Positions 1 to 56,491 of a DNA stretch of 56,491 bases are shown one piece after another. Source of the stretch: Desulfurococcaceae archaeon (GTDB lineage: Archaea > Thermoproteota > Thermoprotei_A > Sulfolobales > Desulfurococcaceae); contig JAGDWI010000001.1 of the NCBI GenBank assembly GCA_023269825.1, positions 1 through 56,491 on the forward strand, in the 5' to 3' direction. A program made the translations under genes and the position numbers. The notes below the pieces were generated by a model. The model ran no database searches. It saw only the letters and a list, made by a program, of their open reading frames with translations, and was not told the DNA's origin. Within the stretch, counting starts at the first letter, position 1. Every line of letters starts with the position of its first letter.

Positions 1-215
1 GGTTGTCCTGGTGGGCAACGCCGGGCAGCCACGCCGCAGGGGGTAACCGCTGAAAGCATCTAAGCGGGAAACCCTCCCCGAGAAGAGGCGGCCTTCCGCC
101 GGGGCTTTGCCTCGGCGGTACGGGCTCCCGTAGAAGACGGGGTTGATGGGGCGGGGGTGTGAGCTCCGAGGGGGTTTCCCCGAGGGGTTCAGCCCGCCGC
201 TCCCAATCGCCCGAA
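1..215 (+). rRNA. 23S ribosomal RNA, 3' end (partial)
   Basis: The first ~215 bases are G+C-rich and carry the conserved archaeal LSU 3' domain text, including the stretch around 46-75 (GGTAACCGCTGAAAGCATC then AAGCGGGAA), and end in a terminal segment around 201-213. The gene starts outside the window. The exact mature 3' end cannot be fixed by eye. The G-rich tract at 226-240 is probably part of the precursor processing stem. No 5S rRNA or tRNA follows; the next feature is a protein gene. Confidence 0.93.
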
Positions 216-316
216 TGCTACAGTTTGCCCGGGGGCGGGTTGCTGTTCATGATTGTTGATCCCGTGGGTTTGTGTATAGACCTGGATGCAGGGCTCCTCT
301 GTAGCGCTTTGATTTA

Positions 317-325
317 CTTATAAAT
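317..325 (+). promoter_or_regulatory. TATA box upstream of the UbiA-family gene
   Basis: CTTATAAAT lies about 34-42 bases before the TTG start at 359, the usual place for an archaeal TATA element serving a short-leader transcript. It shows that the prenyltransferase gene has its own promoter after the rRNA. A GGTG ribosome-binding motif follows at about 349-352. Confidence 0.6.
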
Positions 326-358
326 TCTCCTCGTTAATCCTATTTCTTGGTGTAGTGC

Positions 359-1198
359 TTGACTATTAGAGCATACTTGGAGTTAATGCGTATACCTAAC
401 TCTGTTTTAAGCGGGTTCGGTGCATTATTCTCTGTACTAGTCTACTCTAATTACTGCGCTGAAGCATTAACGCTGATAGTTGCATATGTAACAGGGTTCA
501 CTGTTACAGCTGCCTCAATGATAGTGAACGACATAGTTGACTTAAAAGTTGACACTGTGAATAAACCATGGAAGCCTTTGCCGAGGGGAGAAGCAAGCGT
601 TGAGAAATCGAGGGTACTCGCAGTAGCACTAGTAGCCTTAGCGATAATTGTTAACGCGTTTCACAGCGCTCAAACACTCCTAGTGACAATAATATACTCA
701 GCGATAGGTTTAACTTACAGCTACTTGAGAAACAAGGCGTGGAGCCACCTCCTAGTAGCAGCATCAACCACGGGCCCAATAATATATGGTTACATAGCGG
801 CGGGAGCACCAGTCGAGAACCTATGCTTCACAGCAATATTCACATCAACAATATTCACAGTGACGCTTGGAAGAGAATTCCTCAAAGCAATACAAGACCA
901 TGAAGGAGACAGGAGACACGGCTACAGGACAATAGCTACAACACTAGGAGTAGAGAAAGCAGCGAAAACAATGCTAGCAACAGGTTTAACAGGCTCAGCA
1001 ATGGGTGCACTAACCACGCTAACAGAGACGAGCACAGCGTACAAAGCACTAATTACACTAGCAGCAGCAATCTATGCTTACAGCGTGCACAAGGCATACA
1101 GAGAGAGAAACAACGAGAAAACACTCGAGAAGGCGAGGAGAAACACGCTGATAGCAATGTACACTGGAATAGTGGCCTTCTGGCTCAGCAGAATATGA
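359..1198 (+). CDS. UbiA-family prenyltransferase, probable digeranylgeranylglyceryl phosphate synthase
   Basis: A 279-residue polytopic membrane protein of the UbiA superfamily. The first Asp-rich motif is N57-D58-x-x-D61-x-x-x-D65, and the second is around residues 172-184 with D180 and D184. These are the two Mg-prenyl-diphosphate sites of the family. In archaea this protein adds the second geranylgeranyl chain to geranylgeranylglyceryl phosphate, making the core ether lipid. The length is normal. The start is TTG with GGTG about 7 bases upstream. It ends one base before the convergent PAP2 gene. Another UbiA substrate cannot be excluded, but most crenarchaea carry this lipid enzyme. Confidence 0.85.
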   Translation: MTIRAYLELMRIPNSVLSGFGALFSVLVYSNYCAEALTLIVAYVTGFTVTAASMIVNDIVDLKVDTVNKPWKPLPRGEASVEKSRVLAVALVALAIIVNAFHSAQTLLVTIIYSAIGLTYSYLRNKAWSHLLVAASTTGPIIYGYIAAGAPVENLCFTAIFTSTIFTVTLGREFLKAIQDHEGDRRHGYRTIATTLGVEKAAKTMLATGLTGSAMGALTTLTETSTAYKALITLAAAIYAYSVHKAYRERNNEKTLEKARRNTLIAMYTGIVAFWLSRI

Positions 1199-1199
1199 G

Positions 1200-2048
1200 T
1201 CAAAAACCAAGCCTGCGCAAAAGCAGAGGTAAAACGCCGAGAGCAATGAAACCAGTTGAAGCAAACAATGAAACCCTTACGAGAGGGTGAAAGCCTGTTG
1301 AAGCATAGTGAACTAAGACAAGCAGAGTAGATGCGAGAACAAAACCAGTAAACCTACCGGTTAAACCAAGACCCTTAAACCCCTCGAAGAACCTGAAGAG
1401 AAGATAACAAGCCAGAAGAGAGACACTTAAACCAAGCAAAGCTGAAACAGCTTCAAACTCAACTCCTAACACGAGTAAGTCGTATACACCCGTGAACACA
1501 CTGAACAATAGTAAAACAACACGGGAAACAAACCTAGAACCAGGAGACTTGAAGGCAAAGTAGCATAAAGCACCAGTAATTAAACCAAGAAATAAACCAC
1601 CCACCACATCCACAGCGAAGTGAGCGCGGAGGAAAACCCTACTCAGTGAAACACCAGTAACAATAATTAAACCAAGAAACAATACACTCATCCTCCTATA
1701 AACAAGGATAACCGAGGACCAGAAAGAAGATGAAACCTGCACATGTCCACTGGGGAAACCAGGGCCAGATGCTTCAACCAGTGGGTTAACAGGCCTCGGG
1801 GTGTTAAACAAGTACTTCAAGAAAACATTTAGAGAACCAGATAAAACAATGGATGATAAAACAAGTAAACCAGATAAAAAATCACCCGTGAAAAAGTACA
1901 CGAAAACACCCATAATAAGGTAAAACTCCTCCTCACCCAGCTTAGTCAAGTAAACCCAATAATCAACACTGCCAGTAAACAAAGCAGCAAGCAGTAAAAC
2001 CAAAACCAGTAAGCTACCCGTAACAGCGAGTAAATCAGTGAACCTCAT
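1200..2048 (-). CDS. PAP2-family membrane phosphatase
   Basis: A polytopic membrane protein with the three-part type 2 phosphatidic acid phosphatase signature: K-x6-RP (in KYLFNTPRP), then PSGH, then SR-x5-H-x3-D (in SRVFLRAHFAVD). The family dephosphorylates lipid phosphates or isoprenyl diphosphates at the membrane surface, so a role in polyprenyl-phosphate recycling is reasonable but inferred. I chose the ATG at 2048 because GGTGAT sits 4-9 bases upstream; a GTG at 2066 would add six residues. It is convergent with the UbiA-family gene with one base between them. The C-terminal ~100 residues are further predicted membrane segments. Confidence 0.85.
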   Translation of the reverse strand: MRFTDLLAVTGSLLVLVLLLAALFTGSVDYWVYLTKLGEEEFYLIMGVFVYFFTGDFLSGLLVLSSIVLSGSLNVFLKYLFNTPRPVNPLVEASGPGFPSGHVQVSSSFWSSVILVYRRMSVLFLGLIIVTGVSLSRVFLRAHFAVDVVGGLFLGLITGALCYFAFKSPGSRFVSRVVLLLFSVFTGVYDLLVLGVEFEAVSALLGLSVSLLACYLLFRFFEGFKGLGLTGRFTGFVLASTLLVLVHYASTGFHPLVRVSLFASTGFIALGVLPLLLRRLGF

Positions 2049-2099
2049 ACAAATCACCGAGAACACTAAATATAAGCACCGAGAAATATATATATAAAA

Positions 2100-2156
2100 A
2101 CAAGTGATGAATCGACGGTAAACAGAGCAGTGATGAACGTTTCCCCAAGCTGATTA
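2100..2156 (+). ncRNA. C/D-box guide sRNA candidate
   Basis: Box C GTGATGA (2104-2110), a 12-base guide, a degenerate D' CAGA (2123-2126), a 3-base spacer, C' GTGATGA (2130-2136), a 13-base guide and box D CTGA (2150-2153). Two perfect C motifs with 12-13 base guides and total length ~50 match archaeal box C/D RNAs, which direct 2'-O-methylation. By the D+5 rule the D guide would methylate the fifth base of a target reading CTTGGGGAAACG; the target is not known to me. AAATATAAGC at 2068-2077 could be its TATA element. It sits between divergently oriented genes. Confidence 0.68.
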
Positions 2157-2283
2157 ACCCCCCTATAGACCCAGCGAGCGCGCGCACACGTGAACCCTAG
2201 ACAATGATCACTTAACCCAAAACCATAAATTAGGGAAACAATAGTTTAAACCCCAATACCATTAAATAAAACACGGTGGTTCA

Positions 2284-3033
2284 TTGAGGATTTTAATAAT
2301 ATCAGATATACATGGAAACATGGATGCACTGAGAGCAATCCTAGACAATGCTGAAAAATACGATTACCTATGGGTACTAGGAGACCTAGTTGACTACGGG
2401 CCAGAACCACACTTAGTTATAGACGCAGTGAGAGAGATGAAACCAGACTTAGTCATCATGGGTAACCACGATTACGCAGTAGCGTACAACACGGACTGCA
2501 AGTGCGCGGTTGAAATGCACGAGCTAAGCGTTTACACAAGGTTCAACATATCATATAGGTTGCTTACATCAAGTCAAGTAAACTGGCTTAAAACACTGAG
2601 ACACGTGGCTAAAATAGAGGATTCAAATAGGAGGATCTACATAGTCCACGGAGCACCGGCAAACCCCCTCTATGGCTACTTAAAGCCGAATCAGCCGCTG
2701 AGCCGAATCGAGGAAATGCTCACAGAGCCTAGTAGCCCATATTCACTGAAGCGAAAACTCGTGGAAGCAGACTACGTTATAGTCGGCCACACGCATATAC
2801 CAATGAAACTAGAAGTCAAGGGGATCAAAGTATGTAATCCAGGGAGCGTGGGTCAACCAAGAGACGGAGACCCGAGGGCATCATACGCAATACTAGACAC
2901 TGAAAAAGGAGAATTCACAGTGCACAGAGTTAAATACAACGTTGAAAGAGTCGTGGAGAAACTAAAGGAACTAAAAGTAGATACAGCAGTGCTCAAGAAA
3001 CTGGAAACCATACTCATGAAGGGAATACAGTAG
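2284..3033 (+). CDS. Metallophosphoesterase, YfcE/MJ0936-like
   Basis: A 249-residue calcineurin-like phosphoesterase. All metal-binding motifs are present: D8-x-H10, GD at 33-34, GNHD 60-63, VHG 121-123 and GHTH 168-171. The small soluble archaeal members hydrolyse phosphodiesters or phosphomonoesters with Mn or Ni; the natural substrate is unknown. The TTG start is set by GGTGGT, three bases upstream. Its last 20 bases overlap the 3' end of the convergent gene at 3014-3715. Confidence 0.85.
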   Translation: MRILIISDIHGNMDALRAILDNAEKYDYLWVLGDLVDYGPEPHLVIDAVREMKPDLVIMGNHDYAVAYNTDCKCAVEMHELSVYTRFNISYRLLTSSQVNWLKTLRHVAKIEDSNRRIYIVHGAPANPLYGYLKPNQPLSRIEEMLTEPSSPYSLKRKLVEADYVIVGHTHIPMKLEVKGIKVCNPGSVGQPRDGDPRASYAILDTEKGEFTVHRVKYNVERVVEKLKELKVDTAVLKKLETILMKGIQ

Positions 3034-3715
3034 AGTTAGATAAGTAATCTGCAATCTCCCCACTGCAAGCAGTTATAAAACCCAAGTACCTACTATTAAT
3101 CCTCAATTTATCGTATACTTCAGTTAAACTACCACTATGTAGAACCAGGTCCCCAAGGTACTCAACAACCCACTTAATCAACTCCTCCAACCCGCAACTC
3201 CACTCGACAACACCAGCTCTCACGAGAAACAAGAGCTCCAGTGGAGACGGAGTAAAATCCTCTACTCTAACCACGTGGTCAAAGCGAACTCCACGCTTAC
3301 GGAGGAGAACATACTCCTTGAAATCATCAATAACTAGTACACCGCTCCAAGAACACGGGGCACTTGGTTTAACCTCGCTCGGTAAAACACTCACCCACTC
3401 CAAGGGATCAATTTTGTTGAATACACGTGCTTTGTAAACTAGTGCAAGGATCTTAATGACAACGTCGATAGCCTCCTCGAAGGATCCAAGCTCGCTGTAA
3501 CACACGCAGCGAGAACAACTCCTCAAAGCAACTAGTAGAGGCTCCCAGACCCTAATATAGCTACTAAACCAGCTCGGCAAACTATCCACGAGAGCAGGGT
3601 TAACGCAGACTTCAACTGGGAGAGGCAAGTACACATCTACATATGCGCGTTCAACTAAATCAGCTAGTAGCCTGAAACTCCTCTCGTGGAAAGGAGCCAG
3701 TAACAGTGTCCTCAA
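3014..3715 (-). CDS. Hypothetical protein
   Basis: A 233-residue soluble-looking protein that I do not recognise. It is rich in Val and Leu and has several Cys pairs (C-S-R-C-V-C around residues 67-72, two more in the middle). It has no signal peptide or clear membrane helix. The start is TTG with GGTGGT just upstream, the same arrangement as its neighbour, which supports it as a real gene. The 3' end overlaps the phosphoesterase gene by 20 bases. No function is proposed. Confidence 0.6.
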   Translation of the reverse strand: MRTLLLAPFHERSFRLLADLVERAYVDVYLPLPVEVCVNPALVDSLPSWFSSYIRVWEPLLVALRSCSRCVCYSELGSFEEAIDVVIKILALVYKARVFNKIDPLEWVSVLPSEVKPSAPCSWSGVLVIDDFKEYVLLRKRGVRFDHVVRVEDFTPSPLELLFLVRAGVVEWSCGLEELIKWVVEYLGDLVLHSGSLTEVYDKLRINSRYLGFITACSGEIADYLSNSTVFPS

Positions 3716-4190
3716 ACACGACCACCAAGCCCCCCACGTATAAAAGCTGGTATTAAACCCATATTACTTTAAGCCACAGTAACCTCTCCTCCCCATTAGT
3801 TTTCTCTGGGATGCGGAAAGAGGTCTCGGCGGATTTTAAGCCATATTGGATCCCAGTATTGGAGTTAAACAACTCTTTATTTTCAACCATGACTTCGGGA
3901 CATCACTCTCTGCAAATACATGTATTCTCGCTATTCCCAAGTATACATAGTGTTCTCTCCCACTGAATCCAACGAGTTTCCCCATACATTGTATATACAT
4001 GGATCTTATTGTCAGCCGAGAACCAATAAGAATTCGCAGACAGATTGAAGTCGCCAGATTGATGTAATAATGTAGAGACTGAACACTATAGTTAGCGTTT
4101 TTCAGATACCTGTTCACAGCAGTGATCCTGTAACTAGATTATAATGGTGCGTGGTATTATGGACACCACGTACCTCTCTAAAAACTTTAT
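3716..4190. other. Intergenic region without a convincing gene
   Basis: About 475 bases between two minus-strand genes. A 93-codon minus-strand frame (3836-4117) is open, but it has no ribosome-binding motif, no recognisable domain and an unlikely composition, so I do not call it. The right end holds an inverted repeat at 4146-4174. No tRNA or C/D signature was seen. Confidence 0.5.
4146..4174. repeat. Inverted repeat downstream of the beta-helix gene
   Basis: GGTGCGTGGT (4146-4155) and ACCACGTACC (4165-4174) can form a 10-bp stem (one G.T pair) around a 9-base loop. It starts 17 bases past the stop codon of the minus-strand gene at 4191, so in its transcript it would be a 3'-UTR hairpin. 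It could stabilise or help end the message. Archaeal terminators are usually U-tracts rather than hairpins, so the role is open. Confidence 0.5.
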
Positions 4191-5717
4191 TTAACCTACT
4201 TGACTACGGTTTCTCCGTGCTCGCAGCAGTATGAATACTATAACCAGTATGAAGACCACTCCTATAGATGATATCACTATGTATTGAGTGTTCATTACTC
4301 CACTTGTTTCCTGTGTTGTAGAGCTTGTGTAGACTCCGGGACTAGTTATTTGTGTACTGGTTTGAGTTTTACTCCACTTTGTCTCCACCTGAGTTGTATT
4401 CTGTGGAGGAGTTATTGTTCGTGGTGGTTGAGTAATAGTCGTAGTTGATGGTGTTTGATACGGGTTAACTAGTGGTCGTGCTAGTGGGTATTTATCCAGG
4501 ATTTCTAACCCAGTAGTTGTTGCTATATGGTATGGTGCATCAGTTATTCCATCTCCATCATTATCCGGTGCTTTATTATAAGACCAGTAGTTTCCAAGTT
4601 TATGCGTCTCGTTCTCAAGGTACCATTGGTTTTTACCCGACTCATCAGCTGCCTCGTAGTTGTAGCAGTACCAGAATGTGTTCCCATACACTAAATTATC
4701 ACCCGTGTACTTCGAAAGGTAAACCCCCACGTTCCCCGTCATATTTATTAAGTTAAATGCTATCGTATTACCATATCCTGACTCAACGTTTACTCCTCTA
4801 CCACCTGTTAATGCATTATTTAGTACCATGTTTCCATTGCCAGTTAACTCTATGGCGTGCCCGCCTGAGGATATAGTGTTTTTAATTATCACGTTGTTTT
4901 CCTTCGTTACTACTATACCTGTTCCACTAGAGCTTATAGTATTATTCTCTACTATTACTCCACGTGCTCCAAGAGCTATACCTCCCCCACCTGTAATTAT
5001 ATTATTGCTGATTGTGTGGTGGTCTCCATCGAGGTATATCCCAGTTGACTTGCCACCGATGTAGTTGTTTTTAATGGCATATCCAGTAGACCACAGTGAA
5101 CTAGAGACAGCGGTGTCTCCAGTAATCCTGTTGAATTCCAAGTCTAGGTAATTGCAGGGTGCTACTGCTAGTCCACCGGATTCTACCTCGCTGTAGAATA
5201 TGGCTAGATCCTTGCAGGCACCAAATATACCAGTCTGCCCACTCTTTATCCTACTATACTCTATTAACGTCCCGGATATCTCGTGATCTACTGTTCCCAA
5301 TTGTACTGCATCCTTGTAGCTCTCAATGATCACGCCTACTAGGTTTGTATTATTGCCCATGATCTTCAGGGCTGTTGAAGAGCCCGTGGATTCTTCTAGT
5401 ATTATCTTCAACGAGCTTATTCTCACGTTGTCAGCGTCTACCACGACACTGCCCTTTACAACTACTGTCTGATTGCTTTCACCCATTATCGTAAGGGGCT
5501 TTGTTGCCTTGAATCCACTGTAAACTCCGGCTTTAACGATGATAATGTCCCCAGGTAATGCATGGTCTACGGCTAACTGTATAGTGGTGTAGTCTTCAGG
5601 AACCCTTATAACTGATGCACTCGTTATCAATACATTTTGATACAATAGGAGCATTGTAGACAATAGGATTATCAATAGTGGAGTACCTATTATTTTTAGC
5701 TCATTCAGTAACTTCAC
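4191..5717 (-). CDS. Secreted right-handed beta-helix (NosD-like) protein with C-terminal membrane anchor
   Basis: 508 residues. An N-terminal hydrophobic segment (~12-36) looks like a signal or anchor. Residues ~45-400 are repeated short turns rich in Asn, Gly, Ile and Val, of the pectin-lyase/NosD parallel beta-helix type. A Thr/Ser/Pro/Gln-rich linker (~420-470) and a C-terminal helix followed by R-A-R-R-N-R complete it. This is the layout of archaeal surface proteins anchored through the C terminus. Some family members bind or cleave polysaccharides; no catalytic site is evident. The start is GTG close behind a TATA box (5747-5757), fitting a nearly leaderless transcript. Confidence 0.8.
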   Translation of the reverse strand: MKLLNELKIIGTPLLIILLSTMLLLYQNVLITSASVIRVPEDYTTIQLAVDHALPGDIIIVKAGVYSGFKATKPLTIMGESNQTVVVKGSVVVDADNVRISSLKIILEESTGSSTALKIMGNNTNLVGVIIESYKDAVQLGTVDHEISGTLIEYSRIKSGQTGIFGACKDLAIFYSEVESGGLAVAPCNYLDLEFNRITGDTAVSSSLWSTGYAIKNNYIGGKSTGIYLDGDHHTISNNIITGGGGIALGARGVIVENNTISSSGTGIVVTKENNVIIKNTISSGGHAIELTGNGNMVLNNALTGGRGVNVESGYGNTIAFNLINMTGNVGVYLSKYTGDNLVYGNTFWYCYNYEAADESGKNQWYLENETHKLGNYWSYNKAPDNDGDGITDAPYHIATTTGLEILDKYPLARPLVNPYQTPSTTTITQPPRTITPPQNTTQVETKWSKTQTSTQITSPGVYTSSTTQETSGVMNTQYIVISSIGVVFILVIVFILLRARRNRSQVG

Positions 5718-5746
5718 CTCAGATAACTATCGCTTTGGGTAAACCA

Positions 5747-5757
5747 GTTTATAAATC
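5747..5757 (-). promoter_or_regulatory. TATA box of the beta-helix gene
   Basis: On the minus strand GATTTATAAAC lies 30-40 bases before the GTG start at 5717. This is a standard archaeal TATA element and spacing for a transcript with almost no leader. Confidence 0.6.
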
Positions 5758-5865
5758 TATGCATACAAATGGAAACATCCAATTGATCTATTCTATTCAC
5801 TACCCGCTAAACTCCATGCAGGTGATTCTCATTAACTGAAAAATACTTCTAAGGTGGAGAAAATG

Positions 5866-6315
5866 TTACTTATAGATAATTATTTTCACGCGTCCTTTTC
5901 TCGCATCTACTCTCACTTTTTCAGGGTCTACTTTGAATGGTAGCTCTATGACTTCTCGATACTCGTGGAATCTTGTTTCACCACCACGACCTGTGACTCC
6001 ATGAAATACCACTTCCTCCCTAAGTTTCGCCCTAATGTACATGTAGTTTTCTCGGAATTTAACTTCTATTGTCTTCTCATCTGCTTTCGGTAGGTCTATG
6101 AATACTTCTATGTAGGGGCCTCGATCTCTAATACTGTATAGTGGCCTAAGGTATCCTTCATGGTGCCACATAGGTCTCAACGTGTCCTCTACTTGTTTCA
6201 ACTCCTCTCTGAAAGTTCTTAGCGCTCTCTCCAGCTCGCTTTCCACATAATCCCTGATCTTCCTCTCCAAGTCCCTCATTCTCTTAATGAACTCGTCGAA
6301 TTCTTCACCATTCAT
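5866..6315 (-). CDS. Hsp20/alpha-crystallin family small heat-shock protein
   Basis: 149 residues. The N-terminal third is a charged helix (residues ~5-48). From about residue 60 comes an alpha-crystallin domain with the strand pattern Y-I-E-V-F-I-D-L-P, a mid-domain turn and the closing G-R-V-K-I motif. These proteins form oligomers that hold unfolding proteins without ATP. The length is normal for an archaeal sHSP, though the C-terminal tail is short. It follows the PAC2-like gene on the same strand by 18 bases, so the two are probably co-transcribed. Confidence 0.85.
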   Translation of the reverse strand: MNGEEFDEFIKRMRDLERKIRDYVESELERALRTFREELKQVEDTLRPMWHHEGYLRPLYSIRDRGPYIEVFIDLPKADEKTIEVKFRENYMYIRAKLREEVVFHGVTGRGGETRFHEYREVIELPFKVDPEKVRVDARKGRVKIIIYK

Positions 6316-6333
6316 CTAAGACACCGTGTTGCT

Positions 6334-7119
6334 CTAAGTATATATTGGAATCGCCTGCTCTACATCCTTCCTCATTTGAGCTAATCCTCGCATAGCGTTC
6401 TTCATAGCATCCCTTGCCTTAATCCTAATCATCTCAGCTTGCTCCAATAACTCCTTGACATCTATAGGTTTATTGATGATTCTCGACACGAATTCAAGGC
6501 TTCTCGCAGCTGCCTCGGGATCAGGGAACTCCAGGTAAGACTCTGTTAGTAGTAGAATAGTGTTTATTCTCGCGTGAATGAGTTCTTTTAGTAATAGCGC
6601 ATAGGCCCCTGCGAGAAACCCGTTTTCAAACGGGGTTGCACTAGTGTTCTTCAATAACTCAATTGCTCTTGGAGTGGTTGCTAAGTAATACGTCTTCAGG
6701 GATTCTAATTCAAACCTATTCTGTGCAGGTAGCCCGGAGGATAAAATCACGTAGTCTACGCCCCGCCTCTCGAGGTAGTCTACGAGGACCCTGGATAATT
6801 GAATTAAACCATGCTGCGGCATTGAAAACTCATTATATACAACGAGGAGGTTTCCACCGGCAAATACCCTAATAGGTGCTCTGAGGAAACCGCCACTAAC
6901 TACAATAATTGGGGGTAGGTATACATATGAATCTATACCTGCAACCTCCCTTAAACCAAGGTTTTTCACAACATGCATAGCACCAATAACTCCAACTAAT
7001 CCAGTATCTGGTAGTGAGACGAGTGCAAAGCTCGGTTTCTCCAGCTCAATGGGGGAGTATTCAATAATGTGGAAGTCTCCAATCCACTCCTCTCTATAAA
7101 CACCACTAGCCGAGTACAT
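6334..7119 (-). CDS. PAC2-family protein (proteasome assembly chaperone-like)
   Basis: About 261 residues of the PAC2 superfamily (COG1938/COG2047 type). Typical features are the early S-L-P-D-T-G-L-V-G segment, the central G-G-x-L-x-V-x-Y strand, and S-S-G-L-P followed by the later glycine-rich loop. Eukaryotic PAC2 helps assemble the proteasome alpha ring; archaeal members bind proteasomal partners but their role is less settled. I start it at the ATG at 7119 because GGTG lies 8-11 bases upstream; GTG at 7131 is an alternative. It is probably in one unit with Hsp20, which suits a protein-quality role. Confidence 0.8.
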   Translation of the reverse strand: MYSASGVYREEWIGDFHIIEYSPIELEKPSFALVSLPDTGLVGVIGAMHVVKNLGLREVAGIDSYVYLPPIIVVSGGFLRAPIRVFAGGNLLVVYNEFSMPQHGLIQLSRVLVDYLERRGVDYVILSSGLPAQNRFELESLKTYYLATTPRAIELLKNTSATPFENGFLAGAYALLLKELIHARINTILLLTESYLEFPDPEAAARSLEFVSRIINKPIDVKELLEQAEMIRIKARDAMKNAMRGLAQMRKDVEQAIPIYT

Positions 7120-7246
7120 GTCATGCACCACTATCTATCATCAAACTCAGCATAATAAACATGTTATTCAATCTTCAAGTCGATATTATAGAGGTACATC
7201 ATGTGATTTAGACTTGAACCTAATCTGCGCTCTGAGGTTCTATGTA

Positions 7247-7296
7247 TCTATATAGTTTTCTTAATGAATATATAGATTATTTAGATGGTCTATATA
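7247..7296. promoter_or_regulatory. Palindromic operator-like array upstream of pstS
   Basis: Three 8-base elements alternate in orientation: TCTATATA (7247-7254), TATATAGA (7269-7276) and TCTATATA (7289-7296). Neighbouring copies are inverted repeats with 14- and 12-base gaps, and their centres are about 22 and 20 bases apart, roughly two helical turns. The last copy also sits where the pstS TATA box should be (39-46 bases before the start), so a bound regulator would compete with the basal factors. The array lies in the divergent gap between the PAC2-like gene and the pst operon. Confidence 0.55.
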
Positions 7297-7334
7297 TTCC
7301 TGATCTAAAATGACTTATATTCACGGGTGTAATA

Positions 7335-8465
7335 ATGAATAGGCGATTAACACTGATAATAATTGCTGTAGTAGCTGTAGTTGTAGTAGGTGTTTTAATC
7401 TCTCAAATTATACCTAGAACTCCATCATCAACAACACCTACAACCGCTACCCCTGCAACTAGTGAAATAAGGGGCCTCATACTACAAGGTGCTGGTGCCT
7501 CTTTTCCATATCCACAGATCTCTGAATGGGCTAGAAGATTCCAGGACAAATATGGTATTCAAGTGGTTTACCAATCTGTGGGTAGTGGTGCTGGACAATC
7601 CATGTTTCTCCAGAAAACAGTTGATTTTGCCGGTAGTGATCCACCTCTATCAAGAGATATGTGGATTCAGTACAAGGAGTCAATAATCCAAGTCCCATGG
7701 TTGTTTGGTCCAGTAGTAATAGTCTACAATATACCAGAACTACCAGGCAACTATAGCCTCAAACTAGATGGCATTGCAGTAGCGAGAATATATAAGGGTG
7801 AAATCACATACTGGAACGATCCATATATAAAAGAGTTGAACCTTGAAGTAGCGGATAAACTACCAAACAAAGAGATCATAGCTGTGCATAGAAGCGATGC
7901 AAGTGGTACAACAGAGATATTCACGACTTTCCTCTATAAGGCATCCATTGGAGTGTGGCCCAGTGAACTAGTAGGAAAAAGCATTAATTGGCCCGTAGAT
8001 GCAACTGGAAGAGGTGTTGGAGGCAAGGGAAATGAGGGTGTGACAAGTGCAGTGGTTCAAACACAGTATTCAATAGGCTACGTTGAGTGGAGTTATGCAA
8101 TTAAAAACAACCTTAGAGTAGCAAGTATTAAGAATGCCGCTGGAAACTTCGTACTCCCCACGATTGAAACTCTACAAGACGCATTGAAGAAAGCTAATAT
8201 TCCATCATCCCCTCTAGACGATTTCAGTGGAATACTTGATAGTGTTATATATGCACCTGGAGAAAAGAGCTACCCTATACTGGGTCCAAGCCACATATTG
8301 ATTTGGCGCGTGCAGGATGACCCTAAGAAAGCTGAGGGATTGAAGCTCTTCTTGAAGTGGGTTGCCGAGGAGGGGTATAACTACATTGTAGAGGGATATA
8401 TAGCTCCACCAGAGAATGTAAGACAACTCCTCCTAAAGGCAACTGAATTGATAACAACCCGGTGA
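7335..8465 (+). CDS. pstS: Phosphate ABC transporter, substrate-binding protein PstS
   Basis: 376 residues. Residues ~5-27 form a membrane anchor followed by a Thr/Pro/Ser linker, as in archaeal surface-tethered binding proteins. The mature part has the PstS phosphate-site motifs: G-A-G-A-S-F-P-Y-P near 52-60, S-V-G-S-G-A-G, and H-R-S-D-A-S-G-T-T. It captures phosphate outside the cell for PstCA. It is the first gene of pstSCAB-phoU, with GGTGTA upstream of the ATG, and its stop overlaps the GGTGAT motif used by pstC. Confidence 0.93.
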   Translation: MNRRLTLIIIAVVAVVVVGVLISQIIPRTPSSTTPTTATPATSEIRGLILQGAGASFPYPQISEWARRFQDKYGIQVVYQSVGSGAGQSMFLQKTVDFAGSDPPLSRDMWIQYKESIIQVPWLFGPVVIVYNIPELPGNYSLKLDGIAVARIYKGEITYWNDPYIKELNLEVADKLPNKEIIAVHRSDASGTTEIFTTFLYKASIGVWPSELVGKSINWPVDATGRGVGGKGNEGVTSAVVQTQYSIGYVEWSYAIKNNLRVASIKNAAGNFVLPTIETLQDALKKANIPSSPLDDFSGILDSVIYAPGEKSYPILGPSHILIWRVQDDPKKAEGLKLFLKWVAEEGYNYIVEGYIAPPENVRQLLLKATELITTR

Positions 8466-8473
8466 TCTGGGGT

Positions 8474-9391
8474 TTGCCGGAGTCTAAGAGAGATAGATTG
8501 TTTTTCACATCACTTATCCCTTTCTCCATTTCATTACTAAGTATGCTCTTACTCTTAGTCTCTATATTGTTTTTTAACTCTATAGAATCCCTAAGTGCTT
8601 ATGGATCGTCACTATTCGCAAAGACGGTCTGGGATCCGGAGAATAGTGTTTATGGCGTACTTGGCCCCATTCTCGGCACTATTATAACATCACTTATTTC
8701 AGTCAGCGTCTCACTGATTCTATCTCTCTCACTTGCTATTACGATAGCTGAGTACCTCAAAGGATACTTGAAGAAGATTGTTTCAAGCATAGTGGAGTTT
8801 ATGGGTGGACTACCCACAATTATATACGCTGTGTGGGCTTCAGAATACCTTGTTCCATTCTTAAAGAACAATGTAATGAAGCCACTACATACTTCGCTTC
8901 CATTTATACCATTATTCTCATGTAGACCCATAACAGGCTTCTCTACTTTCGCAGCCGGCGTAGCACTTGGAATATCCACTGTCCCCTATGTAGCTTCGAT
9001 AATACTCGAAGCATATGAGAATATTCCATTAATCTATAGAGAGGCCTGCTACGGTATTGGAGCTACAAAATACGAGGCCATAAAAACACTACTCTCTCTT
9101 ACAAAACCAGCAATAATTGCTGCATTAATTCTTGGATTCGCGAGATCGCTGGGTGAGACCACAATAGTAGCTCTCACAATAGGAAACTCGATGACTCTAA
9201 CCCCGTGTCTCTTTGCACCAGGCTATACTGTCTCAGCCCTAGTGGCTTCTCAATTTGCAAATGCTTTTCTTTATCAACACGCTGAATCAGTATTGTATGC
9301 GTCGATGCTAGTTACTACATTGATCTCGATTATTCTAAGTCTATATGCTTCTAAATTGATCATTGATTGGAGGTCGAGGGTGGTTGTGTAG
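8474..9391 (+). CDS. pstC: Phosphate ABC transporter permease PstC
   Basis: An integral membrane permease with about six helices and the cytoplasmic EAA loop (E-A-C-Y-G-I-G-A-T-K-Y-E-A) that contacts PstB, followed by the L-G-E-T motif of the Pst permeases. With PstA it forms the inner-membrane phosphate channel. The start is taken as TTG at 8474 because GGTGAT (8461-8466) is correctly placed for it; a GTG at 8462 lies inside that motif. It overlaps pstA slightly, which points to translational coupling. Confidence 0.92.
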   Translation: MPESKRDRLFFTSLIPFSISLLSMLLLLVSILFFNSIESLSAYGSSLFAKTVWDPENSVYGVLGPILGTIITSLISVSVSLILSLSLAITIAEYLKGYLKKIVSSIVEFMGGLPTIIYAVWASEYLVPFLKNNVMKPLHTSLPFIPLFSCRPITGFSTFAAGVALGISTVPYVASIILEAYENIPLIYREACYGIGATKYEAIKTLLSLTKPAIIAALILGFARSLGETTIVALTIGNSMTLTPCLFAPGYTVSALVASQFANAFLYQHAESVLYASMLVTTLISIILSLYASKLIIDWRSRVVV

Positions 9392-10265
9392 CTGGAGGAG
9401 GGTGAGGGAGAGGTTATTTAAAATCACTGTGTTTGGTGTAGCTATACTGGCATTAACCCCTCTCTTCCACTTGATAATGGTGGTATTTATTAATGGCCTT
9501 CCCACTATACTAGAGGCTGGACTCGAGTTCTTCGTTGATCTACCACCAACACCCTTGTCGAGGGAGCTTGGTGGAATAGCTCCATCACTAGTTGGCACAT
9601 TTCTAATGACTATGATTTCTCTTCCAATAACCATAGTACTCGGTTTATTCACAGCTATATTAGTCACTGAGTTTCCAAAAAGTAGGCTTTCGATCTTGGT
9701 AGATACTGTTGCAAAATCCCTCTCCAGCGTCCCAACTATTGCTGTGTCTATGGCTATGTTCTCGCTTGTTGTCGTATTAGTCAATACCATCCCAAAACTC
9801 AGAGCGTTTTTAAACCCCGCAGGCTCAGCACTAACTGGCTCACTTGCACTCGTCATAATTGCACTGCCTATTTCATACACTTATTTCTCTACATTTCTAC
9901 GCTCTGTACCAGCTACTTATAAAGAGGCAGCCTACTCTATTGGCATGTCTAGGTGGGCTGTCATTATTAGAGTAGTTATCCCTGTAGTCAAGAAGAGCAT
10001 ACTTGTAGCAGTACTAATGACCATGGCGAGGATCATGGGTGAAACGGCCGCATTGCTCTTCACAGCTGGTAGGTATAGAAATGGCTTACCAGCGTCTATA
10101 ATTAGCCCTGTAGACGCAATACCACTCCTAATATTCGACTATATACTATCTCCCTTCGAGGTGTGGCGTAGAGTGGCTTGGGGTGCAACACTCATCCTCT
10201 TACTTTTCTACATGTTGATTTTCTTCGTGGTTAAAGTAGTAGTTAAAGAGGTGAAGTTGCTGTAA
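9384..10265 (+). CDS. pstA: Phosphate ABC transporter permease PstA
   Basis: The second membrane subunit of the Pst channel. It has about six hydrophobic helices, the EAA loop (E-A-A-Y-S-I-G-M-S-R) and an M-G-E-T-A motif near the C-terminal third. The start is uncertain: TTG 9384 (GGAGGT about 10 bases upstream) is preferred over TTG 9363 and GTG 9402. It ends in TAATG with pstB, a one-base overlap, so PstA and PstB production is coupled. Confidence 0.9.
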   Translation: MCSWRRVRERLFKITVFGVAILALTPLFHLIMVVFINGLPTILEAGLEFFVDLPPTPLSRELGGIAPSLVGTFLMTMISLPITIVLGLFTAILVTEFPKSRLSILVDTVAKSLSSVPTIAVSMAMFSLVVVLVNTIPKLRAFLNPAGSALTGSLALVIIALPISYTYFSTFLRSVPATYKEAAYSIGMSRWAVIIRVVIPVVKKSILVAVLMTMARIMGETAALLFTAGRYRNGLPASIISPVDAIPLLIFDYILSPFEVWRRVAWGATLILLLFYMLIFFVVKVVVKEVKLL

Positions 10266-11014
10266 TGTACGCAGTTGAAATGAACAATGTGAATTTGTAC
10301 ATTGAAGGACACCACATACTTAAAAATATATCGTTGAAGGTGCCATATAATACAGTATTTGTGATAATGGGGCCCTCGGGTTCGGGTAAAACAACAATAC
10401 TGAGGGTCATTAATAGACTCATAGACTTCGTTGAAGATGCACGTGTCGAGGGGGATGTAAAAGTGCTGGGTTATGATGCTTTCAGCGTTGATCCATACGA
10501 GTTGAGGAGAAGTATTGGTATGGTATTCCAAATGCCCAACCCGTTTCCCCACTTAACAATATATGAAAACGTGGCTATCGCGGCTAAGATCAATGACGTG
10601 GCGAGAACAAAGAGGGATTTAGATGACATTGTAAAGTGGGCTCTGGAAAAAGCAATGCTGTGGGATGAAGTCAAGAGTAGACTAAACGATCATCCACATA
10701 AACTCAGTGGTGGTCAGAGGCAGAGGCTTTGCTTAGCGAGAGCGCTCGCCATGAAGCCGAAGCTACTACTCCTCGACGAGCCAACGGCTAATATAGACCC
10801 TATAAATGCTAGGAGACTAGAAGAGGCAATTGTTTCACTGAAGGATGAAGTTACAGTTTTAATGGTTACACATAGTCCACACCAGGCAGCTAGAGTTGCA
10901 GACTATGTTGCTATAATATATGATGGGAGAATTATCGAGCAGGGTCCCGCTAGCTACTTGTTTTTGCATCCATCCACGGAGATCGCTCAGAAACTCCTCA
11001 GGGGTGAGTTATAG
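10265..11014 (+). CDS. pstB: Phosphate ABC transporter ATPase PstB
   Basis: 249 residues, a full ABC ATPase. Walker A is G36-P-S-G-S-G-K-T-T44, the signature is L-S-G-G-Q-R-Q-R-L, Walker B is L-L-L-L-D-E-P-T-A-N-I-D-P, and the switch is T-H-S. The Q-loop reads F-Q-M-P-N-P-F-P, the pattern typical of PstB. It powers phosphate import by the PstCA channel. Its start overlaps the pstA stop, and the phoU-like gene begins directly after its stop. Confidence 0.95.
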   Translation: MYAVEMNNVNLYIEGHHILKNISLKVPYNTVFVIMGPSGSGKTTILRVINRLIDFVEDARVEGDVKVLGYDAFSVDPYELRRSIGMVFQMPNPFPHLTIYENVAIAAKINDVARTKRDLDDIVKWALEKAMLWDEVKSRLNDHPHKLSGGQRQRLCLARALAMKPKLLLLDEPTANIDPINARRLEEAIVSLKDEVTVLMVTHSPHQAARVADYVAIIYDGRIIEQGPASYLFLHPSTEIAQKLLRGEL

Positions 11015-11641
11015 TTGTCTCTAACACATCGTAAACTAGAAGTATTGGTAAAGGAATTAAACCGCATGACTCAGAGACTTAAGAGTGCAGTGCACGCAAC
11101 ACAGAGGTTAATTGAAACAAGTGAACTCGAGGAGAGGCGCCGATTATGGAGCGAAATAGAAAATACTGCAGTACTACTCGATGAATTGCGTGGACAATTC
11201 ATAAATGGAGTATTGTTATTTATAGCACAGGAACAGCCACTGGGAAGAGACCTCTTGGTATCCCATATATTACTAAGTATAGCATATGATGCCCTCAGGA
11301 TCTCTAGGTACTGTAGAGAAATAGCTAGGATAGACTCTATGCTTGCACCCACATCTGGATTATACAAACTAGTAGACTTACCTCACACGTTTAAGAAAGC
11401 AATTGAAGCCGTAGAAGCCGCCCTGCATGACCTCGAGGAATTCAATACACGTAGAAAGAACATTGTTGAAGAAATAGATAGATACGTTGATGAAGTGTAC
11501 AAAACCACACTAGTAGAAGTCGCATCAAGCAACACAGTTCAGAGAGAACTAGCATTAAAAGCACTATTAATGAGACATATCGAGAGAATAGTAGACCACA
11601 CACAATACATTGAGCAATACCTAGAAAAACTAGTAGAATAA
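11015..11641 (+). CDS. phoU: PhoU-like phosphate regulatory protein
   Basis: 208 residues, almost entirely helical, with two PhoU-type three-helix repeats (acidic and Leu-rich heptads, e.g. D-D/E-L and R-H-I-E-R-I-V-D-H in the last third). PhoU proteins damp phosphate uptake and signalling through PstB. The TTG start abuts the pstB stop, with GGGGTGAG as ribosome-binding motif inside pstB. As last gene of the operon it probably gives feedback on the transporter. The assignment rests on context as much as on sequence. Confidence 0.78.
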   Translation: MSLTHRKLEVLVKELNRMTQRLKSAVHATQRLIETSELEERRRLWSEIENTAVLLDELRGQFINGVLLFIAQEQPLGRDLLVSHILLSIAYDALRISRYCREIARIDSMLAPTSGLYKLVDLPHTFKKAIEAVEAALHDLEEFNTRRKNIVEEIDRYVDEVYKTTLVEVASSNTVQRELALKALLMRHIERIVDHTQYIEQYLEKLVE

Positions 11642-11824
11642 CCAAATTTACCTCAAGATTATTGAAGACACCGTTAAGAATAATTATTATGGCTTTGATT
11701 TTAAACCATCCTCGACAACACAACATTTACACGAAGAATTCTCATTACCTTTAATCACCTGGAGTAGGCGTCTTTATAGGATTTTTGGCAAATTCAGCAT
11801 AATAAAATTATACACTCTGAAAGA

Positions 11825-12779
11825 TCAGTATTTATGCTTGAAGTTCCTTATGAGGTACACTGTCCCCGCGTACTTTGTCTTCAATAATAGGTTCTCTCTC
11901 ACCAGCTCCTCTATTATTCCAACAGGGTCTTCGACTCTGTTCTTCAACGCCTCTACTGCGTACTCGTATCTCAATGGGTGAACAGTAGTTGTGTTTAAAA
12001 GCCATGTGGCTGGGTCTCCACTAATCATTCTTGGAGGAGGCTCAGGCATGTTTAGTAGCTCTACTCTCTCAGCACCCAGCACCTCCTTGAATTCTTCATA
12101 GGCCTCTATTAAATCCCTCTCTGTGGGTGGCTTGACGAAGGATTCTGCTGGTGGTCTTATAGGTGTAGAGATGATATGCTTTAGACAATCCTAGCTCTTT
12201 GAGGAATAGAGCTGTATCTCTATACTCCCCCCTACTCGTGTTCACATCCTGGACTAGCATTGTCTCAGATATCAATACTCCCTTGTATCCTACTGTAAAC
12301 TCCTTAATCCCCTCTAGCACTCTATCTAGTCTCAGCGATGGGTGCGGCCTATTAATCTTCCTCCACACGTCTCCCCTCACACTGTCTACTTTGACCGAGA
12401 CGAGGTCAGCTGACTCTGAATTCCCGCGTACACTCTCCATCCATAGTAGAGATGCATTGGTTAAAACAGCTACTCTAACCCCAGTTTCTCTCTTAACAAA
12501 CTCTATAGTTCTACCAAGACACGCGTCTAGAGTTGGCTCACCATCCGGTACAAAAGTCACGTAGTCAACGCTATTCCTGTTCTCCACTACGAAGCCCACT
12601 ATTTCACTAGCTATACCCCTCCAGTCATAGAAGCACTTCCTCTCCACAGTGAAATAGCTTGTCCGGCCCAGCTGGCAGTATATACAACTATAAGTACAAG
12701 TCTTGTAGGGGACATTATTGACTCCGAGACTACGACCGAGACGCCTGGAGTAGACTGGTCCAAAAATATACTTAGCCGT
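11825..12779 (-). pseudogene. Radical SAM protein, disrupted (ACG in place of start codon, one frameshift)
   Basis: Joined in frame-corrected form this is a ~318-residue radical SAM enzyme of the COG0731-like group. The N terminus (G-P-V-Y-S-R-R-L-G-R-S-L-G-V) leads into the [4Fe-4S] motif C-T-Y-S-C-I-Y-C, then F-V-P-D-G-E-P-T-L-D. Two lesions are visible. After a GGTGGT motif at the usual 3-base spacing the codon is ACG (12777-12779), and no ATG/GTG/TTG exists before the Cys motif. Near 12165-12172 the frame shifts (+1 or -2), so the C-terminal third (T-P-I-R-P-P-A-E onward) is in another frame. The intact form is of unknown substrate. Confidence 0.82.
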
Positions 12780-12922
12780 AGAACCACCAATCTATAACAA
12801 TGTTATCGACCCCCTAATAGTTTCCCTGAAAGAGCCTCAATGCGTGATATGAGTGTGTTTTAAAAGCCTGGTTTCCCGGTGTAAGCGAGTTGTGTAGTGA
12901 CTCCTCAATACCGTGTCCAATG

Positions 12923-13243
12923 CTATACCTCTATTATTTCACCTGGTTTTATGAATCTCTTATACCATCTCTCATAGAGTTCCGGCGTTACTACGTGTAG
13001 TTGTATTGGTGCATCTATGAGCTCTCTATATACTGCCACCATTATATCGTATTTTAAGTTTACATTCTCCGTAACAATGAGTATGTCTATGTCACTGGAG
13101 GCCGTGTATAATCCCCGCACTACGGAGCCAAATACATATATTTTTGCACTGGGATCGAGGAGTTTCACAATCTCCTTCACTCTCTCAGCAACCACGAGAT
13201 AATTCTTCAAGTATTCTAAGTTGGATTTATATTGAGTCGACAA
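12923..13243 (-). CDS. Minimal nucleotidyltransferase (MNT) domain protein
   Basis: 106 residues with the pol-beta-type core G-S-V-V-R-G-L-Y-x5-D-I-D-I-L-I (two catalytic Asp in D-I-D). MNT proteins pair with HEPN proteins; in characterised pairs the MNT partner AMPylates and silences the HEPN RNase. Its start lies 17 bases inside the upstream HEPN gene, so the two are coupled. Length and motifs are intact, unlike several neighbours. Confidence 0.85.
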   Translation of the reverse strand: MSTQYKSNLEYLKNYLVVAERVKEIVKLLDPSAKIYVFGSVVRGLYTASSDIDILIVTENVNLKYDIMVAVYRELIDAPIQLHVVTPELYERWYKRFIKPGEIIEV

Positions 13244-13613
13244 TGGGTTTAAACACCTCTAGTATGAATCTACCTATATCCCTAACTTCTTCAATAGTGT
13301 ACTTGTATGGTAGATACCTCGAGGATATGTAGGCCTCCTCTAGTCTTGCAACATAGTGTAGATTCTTCACATCATTAACTAATACAAGTATTCTCGGGTC
13401 TACTCTACCGAGCTCTCTAATCAACTGCCTGAGAGAATGGGTTCTAGGATATGAGCCAGTGTAGACAAGCAGTTTATACTTTAATATGAGTTGACAGTAC
13501 TGCTCGAGGCTAAATATTGCAATGTCTGCCTCTCCCTCCTCGATTAGTCGCTGTGCATTCCTGAGAAACGACTCAGCCCTACTCCTCAATAACTCAGCTT
13601 CTTCAAAACTCAC
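13227..13613 (-). CDS. HEPN domain protein
   Basis: 128 residues, all helical, of the HEPN family that precedes MNT genes in archaea. Recognisable are the first helix (A-E-S-F-L-R-N-A), the A-x3-L-E-Q-Y-x-Q-L segment, and the late A-x-L-E-E-A-Y-I-S-S-R-Y pattern. A canonical R-x4-6-H RNase motif is not clear, so RNase activity is uncertain. It is first in a two-gene unit with MNT (17-base overlap), probably a toxin-antitoxin-like pair. Confidence 0.8.
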   Translation of the reverse strand: MSFEEAELLRSRAESFLRNAQRLIEEGEADIAIFSLEQYCQLILKYKLLVYTGSYPRTHSLRQLIRELGRVDPRILVLVNDVKNLHYVARLEEAYISSRYLPYKYTIEEVRDIGRFILEVFKPIVDSI

Positions 13614-13650
13614 ATTAAACCCCTGAAATCTATGATTTTAATGTATTTAA

Positions 13651-13735
13651 TTATTTAATAGCGATCTCTACTCCCACACCTCCATCTCCATACACGTCTC
13701 TATAGTAGTGTACTAGGTAATCTCTAACCTCCCCG
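13651..13735 (-). other. C-terminal coding fragment or very small ORF
   Basis: On the minus strand 13735-13651 reads as ~28 codons ending E-I-A-I-K-stop, with protein-like composition (D-Y-L-V-H-Y-Y-R-D-V-Y-G-D). The frame extends back to an ATG at 13757, but that lies inside a hairpin I assign to a TnpB right end. It looks like the tail of a gene whose 5' part was lost at the insertion point. A real 35-residue gene upstream of HEPN is the alternative. Confidence 0.35.
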
Positions 13736-13785
13736 GTTAAGCGGGAATCCCCGCCATTCATAGCGGGGAGGAAGTCATTCATATA
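13727..13785 (+). mobile_element. TnpB (IS200/IS605-IS1341 type) right-end remnant
   Basis: The plus strand encodes P-V-K-R-E-S-P-P-F-I-A-G-R-K-S, close to the usual C-terminal tail of TnpB proteins (P-x-K-R-E-A-P-P-F). The same DNA forms the typical right-end hairpin, TCCCCGC (13748-13754) with GCGGGGA (13763-13769), followed by GGAAGTCA. In such elements this part doubles as the 3' end of the omega guide RNA. A stop at 13718-13720 and the lack of any upstream TnpB domain show only the right end survives. Confidence 0.6.
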
Positions 13786-13895
13786 CAAGGCGCTAAAGCC
13801 ATGACTATGTATGATCTAGTTGAAACTGTGTCCTCATCGTATTTAAAACGAGTCTGACTCTAGTGTTATTTAATCATTCACTCGAGAACGGTATA

Positions 13896-14345
13896 TTACC
13901 ATATAACTTCCACTCCCTTTTTCTTCGCCACCCATGCTATCTCTGTCTCCAGTCACTATTGGTGCATGGTGCTTTATTGCTGTCCACGGTATGGTTGAAT
14001 CTATTAGACTCAATGTCCCCTCTTTTAGCTCCAGGTTGCTTTTCAGCATCTCGTCTCCTTCTACTTTCATCTTAGCTGACTCTACGTAGTCACCTAGTTT
14101 TAAATCAGTGGCTTTAAAGTACATTGATTTAAATGTCTTTATCTCCTCTATGTTTCTGAAAACCGGGAGTGTATTCCTCAACCAGTGTAACACAAGCTCG
14201 TAGACGACATTTACGGGTAAAATACCAGTTATTTCCCCATGTTTAATCCCAGCATTGCTCACTCTGCGTTGACACCTAGCTCGCCATACACCATTGTGAG
14301 AATGATATATGTATCGACTACTACCTCCCCTCTCTCTTCCTTCAA
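13896..14345 (-). pseudogene. VapC-type PIN-domain toxin, disrupted by two frameshifts
   Basis: Frame-corrected, a ~149-residue PIN RNase: N-terminal V-V-V-D-T-Y-I-I-L (first acidic residue), the middle G-I-L-P-V-N-V-V-Y-E-L, then L-I-D-S-T-I and T-G-D-R-D with the later acidic residues, ending V-E-V-I-W. The start is TTG at 14345, overlapping the vapB stop. Frameshifts lie near 14262 (net -1 or +2) and near 13945 (net +1 or -2). Without both being bypassed no PIN domain is made. Confidence 0.85.
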
Positions 14346-14566
14346 TACTCTCCCTCTTCTCTATCTAGTTCTCTCTCAGCCTCCTCCGCACTACCCCTAC
14401 AACACTTCCAGACTCTATCCCATAAATCAAGGGGCTTCAATACTAGCTTCCCATTCTCCACGTATACCTCTAGAAGAGTCCCCTCCTCTATTTTAAGCCT
14501 CTCTCTTATATTTCTCGGCAAAGCTATGATTCCTTTCTTATAGACCTTTATCACCTGCCTCTCCAC
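14342..14566 (-). CDS. vapB: VapB-type antitoxin (AbrB/SpoVT fold)
   Basis: 74 residues. The N-terminal swapped-hairpin DNA-binding domain has the classic K-K-G-I-I-A-L-P-R-N-I-R-E-R-L and E-G-T-L-L-E-V pattern. The acidic C-terminal tail (residues ~58-74) would bind the toxin. It is intact while the downstream vapC carries two frameshifts, so it may be an orphan antitoxin that still autoregulates the locus. Confidence 0.87.
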   Translation of the reverse strand: MERQVIKVYKKGIIALPRNIRERLKIEEGTLLEVYVENGKLVLKPLDLWDRVWKCCRGSAEEAERELDREEGEY

Positions 14567-14721
14567 GAAGCCGACACCGTGTATGGATTATACCGTGTAC
14601 TAACTCGTATTCTTAACTAATTATTAAGCCATCGATGTAACTTGCTATAACATTTTGTATTTATATTGTATTTATACACATATAGCCCAATTGTTTCCTA
14701 CATGAGAAGCATGAATTACTT

Positions 14722-15668
14722 TTACGCTTTGCTCTCTATTTCCTCCAGGATATTTATGACCGTGCGCTTCACTGTCTCTCTCGAGTTCATTGAAGGCTTA
14801 AACCCCTGCCTCTTTATCTTATCTATTCTTAGTGCTATTTTCTTGACGTCGCCCAGCCACCCTACTCCATGTAGTATTGGCTTGTACTTCTTCTTAACGT
14901 TCTTCAAGCCCATGGTTTCTATGACTATGTCTGCTAATTCATTAATTGTTATCCAGTCCTCCGACGCGACGTTGTATACTTCGAAGTAGCCACTCGTCTT
15001 CCTCCAAGCGGTCATAGTTGCCTCTACAGCGTCGTCTATGTATATGTAGCTTCTAACTTGCCCTCCATCACCAAGTATCTCTAGCTCGTGGGGGTTCTCC
15101 CTCAGCTTCACTATGAAGTCCCATATAACGCCATGTCTAAGTCTTGGTCCAGCTACATTAGCGTATCTTAGTGCAATAGCTTTAAATCCATATAGTTTTA
15201 CATATGCGTGGATCAAGTTCTCACAAGAAGCCCTACTAGCCCTAAATAGAGACTGGTTTAATAGGGGCATCCTCGTCGACGGGGATTTCCAAGGGTTCTC
15301 CATAGACAGAGCTAGAGGATGCGAAGACCAACTCCCTCACATTCCTCCTCATAGCCTCCAGTAGGTTGAATGTAGCTACAACATTCTCATTGAAGTACAC
15401 CTCTTGGTTTGTAGTGCTAACTTCAACCTCCGGTTGCAGCATAGTGGAATACCGTGTCTACGCCGTCAACGACTCTCAAAGCAACCTCTGGATCCTTCAA
15501 GTCCCCGACAACTAATTCAATAGTACTAGAGTCAATGTGCCTCTCGATATTAGCTAACCTACCACTACTCAAGTTATCAACAACTCTAACCCGAAAACCC
15601 TCATTAACCAACCTATCCACAACGTGGCTACCAATGAAGCCAGCACCACCAGTAACTAGAATCCTCAA
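14722..15668 (-). pseudogene. NAD-dependent sugar epimerase/dehydratase, disrupted by two frameshifts
   Basis: Frame-corrected, a ~315-residue short-chain dehydrogenase of the UDP-glucose 4-epimerase group. The Rossmann motif T-G-G-A-G-F-I-G-S is at the N terminus, then F-A-S-S-S-S-V-Y-G-E and the C-terminal sugar-binding half (L-R-Y-A-N-V-A-G-P-R). Frame breaks fall near 15430 (after F-H-Y-A-A) and near 15250, each net +1 or -2. The second hits the Y-x3-K region, so the catalytic Tyr codon is lost. Translation would start at TTG 15668 behind GGTG. It is the third broken gene in 4 kb. Confidence 0.87.
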
Positions 15669-16030
15669 CTGACACACCACATACTCCTACTCACAAACCA
15701 TCAATAACCTAGAGGTTTCTTAAATATGCTTATTTCGAACCACCACAGCGTGTATGCAGGAAATCCTAGTTTACCGTGCATTTAACTGGCATTAACTGCG
15801 TTGTTATTTAATCGTTCTATTCTTAAATCATGCGCGGGGCTTGTCTATGTTCTAGGATAGTACAGGTAATCAAGTAATTATTTTAACTAGGTGATTCAAG
15901 AGTTTTTACCATGGAAGTCGGGCACTTGGTGAAGGTTATACAGGGGCCTAGTGATTGCATTTAATGCGATATGTCTGGAGACTAGGAGGCGATAAAACTA
16001 CTGGGAAACTACATTTGACAAGGCCATGCT
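15669..16030. other. Intergenic region at the compositional step
   Basis: About 360 bases without an intact gene, lying where the G+C-richer left part gives way to the A+T-richer right part. One short plus-strand frame starts with ATG 15911 (M-E-V-G-H-L-V-K-V-I-Q-G-P, stop after 17 codons), preceded by GGTGATT. Another frame downstream reads R-Y-V-W-R-L-G-G-D-K. Together they look like a relic of a lost gene, not a working one. Confidence 0.35.
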
Positions 16031-16708
16031 TCAATATGTAGGCTTACGTATTATTCCCCTATGTATCGCCGTTGCTACTAGAACTCCTGTTACTCCAAGG
16101 TTTTTTAGTTCCAGTATATCGTATTCGTTTTTAACGCCTCCACCTACAATTACTTTACCTGGGAAATATTCTGTTAATTTGGAAGCAATGGATTTATTTA
16201 CTCCTAGCTCTGTGCCAACCCGGCTTAAATCTATTACGAGTACTTTCTTGTACTCGATTGATCTTAGATCTTTGAGGACTTCATTGATTTTTACACGGGT
16301 ATTACTAAATAATACGTGATCTCCATACATATCTATGCTTATAGCTCTATTCTCAAGCAACTTTAATTCGATAGGGTATTCAATGTACTCGGTTCCTATA
16401 ACGTAAACTACCTTATCTTTATCTAATAGATTTAAGCCTCTTCTCCCTATATCAGCTAGAACTTTGAAATTCAATCTTTCAGCCATATTGATTACGTCAG
16501 TATTATCTCCTCTCTTCATGATAGCGTCTAAGTCGGCTATGTAAACCGTTGTAAAACCCAGGTTTTTAAGGCCACTTAAAATCGAGGAGGGATAAGGATT
16601 ATCAGATATAACACTGTTCTCTATAGGTCTATATTTCTCCCTATGTCCAGCAATAGCATGTACAACCAAGCCATTCATGATGTCTAGAACGGGGATAACT
16701 TCCACCAA
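16031..16708 (-). CDS. HisA-like TIM-barrel protein (COG1411 type)
   Basis: 225 residues of the HisA/HisF fold. The N terminus V-I-P-V-L-D-I-M-N-G-L-V-V-H-A is typical of the proFAR-isomerase-related group found in archaea, distinct from true HisA. Further barrel motifs are Y-I-A-D-L-D-A-I and the late phosphate loop V-G-G-G-V-K. No histidine genes are nearby. The substrate is unknown. The start is a TTG with little upstream leader. Confidence 0.75.
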   Translation of the reverse strand: MVEVIPVLDIMNGLVVHAIAGHREKYRPIENSVISDNPYPSSILSGLKNLGFTTVYIADLDAIMKRGDNTDVINMAERLNFKVLADIGRRGLNLLDKDKVVYVIGTEYIEYPIELKLLENRAISIDMYGDHVLFSNTRVKINEVLKDLRSIEYKKVLVIDLSRVGTELGVNKSIASKLTEYFPGKVIVGGGVKNEYDILELKNLGVTGVLVATAIHRGIIRKPTY

Positions 16709-16932
16709 ATTTAGTTCACCGAGCAGTGGATTAGTTATAACTCTTATTAAAAATCCACCTTTACTTTAGGATATTCATGGTGATTCAATGTAGTTAGGTA
16801 AGGAGAAAGAATACTTTATTGATGCGCGAGGTATGCTTAATGTGTAATAGCTAAAGGCAAAGTAATAAAAGATGTGAATATAAGTTTAGATAACTAATAT
16901 TAGTAGTTTAGTGTTTTTAATAGGGGTACGAC

Positions 16933-17922
16933 ATGGAGAATGCTGTTGAAGCAAGGGAACTCGTTAAAACCTACAAAGTGAAGAAGAAGCAGGGGTTGTT
17001 TAGATCCTTACAGGAGAATGTTGAAGCTTTACGTGGAGTAAGCTTTAAGGTAAAATATGGTGAAATAGTGGGATTACTGGGGCCTAATGGTGCTGGGAAA
17101 ACCACCACGATTAAAATATTATCCACTTTACTTCTACCGGATTCGGGGACAGCGTTAGTCGCAGGGTATGATGTTGTTAGAGAACCTGACAAGGTTCGAA
17201 GAAACATTGGATTAATGTTAACTATTGAGAAAGGTTTTTACGGAAAACTCACTGGTAGAGAAAACTTAGAGTACTTCGCGGCATTATATGGGTTAACTAA
17301 GCAGAAAGCTGTTGAAAGAATAAATTACTTGGTTAAATTACTTGAATTAGATAAACTAGGTGCTGATAGTAAATTATTCGAGGAATTCAGTCTTGGCATG
17401 AAAGCGAGGTTAAGTCTTGCAAGAGCATTGCTCAGTGATGCACCAATATTATTACTCGATGAACCCACACTAGGCCTAGATCCTCCTAGTGCTCGAAGAA
17501 TACGTGAACTTGTGAAAGAACTAGCGCATGGTGAGAGGAAAGCAGTGTTGTACACAACACACAACATGTTTGAAGCCGAGATCGTCTGCGATAGAATAAT
17601 CTTGATAAATAAAGGGCAAATAGTAGCTGAGGGCACACCCAACGAGCTCAAAGAGAGAATACCTAAGTTGAAGATACTGAACATATTGATCAGAGGTGGA
17701 AACGACGTGAAACCAATGCTTGAAACCATGGGTTTAAAATACGATGTTAAAGCAGAGGACAACGGCATACTCAGCGTTAAAATACACTTGAGGAAGCCGG
17801 AAGAACTACTTGATGACATACTCAAAATGCTCGTTAGAAACGAGTTCGAGATAATATCAGTTAAGATTGAGGAACCAACATTGGAAGACGTATTCATATA
17901 CTTTAGTGAGGGTACAAAATGA
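16933..17922 (+). CDS. ABC transporter ATPase (ABC-2 exporter)
   Basis: 329 residues. Walker A is G-P-N-G-A-G-K-T-T (~residues 53-61), the signature-equivalent is F-S-L-G-M-K-A-R-L-S-L-A-R, and Walker B is L-L-L-D-E-P-T-L-G-L-D-P, then T-H-N-M-F-E-A-E. A ~90-residue C-terminal extension is like that of drug- or Na-exporting ATPases. The S-L-G-M signature variant is common in this group. It forms an operon with two ABC-2 permease genes (4-base ATGA overlap to the next). The exported substrate cannot be told. Confidence 0.88.
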   Translation: MENAVEARELVKTYKVKKKQGLFRSLQENVEALRGVSFKVKYGEIVGLLGPNGAGKTTTIKILSTLLLPDSGTALVAGYDVVREPDKVRRNIGLMLTIEKGFYGKLTGRENLEYFAALYGLTKQKAVERINYLVKLLELDKLGADSKLFEEFSLGMKARLSLARALLSDAPILLLDEPTLGLDPPSARRIRELVKELAHGERKAVLYTTHNMFEAEIVCDRIILINKGQIVAEGTPNELKERIPKLKILNILIRGGNDVKPMLETMGLKYDVKAEDNGILSVKIHLRKPEELLDDILKMLVRNEFEIISVKIEEPTLEDVFIYFSEGTK

Positions 17923-18719
17923 GCTTTATTGATATTCTCAGAGCAGAATACCGTCTCGTATACAATGACGTATTCAGAAGGAAATCCGTTCTCTTAACAA
18001 CTATAATGTATCCCTACATATTCACAGCATTCACACTCTTCATAGGTTACTCAGCTGGTTCACCGAGCGTATTCACTCAAAAAATGGGTATTGAACCTGC
18101 TTTATACATGATAACAGCTAGTTACATGTTAATGTCGATTCTAACCAGTTTAGATGATTTGCTTTGGAAGCCACTATTTGATACGTATACAGGCACGATC
18201 ATTTACATATTGGCTTCACCGGTCAATAGGTTCAAACTATACGCAGCAATACCGTTTCCTAGGTTAACGTTGCTTGTTTTATTGGGGTTCACGAGTCTAC
18301 TACCCGTATACATTTATTACTTTGGATTAGGGGGTTTACTACTGAGTTTACTAATAATGGGTGTAGTTGCACTGGGTTGCTTAATAATGATACCTTTCGC
18401 GATATTTGTAGCAAGCAGTGTTCACAGAGTTGGAGAATCATGGAGAATTTTAAACGTTGTTAGACCACTCATAATGATTTTTCTCGGTGTATATTACCCG
18501 AGGATTTACATGCCTCTAGGAGCATATATTATTAGTTCACTTATTCCCTCCTCGCACATAGTAGAAGCTGCCCAGAGATTACTTATTGGAATTCAGAGTG
18601 GTGTATATGTTTTATTTGCAATAGCGTTTACTCTTGCTATAATATACATACCAATAAGTCAGTTCACTCTAAGTAGCTGGGAGCGTAAAAAGGTGAAAGA
18701 AGGTGTTAGGACTTCTTAG
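17919..18719 (+). CDS. ABC-2 type permease subunit 1
   Basis: 266 residues with about six membrane helices and an amphipathic N terminus, the ABC-2 exporter layout. Its ATG overlaps the ATPase stop by 4 bases and the next permease begins 17 bases before its stop, so the three are translated as one unit. It probably forms a heterodimeric pore with the following gene. Confidence 0.82.
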   Translation: MSFIDILRAEYRLVYNDVFRRKSVLLTTIMYPYIFTAFTLFIGYSAGSPSVFTQKMGIEPALYMITASYMLMSILTSLDDLLWKPLFDTYTGTIIYILASPVNRFKLYAAIPFPRLTLLVLLGFTSLLPVYIYYFGLGGLLLSLLIMGVVALGCLIMIPFAIFVASSVHRVGESWRILNVVRPLIMIFLGVYYPRIYMPLGAYIISSLIPSSHIVEAAQRLLIGIQSGVYVLFAIAFTLAIIYIPISQFTLSSWERKKVKEGVRTS

Positions 18720-19512
18720 AAGAGCATACGCTGTATTCAAAGCATACTTTGTATCAGAGTTCATTAGATCAAGGGGATTCATATATGGATTAATGAGCAT
18801 GGCGCTTTGGATCACGATGTTCTCAGCTCCAGTAATAATGTTCACTGGGAGCGATGTTAACGTAAACGAGGTTGCAACGAGGATATTTATAGGCATAATG
18901 CTGTTTCTGTTTTTCTCTACTGCGTCATGGGATTGGGCAGCTGAAATAAGATGGATGATAAACGAGGGGCGAATAGAGTACTACATTGCTAGTGGAAGCG
19001 GGTTCCTGCCGCATTACTTAGGTATACTACCAATATCGATTCTATGGCTAATAATAGCCCTAATAGTCAACTATATTTTACTATCAATACTTTGGTCTCC
19101 GCCAACAATACGTGTCTTAAACCTCGTTCTCTTTATATATGGGTTCGCGTTATTCTTAATGTGTTTAATGGGATACGCATTAATTCTCGGGGGTACAATG
19201 ATCTCCACTAGCGCAGTCGGCTTCATAGTAGAAATAATAAACTTCGTGCTTCCAGTTGCCACGGGTGGATTATTCCCCTTAAAATTAATGCCTGAACCAT
19301 TACAAGTATTTGCATTATTGACTCCCTTCAGTTACACAGCGGAGTTAATTAGATATTCGATGCTTGGAATAGAACCAGTAGTCGAATTAAACTACCTAAT
19401 AATAACAGGATCCATTTACACCATGGTTTTTCTTCTGATAGGAATAGGGTATTTTAAGTATCAACTTAGGAAAGTGCTAAGAGAGGGATTCAAGTCGATT
19501 TCCATGTGGTAA
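18703..19512 (+). CDS. ABC-2 type permease subunit 2
   Basis: 269 residues with about six membrane helices. The GTG start at 18703 is supported by GGTGA (18692-18696) within the upstream gene. The late segment G-G-L-F-P-L-K-L-M-P is the L-P-P-type motif of ABC-2 permeases preceding the last helix pair. The partner is the 17919-18719 permease. Confidence 0.82.
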   Translation: MLGLLRRAYAVFKAYFVSEFIRSRGFIYGLMSMALWITMFSAPVIMFTGSDVNVNEVATRIFIGIMLFLFFSTASWDWAAEIRWMINEGRIEYYIASGSGFLPHYLGILPISILWLIIALIVNYILLSILWSPPTIRVLNLVLFIYGFALFLMCLMGYALILGGTMISTSAVGFIVEIINFVLPVATGGLFPLKLMPEPLQVFALLTPFSYTAELIRYSMLGIEPVVELNYLIITGSIYTMVFLLIGIGYFKYQLRKVLREGFKSISMW

Positions 19513-19592
19513 CATGAACTACTCTGAGAATACATAGGGAGGGAAATTAGAGCAAGATTAATAATGCTCACTGAATTTACTGGGTTTTACAG

Positions 19593-20240
19593 CTATGTTT
19601 TACGCGTGAAATCTAGTAGTGTTCTAGCTTGTTTTCTCTCGGATTTTGGCTTTTGTTCTTCTTCTATTGTTTTCTTTATCACGTTTTTGAAGTCTTCTTC
19701 TATGTTTTTCCTCAATGACGGATTATATAGTGCTGATGCTGGATGATATGTTGGAACAATTTTAACATCGAAACCCATTAATTTTGCACTAAAAACTTTT
19801 CCATGATGCGCAGTCATACTCACCCATTTTAACCCAGTTAAACTGAATAAAACTCTCCCAGCATGTCTTCCTAGAGCTACAATGATCCTAGGCTTCAATA
19901 ATTCCAGTTGACGAATTAGGTAAGGTAAACATGTTTGAATTTCATCATCTAAAGGATCTCTGTTCCCGGGTGGTCTACACTTAACTATATTCGTTATGTA
20001 GAAATCCTGTCTCTTGAATCCAATCAATTCAATTAACTCAGTTAAGAATTTACCAGCAGCTCCTACGAAAGGCCTACCGAGTTCATCTTCTTTCTCGCCG
20101 GGTGCCTCGCCTATGAATACTACGATTGAGTTCTTGTTGCCTTCCCCCGGTACAGCTCTACGCCTAGACTCATGTAATCTACACTTCCTGCAGTTTAGTA
20201 TTTCGTTTTCTAACTTAAGCCACTCCTCCTCAACTAGCAA
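19593..20240 (-). CDS. udg: Family 4 uracil-DNA glycosylase (Fe-S type)
   Basis: 215 residues. Four Cys for the [4Fe-4S] cluster are at 17, 20, 88 and 104. Motif A is G-E-A-P-G-x3-D-x2-G-x-P-F-V-G, and the second catalytic motif is around H-P-A-S. The enzyme removes uracil (deaminated cytosine) from DNA, important at high temperature. The tail A-R-T-L-L-D-F resembles a PCNA-interacting peptide (L and F at the right spacing, first Gln replaced); PCNA binding is inference. The start is TTG. Confidence 0.93.
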   Translation of the reverse strand: MLVEEEWLKLENEILNCRKCRLHESRRRAVPGEGNKNSIVVFIGEAPGEKEDELGRPFVGAAGKFLTELIELIGFKRQDFYITNIVKCRPPGNRDPLDDEIQTCLPYLIRQLELLKPRIIVALGRHAGRVLFSLTGLKWVSMTAHHGKVFSAKLMGFDVKIVPTYHPASALYNPSLRKNIEEDFKNVIKKTIEEEQKPKSERKQARTLLDFTRKT

Positions 20241-20280
20241 GAATTATCCCTTATATTTGTATGTAATTTTAATTCATAAG

Positions 20281-20964
20281 CTAAAATAAACGCATAGTAG
20301 CTGAAACAATCAGGATTAATGAGGACGTTAACCCTATGAGTATATTATCATCTAGAAATGGCGGTATCTCGAAATGCTCCACAACGCTTGAAGCAATAGC
20401 TGCGATCAACCCTGGGAGTTTAGCATAGTAGAACCCTAGTGGCACAGTGACAGCCAACATTCCAATGTTTCCATACCATGATTTATTTCTTCTCCCGTAT
20501 AACCCATTTCTAATAACGCCTGTTACGGCATCGCCTAAGGATATAAATAAAGGAGGTACAATAGCATAATATGGTTCTCCCGTTATTAGCCAAACGAAGA
20601 GAAGAGAGAGACCCCACGAAATAGCAAAATTAACTTCATACGAGTTATCGGATACTTGAAACCAGTTTAGTAGGTTCTTTTTTCTGTGGGGAATATATAG
20701 GATGACTGCTAACACCAGTGCAAATATTGTGGGAATTAAAGGAGAAGTAAAGATATAAGGTACGAGGAAGGCTACTAAACCTCCTGCTAATATGTGTATT
20801 ATTTTCCTATTATAGTAGATAGCTACATTGGTTTTCATATTTAGTTTCATCATGTACTTGAAAAGTTTCTTAGTTAGGTATATTAGAAATATAATGTAAG
20901 CAAACAATATAATTGCCCACAGTGACTCTATCACTATGTTTTCCGGGCAAATCACTGTCTTCAC
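20281..20964 (-). CDS. Dolichol kinase-like (CTP-dependent polyprenol kinase family) membrane protein
   Basis: 227 residues with about six to seven membrane helices. The SEC59/VTE5 family (COG0170) motifs are visible: R-K-I-I-H-I-L-A-G-G near residue 52, G-D-A-V-T-G-V-I-R-N, and G-R-R-N-K-S-W-Y-G-N-I-G-M. These enzymes phosphorylate polyprenols with CTP, giving the lipid carrier for N-glycosylation. The GTG start is preceded by few alternatives. It lies on the same strand as the UDG gene but 40 bases apart. Confidence 0.8.
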   Translation of the reverse strand: MKTVICPENIVIESLWAIILFAYIIFLIYLTKKLFKYMMKLNMKTNVAIYYNRKIIHILAGGLVAFLVPYIFTSPLIPTIFALVLAVILYIPHRKKNLLNWFQVSDNSYEVNFAISWGLSLLFVWLITGEPYYAIVPPLFISLGDAVTGVIRNGLYGRRNKSWYGNIGMLAVTVPLGFYYAKLPGLIAAIASSVVEHFEIPPFLDDNILIGLTSSLILIVSATMRLF

Positions 20965-21111
20965 CGTTCCGCTGATTATAGCAATGGGGAGATCTAGTTA
21001 TTAAATATTTATTGCAGGTGCTATTTCTCATGTAAAATTAATTACATCTTGTCAACTATGTTTAAACATTGATTATTAATTACATCAACTTGAACCAGGA
21101 TTGATAACTTC

Positions 21112-21846
21112 ATGGAAGAAGTTAAATGCGTAGAATTAAATGGAAATTCAAGTATCTGCAGTATACCTCCATGGATTGAAATTCTTAAGAATAAGTTAAA
21201 TAGTGCTATTAGTGGACAAGCTATTATAGTAACAAGGATGTCTAAGCTAAATTACATTATATTAAAATTTCTGGGAGTTAAAACACTTGGAAGAATCAAC
21301 GGCGACGTAGTTATTGGATACCTGGGCGGGGTTAATAATAAGAATAGGATCATGGTAAGACTTGAACCTATTGATTGGTACTCAGTGTACTCTTTTAAGT
21401 TACCCAAGTTCCTAGCTCTCCCATTATCTGAGCTATCACGTGTTCTAATATACTTAACCATAGGAGCTTTAGGAGTACTCGTTAACTTAGCTGCAGTCAT
21501 TTACACTTACTCTACTTTATCAAAGTACCTTGGTTTAATATCCAACACTGTTGCTTCGGTTCTGGGTTTTGAAGTAAGCGTCATATTCAACTTCACATTG
21601 CATGAACTCATCACTTTCAGAGGTACTGGTTTAAGTAAATCAATTCGCAGTATAACTGAGAGATTAATTAAATACCATTCGGCGAGCATTGCGAGTTTCC
21701 TATCTCAGGTTTCAATGGCTAATTTACTGCCATTCTTATTTAAAATACCTGTTTGGATTGGTCAGTTCGTGGGAATAGTAGTCGGCTTCATTATAAACTT
21801 TATATTGGGTTACCTCTATACATGGAGTAGACATAGAATTAAATGA
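21112..21846 (+). CDS. GtrA-like membrane protein
   Basis: 244 residues. The C-terminal ~140 residues hold four helices in the GtrA pattern, with G-A-L-G-V-L-V-N early and G-F-I-I-N-F-I-L-G-Y-L-Y-T-W at the end. GtrA proteins are thought to flip lipid-linked sugars. The N-terminal ~100 residues are a separate soluble part that I do not recognise. It leads a small cluster with two short genes. Confidence 0.72.
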   Translation: MEEVKCVELNGNSSICSIPPWIEILKNKLNSAISGQAIIVTRMSKLNYIILKFLGVKTLGRINGDVVIGYLGGVNNKNRIMVRLEPIDWYSVYSFKLPKFLALPLSELSRVLIYLTIGALGVLVNLAAVIYTYSTLSKYLGLISNTVASVLGFEVSVIFNFTLHELITFRGTGLSKSIRSITERLIKYHSASIASFLSQVSMANLLPFLFKIPVWIGQFVGIVVGFIINFILGYLYTWSRHRIK

Positions 21847-21865
21847 CTAATAACTGGTGAAGTAG

Positions 21866-22096
21866 ATGGGTTTAAAGCATGGGAAATACGTGTACATTAA
21901 GAGACCTGATGGATTTTACGTAAAAGTAAGAGTTTTAAATATAAGATTTGGGAAGAAAACGGAGCAGGGAGATATATCGAATCCTTCGAGGTACATTGTA
22001 ACAGGATATAAGACGAAAACCCCTCCCTTAACAGGGGTAGTTGTAAGCGAAGAAGCTTTACCTGAGGAAACTAAGAAAATAGTGGAGTCAATTTAG
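21866..22096 (+). CDS. Small conserved-looking protein, possibly DUF5622
   Basis: 76 residues, basic and beta-rich (K-Y-V-Y-I-K-R-P-D-G-F-Y-V-K-V-R-V), ending in a short acidic helix. The composition looks like a small crenarchaeal protein family; DUF5622 is my best match from memory but not certain. It starts with ATG behind GGTGAAGTAG, 19 bases after the GtrA-like gene. Confidence 0.6.
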   Translation: MGLKHGKYVYIKRPDGFYVKVRVLNIRFGKKTEQGDISNPSRYIVTGYKTKTPPLTGVVVSEEALPEETKKIVESI

Positions 22097-22110
22097 CAAG
22101 GTCTACTGGT

Positions 22111-22419
22111 TTGCTTGAGGATTTCATAAAGAAGATCTCGAGTAGAACAGGGAGAACTATTAGTGAACGCGAAAACGAGTATTTGCTAGTCCTAACTAGC
22201 CTAGGAGAGGAAAACATAGTGATTTGTGTAAGAGAAGGGGACTATGGGTTCTACGCTAAGGTTATTCTCGAAAGAGATCTAGCTATAATTAACTGCAGTG
22301 AAGCTGAATATTCTCCTCTAGGTTTATATGTTTTTTCACGAAGTATAGATGAATTGGTTGATAAGACATACGCTAAAATACTTTACTTAGTAAGTAAGAG
22401 TAAGATTTCACTTACTTGA
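22111..22419 (+). CDS. Hypothetical protein
   Basis: 102 residues, no recognised domain, mixed alpha/beta, with no signal peptide. The TTG start follows the previous stop by 14 bases, so it is probably co-transcribed with it. Its 3' end overlaps the convergent RecA-fold ATPase gene by 12 bases. Confidence 0.6.
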   Translation: MLEDFIKKISSRTGRTISERENEYLLVLTSLGEENIVICVREGDYGFYAKVILERDLAIINCSEAEYSPLGLYVFSRSIDELVDKTYAKILYLVSKSKISLT

Positions 22420-23196
22420 ACCCGTTATTTTCAACATAACTGGTTTTAAACCCTCATTATCTATTCCGTAAAGAATCCATCCAGGTTTACTATTTACTCC
22501 CTTCATTTTTCTAACCATTATTTGTCTAATGAATATTGGTATTTGCTGCGCTAGTTCCCCCGGTATACTCGCAGTTTCCATTATTCCATCAACTAGGTGC
22601 TCAATACTTAGTAGGTACTCTCTGAAGCCTTGGGTTGAAGTATGCAAAGTCGTAATAGTCATTATTCCCCTGGATTTTGCGAAATTGGCTCTAAGCGACT
22701 TTGTAAACAAGATAAACCTCGTTGGATCAAGTGATACCATTACCTCATTGAGTGAATCTATGACAAGTATCCCACGGTTCTCTAACCGGTATTTATCAGC
22801 TACTTTAATCAACGTAGATACTATTGACTCTGGATTATCAGGTGTAATTTCTTCTTCAACACAGTAATTTAATCTCTTGGGTTTCACAAGGTAGCTGAAA
22901 CCATCAATTATCACGAGCTTCTTTTCACCACATGCTTTTTCAGTGTTGGTTTTAAAGGAGGATAATTGATTGATAACGGTTTGAGGGTCATCATCTAATG
23001 CCACATATAGAACTGGTTCACCCATTGAGATAATGTCTTTAACTATGTGTGCTATGATAACAGATTTACCTGAACCTCCCTCCCCTGCGAGTACTATTAG
23101 AGATTTTCTGGGAACACCGCTGGGTAAAACGTACTTGAATAAATCCTGCGAGAAGTAAATATAATCTAAGTTATTTCCAGAACTCAAACTCGACAA
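22408..23196 (-). CDS. RecA-superfamily ATPase, KaiC/RAD55-like
   Basis: About 262 residues, one RecA-type domain. Walker A is G-E-G-G-S-G-K-S near residue 40, D-D-D-P follows, and Walker B is G-I-L-V-I-D-S-L. Single-domain KaiC-like proteins are common in archaea and act as ATP-dependent switches or signalling partners. The TTG at 23196 is preferred because GGTG precedes it at 7 bases; GTG 23205 lies in that motif. It sits just downstream of an Lrp regulator gene on the same strand (38 bases), suggesting joint expression. Confidence 0.8.
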   Translation of the reverse strand: MSSLSSGNNLDYIYFSQDLFKYVLPSGVPRKSLIVLAGEGGSGKSVIIAHIVKDIISMGEPVLYVALDDDPQTVINQLSSFKTNTEKACGEKKLVIIDGFSYLVKPKRLNYCVEEEITPDNPESIVSTLIKVADKYRLENRGILVIDSLNEVMVSLDPTRFILFTKSLRANFAKSRGIMTITTLHTSTQGFREYLLSIEHLVDGIMETASIPGELAQQIPIFIRQIMVRKMKGVNSKPGWILYGIDNEGLKPVMLKITGSSK

Positions 23197-23234
23197 AAAC
23201 CGCACCCTTCCATTTCAATGGAGTTACATTTATC

Positions 23235-23684
23235 CTATATATGTGCTTCAGCTTTAACAACTTCAGAGAGGATCATTGGGTATACTGATAATACACCGTC
23301 TAAACTCAGTATTTCTTCGTGAATTTTCTCGAGTTCATTAGCTGATGCTGCCCATATAATAGCTAAGATATCGTGATCTCCACTAGTTAACGCTAAGTAT
23401 TTAATATATGTTTTCTCCTTGAGTAACTTCACTACATCAAACAACTTCTCTGGTTTAACATTTATACCTGTAAAACTTACTTTAGAGTAACCCAGCGCGT
23501 TTGGATCAATTATAGCCGTATACTTCTTTATAACCCCGGTTTGCTCAAGTTTACGAATCCTCTTAATTATAGCTACATCTGTTAAATTTACTAATTTAGC
23601 TAATTCACGGTAAGTTACTCTAGCGTTCTTTACTAGTTCATTAATAATTTTCATATCTATGTCGTCAAGCGAAGATCTACTCAT
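23235..23684 (-). CDS. Lrp/AsnC-family transcriptional regulator
   Basis: 149 residues. The N-terminal winged helix-turn-helix begins D-I-D-M-K-I-I-N-E-L and has R-E-L-A-K-L-V-N-L-T-D. The C-terminal RAM (ligand-binding alpha/beta) domain includes T-S-G-D-H-D-I-L-A, the usual effector-loop glycine/aspartate motif. These proteins bind amino acids and control transport or metabolism. The start has GGTGGAG in place. A short frame ends over its start codon. Confidence 0.9.
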   Translation of the reverse strand: MSRSSLDDIDMKIINELVKNARVTYRELAKLVNLTDVAIIKRIRKLEQTGVIKKYTAIIDPNALGYSKVSFTGINVKPEKLFDVVKLLKEKTYIKYLALTSGDHDILAIIWAASANELEKIHEEILSLDGVLSVYPMILSEVVKAEAHI

Positions 23685-23769
23685 TGGTCTCCACCTCCAC
23701 TAGATTCCATGAATCTATCTTCAAGACACCTATTTCCCTTACTATTTGTTTTAACTTATACTCAATCAT
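23677..23769 (-). CDS. Possible short ORF coupled to the Lrp gene
   Basis: A 30-codon frame (start M-I-E-Y-K-L-K-Q-I-V) whose stop overlaps the first codons of the Lrp gene. It also contains the GGTGGAG motif that serves Lrp. It reads like a helical peptide. A ribosome-binding motif of its own is weak, so it may be a leader peptide, a relic or chance. Confidence 0.3.
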   Translation of the reverse strand: MIEYKLKQIVREIGVLKIDSWNLVEVETNE

Positions 23770-23937
23770 TCCTAATGCCCTAAAACAATAATTACAGTTA
23801 TTTAATTATGTTTTAAGAATTATTAAACGTTCTCCTTAATCGTGTTTCAATATATACGCATGGGTCTTTTAAAGCATTACCTACTTAAAATACTGTAATA
23901 CGCTAAATAAAATTTATGATATCAAACGGTGTCAAAA

Positions 23938-24471
23938 ATGGAGAAAGAGCTCTTAGACTTACTTAAGAAAATGCTTTCAACGGATGTAGAGAAGAAGAAA
24001 GGCAGAGAGGGGTTAGAGCTAGAAAAGATTGAACCAGATTCACCGCATGGAATCTATGTATATGACTTTAACCGGGAGAAATGGGTATTGAAACAAGTTA
24101 GTGGAAACCCCAACCTGCCGTGGGGTAACGGCTACTACATGGTATACTTTGATAACGCGAGGTGCCCAGCTTGTAGAGCATACGATAACTACTGGTTCCC
24201 ATTCGTTAAGATCTTTGGGAAAATGTTTGGAGAATTCAACTACGTCATAGTACTCTGCGACTGGTTTGCGAGGGAGTGTGTTTCAGAAGCAGCTAGTACT
24301 GCATTCAAGAAGTTCGATGTACATGCTTCTCCAACTACTATAATACTCTACGTTGAAAACAACGAAATAAAGAAAAAAGAAGAACATAGTGGAGTGAAGA
24401 AGATCGATGAATTATTGAAGATAGCTACGGATTTCGTTAAGGAAACCACGGGTGAAGTAACTATTAAATGA
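23938..24471 (+). CDS. Thioredoxin-fold protein with CPAC motif
   Basis: About 177 residues. An N-terminal ~50-residue charged extension precedes a thioredoxin-like domain: strand Y-Y-M-V-Y-F-D-N, redox site A-R-C-P-A-C-R-A, and the cis-Pro region H-A-S-P-T-T-I. Two more Cys (C-D-W and E-C-V) lie between. It likely acts in thiol-disulfide exchange in the cytoplasm, as there is no signal peptide. I start at ATG 23938 because the GTG at 23929 lies inside the GGTG motif. It stands alone on its strand. Confidence 0.8.
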   Translation: MEKELLDLLKKMLSTDVEKKKGREGLELEKIEPDSPHGIYVYDFNREKWVLKQVSGNPNLPWGNGYYMVYFDNARCPACRAYDNYWFPFVKIFGKMFGEFNYVIVLCDWFARECVSEAASTAFKKFDVHASPTTIILYVENNEIKKKEEHSGVKKIDELLKIATDFVKETTGEVTIK

Positions 24472-24547
24472 ATGCAATAAGCCCTCTACTTGATTTAACT
24501 CGTTAAACTCAACTAAGGGAAATACGATAGTCAGTAAAAAGTTGAAG

Positions 24548-26105
24548 CTAGAATAATACGCAAATACGCGCGATCAAAACTTGAATCAACGTAGGAGCTA
24601 ACACGAGTTTAAACCAGTCTTTCCAAGAAACCCTGAATTCCGCTTTCTCGCATAGACCTATTGCAACAATATTAGCTGTTGAACCAATAGGTGTAAAGTT
24701 GCCTCCTAGTACTCCACCAAACAATAAGCCCCAGTAAACATTAGTTGAAGCTCCAGCATATACAAGGCTTTGAGCAACAGGTGTAAAGGCAACTATAACG
24801 GATAAATTATCGAGAAACGTGCTAGCAAAAGCAGTTGCTACCAGTAATATCTCTCTCAAAGCAGATTCGCTAAGTCCAAGCGTACTAGTAGCAATTAAGT
24901 AGGCGGTCTTTACAGCTGAACCAGCCACGTCAGAGAATACCCAAGCATGAATAATGCGATGAAGAAAAAGAGTGAAGGCCATTCAACGCCGTGTACTAAA
25001 ACCGATTCAAGTTTCTTTGGTTTATACTCCTCTAAAGATAAGAAGATAAAGATATACGGGATGAACGCTAATAGAGAATGAAGATCTATGGTTTCCCCAT
25101 AAATACCCTGTAATATAACAGCTAAGTATTTACTCGAGGATACGGTGATCAAGAACCCTATGAGCAGCGATAAACCGTAGATTAAGGGGAATTTTCCTCT
25201 TTCCTCGATCTTCGTGTAGAATTCAGTAAAAACAATGTTTATCTTCTCGGAGGTTACAGCGTCTATAATTTCTTTAACGCTTTCCCTTAACAAGTAATAA
25301 GCTGTAAGAATTAGAGATAAAAGAGTAACTAATGAGAGCGGTAAAGCGTGAACCATGAAATCAGATGCATGTAATCCAACCGTGAAAGCTAAGTAGACGC
25401 CTATAGGGTTACCAATAGGCATTGCTAAGCTTCCAGTGTTAGTCGCTAAAACAGCTAGAATAACCAAGGGTTTAATGTCTTTTCCCGTTAGCTTTTTGAT
25501 GTCAAGAAGGAGCATTAATACGTAAATAATGCTTGTCGCTTCATCCACAGCTAGTGCGAGGAACCAAGATATAAACGATAGTATCAATATAAACATAATT
25601 GGCGATTTACCGCTTGCTTTGAGAATGGCTAATCCTATTAATCTAAATACTCCTAGAGTTCTGAGTATAGAGGCAAACACCATGCTACCTATGAGGAATA
25701 CTATTAGTTTCCACTCAACACCCATAATTAAATATTGAGGTGGAACAACACCCAGGAACACGAGTTAAAAAAGGCTAGTATGGCGGCGAAATACCTCAAT
25801 TTCATGGATATAGCTGTTAACGCTATATCAGTTAAAAATAAAGCCAGAGATAACGATTGCTCAACTACGTTAAGGCTGGAGTTAAATTGGTTTATGCACG
25901 TAGTGTTATTTACTCCCCGTGCCTCGCACCAGAAATCGAGTAGAATTCCACCTATACCGACTGGTTCAACTTTCAGTAAACTTAGAAAAGCGAACATTAT
26001 GAGAAATGAAACGAGGAATATGCTCGCAGCCTCAGGTATCTTATCTCTTCGAAGAATCCAGGTCAGCTTCTCGAAAAATGAGTAAATACAATTAGCTCTT
26101 CTCAT
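24548..26105 (-). pseudogene. ArsB/NhaD-superfamily ion transporter, disrupted by two frameshifts
   Basis: Three consecutive minus-strand frames (26105-25728, 25761-24910, 24982-24548) together give one ~510-residue polytopic carrier of the ArsB/NhaD (ion transporter) superfamily. Family-like parts are A-V-D-E-A-T-S-I, the middle G-N-P-I-G-V and the late G-G-N-F-T-P-I-G-S-T-A-N. The breaks are near 25755, beside a run of six T, and near 24925, each net -1 or +2. It may be a true pseudogene or an intact gene with sequence errors. Confidence 0.83.
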
Positions 26106-26143
26106 AATTGTTGATTCTTAATGAATATCACCTTGTAAAATAC

Positions 26144-26416
26144 TTAATTGATCCCTCTTTGATTCCTCTTTTTAATTATAATTATAAGTCTATATGTTAA
26201 CAATAAGGCTATTCCACACTGTAGAATAAGAAATATAGTGTTACCTACTAGAAAAGCGTAAACAGCAAGCATTAATGCACCAGATAGATTGAGAGCATAT
26301 AACCAAACCCAGTTCCTAATAATGAAAGACGCGAAAACTAAGACTAAACCAATCAACCCTATTGCTTCCACATAGCTCAAAGCCGTCACCGAATTCGGTA
26401 GCGTATAAATTTGCAT
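26144..26416 (-). CDS. Small membrane protein, three helices
   Basis: 90 residues with three hydrophobic helices and a basic C terminus (K-K-R-N-Q-R). The repeated G-x3-L and N-L-S-G-A-L-M-L-A-V-Y-A pattern recalls small PQ-loop/CBU_0592-like membrane proteins, but this is tentative. It lies between the broken transporter and the oxidoreductase cluster on the same strand. Confidence 0.55.
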   Translation of the reverse strand: MQIYTLPNSVTALSYVEAIGLIGLVLVFASFIIRNWVWLYALNLSGALMLAVYAFLVGNTIFLILQCGIALLLTYRLIIIIKKRNQRGIN

Positions 26417-26479
26417 CTTATAAACTTAACGCTTTAAAAGTATCGCTGATCGAATTGCTTAAAGAGGTTTAATTTGCAA

Positions 26480-27619
26480 TTATCCAACAACGGCTAGTTC
26501 TTTCACAAGTTTTCCTTCTTTAAACCGAGTGAGCGTTAAATTATTCGCAATACTTATTCTTGGTTTGCCCTCGAGGACCCAGTCTGCTATAATTATACCC
26601 GTAGCTGGAGCCATCATCATTCCATGTCCACTGAAACCCGTTGCAACGTATAAATTACTGTATGGCTCTACGGGTCCATATATTGGGTGATGATCAGGGG
26701 TCATATCGTAATACCCCATCCAATATCTCTCAATGTTCACGAGAGATAAGAAAGGCAGTAGCTCATATAGTGGTTTAATTACTAGGTGAAAAGCGTCGAA
26801 TCTATGGGAATTTAGGGGTAACCCTGGAGAATCCGCTATATCTCTAGCCAATATTAATGAGCCATGTTCTGTTTGAGTTATGTGCGGGGATCCAGGTGTA
26901 TCCCAGTCGATTATTAAAGCCGGCTTTATTACCTCGGAATAAGGCTCTGTTACAATGGGATGTCTTGGCATGGGATCTATTGGTAGCCTGACTCCAATAC
27001 TACTGAGTATCTCCCTAGATCCTTCCGCTGCAGCCACTATGAATACATCAGCTTCTAAGATCCCTCGCGAAGTCTTAACAGATCTTATTTTCTCACTGTC
27101 AGAGATCAGTTTCTCGGCCTTCGTGTAATTCAGGAATTTCACGCCTCGTTTCCTTAATTCAAGGTAGAGCTTAGTGAAAACTTCTAGTATATCCATTCTA
27201 CCCGCCGTAGGATCAAACATTGCCCCGGAAATAATGTTTATGTTAAGCTTGGGCTCAACGCTTTTCACTTCACTTGGCTCAAGTACTCTTGATGGAACCC
27301 CGTATTGATTGTGAAAGGATGCGAGTTTTTTGAATGTTTCAACGGTTTCATCTCTCCTGGCAACCCAGAGGTAACCATTTTGCTTTAACTTAAAACCAAG
27401 TTTTCTGCTTAGTTTAATCCATTCTTCAATACTTTTTTTCATTAAAATAACGTGTTCTACGGAAGTAAAAGATGATCTAAAACAACCCATGTTTCTAAAT
27501 GTTGCACCGCATCCGGGATAACTAGAATCCACTATAGTGATGTCTCTGACTCCGCGGTTTAGCAACTCGTATGCAATAAATACTCCGCTTATTCCTCCTC
27601 CAATCACGACTACTCTCAA
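26480..27619 (-). CDS. pdhB: FAD-dependent oxidoreductase, probable L-proline dehydrogenase beta subunit
   Basis: 379 residues of the D-amino-acid oxidase/glycine oxidase fold. The FAD-binding G-G-G-I-S-G is at residues 7-12, and the C-terminal G-F-S-G-H-G-M-M-M-A-P closes the FAD site. In the archaeal dye-linked L-proline dehydrogenase this subunit oxidises proline to pyrroline-5-carboxylate. It is last in a four-gene unit whose order matches pdhA-pdhF-pdhX-pdhB, and it overlaps pdhX by 4 bases. Another amino acid substrate (sarcosine, D-amino acids) is possible; family and operon order make proline the first guess. Confidence 0.75.
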   Translation of the reverse strand: MRVVVIGGGISGVFIAYELLNRGVRDITIVDSSYPGCGATFRNMGCFRSSFTSVEHVILMKKSIEEWIKLSRKLGFKLKQNGYLWVARRDETVETFKKLASFHNQYGVPSRVLEPSEVKSVEPKLNINIISGAMFDPTAGRMDILEVFTKLYLELRKRGVKFLNYTKAEKLISDSEKIRSVKTSRGILEADVFIVAAAEGSREILSSIGVRLPIDPMPRHPIVTEPYSEVIKPALIIDWDTPGSPHITQTEHGSLILARDIADSPGLPLNSHRFDAFHLVIKPLYELLPFLSLVNIERYWMGYYDMTPDHHPIYGPVEPYSNLYVATGFSGHGMMMAPATGIIIADWVLEGKPRISIANNLTLTRFKEGKLVKELAVVG

Positions 27620-27897
27620 CTATTATCACCATGAATAAAGTACTTTGAGGACACGGGTATAATCGGGGGTCTAATACGGTAGTTTCTCAAAACATCCTCA
27701 ATACTTAAACCTTTCTCCTTAGCAAATATCCTGGCTGCGATCATTATACAGCTCCTGCCTTGACACGGCCCAAAACCTATCTTCAAGTATTTTCTAAGTA
27801 GTTCAAAGTCGTCTATTCCTTCATGGATTGCTGTTAAGACATCATCTAATGTAACATCATTGCATCTGCAGATAATCACTGTTTTTTCTCCACCCAT
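27616..27897 (-). CDS. pdhX: BFD-like [2Fe-2S] subunit, probable L-proline dehydrogenase delta
   Basis: 93 residues. A BFD-type [2Fe-2S] domain has I-C-R-C-N-D-V near residue 10 and G-F-G-P-C-Q-G-R-S-C near 41-50: four Cys at the right spacing. In the four-subunit complexes the small protein passes electrons between the flavin subunits. It overlaps the genes on both sides (22 and 4 bases), so translation of the unit is coupled. Confidence 0.78.
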   Translation of the reverse strand: MGGEKTVIICRCNDVTLDDVLTAIHEGIDDFELLRKYLKIGFGPCQGRSCIMIAARIFAKEKGLSIEDVLRNYRIRPPIIPVSSKYFIHGDNS

Positions 27898-28373
27898 ATC
27901 GCTCTCACCTCTAATCCGAGGCCTTTTGGAACACGAACAGTGACAACACGTGTTTTATTCTTCTCCCACAAACGTACAACTACTCCTTCTCCTACACATT
28001 CCCCTCTTCTATTCAATAAAGTCACGGTTTCACCTAATCTAGGTACCGGCAAGAACTCGTGGGGGAGTGTAACGTAATCATAATCATTTCTCGACAAATC
28101 GACTACGAACGCCGCTAATCCAGGGCAAACTGCTACACATAGTCCGCAACCAGTACACTTATCCCAGTCAACTCTCGGTATATCTGTTATTTTATCCATT
28201 TTAATGGCCTTTAAGCCACAGTAAGGAACACATATATTGCATGGTATTTGCTCAGGGCACTCTAATATGGCTACAGGCCCCTTCTTTAACCTTTCCTCTG
28301 GTGGCAATAAGCCGAGTTCTTTTAGCTCACGCAATTCAATAACGCCCGTTAACCGGAATTTCACGGTATTCAC
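27876..28373 (-). CDS. pdhF: 4Fe-4S ferredoxin-domain subunit, probable L-proline dehydrogenase gamma
   Basis: 165 residues. The first half has E-C-P-E-Q-I-P-C-N-I-C-V-P-Y-C and the second motif C-T-G-C-G-L-C-V-A-V-C-P, so two cluster-binding sites are plausible. The C-terminal ~70 residues form a basic beta-rich domain that I do not recognise. Size and position match the gamma subunit of the archaeal four-subunit dye-linked dehydrogenase. It starts 6 bases after the alpha gene ends. Confidence 0.75.
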   Translation of the reverse strand: MNTVKFRLTGVIELRELKELGLLPPEERLKKGPVAILECPEQIPCNICVPYCGLKAIKMDKITDIPRVDWDKCTGCGLCVAVCPGLAAFVVDLSRNDYDYVTLPHEFLPVPRLGETVTLLNRRGECVGEGVVVRLWEKNKTRVVTVRVPKGLGLEVRAIWVEKKQ

Positions 28374-28379
28374 TTCTTA

Positions 28380-29810
28380 TCACCCGAATGAAATAGGGGA
28401 GGGGAATTTCTTCCTGAAATCCTCGAGTTCTTCACGTGGCACTGTCGCCTGTTCTTTGCCTCTACGAGCTCTAGTTAGTAACGGTGAACTCCTGTATTCA
28501 TCCCATAGAAATCTCAGTGTTTTCTCCAATGTGCTTGAAGCATTCTCGGCTCTGGATCCATCACATAGTTTCGAAACAATGGATAACGCAGCTATTTTAC
28601 CCTCTAATATAGCAGTGGTTGCTTCCTCTATGCCTGAAGAGTCTCCTGCTACGTACATGTTGACAACGGTTGTCTCGAGATCGCGTGTTCTTATGGGTAC
28701 TAGTCCACCTAGCTCCGGGATATATTTCATTACAGCACCTGCTTGTGCGTGTAATCTCGCATCGGGTTCAAGGCCTACAGCCAATAGAACTAAGTCGACA
28801 TCGAATTCTTTCTCGGACCCCGGTACAAAATTAAGCTTGTCATCCACGGCTGCAACCACTGCTTTTTGAACTCGTGGATTTCCTTCCACATACTTTAAAG
28901 CGTGCCTAGTGAAAACTGGAACTCCGTACCTACGTATTTTAGCTGCATGAACAAACCAGCCCCCTATTTCACTTAAAATTTCAACCACGCCTTTCACTTC
29001 TACACCGGATTGTAGGAGCTGGTAAGAGATTATTAAGCCCACATTACCAGAACCAATAACTATGGATTTTTCACCGGGTTTAACACCGAACTCGTTCATT
29101 ATGGTTTGCGCGCCTCCCGCACCTATGACACCTGGGAGATCATTGTTTTGGAAATCTAGATATCGTTCTTGGGCACCAGTTGCAGCAATAACTGCTCTAG
29201 GTTTAATTATATAGTGTTTACTCTCATTGATAGCTCCCACGACTCCGCCTCTGAAAACTCCATAGACTACTGTATTAGTTAATACTTGAACGTTTCTTAA
29301 CTCGCTGATTTTTCTGGAGTATTCTTCAGCTATTTGGAAACCACGCATACCTCCGAAAAGCTCTACGTTACCGAAAAACTTATGCGTTTGCTTAAGTAAT
29401 TGACCCCCTAGTTTAAAGTGCTCATCTACTAAAACAACGTTTAATCCATAGTTCGAAGCAGTCAAAGCGGCTTCTAAACCAGCTGGTCCTCCACCAATTA
29501 TTAACAAGTCGGGGTTTAACTCCACGATTTCCGAGTGCTTGTCCATTAGATGTATTGCCTCGGGAGCAACCCATCCTCTTTGTCTTTCAACTTTTAAACC
29601 GTCTTTAACGGGTATTCTACAGGATTTCACGTTAGGTAAACCATTTATTGACATAAAACAGTTACTACACTTACCGATCATGCAGAATGGTCCACGAGGC
29701 CTCTTCAACTTATGGCTCCAGGAAAACACATCGACTCCTAGAGCATATAAAGCCACCGCAACACTTTCTCCTTCATAAGCTTCAACAGGTACTCCTTCAA
29801 AATCAAACAC
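28380..29810 (-). CDS. pdhA: FAD/NAD(P)-binding oxidoreductase with N-terminal 2Fe-2S domain, probable L-proline dehydrogenase alpha
   Basis: At least 476 residues. The N-terminal ~95 residues have the C-M-I-G-K-C-S-N-C-F motif of a ferredoxin-like [2Fe-2S] domain. Then come two Rossmann motifs (I-I-G-G-G-P-A-G-L-E near 105-114 and V-I-G-S-G-N-V-G-L-I). The family N terminus (D-R-R-I-Y-D-H-P-I-L-T-F) continues upstream to ~29870 with no ATG/GTG/TTG in that frame. An ATG at 29878 behind GGTGAT is one frame off, so a 1-base shift in the first codons is likely. Alternatively translation begins at GTG 29810 and the first strand is lost. Confidence 0.72.
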   Translation of the reverse strand: MFDFEGVPVEAYEGESVAVALYALGVDVFSWSHKLKRPRGPFCMIGKCSNCFMSINGLPNVKSCRIPVKDGLKVERQRGWVAPEAIHLMDKHSEIVELNPDLLIIGGGPAGLEAALTASNYGLNVVLVDEHFKLGGQLLKQTHKFFGNVELFGGMRGFQIAEEYSRKISELRNVQVLTNTVVYGVFRGGVVGAINESKHYIIKPRAVIAATGAQERYLDFQNNDLPGVIGAGGAQTIMNEFGVKPGEKSIVIGSGNVGLIISYQLLQSGVEVKGVVEILSEIGGWFVHAAKIRRYGVPVFTRHALKYVEGNPRVQKAVVAAVDDKLNFVPGSEKEFDVDLVLLAVGLEPDARLHAQAGAVMKYIPELGGLVPIRTRDLETTVVNMYVAGDSSGIEEATTAILEGKIAALSIVSKLCDGSRAENASSTLEKTLRFLWDEYRSSPLLTRARRGKEQATVPREELEDFRKKFPSPISFG

Positions 29811-29878
29811 TAGTTTCCTACCACGGTGAAAAGTGAGAATTGGGTGATCATAAATTCTTCTATCAATTGGCGAATCAT

Positions 29879-30306
29879 ATCACCTCATGTTCCAGGTCTA
29901 GAATTAATTCCGTTGATTTAATAAGCATTAACCTAGAGGATAAATAGTCGCACTCTTCACTCATCTTATTTCAAAAAACTAAGCTATTACATGGTTTAAC
30001 CATGAAAAACACCTATATGCATGGCTTCGTAGTTTAGCATCGCATCTTCTCAAGGTTTTAAGAAGTCCCGCTAATGATATTTGACGATATCTGTGAATTA
30101 CTGTATTTCTGTTAGCGTGGTTGGGTCTCGGTGTGAGTTCATTTGCTTAAATCAGCGTCATGGGCTCCAGCTAATTCCTACGCCACCGGGTCTTCATCTA
30201 GTCTCTACGTTACCTCAGTGGGATCATTTGGGAAGTCGTATTAGGAGTAGTAATTAACAATACTCCACAACATCAGGTACTCAAAAGTATTCACAGATAC
30301 CTAAAC
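29879..30306. other. Intergenic region
   Basis: About 430 bases between minus-strand units. It holds a locally G+C-richer part (30115-30200) whose reverse strand has a partial box C (GATGA) and a CTGA 37 bases later, but C' and D' are poor, so I do not call an sRNA. No open frame with coding look and no tRNA was found. Confidence 0.45.
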
Positions 30307-30579
30307 TTATCGATAAATCTGTAACAGCCTTGCAAGAGAGTAACTGCGTGAAAACTCTTCCAGTTTTACAGTGTAAAGACCTACTATGTCATTGATTAGA
30401 TCACTAGGCAATCTCTTCGCGTACAATAATACTCTGAGTTTCCGCGCATTGAATCGACTCCACATAAATAATTTTACTTTCACATAGAAAAACCATGATA
30501 GTAAACGCAGCAATGTGAGTAAAATGAGGAGGGAAAACCAGAGAATTATTAGAACATTGATAAGACTCTTAGTTTTCAT
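30307..30579 (-). CDS. Small membrane protein
   Basis: 90 residues. An N-terminal hydrophobic helix (residues ~7-33) is followed by a strongly basic, Arg/Leu-rich tail. I do not recognise the family. It starts two bases after the stop of the upstream gene, so it is coupled to that winged-helix-like protein. Confidence 0.6.
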   Translation of the reverse strand: MKTKSLINVLIILWFSLLILLTLLRLLSWFFYVKVKLFMWSRFNARKLRVLLYAKRLPSDLINDIVGLYTVKLEEFSRSYSLARLLQIYR

Positions 30580-30581
30580 AA

Positions 30582-31025
30582 TTATTCCTTTTCAACGCAT
30601 TCTTTTAACATGTATTTAGGCCTTTTCTCTGATCCAGTGTTAATTACGATATTCATTGCTTCGAGTATTCTTAGCTTCTGCGAAATTATGCGTCTAGATC
30701 CCTTGCCCCTTATTCTTTTAACTTCCCTATATATACTCATAATTGAGAGTTTCTGGCAACTGGATAATACTTGAATTATGGTTTTCGAAATGGGATCTAA
30801 TCCCTTGAACTTGGTCAGTAACTTGAGGACTCTAAGCGTTGATTCATAAGCAATTTGAAAAGTAGTTGTTGACATAATTAAACTCGCAGCTGGGTTAATA
30901 TCGCTATTAGTACCGATAGCCTTAGAGATTACCTTCTCTAATTCACTGAGTTTTCTAAGCAGTAAGTCGAGTTTAAAAACCAGTTCCTCGAGTAATGAGA
31001 GATCATCACCTTTTCCATTACCCAA
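30582..31025 (-). CDS. Hypothetical protein with winged-helix-like C terminus
   Basis: 147 residues. The first ~50 form an amphipathic Leu-rich helix. The last ~75 (I-S-K-T-I-I-Q-V-L onward, with M-S-I-Y-R-E-V-K-R-I-R-G-K-G-S-R-R) look like a winged helix with a basic recognition helix, so DNA binding is plausible. The start is TTG 31025. It lies in the middle of a three-gene unit of unknown role. Confidence 0.55.
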   Translation of the reverse strand: MGNGKGDDLSLLEELVFKLDLLLRKLSELEKVISKAIGTNSDINPAASLIMSTTTFQIAYESTLRVLKLLTKFKGLDPISKTIIQVLSSCQKLSIMSIYREVKRIRGKGSRRIISQKLRILEAMNIVINTGSEKRPKYMLKECVEKE

Positions 31026-31057
31026 TGATCACTACCTTAGCTTTTACTCTGTTTTAT

Positions 31058-31591
31058 TCAATGATTGTTTTCGGGTTTTTCTTCGCCTTTTTTATTGATT
31101 TCACCATGTTTCTTTTTGCCAATAGATGGTGAAATTTCTAATCCCGAGAAGATGTTCTTGAGGAGACTTGATAAATCTGGAGCAGATTCAAGCAATTTTC
31201 TAACATATTCTTTCACTATTTCATTTATCATTTGATCAGGCATACCGGTCTTCTTGAGGTTTTCATAGAGTGAAGCAATGTTTTCACCGAGCTTTTTACC
31301 GTCAAGGAACTCGGTTAGTTTTCCGAGGGCTGTATCTAAGATATCTTTCATCGTTGAACCGAGGTCCTTAAGGAATGGTGCGACAACTCCGAGTACTTCT
31401 CGTAATTCCTCGGTATCAGATTTCTTACCCGATATTTCAACGATAACGTCTTCGGCATTCTCCACTAAATCTTCGAGTTTCCCAATGATATTCTCTTTAC
31501 CCTGTAGATCTGATTTTTCGAGCCTCTCAATTAGCTTTTCAATCTCCTCTATGATTTCTTCCAATTTTCTTACACGTATATCTGAACTCAT
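31058..31591 (-). CDS. Coiled-coil protein of unknown function
   Basis: About 177 residues from ATG 31591, which I prefer; an upstream TTG would add 33 residues of poor quality. Residues ~5-60 and 80-140 are long acidic/basic heptad helices rich in Glu, Lys and Leu, and the tail is Lys-rich and disordered. There is no enzyme motif. Being followed by a winged-helix-like and a membrane protein, it may be part of a membrane-linked regulator, which is inference. Confidence 0.55.
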   Translation of the reverse strand: MSSDIRVRKLEEIIEEIEKLIERLEKSDLQGKENIIGKLEDLVENAEDVIVEISGKKSDTEELREVLGVVAPFLKDLGSTMKDILDTALGKLTEFLDGKKLGENIASLYENLKKTGMPDQMINEIVKEYVRKLLESAPDLSSLLKNIFSGLEISPSIGKKKHGEINKKGEEKPENNH

Positions 31592-31826
31592 AGTTACCAC
31601 ACACTTTAATGATATATTGTCCACGTATTTATTCACACGATTTAATCCGTGGTCAATTATTCTGAGTAAAGTGAGCAATGAACAGTCCACGTACCCAATA
31701 ATAAGTAAATATCTCTTACAGTAACCGAGGTCTCGCTCTATGCATGTTGAATAATTGAAATTCTGTAACTTAAAAGTTGCTTGATGTATTGATTATTTAA
31801 CAACCATCAATCTGTATATTCTACTT

Positions 31827-31880
31827 AATCAGTGATCGAGGGCCTCTTCACCCTTCAGGCAAACCCTGCCTACATCACCT
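31827..31880 (-). ncRNA. C/D-box guide sRNA
   Basis: On the minus strand: box C GTGATGT (31878-31872), a 13-base guide, D' CTGA (31858-31855), a 3-base spacer, C' GTGAAGA (31851-31845), a 12-base guide and box D CTGA (31832-31829). All four boxes are at archaeal spacing and D and D' are perfect. By the D+5 rule predicted targets are a C in UGAU-C-GAGGGCC and an A in GCAA-A-CCCUGCCU. The G+C-rich RNA stands out in an A+T-rich gap and has a TATA element. Confidence 0.82.
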
Positions 31881-31902
31881 ATTTAACTATTAAGATATCC
31901 CG

Positions 31903-31913
31903 CTTATATTTTC
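31903..31913 (-). promoter_or_regulatory. TATA element of the C/D-box sRNA
   Basis: The minus-strand sequence GAAAATATAAG lies about 24-30 bases before box C of the sRNA at 31827-31880. This spacing puts the transcript start within a few bases of the first box. The same AAATATAAGC text lies 26 bases before the first box of the sRNA at 2100-2156. Confidence 0.6.
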
Positions 31914-32076
31914 TATTTAATCTATCTATGAGATGCAGATAATTCATGGTTTTACTGGTGGAACTCCAATCACATATTCTCTAGAGTTATCTAATTAGAT
32001 TTATTGAATAACGTTGATTTTCACACTTAATTCATTAATGAAATTGGAGCTATCACTACGCGAGTCAACGCAGGAC

Positions 32077-32952
32077 TCATAATTCGTGTTGTTCTCCTTT
32101 AAGTCTCGGGTTTAGTTCTCTTTCAAGAGCTCTCCCAGTCATCATGAGAGCAAGCGATAACATAACTAGTAGGAAACCGGGCGGAATGAAATACCACCAT
32201 TTACCAGATGCTAAGGAACCTGAAACATATGCGTAATATAGAATTGTCCCTAAGTTTAGTTCCTCAACGGATCCTACTCCCATGAATACTAACGCAGCAT
32301 ATGAAAATATAGCGTTTGGTATTGATAAAATAGTTAAAGCTAGTGTCATTGGGATAACGGATGGAAATATGTGTTTACGAATAATCCTTAGATCCGAGGC
32401 TCCCAGTGCTTTAGCCGCCTGCACGAATGGTAATTCCTTGACTGATAGAACAATAGATCTTATTACTCTCGCTATTGGGGCCCAGCTAAGTAATGCTATT
32501 ATGAGGATCACTGATAATATTCCTGACGCAAAAATGGAGCCCATGACTATCATTAATACAATAGCTGGTATCGCGATTAAGAAATCTACTACTCTTGAAA
32601 TAACCCAGTCTATTAAGCCATTGTAATAACCGGAGATTATTCCCATTAGTAAACCTATTATTGACGCCAAGATAGCTGATAGTAATCCCACGAGTAGAGT
32701 TGATTTTAAAGCGTAGAGATTCAAGGAGAGAAGGTCTCTTCCCATTTCATCTGTTCCAAGTAAGTGTTTAATAGAGGGTGGTTTAAGTATGCTGGAGGTG
32801 TCTGTATCGTATACCCCATATGGAGCTATATACGGTGCCGTTAAAGCTAAGATTACGAATAATGCAGTTATCGCTAAACCTGCTTTCATGTCGCTGTTTC
32901 CTTTGATAATGTAGGCTATTGATTTATAGTATGAATTATTGGCTTTTCTCAA
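32077..32952 (-). CDS. dppC: Peptide/oligopeptide ABC transporter permease (DppC-like)
   Basis: 291 residues, about six membrane helices. A cytoplasmic N terminus precedes the first helix and the L-L-G-T-D-E-M-G-R-D-L-L loop typical of DppC. The EAA loop is A-K-A-L-G-A-S-D-L-R-I-I-R-K-H. It pairs with the upstream DppB-like gene, overlapping it by 4 bases. No ATPase genes lie in the window, so these must be encoded elsewhere. Confidence 0.9.
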   Translation of the reverse strand: MRKANNSYYKSIAYIIKGNSDMKAGLAITALFVILALTAPYIAPYGVYDTDTSSILKPPSIKHLLGTDEMGRDLLSLNLYALKSTLLVGLLSAILASIIGLLMGIISGYYNGLIDWVISRVVDFLIAIPAIVLMIVMGSIFASGILSVILIIALLSWAPIARVIRSIVLSVKELPFVQAAKALGASDLRIIRKHIFPSVIPMTLALTILSIPNAIFSYAALVFMGVGSVEELNLGTILYYAYVSGSLASGKWWYFIPPGFLLVMLSLALMMTGRALERELNPRLKGEQHEL

Positions 32953-33914
32953 CTTGTTCTCACCCTGGGGTCCAGTACGCCGTATAATAGATCAGCAATC
33001 ATATTAGCTAACACAACTGATACTGAGATAACTAGGAAAGAGCCCTGTAGAAGAGGATAGTCTCTATTTATGACAGCATCATATATTAGTCTCCCAACTC
33101 CGGGCCAAGCGAAAACGGTCTCGGTTAAAACTGCTCCAGCTACAGAGGTACCTATAGCTATTGCGCTCATGCTCAGAATAGGTAAAGATACGTTTTTCAA
33201 CAGGATCTTCAGGAATATTCTTTTCTCGGAGAAACCCATTGCGTAACTCGCTTTCACGAAATCCTCGGTGGAAATATCTACGAGGGCCGACCTTATGATC
33301 ACGGTGAAACTACCATAACTAACCAATGTAAGAGTTATAAATGGTAGAGTCATGTGGGAGAATAAGTCGAGTAATCTATCAATGTATGAACCGTATTGGA
33401 CTCCATAATTATACATACCTGTGACAGGTAGCTTCAAGTAAGTTATTGAGAGTATGATTAGTAAACCACCCAGCCAGTACGTAGGCAGAGTATATAGTAC
33501 CAGTGACGTACTCGTAATAATTTTATCTATTGCTTTATTGTTTTTCCACGCGGATATGCTTCCAGTGACTACTCCTAGTAGTATTGCGCAGAGTGTTGAA
33601 GGTATAAGTAGTATGAGCGTATTTACCAATCGTTCAATCAGAATTCCATTAACTGGTTGCTTATAGTAAAATGATATTCCCAGGTTTCCCCTAAAGGCAT
33701 TTAAGAGATATATGAAATACTGCTCCCATAATGGTTTATTCAACCCGAATTCTCGCATTAGGTAATCTATTTGTTCACGCGTTAACCGGGGATCTCTAAA
33801 CATGAGCGACACGGGATCCCCGGGTAGAAGCCTAAACATTATGAAGGCTAAAGTGAATATGAGTAGGATTGAGGCGAGAGTTGAAAAAAGTTTTCTTAGA
33901 ATATAAGAGAACAA
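32949..33914 (-). CDS. dppB: Peptide/oligopeptide ABC transporter permease (DppB-like)
   Basis: 321 residues. The N terminus has the family L-P-G-D-P-V-x-L-M-F motif between helices 1 and 2, then about five more helices and the EAA loop (A-S-Y-A-M-G-F-S-E-K-R-I-F). The T-E-T-V-F-A-W-P-G-V-G-R motif near the end is standard for DppB. It forms the import channel with DppC. Confidence 0.92.
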   Translation of the reverse strand: MFSYILRKLFSTLASILLIFTLAFIMFRLLPGDPVSLMFRDPRLTREQIDYLMREFGLNKPLWEQYFIYLLNAFRGNLGISFYYKQPVNGILIERLVNTLILLIPSTLCAILLGVVTGSISAWKNNKAIDKIITSTSLVLYTLPTYWLGGLLIILSITYLKLPVTGMYNYGVQYGSYIDRLLDLFSHMTLPFITLTLVSYGSFTVIIRSALVDISTEDFVKASYAMGFSEKRIFLKILLKNVSLPILSMSAIAIGTSVAGAVLTETVFAWPGVGRLIYDAVINRDYPLLQGSFLVISVSVVLANMIADLLYGVLDPRVRTS

Positions 33915-33920
33915 TTGGAC

Positions 33921-35705
33921 TCACCTCCTCATTCTTGGTAATATGAGAAAAGCTGCTACTACAATAATAACTATTATTACTGCAACTAACGCTGCAAGCA
34001 ACATAGTTTGATCACTCGTCGTTGGTGCAGTTGACTGTGTTTGAGTTGTTTGTGTTAAAGTCGTGGTTGTTTCCGCGAGTCTAACGTTTAAGAATGTTAA
34101 CCAATCGTTTCCTCCGAATGGGCCACTGGGCCAATCATAGTTGAACCCTGTAAATCTAACGCTGTGTGCTTGAATGGGCTCTATTTCGCATAGATTTAAG
34201 TATGGTAGATCCCTGTACAATATTTCCTGTAGCTTGTATGTTATAGAGTATAGTTCATCCGTTGTTTTAGCTTCAAATAGTCTCTCATATAATTCATCGT
34301 AATCCGGGTTACTGTAACCTGAGTCGGATATGCCTGTTAGTTTTCTACCGGATACAAATACGTCGAATATCGTCACATCATTGGGGTCAACGTTCCAATC
34401 CCATAAGTCGATGTCGTGTCCGAGTCTAACTTTTCCATCAGCGTTTTGCCATATGATCGCGCTCATACTTCCTGTATCCATTGCTTTCACTTCAGCGAAC
34501 ACACCTATCTGCCTCCACATATTAGCTATTAGTTGAGCAGCATTGACTGCATCTGGGAACTTGCTTGGAACGAGTATTGTATACTTTAACTCTACTCCGC
34601 TAGGCGAGACTCTTACACCACTGGAACCCATCTTGTAACCAGCTTCATCCAGGATTTTTGAAGCCAGCGTTACATTGTACTCGTATAGTTTTAGGTTCCA
34701 GTTATAGAACATGTTGGATGTAGGTACAACGCTTGCTATGGGCTTAGAGTACCCGTGCCATGCTACTTCACATACATGTGTTACATTAGTTGCGTGAGCT
34801 AAAGCCCGCCTAACATTTATGTCTCTTAGAGTCGGGTTCCCCGTTCCCTCAGGATCAACGTTGAAGGAAAGGTAGAAGTACATTATACCAGGGGATTTGA
34901 ACACTTTGAACTGAGGGTTATTAGCTAGTGTTTCATAAAGAGCCATGGGAATGTATGGTCCAACAGCGTCAATATCGCCCGCTAGTAACGCATTAGTGGC
35001 ACTAGTTACATCTGGGTATAACTTGATTATTATTCGATCAACTTTTGGCAGTAACCAAGAATAGTAGAATTTATCGTATGGTTCTAGGACAATGTATTGT
35101 CCCTCCTTATACTCCGTTACTCTCAGCGGACCAGACCCTATTGGTGGATACGCATTATACGTTGATGGATCACTAATATTTGACCATATATGTTTTGGAA
35201 CAATTGCTATCACGCTTGCAGCTTGGGAAAGAAATAGTGGAACGGAGGACACACTGAATTCTATGGTATAGTTGTCTATTACCCTTATGTTTCTAACTGT
35301 TTTAACGTTTGGAGCTCTAGTAGACCATGATTGATTAGCCAAGTAAAAGCTGTATTCGACATCGTACGCTGTCACAGGTTTTCCATCATGGAATGTAGCG
35401 TTTTTAACTAAGTTGAATCTTATTATATCCTCACTAATTATATTCCATGACTCGGCTAGATCTGGGACATAACTAGTGTAATTACTCGTCGGCCTTATTA
35501 ATCGACTATAGACGTTTAGAGTAGACCAAGTTGAGATCTGCGTGTACGTTGTGAAGGGGTTAAAAGTATCAAATGAGGTTCCACCCCAACCAACTCTGAA
35601 TACAACTTGCTGAGCAGATGTGATTTGAAGGCTGGCTATGCATTCAAATGCTATTAACAGCGTTAACATTAAACCAGTAATTAATCCTGTTTTCAAGTAT
35701 CCCAT
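33921..35705 (-). CDS. Peptide ABC transporter substrate-binding protein (SBP family 5)
   Basis: 594 residues from ATG 35705, chosen because GGTGG lies just upstream; an earlier start 15 codons up has none. A signal-like hydrophobic stretch (~residues 5-25) leads the mature domain with A-E-S-W, T-F-H-D-G-K-P-V-T-A and the late G-Y-S-N-P-x-Y-D-E-L motif of family 5. A Thr/Gln-rich linker and a C-terminal membrane helix anchor it to the outside of the cell. It captures peptides for DppBC, whose genes follow directly. Confidence 0.9.
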   Translation of the reverse strand: MGYLKTGLITGLMLTLLIAFECIASLQITSAQQVVFRVGWGGTSFDTFNPFTTYTQISTWSTLNVYSRLIRPTSNYTSYVPDLAESWNIISEDIIRFNLVKNATFHDGKPVTAYDVEYSFYLANQSWSTRAPNVKTVRNIRVIDNYTIEFSVSSVPLFLSQAASVIAIVPKHIWSNISDPSTYNAYPPIGSGPLRVTEYKEGQYIVLEPYDKFYYSWLLPKVDRIIIKLYPDVTSATNALLAGDIDAVGPYIPMALYETLANNPQFKVFKSPGIMYFYLSFNVDPEGTGNPTLRDINVRRALAHATNVTHVCEVAWHGYSKPIASVVPTSNMFYNWNLKLYEYNVTLASKILDEAGYKMGSSGVRVSPSGVELKYTILVPSKFPDAVNAAQLIANMWRQIGVFAEVKAMDTGSMSAIIWQNADGKVRLGHDIDLWDWNVDPNDVTIFDVFVSGRKLTGISDSGYSNPDYDELYERLFEAKTTDELYSITYKLQEILYRDLPYLNLCEIEPIQAHSVRFTGFNYDWPSGPFGGNDWLTFLNVRLAETTTTLTQTTQTQSTAPTTSDQTMLLAALVAVIIVIIVVAAFLILPRMRR

Positions 35706-35886
35706 ATTTTTCCACCTTATGCCCATACTGTTTACCATGCGGATTTTCAACGATGGAACAGTCTTTTAATATTTATGCTTCATCTATTACGAGCTTGAAG
35801 GACTCTCGAGGAGATTGGAACATTTTTGTTGTATTTATAACATTTATAAGTACTATGTATGAATTGTTGTAGTGTGGGTGGAGTCT

Positions 35887-36570
35887 TTGAAGAGGAGCAA
35901 TGTAAGTGAACTCGTTAGGTCGGTGTTGGAGATCTCGCCTTGCATGGTTGAAAGCATAGAGAAAGGATACGCTAATTACACCAAGTTAGCGAACATTATA
36001 GCTGAGTTGATTAGAGAAAGATATAATATTGCTTGTAGTCCAGAAGCAGTAAAAATGACTATTTTGAGAACAAGGGATAAGATTAAATCGTATCCTCAGC
36101 TACACATGATACTGGAAATTCTCTCATCAACGAGTATCGAGGTGAAAACGAGTTTAGCAATCTTAACTTACGATGTTACATTATTGAAGGATGTTACTAG
36201 AATAGCGGGGGAACTAGCTGGTAAAACAAGGTTCTTATCGATCACGCAAAGCGTTGGTAACATAACCATTATAACCAACATGGAGATATATGATTACATT
36301 AAAAATAACATTAAAACCGAGCCACTGCTAGATATGGTAGACGTATCCGCAATAATACTGGTGAGTCCTCCCGAGAATATTAAAACTCCAGGATTTATAG
36401 CATATATCACCATGATTTTAGCTCAACAAGGAATCAACATAATTCAAATAGTCTCAGCTCATAATGACACGATACTTGTCGTAGATAAACAAGACGCTGT
36501 AAAAGCTTTCAATATCATTGAGAGATTAATCGAGGAATCGAGGAGAACAGTTAATAGATTAAAGAAGTAA
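35887..36570 (+). CDS. ACT-domain-like regulator with N-terminal helical domain
   Basis: About 227 residues. The N terminus is a helical, possibly DNA-binding region; the C-terminal half has beta-alpha-beta units (V-D-V-S-A-I-I-L-V-S-P-P, then I-N-I-I-Q-I-V-S-A-H-N-D-T) of the type in aspartokinase-like ACT domains, which bind amino acids. It may therefore sense an amino acid. The TTG at 35887 is placed by GGTGGAG; GTG 35872 is an alternative. It is divergent from the peptide importer, fitting a regulator of it, but that is inference. Confidence 0.6.
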   Translation: MKRSNVSELVRSVLEISPCMVESIEKGYANYTKLANIIAELIRERYNIACSPEAVKMTILRTRDKIKSYPQLHMILEILSSTSIEVKTSLAILTYDVTLLKDVTRIAGELAGKTRFLSITQSVGNITIITNMEIYDYIKNNIKTEPLLDMVDVSAIILVSPPENIKTPGFIAYITMILAQQGINIIQIVSAHNDTILVVDKQDAVKAFNIIERLIEESRRTVNRLKK

Positions 36571-36735
36571 GACCTATTTCTACAGAGTCAAGGATGATGT
36601 ACGCGCGGAACCTGGTTAAAACCCGTTACACCGATAAAGGAACATGTGGAATATGGAACATGAGCACGTGTCATTTAGAATTAAAAACAATTGTAATCAT
36701 AGTATTTATTGTTACAAAAACAGAAGTGAATTGAA

Positions 36736-37122
36736 ATGAAGAAAATAATTACTACAAGTAATGCACCTAAACCAATTGGCCCTTATTCACAGGGAGTCTG
36801 CGTTAATGGATGGTTATTTGTATCAGGTCAAATACCTCTAGATCCATTGACTAATAGTTTAGTTGAAGGAGACTTTAAAGCCAAAGTAAAACGCGTACTA
36901 GAGAATGTGAAAGCAATAGTCGAGGAGGCTGGAGGCAGAATCGAGGATATCGTTAAAGTAACGGTTTTTCTCAGAGATATTTCAAGATTCCAGGATTTCA
37001 ATGAAGTTTACTCCACATACTTCAAGGAGAAACCTCCAGCTCGAAGCGTAGTGGAGGTCAGTAATTTACCGAGAAACGTTGACGTAGAAATAGAGGTAAT
37101 AGCTTACATTGGAAACTGTTAA
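36736..37122 (+). CDS. ridA: RidA family reactive-imine deaminase
   Basis: 128 residues, a full YjgF/YER057c/UK114 protein. Conserved text includes I-G-P-Y-S-Q-G, F-V-S-G-Q-I-P-L-D, and P-P-A-R-S-V-V-E-V with the catalytic Arg. RidA hydrolyses enamine/imine intermediates from PLP enzymes and amino acid oxidation to keto acids and ammonia. It may protect against products of the proline dehydrogenase and aminotransferase encoded nearby (inference). Confidence 0.93.
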   Translation: MKKIITTSNAPKPIGPYSQGVCVNGWLFVSGQIPLDPLTNSLVEGDFKAKVKRVLENVKAIVEEAGGRIEDIVKVTVFLRDISRFQDFNEVYSTYFKEKPPARSVVEVSNLPRNVDVEIEVIAYIGNC

Positions 37123-37148
37123 TAATCATCATTAATAAGGATGAATAA

Positions 37149-37766
37149 CAAAATTGGTATCGAAGCAAAGCATTTGACGCGAAGGGGTCTAAAATAAGGT
37201 TCATAAATAAAACTTGGAAATTAATTGAAGAGTATTCGGGTTACATGAATTTACCAGTTGATATAATCAATAATGCTAAGTTAATAGCGGAACAAGCTAT
37301 AGTAATTAGGATTGCTCAGGGATATAAACCAGAAGAACTCGCCACAGTTAGCATATACATAGCGTGCCGCAGAAGCAGGATCCCCCTCTTATTCAAGGAA
37401 GCTGTCCGCATAGCGAAAGCATCTAAAGCTAGAGTAAAGAGTTTGTATCGGCGAATTATACAACACCTCAACTTAAAGCCCCCGGTTCCAGATCCAAGTG
37501 ACTACTTAATTAAGCGATTAGCACCAATGATAAATATCGATAATGATGTTTTAACACAAGCAATCGAAATAATCAATAAGGCGAAAACTGTAGGGATACT
37601 TCACGGAAAGAACCCGAGCGCTGTTGCAGCAGCAGCATTATACTTGGTTTTAATAGGTAAAAATAAGAGAGTAAGTATGAGTAAGTTGGCTAGATTAGCT
37701 GGAGTAACCTCGATGACCGTGAAGAATATACTGAAATCTATAATGCCCTTAGTGAATTATACTTAG
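37149..37766 (+). CDS. TFB-like (TFIIB) cyclin-fold protein, no zinc ribbon
   Basis: Two cyclin repeats of the TFIIB core are recognisable: L-P-V-D-I-I-N-N-A-K-L-I-A-E-Q-A-I with A-C-R-R-S-R-I-P, and the second A-I-E-I-I-N-K-A-K with S-A-V-A-A-A-A-L-Y and G-V-T-S-M-T-V-K-N. The usual N-terminal zinc ribbon is absent. An in-frame ATG exists only at 37245; the family-like sequence extends back to 37149 without a start codon, and an ATG at 37141 is one frame off. So the gene either starts at 37245 or is 5'-shifted. It may be a degenerate paralogue or an alternative factor. Confidence 0.68.
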   Translation, partial: QNWYRSKAFDAKGSKIRFINKTWKLIEEYSGYMNLPVDIINNAKLIAEQAIVIRIAQGYKPEELATVSIYIACRRSRIPLLFKEAVRIAKASKARVKSLYRRIIQHLNLKPPVPDPSDYLIKRLAPMINIDNDVLTQAIEIINKAKTVGILHGKNPSAVAAAALYLVLIGKNKRVSMSKLARLAGVTSMTVKNILKSIMPLVNYT

Positions 37767-37796
37767 AGGAGAAGAGACTTAGTGGATTGAGCTTAA

Positions 37797-38039
37797 ATGT
37801 CGTCGGGGATCGATTACTTAAACTTACAAGAGATAGTTAAAACATGCTTGAATAAACTGGGTTTTACTTTCCTGGAAGCATGGATAACTCCCATAAGGAA
37901 TGGTTATAGAGTAGAACTTCAACCTCCTCAGAGTAAAGAACTTTTAAATAATTTAGCACTGTGTATTAAGGAGTCTCTAAAAGTCGAAGTGTTAGTTAAA
38001 GACTATGCTCACGGGTCAGCTATTTTAGTAAAAGCATAA
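37797..38039 (+). CDS. Small hypothetical protein
   Basis: 80 residues, alpha/beta, starting M-S-S-G-I-D-Y-L and having no recognised motif. It follows the TFB-like gene by 30 bases and ends 35 bases before the CBS gene. Composition and spacing support a real gene of unknown role. Confidence 0.5.
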   Translation: MSSGIDYLNLQEIVKTCLNKLGFTFLEAWITPIRNGYRVELQPPQSKELLNNLALCIKESLKVEVLVKDYAHGSAILVKA

Positions 38040-38074
38040 ATTCTTCCATCAATATTATATATTTGGTGGAGTTC

Positions 38075-39016
38075 TTGAGGTTTAAACCCAAATCTCGTCC
38101 TCTAAGGCAAGAACATTACAGGTGGATGCGTGAAGGAACCCCTAATTTCAATGATAAAGTCTTCGAGTATATTTCCGAGTTAAAGATTATTTCGAAGAAA
38201 GATGTAAAATGGGTTTACCCCTCAACACCCATCATGAAAGCCCTGGAAGAAATGTCTCACTCCTACAGGAGTCTCGTGGTTTTACTGAATAATGGATTGT
38301 TCGGTGGATTAATTACCGTGATGAAATTAGTTGACTACTTGGGTGGAGGAGAATTATTTGAATTGATTGAGAAAAGGCATTCATACAATGTGTTCTCTGC
38401 TTTAAACAAGGAACCAGTTGAAAGCGTGATGGTGAAAAACCCGGTTACAATCTACGTGGATGAAGGCATCAAAGAGGCTTTATCAAGGATGATAACTTAC
38501 GGTGCAGGTATATTACCTGTTCTTGAACGAGACGGAAGAATTTACGGTATACTTACAGAGCACGATTTAGTAAAGTATTTAGCAGGAGTGGCATCGATTG
38601 GTTTGAAGGTTAAAGAAGCGATGTCGAGTCCCGTGATCACGGAGACAGAGCAATCTACGCTTAAGAAAGCCATGGAAACAATGATTAAATATGGTTTTAG
38701 AAGAATACCAGTCGTAGATAAAGACGGATTAATAAGCGGAATTATCACAGCAGTTGACATCGTGAGGGAATTTGGAACACATAACATACTTAGACGAGTA
38801 AGTAGTGAAGACATCCGCGAAATATTGAATTTACCGCTATCAGAGATCATGGTGAAAGACGTCGCAGTGATTCATTTAGATGACGATCTAGCTAATGCAG
38901 TAAACACTATGCTTAGCAGAAATATAAGTTCCGTGCTCGTAATTGATGATGAAGGAGCTCTAAGAGGCATTGTAACAGAGAGAGATGTACTATACGCGAT
39001 TATCGCTCCTAAGTAA
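38075..39016 (+). CDS. Protein with four CBS domains
   Basis: About 313 residues: an N-terminal ~50-residue part and four CBS repeats in two Bateman pairs, e.g. V-M-V-K-N-P-V-T-I and G-I-L-T-E-H-D-L-V. CBS pairs bind adenosyl ligands (AMP, ATP, SAM) and act as energy sensors. With no other enzyme domain it is probably a stand-alone regulator. The TTG at 38075 is set by GGTGGA; an earlier TTG at 38063 lies before the motif. Confidence 0.85.
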   Translation: MRFKPKSRPLRQEHYRWMREGTPNFNDKVFEYISELKIISKKDVKWVYPSTPIMKALEEMSHSYRSLVVLLNNGLFGGLITVMKLVDYLGGGELFELIEKRHSYNVFSALNKEPVESVMVKNPVTIYVDEGIKEALSRMITYGAGILPVLERDGRIYGILTEHDLVKYLAGVASIGLKVKEAMSSPVITETEQSTLKKAMETMIKYGFRRIPVVDKDGLISGIITAVDIVREFGTHNILRRVSSEDIREILNLPLSEIMVKDVAVIHLDDDLANAVNTMLSRNISSVLVIDDEGALRGIVTERDVLYAIIAPK

Positions 39017-39073
39017 CATGGTATTTTTGTCTTTTAATTGCCTGATTGCACTTAATAATAATTGGTTTTGCTT

Positions 39074-39580
39074 ATGGATAATGAACCAAGATTTATTGTG
39101 GATACAATGCTGGGAACAGTTGCAAGATGGTTGAGGATTCTCGGTTACGATACAGTTTATGACAGGAACTATGAGGACTGGCAGATAATCAGGAGAGCTG
39201 AACTAGAGAAAAGAATCATAGTAACAAGGGATCGAGGATTACACAACAAAGCGATCAAACATGGATTAAAAAGCATAATACTATGGGAAGATAGCATGCC
39301 AGATCGACTTGCACACATAGCGCTTGTTACCGGGATAAAGTTGAGCATTGATTTTAATAAAACAAGGTGCCCCGAGGATAACGCGCTTCTAGTTAAAACA
39401 GACAAGGAGAAAGTAAAGGATAAAGTACCAGCAGGTGTATATAGGGTTCACAATGATTTCTGGGAGTGTCCTAGGTGCGGTAAAGTCTACTGGATTGGTA
39501 GCCATTGGAAGCTAATTGAAAAAATATTAATGGAGGCTCGAGATAGATTAGAGGTGTTGAAAAGCAAAACTAATATATAG
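39074..39580 (+). CDS. Mut7-C RNase domain protein (PIN-like with zinc ribbon)
   Basis: About 168 residues. The PIN-like core has F-I-V-D-T-M-L-G-T-V-A-R-W-L-R, I-I-V-T-R-D-R-G, and the C-terminal zinc ribbon has C-P-E-D-N and C-P-R-C-G-K-V-Y-W-x-G-S-H-W. Mut7-C proteins are predicted RNases. I start at ATG 39074; an upstream TTG (39062) is possible. All acidic catalytic residues seem present. Confidence 0.85.
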   Translation: MDNEPRFIVDTMLGTVARWLRILGYDTVYDRNYEDWQIIRRAELEKRIIVTRDRGLHNKAIKHGLKSIILWEDSMPDRLAHIALVTGIKLSIDFNKTRCPEDNALLVKTDKEKVKDKVPAGVYRVHNDFWECPRCGKVYWIGSHWKLIEKILMEARDRLEVLKSKTNI

Positions 39581-39616
39581 ATTTGTTGAAGTTACTACAA
39601 GTATTGGATGAAATAA

Positions 39617-40303
39617 ATGAGCACGATTCATCCATCGGAATTAAGCTTCGAGGAAGGAGTGTACCTTGTTAAACTAGCTAGAAAAACTATTGAGGAATAT
39701 TTGATTACGGGTAAGCGACCTAAACCAACTGAGATACCGAGTGAAAAATTAAGAAGGCCTGGTATGACGTTTACAACGCTCGAGAAACTTGATTTCTCCA
39801 CGGGTAAGACTTCTCTACGTGGTTGTATTGGATTCTTAGCGCCTATTCAAAGTCTCGTGGAATCAGTCATAGAGTCAGCTATAGAAGCCGCAGTTGGTGA
39901 CCCTAGATTTCCCCCAGTGGATATCTCTGAGATGGATAACATTGTGGTTGAAGTAACAGTATTATCGGAGCCCATTAAAATAGAAGTCGATGATAGATTC
40001 AAATTACCCAAGTATATTCTAATAGGGAAGCACGGATTAGTGGTTGAAAAAGGCTGGTTTAAAGGTACGTTATTACCAGTTGTCCCAGTTGAGTATTGTT
40101 GGGATGAAGAAACATTTCTCGCCGAGACTTGTCTTAAAGCAGGGCTTAAACCGGATTGCTGGCTTGAATCATCGACGAGGATCTACTATTATGAAGGGAG
40201 AGTTTTCAGGGAGAAGTCTCCTAGAGGAGAAGTTTTTGAAAGAGATATGAATAAAGAATACAGGGATTTATGTAATTTGAAAACAATATCACAGAATCAC
40301 TAA
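39617..40303 (+). CDS. AMMECR1 family protein
   Basis: 228 residues, covering the whole AMMECR1 domain: R-G-C-I-G-F-L (the highly conserved loop), A-x-G-D-P-R-F-P-P, and C-W-D-E-E-T-F-L. The protein is conserved in archaea and eukaryotes but its biochemical role is not established. It lies between Mut7-C and NadE on the same strand, perhaps in separate transcripts since the gap to nadE is 187 bases. Confidence 0.92.
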
Positions 40304-40490
40304 GTTTAGCGTGTTTCTCATGAAAGAAAATGGTTTTCATCTTATTATATGTTGAAGAGATACTAGTAGACTTGAATGATTGAAGGTTTAGATCTCTATT
40401 TACGAATATGAATAGGTGTATCTATGTATAATTAATGCTTTTACTAATAGTTTTTATTTTGTTAAAAAGTATTGTTGATTGGTGGATTAT

Positions 40491-41318
40491 TTGAAGATTA
40501 CTCTTAATGATGTACTGAATATACCATACGATAAAGTACTGGAGAGGATATCTGAGTTCATTGAGGCGAAATTAAGTGAGATAAATGGTAAAAATGTTGT
40601 ATTAGGATTAAGTGGAGGAGTAGACTCCTCGGTTTTGTTAGCTGTTTTAACGAGAGTTATTCCATCTGAGTACATAACTGCCTTAATCATGCCTGATAGT
40701 AGAGTGACTCCTAAGGAGGACATTGATGACGCCATATTCCTAGCGGAGACTTATAATGTAAAACACTATATAATAAACATTGATTCTATAGTGGACTCAT
40801 ACTCAGCGATTAATTTCTTCGATTTACATGATTATTTACCAACCGGTAATTTAAGGGCTAGGATCAGAATGAACATATTGTATTATTATGCTAATAAGTA
40901 CCGTGCACTCGTTGCCGGTTCAAGCGATAGGAGCGAGGTATTAATCGGGTATTTCACGAAATTCGGTGACGGTGCAGCTGATTTTTATCCATTGACTTGC
41001 CTATATAAAACTCAAGTACGCGAATTAGGTAGTAGACTTGGATTACCAAGTAAGATAATTCATAAGCCAAGCGCTCCTCGACTATGGAAGGATCATACGG
41101 CTCAAGGTGAATTAGGGTATTCGTATGAGGAGATCGATGTTGCTCTCTACGCATTATTTGATCTAGGTATGAATATCGAAGAATCAGTTAAAGCCACTGG
41201 TTTACCCAGAGACTTGTTCGAAAAAGTACTCTTGATGCATAGGAGGAGTAGGCATAAGAGGATGTATATGGTGACGCCGAGTTTACCTTGGCTTAAAACC
41301 CCTATTCAGGAGATCTAA
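40491..41318 (+). CDS. nadE: NH3-dependent NAD synthetase
   Basis: About 275 residues. The PP-loop L-S-G-G-V-D-S-S near residue 42 and G-S-S-D-R-S-E are the ATP-binding motifs. There is no glutaminase domain, so it is the ammonia-using form that makes NAD from deamido-NAD. GGTGGAT 5 bases upstream sets TTG 40491. Its 3' end overlaps the convergent hypothetical gene by 17 bases. Confidence 0.93.
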   Translation: MKITLNDVLNIPYDKVLERISEFIEAKLSEINGKNVVLGLSGGVDSSVLLAVLTRVIPSEYITALIMPDSRVTPKEDIDDAIFLAETYNVKHYIINIDSIVDSYSAINFFDLHDYLPTGNLRARIRMNILYYYANKYRALVAGSSDRSEVLIGYFTKFGDGAADFYPLTCLYKTQVRELGSRLGLPSKIIHKPSAPRLWKDHTAQGELGYSYEEIDVALYALFDLGMNIEESVKATGLPRDLFEKVLLMHRRSRHKRMYMVTPSLPWLKTPIQEI

Positions 41319-41736
41319 TGTAGACATTTATCATGTATGGTTTCTCATCTATTTTAATGCTACATGGTTCGCAGTATATTGTGATTCTTTTTGGATAAAA
41401 TACTGCTGTTAAGGATATATCCGAGTTGTCTATTTTTACAAGTACTTCATATGCCTCCACTTGATTTCGAGGTGTTTTAATTAAGAGGTTTTTTCTATAC
41501 TCTACAATCTCTAATTTAATTTCACCTTTCTTAATGCTTGGTTCTCCTACTACTAAAATACCTGGATATTCCAGCACCGCGCTCAAAAGCTTACTAGATT
41601 CAAGTGCGCCATGTACTCCAGCATATTTATTCACAGTTATGTATCCACTGAATTTACCTCGTAGAAACAACTCTGATGCATGGAAAGGTTTACCATCAAC
41701 TTCTATAATTCCCTCCTTTATTTTGACTTCAGTCAC
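41302..41736 (-). CDS. Hypothetical protein
   Basis: 144 residues, mostly beta-strands (E-V-K-I-K-E-G-I-I-E-V-D-G-K), with one C-E-P-C pair near the end. No recognised family; no membrane helix or signal. The start has a weak GGTG motif; the 3' end overlaps nadE by 17 bases. Confidence 0.6.
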   Translation of the reverse strand: MTEVKIKEGIIEVDGKPFHASELFLRGKFSGYITVNKYAGVHGALESSKLLSAVLEYPGILVVGEPSIKKGEIKLEIVEYRKNLLIKTPRNQVEAYEVLVKIDNSDISLTAVFYPKRITIYCEPCSIKIDEKPYMINVYIRSPE

Positions 41737-41842
41737 ATAGGACCACCTTATAGGTAAGTAGTATTCACCGGGTTAAAAGATTACCTGCACAGAGAAGCTA
41801 TTGCTAGAAGCACTTGTTCCATATTTAGATTATGGTTATTTA

Positions 41843-43063
41843 TTACTCTACATTAGGTTCAGCGACTCTATCTTTTACAACCATGAACCCGTCGATCCTT
41901 GGTTGATACATAAGTGTTACGACTTGATCTCCCTCAACGTATCTGCAACCCCACATCGTCATTCCACTTGGTTTCTCGAGACATAATTTTAAGCCCTTCT
42001 CATTTTCAATGATGTTAGCGTCGAGGTCTCTTCGTAGTAATGTTATTTCGCCAAATACTCTGCTTCCATTTTCTGCAATTGATTCCAGGGTTTGAGCATA
42101 AAATACTACTGAATCGTAACCCAAACTAAACACTGGAGTCGTGTATTCTCCTCGCCAGGTTGAAGAGAGTGCCGGTCTTTCTCTTCGATTTATGTATTGT
42201 AATTTCTGCTCATCGTCTATAATCATGACGTCGAACCCCTTGTTCTCAATGTATTTTGCGAACTTACTTGGAACGGGATTTAGTAAAGTTACACGTGAAC
42301 CTTGGGAATACCTCTCACTCACAATCAATAGTAATTCTTCAGGTATCAGGTATCCAAGTGTTTTAGTGTAAGTTGTGATCGCCGCACCATCATGACTTAG
42401 GAGTATCCCGAGATCTGCGCCAAGCGCGTCTACTACTTTTCCGATTTTATTCATTGTGTCATACATTGGGTATTTTAAAACCTGGGGGCCACCTATAACC
42501 GTTTGATCTAAGTTTAATGTGTGCGAGAGCTCAGTTAGGATTACATCGTAGGGCTCAAGATCAGGGCCTATTACTATACTCTGTTTTTGACTCGATATAA
42601 CATCGCCTTTGATAAAGGAGGAAACAGCTGCTGCGTATAATCTATGCATGTATTCAGCGTAATATATCCACCCAACTTCTGATGGCTCTCTCAACTCTTT
42701 ATCTACGGATTCAAAAACAACTTTAAGATCTTCACCTAGCAGTTCGTAGCCTGGGGACGAATATACCCTGATCAACACGCCGTTTTCACTTGGATCGTAA
42801 GATACCATAAACCCCATTCTAGCTCCAAATCTCTTAATAGCATATGATAGCTCCCCTGTTAACGATGCATGAAAATCCATTACTTCGGCCCCAGTTGACA
42901 TGACACCTGCAGTTATAGCTCTTTTAAGCATTCTTGATACTCGAAAAGCGTCTCTACCACTAACCACTAGGTTCCTGGATCCAGCTATTTGACCTATTCC
43001 AGCACCTATTCTAATAGCTTTCTCCAATGTTATATCCTTGAAGGCCCTACCCTGTATTCGCAT
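41843..43063 (-). CDS. Phosphomannomutase/phosphoglucomutase-like protein with degraded active site
   Basis: About 406 residues from ATG 43063, chosen for GGTG 8-11 bases upstream. The fold is that of alpha-D-phosphohexomutases, but key motifs are altered. The catalytic loop T-A-S-H-N-P is V-S-Y-D-P (Ser kept, H-N changed). The metal loop D-G-D-x-D-R is S-H-D-G-A-A-I. The sugar loop G-E-x-S is G-E-Y-T, and the C-terminal R-P-S-G-T-E-P is missing. It overlaps the pyrophosphorylase gene by 17 bases. A regulatory or structural role is more likely than mutase activity. Confidence 0.78.
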   Translation of the reverse strand: MRIQGRAFKDITLEKAIRIGAGIGQIAGSRNLVVSGRDAFRVSRMLKRAITAGVMSTGAEVMDFHASLTGELSYAIKRFGARMGFMVSYDPSENGVLIRVYSSPGYELLGEDLKVVFESVDKELREPSEVGWIYYAEYMHRLYAAAVSSFIKGDVISSQKQSIVIGPDLEPYDVILTELSHTLNLDQTVIGGPQVLKYPMYDTMNKIGKVVDALGADLGILLSHDGAAITTYTKTLGYLIPEELLLIVSERYSQGSRVTLLNPVPSKFAKYIENKGFDVMIIDDEQKLQYINRRERPALSSTWRGEYTTPVFSLGYDSVVFYAQTLESIAENGSRVFGEITLLRRDLDANIIENEKGLKLCLEKPSGMTMWGCRYVEGDQVVTLMYQPRIDGFMVVKDRVAEPNVE

Positions 43064-44192
43064 ACGGGGACACCGATAAACACGGTTCAATTGTTGTTTT
43101 GTAGACGTCTTTCTCAACAATGCAACCAGTGCCTATTATAGAGGAAATTAATTTAACAGAGTCTTTGACGATAACGTTATTCATTACAATGGAGTCATAT
43201 ATCAGTGTGTTTACACCCACTGTAACGTTTTGCCATATAACTGAGTGCGAGATTCTCGACCCATTTTTCACGGTTACGTTATCTTCGAGAACAACATAGG
43301 GTCCTATGATTGCCCCCTGCTCAATAGTAGTGTTTCTCCCAACGTAGACAGGAGGATAGATGGTACCACTGATCTGGGCTTGATCTGAAACAAATACGCC
43401 CCTCGACTTTTGTATACTGCGGGGGGCCCAGCCTTTAACTCTATTGTTCAATAAATCCCATAACGCCTCCTTGTATACTTCAACTCTACCGATGTCATTC
43501 CAATAAGTGTTTTGAGGAGCAATCCACCCTTTTATCGTGTACCCTGATTCAAGCAGATAGGGGAACACGTGTCTCCCGAAATCCATTAATCCACTGTTTT
43601 CTACGAGTATGTCTACGATGTCTTCTCTGAACGAGTATATTCCAGCGTTCACTAAATTACTGTGAAATCCAGGGCTTTTAACGGCATGAAACCCTATGGA
43701 GAGAAAATATATTTCCAGCGAGGGCGGTTTCTCACAGAACAGAATAATGTTGGAGTTTTCATCTAAGTAAACTAAGCCATAAGGTATGGGATTATCTACC
43801 TCTTTTAAAACTATTGAAGCAATTACACCGCTTTTCACGTGGTGTTCATAGAAAGCTGAGTAAGGTATATTTGTAACGACATCCCCCATTGATACTAGAA
43901 AGCATCCTTTACCGCTGATCATCCTCGAAACTAATCTAATAACATCCGCGGTGTCCCTTGAATCAAGTAAAACGGGTTTAACATCGTTTCTACCGCGATA
44001 ATAATTCAATATTTGTTCACCTAGATATCTAGCTGCAATGATTACTTCATTGAAACCATTTCTAACAAGACTCTCAACGATATAATCAAGTAATGGTGCT
44101 CCGGCAAATGGAACCATTGGTTTGGGAACTATTTTAGTGAGTGGATACAACCTTGAACCTATACCTCCAGCTAAAACTATTGCAGTCGGCAA
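43047..44192 (-). CDS. NDP-sugar pyrophosphorylase (mannose-1-phosphate guanylyltransferase-like)
   Basis: 381 residues. The N-terminal nucleotidyltransferase has L-A-G-G-I-G-S-R-L-Y-P-L-T and K-P-M-V-P-F-A-G, while from ~residue 255 there are left-handed beta-helix hexapeptide repeats (I-x-x-G-A-x-I-G-P). It makes an activated sugar, most likely GDP-mannose or another NDP-hexose, for glycosylation. In several archaea the same domain is fused to a mutase-like domain; here the mutase-like gene follows, overlapping by 17 bases. Confidence 0.85.
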   Translation of the reverse strand: MPTAIVLAGGIGSRLYPLTKIVPKPMVPFAGAPLLDYIVESLVRNGFNEVIIAARYLGEQILNYYRGRNDVKPVLLDSRDTADVIRLVSRMISGKGCFLVSMGDVVTNIPYSAFYEHHVKSGVIASIVLKEVDNPIPYGLVYLDENSNIILFCEKPPSLEIYFLSIGFHAVKSPGFHSNLVNAGIYSFREDIVDILVENSGLMDFGRHVFPYLLESGYTIKGWIAPQNTYWNDIGRVEVYKEALWDLLNNRVKGWAPRSIQKSRGVFVSDQAQISGTIYPPVYVGRNTTIEQGAIIGPYVVLEDNVTVKNGSRISHSVIWQNVTVGVNTLIYDSIVMNNVIVKDSVKLISSIIGTGCIVEKDVYKTTIEPCLSVSPYANTG

Positions 44193-44256
44193 TTTCCCAC
44201 ATGTTATTAATACACGTTATAGAAAAAATACTTTATTACCTGATACTAGTCTGGTA

Positions 44257-45312
44257 CTAATAGGGGATAACTGGGACAACGCCGAATTTTCCTAGTTTAA
44301 TTAGTTCACCGGGTTTAGATTGCACGGGGATAGCGCGAAATGACATCGGCTTAGACTTAACAGCACTTAGAGCCATTCCGCTTGCTATCAGTAAAGTTAA
44401 GGAATTTATGTCCTCAGGTACCACGATCATATCTACTCCAGCGACGCATGTTGAAGCATAGAATAAGAAGTCTCGAGCCCTAATTAAACCCCTAGCGCCA
44501 TAATCAAGTAATAGTTTATCTTCAGCGTATGGTAACATCACTTCATTAAAACCTGTTCTCAATTCCTTATTTGAATACCTGTTTATGTAATTATTTAAGA
44601 TCCAGGTGAAATACAATGCGCCGGGTTCCAGTATGCTTAGATTCATTAAATCATAGAGTTCAACAACACTGTTATCAATCCATGGAGATAAACTATAATC
44701 TACGTATACAGGTAATTCGCTCAGTTGACTAACCAGGTTTGCTACTCCATGTATTTCATCGAAAACCTTGATGAATGCGTCATTTAAGCTATAACCTGAC
44801 TTTACGTAGTCTATTAAACATCTAGGATAAATGAAAGAAAGACCTATGGATTTAATTCCACTACTAGAGGAGTCGGGGAAATAAGGTGTTTGAAAATCGG
44901 CTCTATGAAATCCTATTGATATTCTCGTTGATGCAGTTGGGTCTCTTTCGCTTGCTCTATGTATTATCTCTGAGAACAATCTAGCATTATCTACACTAGG
45001 TTCATTATCGTAGATTAATGGAACATATAAACCGTTTTCAGCTAGCTGAATTATTTCCTCGGGGTTCAATCTACCATACCCAATACTTACTAGAACATCT
45101 TCACGAGTAAAATCCAGTAGTTCGAATGCTAATTCAGCTGATAAACCAGTGAAAGATACTCTCTTAGTGAAAACGTCTATATTTCTTTTCTTTAGTTCGC
45201 TCTCCAAGTAGTCGAGTACTCTGCATGCATTGTGGAATTCAGTGCTTAAATAGTCTTTATTCTTAACTATTCCAGTAAAGTACGTTATTGCTCGAACTAC
45301 TAGGTTCTTCAT
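44257..45312 (-). CDS. DUF711 (UPF0210) family protein
   Basis: 351 residues matching the DUF711 layout: an N-terminal R-A-I-T-Y-F strand, V-Y-V-D-Y-S-L-S-P-W, then the conserved G-F-N-E-V-M-L-P-Y-A-E-D and C-V-A-G-V-D-M-I-V-V-P. The structure of the family is related to glycyl-radical-type folds but the function is unknown. A 36-base stretch inside it (45169-45204) recurs at 54680-54715. Confidence 0.85.
   Translation of the reverse strand: MKNLVVRAITYFTGIVKNKDYLSTEFHNACRVLDYLESELKKRNIDVFTKRVSFTGLSAELAFELLDFTREDVLVSIGYGRLNPEEIIQLAENGLYVPLIYDNEPSVDNARLFSEIIHRASERDPTASTRISIGFHRADFQTPYFPDSSSSGIKSIGLSFIYPRCLIDYVKSGYSLNDAFIKVFDEIHGVANLVSQLSELPVYVDYSLSPWIDNSVVELYDLMNLSILEPGALYFTWILNNYINRYSNKELRTGFNEVMLPYAEDKLLLDYGARGLIRARDFLFYASTCVAGVDMIVVPEDINSLTLLIASGMALSAVKSKPMSFRAIPVQSKPGELIKLGKFGVVPVIPY
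45169..45204 (-). repeat. 36-bp repeat, copy 1 (inside DUF711 gene)
   Basis: This stretch is identical at 35 of 36 bases to 54680-54715. In both genes it codes for E-S-E-L-K-K-R-N-I-D-V-F in the same frame and with the same codons. The flanks do not match. The surrounding proteins otherwise show no clear homology. Confidence 0.75.
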
Positions 45313-45452
45313 TCTTCATCAAGCCATTTTCAATATAATAACACTGTTTGATATATTAATTTAAAACGGTTTTCATGTATATATGTGTATAGACTAGTAT
45401 GTAGATGTAACATATAAAACTCGCAACCATTATACAGGTTGAGAGGTGTTAA

Positions 45453-47313
<1,861 letters not shown>

Positions 47314-47317
<4 letters not shown>

Positions 47318-48783
47318 CTGTGCTTTAATATACGATATTCCCTATATAGTATTAAACCGAGGAGAACAAGTAGCGGAGTATACTCTAATCTACCAAAATA
47401 CATTAAAGCCATTAAGGTTACTTTTGCACCTAGCGGCATATTGGGGGAAGTTAAACCTGCTGATAATCCCACACAACTAGCTGCAGATGTTGCCTCAAAT
47501 AATGCGTCTAAGTAGTCTACCTCTGGTATCATGGATTTAAGTAAACTTGCACCCGTGAGCACCGTGATGAAATGCAGTAAAATAAAGAGAACCATGTTTG
47601 ATACTTCTCTCTCATCGAGGACATCTTCGCCTAGTATTACATCCTGTGTAATGCTTCCCCCGCTTAGTAGAGATAAAATATATGTTTTAAACCGTCTTAA
47701 TAAAACTATGAATCTCACGACTTTAATTCCTCCTGCTGTGGAGTAGCTCATTGAACCTATGAACATAGCGGTTATCAATAGTATTTTCAGTGAAGAAGGC
47801 ATAATAGATATGTTCCCAATATTAAAACCCGTAGTTGTTAACGCTGATATAGCGTTAAATGCGCCATATAACAAACTACTGCTAATACTCAGATTAGTCA
47901 ACGGTAAAGCGAGAACAAATGACAATAGAGAAAAAAGCATGGTTAGATACACATATGCTCTAAATTCCTCTATTCTCCAAGCTTCTTTAAGATCACCGTC
48001 TAATATGTAGCTAAGTGAAACGAAGTTAAATCCACCAATAATCATTAAAGCAGTTATTGGGTAAATGCTCGTTGGTGCATATTGGAAAACTTTTTCATAG
48101 TTGGCATCGTAATTACTCATTCCTCCCGTAGCTATGGCTGTCATAACGTGGACAACAGCGTCGAATGGCTCTACGCCTAGATATATGCATATTATTATTC
48201 CCACGACGGTAACTAGGAAGTACATGTAAAATATCTTGAAAGCGGTAGCCTTTAGAGATGCAGATAATCGGCTCGGTCTCTCAATACTGTACAGTATGCG
48301 TCCAAATTTCCAAAAGAAAGGCAAGAATACAGTGCAAAATACTATTACTCCTAGTTCACCTGTCCACTGCATTAATCCTCTCCATAAGAGAACGCTATGC
48401 TTCACACGGTCTAGTTGTCTAAGAACAGTGAGACCTGTTCCAGTAAAACCGGAGAAAGATTCAAATAACGCGTTTTCAAATGGTATAGATAACTCAATGG
48501 AGAGAGGAATGGCTGAGAGACATGGAACCAACAACCATGCTATGGAGTAAGCTATAAGAGATTCAAGCAAAGTTAACTCTATTAATCCATATCTCCAATC
48601 GACTACTTTGTAAGAAATGAACCCTGCAATAAAGTAAATTAAACCAGACAACATGAACCAAGTACTTACACTATCACCATATAGAACATCAACTAAAGAC
48701 ACCGCGAACATCATTGCACCGAAGATCATAACTATTGGTGAAAGCGCTTCTATAATTGCTAAAGGCCTCATAGCAGATTCCAC
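47314..48783 (-). CDS. trkH: TrkH/KtrB-family potassium uptake protein
   Basis: 489 residues, polytopic, with four pore-loop regions: G-F-T-G-T-G-L, A-T-G-G-M-S-N-Y, T-T-T-G-F-N-I-G-N and S-C-V-G-L-S-A-G-L. Each contains the Gly of the filter. It imports potassium, usually with a cytoplasmic TrkA/KtrA partner, which is not in the window. It is first in a two-gene unit with the tail-anchored protein. Confidence 0.92.
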
Positions 48784-48887
48784 GAATAAACTATTGGGTT
48801 TCCCAGCTCAAAATCGAATAAAATTACATGGTATATAAAAAACTTAATCTAACTTATTTCATATTAGCTTGATATATGTATTCGGGT

Positions 48888-48899
48888 TTATTTATAAAC
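48888..48899 (+). promoter_or_regulatory. TATA box upstream of the LSm gene
   Basis: TTTATTTATAAA lies 56-67 bases before the chosen start at 48955. This implies a leader of ~30 bases, which includes the ribosome-binding GGTGG. It is less consistent with a start at the earlier TTG 48928, which would leave almost no leader. Confidence 0.5.
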
Positions 48900-48954
48900 C
48901 CCCTGATAATATAATAGTGTGAAATAGTTGTTAAGCCGTGGAGAGGTGGATTTT

Positions 48955-49233
48955 TTGAGTAAACCAACGAAAAATACTAAGCCACCAACACCGCTCAAGG
49001 TGTTGAAAGGGGCGGAGGGAAACATTGTATTAGTTAAAACGAAAGGAGGTTACGAGTACGTGGGGGTCCTAGAGTTAGCTGATGGTGTTATGAACACTGT
49101 TTTAAAGGATTGCGTGGAATACAACGAGAATAAACCAACACTAAGACTTGGAAGAGTTATAATTAGAGGCAGTAACATAGAGTTCGTCAGTGTAGATTAC
49201 GCACGCGTAGCCCCAGATCAAGTAAAAATATAG
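48955..49233 (+). CDS. Sm-like (LSm) RNA-binding protein
   Basis: About 92 residues. Sm1 and Sm2 motifs: G-N-I-V-L-V-K-T-K-G-G-Y-E-Y-V-G-V-L with M-N-T-V-L, and G-R-V-I-I-R-G-S-N-I-E-F-V. Archaeal Sm proteins form heptameric rings binding U-rich RNA. The start TTG 48955 is placed by GGTGG; TTG 48928 would add nine residues. It is alone on its strand. Confidence 0.9.
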   Translation: MSKPTKNTKPPTPLKVLKGAEGNIVLVKTKGGYEYVGVLELADGVMNTVLKDCVEYNENKPTLRLGRVIIRGSNIEFVSVDYARVAPDQVKI

Positions 49234-49260
49234 ATAGCGTTAAAGTGATATTGGAGCACA

Positions 49261-49803
49261 CTAGGAGGACTTAATAGATTTCTCATGCATGGGGTAAGCT
49301 GGTTTTCTAAACATGTAAATATCGTCGATGCAATTACCCTTGAACTCAAACTCCGTATCAAGATCTACTGGCGAAGTATTGTATGTTTTGGGGTGACCTG
49401 TGATCACTATTAAACCTTGGGTTTTAACAGCGTTCTTGAGTTCTAATAGTAATCCCGGCGATTTCTCTAAAACACCCCATGTTGACACGGATACAATAAC
49501 GTCACCTGAGTTTTCACGAATCGGTAATTCCTCGGCTCTCGCTTCAATTGAAATAATTAACGGAGAGTCAAACTTATTCTGCGCTATTTTCAGCATTTCC
49601 GGCTCAGGGTCTATGCATACATATCTACCCTTAATTTTTCCGTAAAGTTTTAGAACGAATTCGTAGAGTAAACCAGTTCCGCACCCAACATCTATTATTG
49701 TACCTTTAAACTCTGTTCCTTGATCAACTATACAGTTGTATTTCGTGTATTGTTCCTCTCTATGTAAATCATCGTACACATCTGGTTTAATGAGAAAAAT
49801 CAT
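49261..49803 (-). CDS. SAM-dependent class I methyltransferase
   Basis: About 180 residues. Motif I is I-I-D-V-G-C-G-T-G-L-L-Y-E, the acidic loop C-I-D-P-E-P-E-M-L-K follows, then E-E-L-P-I and V-I-V-S-V-S-T-W. The substrate is unknown. ATG 49803 is chosen over GTG 49827; either way it overlaps nucS (17 bases), so the two are coupled. The methylase may act on RNA or DNA (inference). Confidence 0.85.
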   Translation of the reverse strand: MIFLIKPDVYDDLHREEQYTKYNCIVDQGTEFKGTIIDVGCGTGLLYEFVLKLYGKIKGRYVCIDPEPEMLKIAQNKFDSPLIISIEARAEELPIRENSGDVIVSVSTWGVLEKSPGLLLELKNAVKTQGLIVITGHPKTYNTSPVDLDTEFEFKGNCIDDIYMFRKPAYPMHEKSIKSS

Positions 49804-50584
49804 TCTTAGACCCCGTGGTGAAATCACTTAGTAGAGTTCTTCTAACCTTTTTCTTTGAGTATTCCCGTACTTTCTTTAAATCAATATACTTATACTCCAA
49901 GTCTAGGTTTAAAGCTGTTTCAAGCGCGCTTGGAGAGAATGCTGGAGCTATTAATATACCTCGAGGTTTTTCACCGAACTCGTTTTTGTATGCTTCCACG
50001 TACTTATATAACTGTATTACGGCTTCACGAGTAGCTGTTACTCGTTTAAGCTCGATGAGAACATGTCTATTGTCCTTGTCAATAGCATATATATCTACGA
50101 AGCCATCTCCAACGGGTTTTTCAACTGCAATTACTCTTAAACCATCCTCTATTAAAAACGGATTGTTAGCAAGAATATCTCGCATTTCTTTTTCATCAAT
50201 GTACATTGTGAAATTACCGGCATCTACGAGTTTACCAGCGAAAAATATGTTTATTCTCGTGAAAACTATTGTAAGGTATTCTCTTGGGCGATCTCTGAGT
50301 GCATGTATTACTAATCCAACTCCTTCTTTGTATATTACTTCTATTATGGATGTTGATGGCTGCCAGTTAACTGGAGAGTAACCTGTGGGCCTATGAACTA
50401 GGATTGCTCCATCCTGTTTAATAATAACTAGTCTTTCTCCGGGTTCAAGCCTAGAGGAGGCTCTACCTTCATAATCTACTCTGCACTCCCCTATTAATAA
50501 AACAGTGCTTTTCGAATTTAAAGCTGTTTTTATATAGTTTACAAGTTCTTCGAGTCTCGGTGACTCGAGAAGCTTGAAACTCAT
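49787..50584 (-). CDS. nucS: Endonuclease NucS/EndoMS
   Basis: About 265 residues. The N-terminal DNA-binding domain (E-S-P-x-L-E-E-L) is joined to a RecB-like nuclease with G-D-G-F-V-D-I-Y-A-I-D and V-L-I-E-L-K-R, carrying the catalytic D, E and K. The C terminus has R-R-T-L-L-S-D-F, a PCNA-binding-like peptide. NucS/EndoMS cuts mismatched DNA and stands in for MutSL in many archaea. The start is ATG 50584. It is followed by the methyltransferase gene with 17 bases of overlap. Confidence 0.93.
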   Translation of the reverse strand: MSFKLLESPRLEELVNYIKTALNSKSTVLLIGECRVDYEGRASSRLEPGERLVIIKQDGAILVHRPTGYSPVNWQPSTSIIEVIYKEGVGLVIHALRDRPREYLTIVFTRINIFFAGKLVDAGNFTMYIDEKEMRDILANNPFLIEDGLRVIAVEKPVGDGFVDIYAIDKDNRHVLIELKRVTATREAVIQLYKYVEAYKNEFGEKPRGILIAPAFSPSALETALNLDLEYKYIDLKKVREYSKKKVRRTLLSDFTTGSKNDFSH

Positions 50585-50650
50585 TTCAATTCCCGCCCTT
50601 CGCAACTGTTTTTGGTTTTCACATAGGTTTATATAGCTTGGTGTTATTCT

Positions 50651-50880
50651 TCTGCAATTATTACTGCGTGTATTCTTTTACCGTGTAGTGGTTTCACAGG
50701 CGATAGAGACGTTATCGCAACAATAAACCTCTACAGGAAGTACATGTCTAAATACTCAAGATGTGGGGCTCCCGGGGGTAGCCCCGAACACCCCCAAGCC
50801 CGTTGAGAACCCGAGCGGGGTGCAGGGGAACAAAGATGAAGCGATGAAAACACATCAAGTCATATAAACCCATATGAGAG
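50651..50880 (+). mobile_element. TnpB right-end remnant with G+C-rich structured tail
   Basis: A plus-strand frame reads P-C-S-G-F-T-G-D-R-D-V-I-A-T-I-N-L-Y-R-K, the C-terminal zinc-finger and RuvC-III end of TnpB (C-x2-C-G-x-x-x-D-R-D). It continues as a degraded tail; after a frame change, N-P-S-G-V-Q-G-N-K-D-E-A-M-K follows. The DNA at 50765-50833 is strongly G+C-rich in an A+T-rich gap and can form the hairpins GGGGCT/AGCCCC and CCCG/CGGG, as the 3' part of an omega RNA would. Nothing of the upstream TnpB remains. Confidence 0.7.
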
Positions 50881-50948
50881 CTGAACTTCATTTTAATATA
50901 CTTCACAGGGGTACAATACAATAGTGGTAGAACCCTGGTGCTTATGCT

Positions 50949-51797
50949 TTGAACGTTAAGTTCATTGCTTTCGATAGCATGGGCGTTAGAAGCATGGCAA
51001 CACTTGTAGAAACGGAGAACGGAGTGTTTTTCATAGATCCTGGATCTGCTTTAGCTCCTTACAGGTATGGATTACCTCCTCATAAAGTCGAGTATGAGGC
51101 ATTATCTAGTTTCCTCGGGAAAATATACGAGAAGATCGCTGAATGCGACTACGTAATAATAACTCATTACCATAGAGATCACTACTTATTTAGAAATGGT
51201 GAAGAAGATTACTATCGAGGGAAAATAATCTACGCTAAGGACCCATATAAGAACATTAATTATAGTCAGAGGATAAGAGCTCATGCTTTATACAAGAAAA
51301 AAGGAGTTGAGAACATAGCTAAAAGCCTGAACTTCGTTGATGATAGAAAACTACAAGTAAATGATTTGAGAATTATTTTCTCGCCGCCGTTACCGCATGG
51401 CGACTGTAGTACTCGACTTGGATGGGTTTTAGCTGTTACAATAATTGAAGACGAATATAAATTCATGTTTGCTAGTGACACACAGGGCTGCATGTGCGAT
51501 GACTCATTGAACTATGTACTTAGAATTAACCCGGATTTCCTAGTTATCAGCGGGCCTCCCACATACTTGGATAGAAATGGTCTACTACCAAGTAATACGT
51601 TGAGATTAGTTAATGGGCTTAAGGAGGGCTCAGTGTTGGTTATTGATCATCATTTATTAAGAGACAAAAACTACGTTAAGCACTTGGAATCGATGAGAAG
51701 AACTAGGAGAAACATCACAATTACCACAGCGGCGGAGTACATGGGTTCAGAAGTTAAGCCGTTAGAAGCCTACAGGGATCTCTTGTGGAAAGATTAA
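50949..51797 (+). CDS. Metallo-beta-lactamase superfamily protein (UPF0282-like)
   Basis: 282 residues. The metal-binding H-Y-H-R-D-H motif near residue 74, a later S-P-P-L-P-H-G, A-S-D-T-Q-G, and a terminal D-H-H complete the hydrolase site. It resembles the archaeal UPF0282 group, whose substrate is unknown. The start is TTG with GGTG upstream. It stands next to the TnpB remnant. Confidence 0.82.
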   Translation: MNVKFIAFDSMGVRSMATLVETENGVFFIDPGSALAPYRYGLPPHKVEYEALSSFLGKIYEKIAECDYVIITHYHRDHYLFRNGEEDYYRGKIIYAKDPYKNINYSQRIRAHALYKKKGVENIAKSLNFVDDRKLQVNDLRIIFSPPLPHGDCSTRLGWVLAVTIIEDEYKFMFASDTQGCMCDDSLNYVLRINPDFLVISGPPTYLDRNGLLPSNTLRLVNGLKEGSVLVIDHHLLRDKNYVKHLESMRRTRRNITITTAAEYMGSEVKPLEAYRDLLWKD

Positions 51798-51900
51798 TGT
51801 GGTGTTTCACTCACGGTATTCATAAAACGAATTGGTTAAATGTATAATGCTTAAAAGCAGATTTATATAAATATTAATCACTCATGGTGAAAACTGGGAA

Positions 51901-52797
51901 TTGCACCCGATAGTTTTACTATTTATGATCAACGTGATGTCTGCATTTCTCAAGTTTATCAGCGTTATGGGTACAAATGCAACAAGTGTATTTATCGATA
52001 TGTTAAATGACGTTGGTGACGTAGTAGGCTTAGGATTACTTCTAATAGGTTTAAGTTTTGAGAAAAGGAAAAGCAATATAATGTACCCATTTGGTGGAAG
52101 GAGAGCTCTTTACATTATGGGTTTAATATCGGTAATGATATTTAGCGGTCTCATCTTCGCTGTAGCGATCTACAAGATCATGAGTGTATTATCTGAATCC
52201 GTAATTATAACTGTTAAACCTTACTCGTTGATAGTATTTATTTTGGCATTCGTGGTTAACGTAGTGGGCTTAATTATAGTTTTCATTAATGTTGAAAGTA
52301 AGCGAAGAGATCCCGCTTTAACAGGTGGTTTAATAGATTCTATTAGTGATACAAGTGGTAGTGCATTAGCGCTTAGCACACTTATCACTAAAATACCGAT
52401 CTTGGATGTTATTGGAAGCGTGATTCTATCAGGCGTAATATTGATATCCGCGATATCTATCGGATACAGGTATTTCCAGGTATTATTAGGTAGAGCACCG
52501 GATAAACAAATATTGAAGAAAGTGATCGATAAAATACTCGAAATACCTGAGATAAGAGATGTTAACGTATTTCACGCGTCAATGATAACAGAGGATGAAT
52601 TCATGCTGATCTTAGAGGTTGAAGTAGATAAAGACATGGAGGTTGAAGATGCCGAGAGATTATCGATTAGAATAGAGAACGAGGTGAGAAAACTGGATCC
52701 AAGGTTTAAGTACGTAATAATCGAGTTCGTTGGAGAAAAACCAGGCCCGAAAACCTATAGGGAAATAATAGATGAGATCGAGAACTCGGAGATGTAA
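51901..52797 (+). CDS. Cation diffusion facilitator (CDF) family transporter
   Basis: 298 residues with about six helices and a cytoplasmic C-terminal domain. Metal-site acidic residues stand in helix 2 (I-D-M-L-N-D-V-G-D) and helix 5 (D-S-I-S-D-T-S-G-S). The first site has N where the classical family has H, so the ion could be other than zinc (manganese or iron). It exports divalent metal. The start is TTG. Confidence 0.87.
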   Translation: MHPIVLLFMINVMSAFLKFISVMGTNATSVFIDMLNDVGDVVGLGLLLIGLSFEKRKSNIMYPFGGRRALYIMGLISVMIFSGLIFAVAIYKIMSVLSESVIITVKPYSLIVFILAFVVNVVGLIIVFINVESKRRDPALTGGLIDSISDTSGSALALSTLITKIPILDVIGSVILSGVILISAISIGYRYFQVLLGRAPDKQILKKVIDKILEIPEIRDVNVFHASMITEDEFMLILEVEVDKDMEVEDAERLSIRIENEVRKLDPRFKYVIIEFVGEKPGPKTYREIIDEIENSEM

Positions 52798-52907
52798 CAA
52801 TTAAAAGCGTGGCATCCAGCGAGTTAATTGGGAAAGCACTATTGCTCATAGATAAAAACGTTTACACTAAATATTTCAATTGAATCAAGTAAATATTGCG
52901 TGGTTTC

Positions 52908-53954
52908 ATGAGAGCAGCAGTACTATACGAAAACGCGGAAATAAAGGTCGAGGGAGCTTCCCGCAGAATAATTGAATTACCTTGGAAACAGAACCCGCTG
53001 GATATAGTGGAGATTAATATACCGGCACCCATGAAGGATCAAGTTTTAATCCGGGTGGAAGCATGTGGAGTTTGCTACACCGATATCGATATAATTGAGG
53101 GCAGAGTGAAGTGTAAATTACCAGTTATACCTGGTCACCAGATAATTGGTAAAGTTGTAGAGTCAAGCAACGGTCACTCTAGTATTCTTTTAGGGCGTAG
53201 AGTCGGGGTTGCATGGATAGCTAGGTCGTGTGGATCATGTGATTACTGCTTGAGAAGCGAGGAGAATCTATGCGTGGATTTTAAAGCAACGGGTTGTCAC
53301 GTAGATGGAGGTTATGCCGAGTACACTACTGCTTATAAAGAATATGTATATGAGGCCCCGGAGAACGTGGATGCATCGAAATTAGCACCATTATTATGTG
53401 CAGGTGCCGTAGGATATCGTGCGTTAAAGTTATCTAATATAAAGAGCGGTTTGAGGCTTGGATTATTTGGATTCGGAGCTTCAGCCCATATATTAATACA
53501 AGTAATTAGGAGACTTTATCCAGATGTTGAAATATATGTTTTCACTAGGAGCCAGGAGCATAGGGACCTCGCTATGAGACTTGGAGCGGACTGGTCCGGT
53601 AATCCCTTGGAGGAACCTCCGCGAAAAATAGATAGAGCAATAGATTTTACGCCTGTAGGTGAAACAATAACTCGAGCACTAGAGTTAATGAATCCTGGTG
53701 GAAGACTAGTCATAAACGTTATAAGAAAACAAACACCAATTAACCTAATATATGAAAAACACCTTTGGCACGAAAAAGAAGTTAAAAGCGTAGCTAATGT
53801 GACTAGGAGAGATGTTAAGGAATTATTAAAACTCGCTGGTGAGATACCGTTAGAAGTGCATGTTGAAGAATATGAATTAAGCGAGGTAAACACGGCTCTT
53901 AGAAACCTTAAATCCGCTCGTGTCAAGGGATCAGCTGTTTTGAGATTAATTTAA
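52908..53954 (+). CDS. Zinc-dependent alcohol dehydrogenase-family protein
   Basis: About 348 residues of the medium-chain dehydrogenase family. Catalytic zinc ligands are in C-G-V-C-Y-T-D and P-G-H-Q; the structural zinc has C-G-S-C-D-Y-C-x7-C. The Rossmann motif is G-L-F-G-F-G-A-S-A. It oxidises an alcohol or reduces an aldehyde with NAD(P). ATG 52908 is supported by GTGG upstream; TTG 52896 is possible. Confidence 0.9.
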   Translation: MRAAVLYENAEIKVEGASRRIIELPWKQNPLDIVEINIPAPMKDQVLIRVEACGVCYTDIDIIEGRVKCKLPVIPGHQIIGKVVESSNGHSSILLGRRVGVAWIARSCGSCDYCLRSEENLCVDFKATGCHVDGGYAEYTTAYKEYVYEAPENVDASKLAPLLCAGAVGYRALKLSNIKSGLRLGLFGFGASAHILIQVIRRLYPDVEIYVFTRSQEHRDLAMRLGADWSGNPLEEPPRKIDRAIDFTPVGETITRALELMNPGGRLVINVIRKQTPINLIYEKHLWHEKEVKSVANVTRRDVKELLKLAGEIPLEVHVEEYELSEVNTALRNLKSARVKGSAVLRLI

Positions 53955-54022
53955 TTGTTTCCATATTAAAAATGAGTCCACAAAATTCGATGATCATAAG
54001 GTCTTGAAGGTGTATTCGTGTA

Positions 54023-54649
54023 TCAACTGATAATTTCAAGCCAAATATCATCTCTTATCTTTCTATGCTTTAAATAGTAGTCTAATCCATCCGCTAACAA
54101 TGGTTCATTATTAACTAGCGGGTATCTATATGGTAGATATATTTCTCCCTGGTCAGTTTTCAATGTAACTCCATCAACGTATCTAAATCCACTCATATCT
54201 CTATTCCTCCACATGTATTCAACATAGTATACTGCTCCATCAATACTGTATTGGCCTTCACCAATATTGAAAGCTTTAATGTTCCCCTGTATTCTGCTCG
54301 TAATGTAATCCCATGTTCTCCCCTTAGGTGGGTGATCCCCTAGTATCCCTCCAACAACAACGTATTTTGCTCCGAAAAGATCCTGGTATGTTAACGTTTT
54401 ATGCGCCCTCGGATCTAGGACAATTACTTCCTCTAGCTTTATTTCATTTCTCCTAATTAGCTCGAGTACGCTTTCACTTCTCACTCCTCCATATTTAGAG
54501 AGGATCTTATGGTACTTTGCTGGTGTATTAGTGAACAAGAGGTTCTCTCGTCCATAGATGATAGATGCATGCCTATATTCCAAGAAGATCCATGGACTAA
54601 GATCCACCTCGCAGTGCTCTATTATTATTGTCGGCTTCTTGATATTCAC
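54023..54649 (-). CDS. SPOUT-class methyltransferase, DUF431 family
   Basis: 208 residues. Typical text: S-P-W-I-F-L-E-Y-R-H-A, L-L-F-T-N, V-I-V-L-D-P-R-A, and G-G-I-L-G-D-H-P-P-K-G-R-T with the knotted SAM site, then Q-Y-S-I-D-G-A-V-Y and L-P-Y-R-Y-P-L-V. The eukaryotic relative Sfm1 methylates an arginine of ribosomal protein S3. The archaeal substrate is unknown. It follows the 107-residue gene by 9 bases in the same unit. Confidence 0.87.
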   Translation of the reverse strand: MNIKKPTIIIEHCEVDLSPWIFLEYRHASIIYGRENLLFTNTPAKYHKILSKYGGVRSESVLELIRRNEIKLEEVIVLDPRAHKTLTYQDLFGAKYVVVGGILGDHPPKGRTWDYITSRIQGNIKAFNIGEGQYSIDGAVYYVEYMWRNRDMSGFRYVDGVTLKTDQGEIYLPYRYPLVNNEPLLADGLDYYLKHRKIRDDIWLEIIS

Positions 54650-54658
54650 GTTGAATTC

Positions 54659-54982
54659 TCACCCATAAATTCTTCTATCGAAAACATCTATATTTCTTTT
54701 CTTTAGTTCGCTCTCAATGGAGTAACATTCCCTCGAGGTTTTCACTATCTCCAGTAAAGGGGTATCAATGTATAAATTAATAGATTGCTCTCTAAGTGCC
54801 ATTTCAAGTATAGGTGAACTAGGTTTTGATACATCGTGGCTAGCTAATGAGACAACGAGGCCAATGTATTCAACTATTCTAGCTTTTTCAAGGATTTTAG
54901 CTATCATTGTACTTGATAAGTGAAAATTGTTGCAATGACTATTTCTAATCAGTGTTTCTACACGTAATTTAGTAGCTATCAT
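54659..54982 (-). CDS. Hypothetical protein sharing a DNA repeat with DUF711
   Basis: 107 residues, helical, with no recognised family. Its C-terminal segment E-S-E-L-K-K-R-N-I-D-V-F matches the DUF711 protein at 45.2 kb exactly, encoded by nearly the same 36 bases. The start ATG overlaps the stop of a short upstream frame by 4 bases. It could be a real small protein of the SPOUT operon or a chimera made by recombination. Confidence 0.5.
   Translation of the reverse strand: MIATKLRVETLIRNSHCNNFHLSSTMIAKILEKARIVEYIGLVVSLASHDVSKPSSPILEMALREQSINLYIDTPLLEIVKTSRECYSIESELKKRNIDVFDRRIYG
54680..54715 (-). repeat. 36-bp repeat, copy 2 (inside the 107-residue gene)
   Basis: Matches 45169-45204 at 35 of 36 bases. 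See that copy. It is in the reading frame of the hypothetical gene at 54659-54982. Confidence 0.75.
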
Positions 54983-55053
54983 GTTCCAGGAATAACCCTA
55001 GGGGGGTACTCACTGCTTGCTTTCATAAAAGCTTCAATTATTCTGTTCAACAT
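54979..55053 (-). CDS. Short ORF coupled to the hypothetical gene
   Basis: A 24-codon minus-strand frame (M-L-N-R-I-I-E-A-F-M-K-A onward, ending P-G-T) whose TGA overlaps the following ATG by 4 bases (ATGA). The frame stays open to about 55093 without a start. It looks like the C-terminal end of a gene whose 5' part is lost, or a small coupled peptide. Confidence 0.35.
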   Translation of the reverse strand: MLNRIIEAFMKASSEYPPRVIPGT

Positions 55054-55285
55054 TGAATCATTATTACTGAAATCCGTGGTATAGCATAGTGTTTAACAAT
55101 TGTTCCAGTTTAATGATATCTCTATATCGAGCTAGATTTAAATACGTGTTCATCGGAGAATGTCTTTGTTAATTTCTTTCCTCGCTTAAAATTCTTCACA
55201 ATAGATTCTAACTTTAGGATGGTTCAAGCAGGCCTGCTCTGATTTCATCGATGTATTCCCTAAAACTATTGAAATACTATTTTTA
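54983..55285. other. Intergenic region with gene relics
   Basis: About 300 bases with no intact gene. It contains the short coupled ORF and a second C-terminal-like fragment at 55214-55275. A 12-base palindrome AGCAGGCCTGCT lies at ~55227-55238 inside that fragment. No sRNA pattern was found. Confidence 0.4.
55214..55275 (-). pseudogene. C-terminal gene fragment
   Basis: Minus-strand text F-R-E-Y-I-D-E-I-R-A-G-L-L-E-P-S-stop looks like the last codons of a real protein, but the frame meets a stop (TAG) just upstream. I cannot name the protein. It is best read as a gene relic. Confidence 0.35.
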
Positions 55286-55606
55286 TCAGTGTTTTATCCC
55301 TATAGTTAATGAAAACTCGTTGAGCAATATGGCTGTTAGTAACCATGTTCCATAAAATGTCGCTAAACCCCGCAAGTATACTATAACTTTACTTGATGGT
55401 TTATACTTCAGGGATACGTATAACGTGGTGAAATAGTACACCATGATTGACATAGCCCAAGCAAATGGAGATAAGTCAACTGGGTTCACGTAGAATGATG
55501 CAATAAACACTGTTAATCCATATAAAAATCCCACTGTGAACCTGGTTAAAACTACTTTGTCTTCCACTGTAAAATTCGCTGCATACTTCCTGAGTTTTTC
55601 ACGCAA
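55286..55606 (-). CDS. Small membrane protein
   Basis: 106 residues with a charged N terminus and about three membrane helices. The pattern R-F-T-V-G-F-L-Y-G-L after a short cytoplasmic part recalls small archaeal EMC6/Rab5-interacting-type proteins, but this is only a resemblance. It is divergent from rqcH, with 62 bases between starts. Confidence 0.6.
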   Translation of the reverse strand: MREKLRKYAANFTVEDKVVLTRFTVGFLYGLTVFIASFYVNPVDLSPFAWAMSIMVYYFTTLYVSLKYKPSSKVIVYLRGLATFYGTWLLTAILLNEFSLTIGIKH

Positions 55607-55668
55607 TTAAAATACACCTTTTTCATGTATTTAGAAGACGTTATTTAAATAGAAATATGGGTGCTTAT

Positions 55669-56491
55669 ATGCTGAAGAAATCTATGGATGTAATTGACGC
55701 GTATTCATGGGTATCAATAAACCGAAATATTGCAAATTGTTTCGTGGATAACGCTTATAGAGCAAAGTACTACTGGCTACTTAAATTACGTTGCAAAGGA
55801 GAAGTTAAGTTACTGAAAGTTGAGCCGGGGCAAAGATTACACTTCTCAAAAAGCGAGCCTCAGGTTAAAGAAATCGATAACTTTGCTAGATACTTACGTG
55901 CCCACGTTAGAGATGGAAGAATACTAGGCGTTGAGTTACCCTGGTGGGAGAGAATTATATTAATTAAAACAATGAGGAGTAGTAAAGAGCTAATTCACTA
56001 CGTTGAACTCGTACCTAGGGGATTATGGGTTATAGCGGATTCGTCGAATAGAATAATTTATGCCAACAAGTTCGAGGAATTTCGTGACAGAGTTGTAAAA
56101 ATCGGTACCGATTATAAGCCGCCTCCACCGCGTGGAATACCGCCTACCGATAAGGATTCACTATATACCTCGCTATTGAAGGGGAAAGATCTAGTGAGAG
56201 GAATAGTTACTGAGTGGGGTTTACCGGGTTATATAGCGGAAGAACTATTATTGCGTGCTGGGCTATATTCGCTTAAGAACAAGAGACCCTCCGACATTGA
56301 CTCCGCTGATGTTGAGGTATTAGTGAATGAGTATAAGAAACTTGTCGAAGAATCATTAACTGGTAAAGGCTACGTAGTAGTAGGCGATTCGGGTTATGAT
56401 TTCTATTCACCGTATAAACCGAGATTATTTGAAGAAATCTATGACCGTGAAATACGCGTTGTAGGCTTAATAGATGACGCAATTGATGCTT
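55669..56491 (+). CDS. rqcH: RqcH/NFACT-family protein, N-terminal part (runs off the window)
   Basis: The frame is open from ATG 55669 to the window end (about 274 codons). It starts M-L-K-K-S-M-D-V-I-D-A-Y-S-W and contains the NFACT-N features: E-P-G-Q-R-L-H, D-G-R-I-L-G-V-E-L, and P-P-P-P-R-G near the middle. The protein (NEMF/Rqc2 relative) works on stalled 60S/50S-type subunits and adds C-terminal tails to incomplete chains. ATG 55657 in frame lies before the GGGTG motif, so 55669 is preferred. Confidence 0.9.
   Translation, partial: MLKKSMDVIDAYSWVSINRNIANCFVDNAYRAKYYWLLKLRCKGEVKLLKVEPGQRLHFSKSEPQVKEIDNFARYLRAHVRDGRILGVELPWWERIILIKTMRSSKELIHYVELVPRGLWVIADSSNRIIYANKFEEFRDRVVKIGTDYKPPPPRGIPPTDKDSLYTSLLKGKDLVRGIVTEWGLPGYIAEELLLRAGLYSLKNKRPSDIDSADVEVLVNEYKKLVEESLTGKGYVVVGDSGYDFYSPYKPRLFEEIYDREIRVVGLIDDAIDA

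Follow-up and report, generated by a model that had tools for sequence, protein, structure and literature searches.

An archaeal double-guide C/D-box sRNA whose two guide modules appear to have exchanged order at least twice

Introduction

The best described relatives of the element analysed here are the archaeal double-guide C/D-box sRNAs. These have four boxes, guides of 12 to 13 nt, a short k-loop spacer and target bases set by the N+5 rule. Their two guides can direct modification of nearby rRNA sites. Most rRNA-targeting dual guides of Pyrobaculum are reported to hit sites within 100 nt of each other (Lui et al. 2018, cited in PMC7994747). Archaeal C/D sRNAs also circularise (PMC7994747, PMC9014305); the former paper cites Starostina 2004 and Danan 2012 for this. 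In Methanopyrus kandleri, Dennis et al. (2015; PMC4644070) described sR88, in which a circular rearrangement relative to sR39/sR119 has put the two guides in new positions. That RNA is a diverged paralogue, confined to one species, in which one target has been lost. The same authors suggested that guide modules are fluid. Circularly permuted genes are known for other RNAs, including a tRNA of Thermofilum pendens (PMC3218864) and the SRP RNA of Thermoproteus (PMC4731332).

Here we analyse a locus in a 56,491-nucleotide stretch of DNA from a Desulfurococcaceae archaeon (hereafter the window). The element shows no difference in anatomy from the double-guide C/D sRNAs, and it has two nearby rRNA sites as they do. 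The order of its modules is unlike that of most of its orthologues. As with sR88, both guides have undergone a circular rearrangement. Unlike sR88, the orthologues described here retain both guides, occur in both orders in many species and reflect two separate swaps. The permuted tRNA and SRP RNA genes also have their 3' and 5' parts reversed, but those RNAs need re-joining, whereas a C/D sRNA, being near-symmetric, should function in either order without ligation. Our literature search, outside which lay the Lui et al. (2018) survey and sRNA supplementary tables, found no archaeal work that prints the guide sequences and no account of orthologues persisting in both orders. The sRNA or its order swap may already be listed in that survey or in the Sulfolobus or Ignicoccus sRNA tables.

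Results

The element has the anatomy of a double-guide C/D-box sRNA

The element occupies 50 nt of the minus strand, from box C to box D (positions 31829 to 31878). Read from 31878 to 31829, the sequence is GTGATGT-AGGCAGGGTTTGC-CTGA-AGG-GTGAAGA-GGCCCTCGATCA-CTGA. Box C (GTGATGT, 31872 to 31878) is followed by the 13 nt guide 1 (AGGCAGGGTTTGC, 31859 to 31871) and box D' (CTGA, 31855 to 31858). The AGG spacer, corresponding to the k-loop, lies at 31852 to 31854. Next are box C' (GTGAAGA, 31845 to 31851), the 12 nt guide 2 (GGCCCTCGATCA, 31833 to 31844) and box D (CTGA, 31829 to 31832). The sequence-only reading that drew attention to this locus had listed exactly these boxes, guide lengths, spacer length and strand. 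It had also described a G+C-rich island in an A+T-rich gap and, consistent with this, the G+C content is 0.54 within the element compared with 0.24 to 0.28 immediately outside. Whether strict or loose, a four-box pattern search of both strands of the window returned only this site. A possible TATA box (AATATAAG, 31903 to 31910, minus strand) was picked out by inspection, rather than by any statistic, some 28 nt upstream of box C. A similar element is seen, again by inspection, in the sister genome G007.

We next compared the element with Rfam. The snoPyro_CD model (RF00095) aligns over its full length, at 58 of 58 positions, with E = 9e-5 when a 151-base stretch is searched. The element matches the box layout of this family, but its score of 29.6 bits is below the gathering score of 45; the sR3 model scores 18.5 of 41. 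At the gathering threshold neither the window nor any of seven homologous loci gave an sRNA match, and membership of a known Rfam C/D family, which takes a score at or above that cut-off, is not assigned. The host genome encodes fibrillarin (PF01269, E = 7e-104) and Nop5 (PF01798, E = 1e-75), in genes that adjoin each other on contig C3. A weak model match elsewhere on that contig (C3:321526) lies inside a protein-coding ORF and is therefore not a second copy of the sRNA.

Homologues occur across the class in two module orders

When relatives were first searched with the DNA sequence, other genomes from the genus and the family proved to share the boxes and guides but not the flanks. We then built a model, R1, consisting of half 1, half 2 and half 1 of the sRNA, so that the model coordinates of a match reveal the gene order. 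R1 was used to search 229 genomes of the class. Strong matches were found in about 100, including all 8 of the 8 genomes of the window genus. Both modules are present in approximately 96 genomes. By inspection of fetched sequences and box parsing, 22 of these have the window order and 74 the swapped order. The window order is restricted to the window genus (8 genomes) and the family f3, which contains Ignisphaera (14 genomes). R1 matches in genus g36 of family f6 (G080 and G082) resemble conserved protein-coding sequence and were left out of the counts.

A scan of the wider collection placed homologues in Desulfurococcales, Ignisphaera, Staphylothermus, Pyrodictiaceae and other Thermoproteota. 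Non-archaeal pattern matches in the same scan were unrelated G+C-rich sequences with no second module. The boxes, guide lengths, spacer and conservation are all those of an archaeal box C/D sRNA. With a pattern unique in the window and homologues across the class, the original reading as such an RNA stands, and on sequence grounds we regard it as near certain. The locus is a real and conserved double-guide gene of ordinary anatomy.

The guide-2 module is also found in other company. Several f2 genomes (L248, L250–L253, L257, L265) retain it with a replaced partner guide, for example GTAATCCGC, and in two f6 genomes (L256 and L258) it takes second position beside a different partner. Contigs of Methanomethylicota and Aigarchaeota (L135, L137) carry it with other partner guides. 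Its presence outside the class is a hint that guide 2 may be older than the class.

Both guides match adjacent sites in 16S rRNA

The window begins with the 3' end of 23S rRNA (positions 1 to 226), at the contig edge. This is the only rRNA in the assembly, which breaks inside the rRNA operon. Since the 16S of the organism itself is absent, as is most of its 23S, targets were tested on the rRNAs of relatives. The 16S genes of the window genus (L050, L051, L052) span 2.0 to 2.6 kb over the Rfam model, implying introns.

Nearly all relatives have CCCUCAAACCCCGCCG..GUUGGGAUCGAGGGCU, or a close variant, in 16S rRNA. Both guides fit this region, with the fifth base upstream of D or D' opposite the target and the two target bases 19 nt apart. 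They align near E. coli A1288 (guide 1) and U1307 (guide 2), a numbering that may be off by one as the reference copy is 1541 nt long.

Guide 2 forms 10 to 11 contiguous pairs with 16S GAUCGAGGGCU in most relatives tested, and places the C of GGAUCGAGGGCU five bases from box D. In G044, G047 and G175, which represent two families, a change to GAGGAC in 16S is compensated by GTCCTC in the guide. G.U intermediates of this pairing also occur among relatives. Taken alone, guide 2 of the window is equalled on 16S by 29 of 1000 shuffled guides.

Guide 1 of the window pairs with CAAACCC and GCC of 16S, and a single C.A mismatch separates the two stretches. The mismatch is gone in G004 and G006, both congeners, and in the distant G065, all of which have GGCGGGGTTT; their guide 1 pairs with CAAACCCCGCC or UUAAACCCCGCC over 10 to 12 nt. 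The predicted site is the third A of UCAAACCCCGCCG, also given as the third A of UCAAACCCC. By itself the score of guide 1 on 16S is not significant, being reached by 290 of 1000 shuffled guides. As the shuffled guides illustrate, prediction from a single sequence is weak. The target assignments rest on comparative evidence, which is firmer for guide 2. On that evidence, a guide 2 target at the C of GGAUCGAGGGCU is well supported, and a guide 1 target at the third A of UCAAACCCCGCCG is probable.

We also considered that the RNA is a C/D sRNA whose guide 1 targets 23S rRNA (GCAAGCCCNRCCU) in this organism, rather than 16S. In the sister genome G007 the 23S site GCAAGCCCTACCT does outscore the 16S site (9.3 compared with 8), and box-adjacent bases also pair. 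However, methylation would then fall on the G of a G.U pair, and the 23S site varies among relatives where the guide bases stay constant. Conversely, the guides of G004, of G006 and of other families pair fully with a 16S site that is near-invariant. We consider a 23S target unlikely and retain the 16S assignment.

These results bear on the bases proposed from the window alone, a C and an A. Both are the N+5 bases of 16S sites in relatives, and both guides find a match in rRNA. The C is upheld by the compensatory changes, while the A, given its one mismatch, is probable. The target strings put forward were reverse complements of the guides, and the true 16S sequences, UCAAACCCCGCCG and GGAUCGAGGGCU, differ slightly from them.

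The swapped order is linked to a HIT-family gene

To describe the surroundings of each copy we use gene names (HIT, threonine ammonia-lyase-like, aminotransferase-like and FAD oxidoreductase-like) that we assume from sequence motifs and general knowledge. In 47 genomes the swapped copy lies directly 3' of a HIT-family gene or begins inside its 3' end. The four families concerned are the window's own (outside the genus), Sulfolobaceae and two others. In Sulfolobaceae the copy spans the junction between the HIT gene and a threonine ammonia-lyase-like gene, and the HIT reading frame terminates in the TGA of a D box. Copies in the outgroup families f12 and f14, and in Pyrodictiaceae (f10), have an aminotransferase-like gene as downstream neighbour. 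G009 and G010, from the window's family, have the HIT gene upstream and the same aminotransferase-like gene downstream. These shared neighbours indicate that the swapped order at the HIT locus is ancestral.

In the window genus, no sRNA separates the HIT gene from the next gene, which stands directly beside it. The sRNA is at another locus, in the window downstream of an ABC-transporter-type permease ORF (32077 to 32952, minus strand) and about 2 kb before a FAD-dependent oxidoreductase-like ORF (28380 to 29810, minus strand), both named from sequence and given as context only. In G003 and G005 the sRNA is shortly before the homologous oxidoreductase-like gene, which is thus part of the genus locus. 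The HIT 3' ends of the Ignisphaera-containing family (L286, L291, L290, L289, L293, L283) bear an unrelated four-box C/D candidate on the opposite strand. In G143 this is ATGATGTTATGTAGCAAATCTGATGTGTGATGATGGGCTCTAATCTGA. The candidate overlaps the 3' end of the very gene that, in other genomes, harbours the ancestral sRNA.

Whole modules appear to have been permuted twice

The relationships of the host genomes were taken from an EF-2 tree, which is a tree of one protein with some weak deep nodes. The window genus is nested in its family; its sister group there is g10 (support 0.996), a genus whose copies have the swapped order. The second family with the window order, f3, is far away, beside f5 and f2. 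These placements point to two independent swaps. Consistent with this, parsimony on 46 tips gives two changes from a swapped-order root; G137, whose EF-2 is on a very long branch, was omitted from the event count. Both clades with the window order have departed from the HIT locus. The converse fails: copies of f2 and f5 have the swapped order although they, too, lie outside the HIT locus.

Box variants were then compared between orders. Guide 2 is followed by a CTGA D box in every parsed f1 copy, in either order. Guide 1 is often followed by a degenerate D box in both orders (CCGA, CGGA, ATGA or CAGA). Similarly, the C box is mostly TGAAGA or TGAGGA before guide 2, and TGATGA before guide 1, in both orders. 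Thus, the variants belong to modules, not positions, and their travelling with the guides indicates that whole modules were permuted. Most copies of the window genus also share with their swapped relatives the A of GGCAGGG, which is unpaired against the 16S target; convergence on a target would not produce it.

These observations also bear on another possibility, that separate modules were reassembled into the window-order sRNA, or that it arose afresh under selection for the same two bases. Modules evidently exchange, given the guide-2 module with other partners in f2, f6, Aigarchaeota and Methanomethylicota, and module mobilisation has been proposed before (PMC4644070). However, each module retains its own box variants in both orders, and the non-pairing A of guide 1 is common to most window-genus copies and swapped relatives. 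We judge such an origin improbable. The alternative that we favour, circular permutation of an orthologous gene, is well supported by the sequences compared. It appears to have occurred two or more times, on each occasion with relocation in the genome. In f3 most guide 1 sequences do not have the tell-tale mismatch, and there the arrangement could in principle be convergent.

There was no 1.5-copy or tandem remnant next to any copy, only a few guide-like motifs on the opposite strand, and no genome was found with both orders. In some swapped-order genes (L230, L237; L198, L242) the spacer between modules is 13 to 22 nt, too long for a k-loop, and both motifs may form full k-turns.

Discussion

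A chance four-box pattern in A+T-rich intergenic DNA, with no RNA gene, is so improbable that it can be set aside in practice: boxes and guides are conserved across many genera while the flanks diverge, and 0 of 200 dinucleotide-preserving shuffles carry the pattern. We are instead highly confident that the element is a double-guide sRNA most likely serving two 16S sites, descended from a HIT-linked ancestor and permuted and relocated in both the window genus and the Ignisphaera-containing family.

Once transcribed, the sRNA would fold into a k-turn (C/D) and a k-loop (C'/D') and bind L7Ae, Nop5 and fibrillarin. Fibrillarin would then be led to 2'-O-methylate two bases of the helix 41/42 region of 16S rRNA, separated by 19 nt. 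Guide 2 would direct it to the C of GGAUCGAGGGCU and guide 1, probably, to the third A of UCAAACCCCGCCG. Since the two sites lie side by side, both may be held by a single particle during folding.

The ancestral sRNA resided at the 3' end of the HIT-protein gene with the guide-2 module first. In an ancestor of the window genus, the HIT-linked copy was lost and the sRNA reappeared elsewhere, its two C-guide-D modules exchanged in order. The same swap appears to have occurred separately in the Ignisphaera-containing family. Three routes fit: a circular form was opened, a DNA circle was excised and inserted again, or the gene was duplicated in tandem and lost its outer halves. That swap and relocation coincide in both cases slightly favours a mobile circle, though two cases are few. 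We offer only tentatively, as less likely than not, the wider proposal that C/D sRNA genes of Thermoproteota change locus via a circle, of ligated sRNA or of DNA, opened at either module junction. The copies of the window genus and the Ignisphaera-containing family would then be two openings at the other junction, coupled to relocation.

The sRNA belongs to a known class and is ordinary and well conserved; the interest lies in the ordered history of its gene. C/D sRNA genes are thought to move and recombine. Here, an orthologous series retains both guides through two reversals of order, each accompanied by a new locus, and this makes the route of movement testable. If moves go via circles, the swapped order would be expected only with relocation. 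Moreover, since each guide-box module occurs at either position, the series provides a natural test of whether the terminal and internal RNPs are equivalent.
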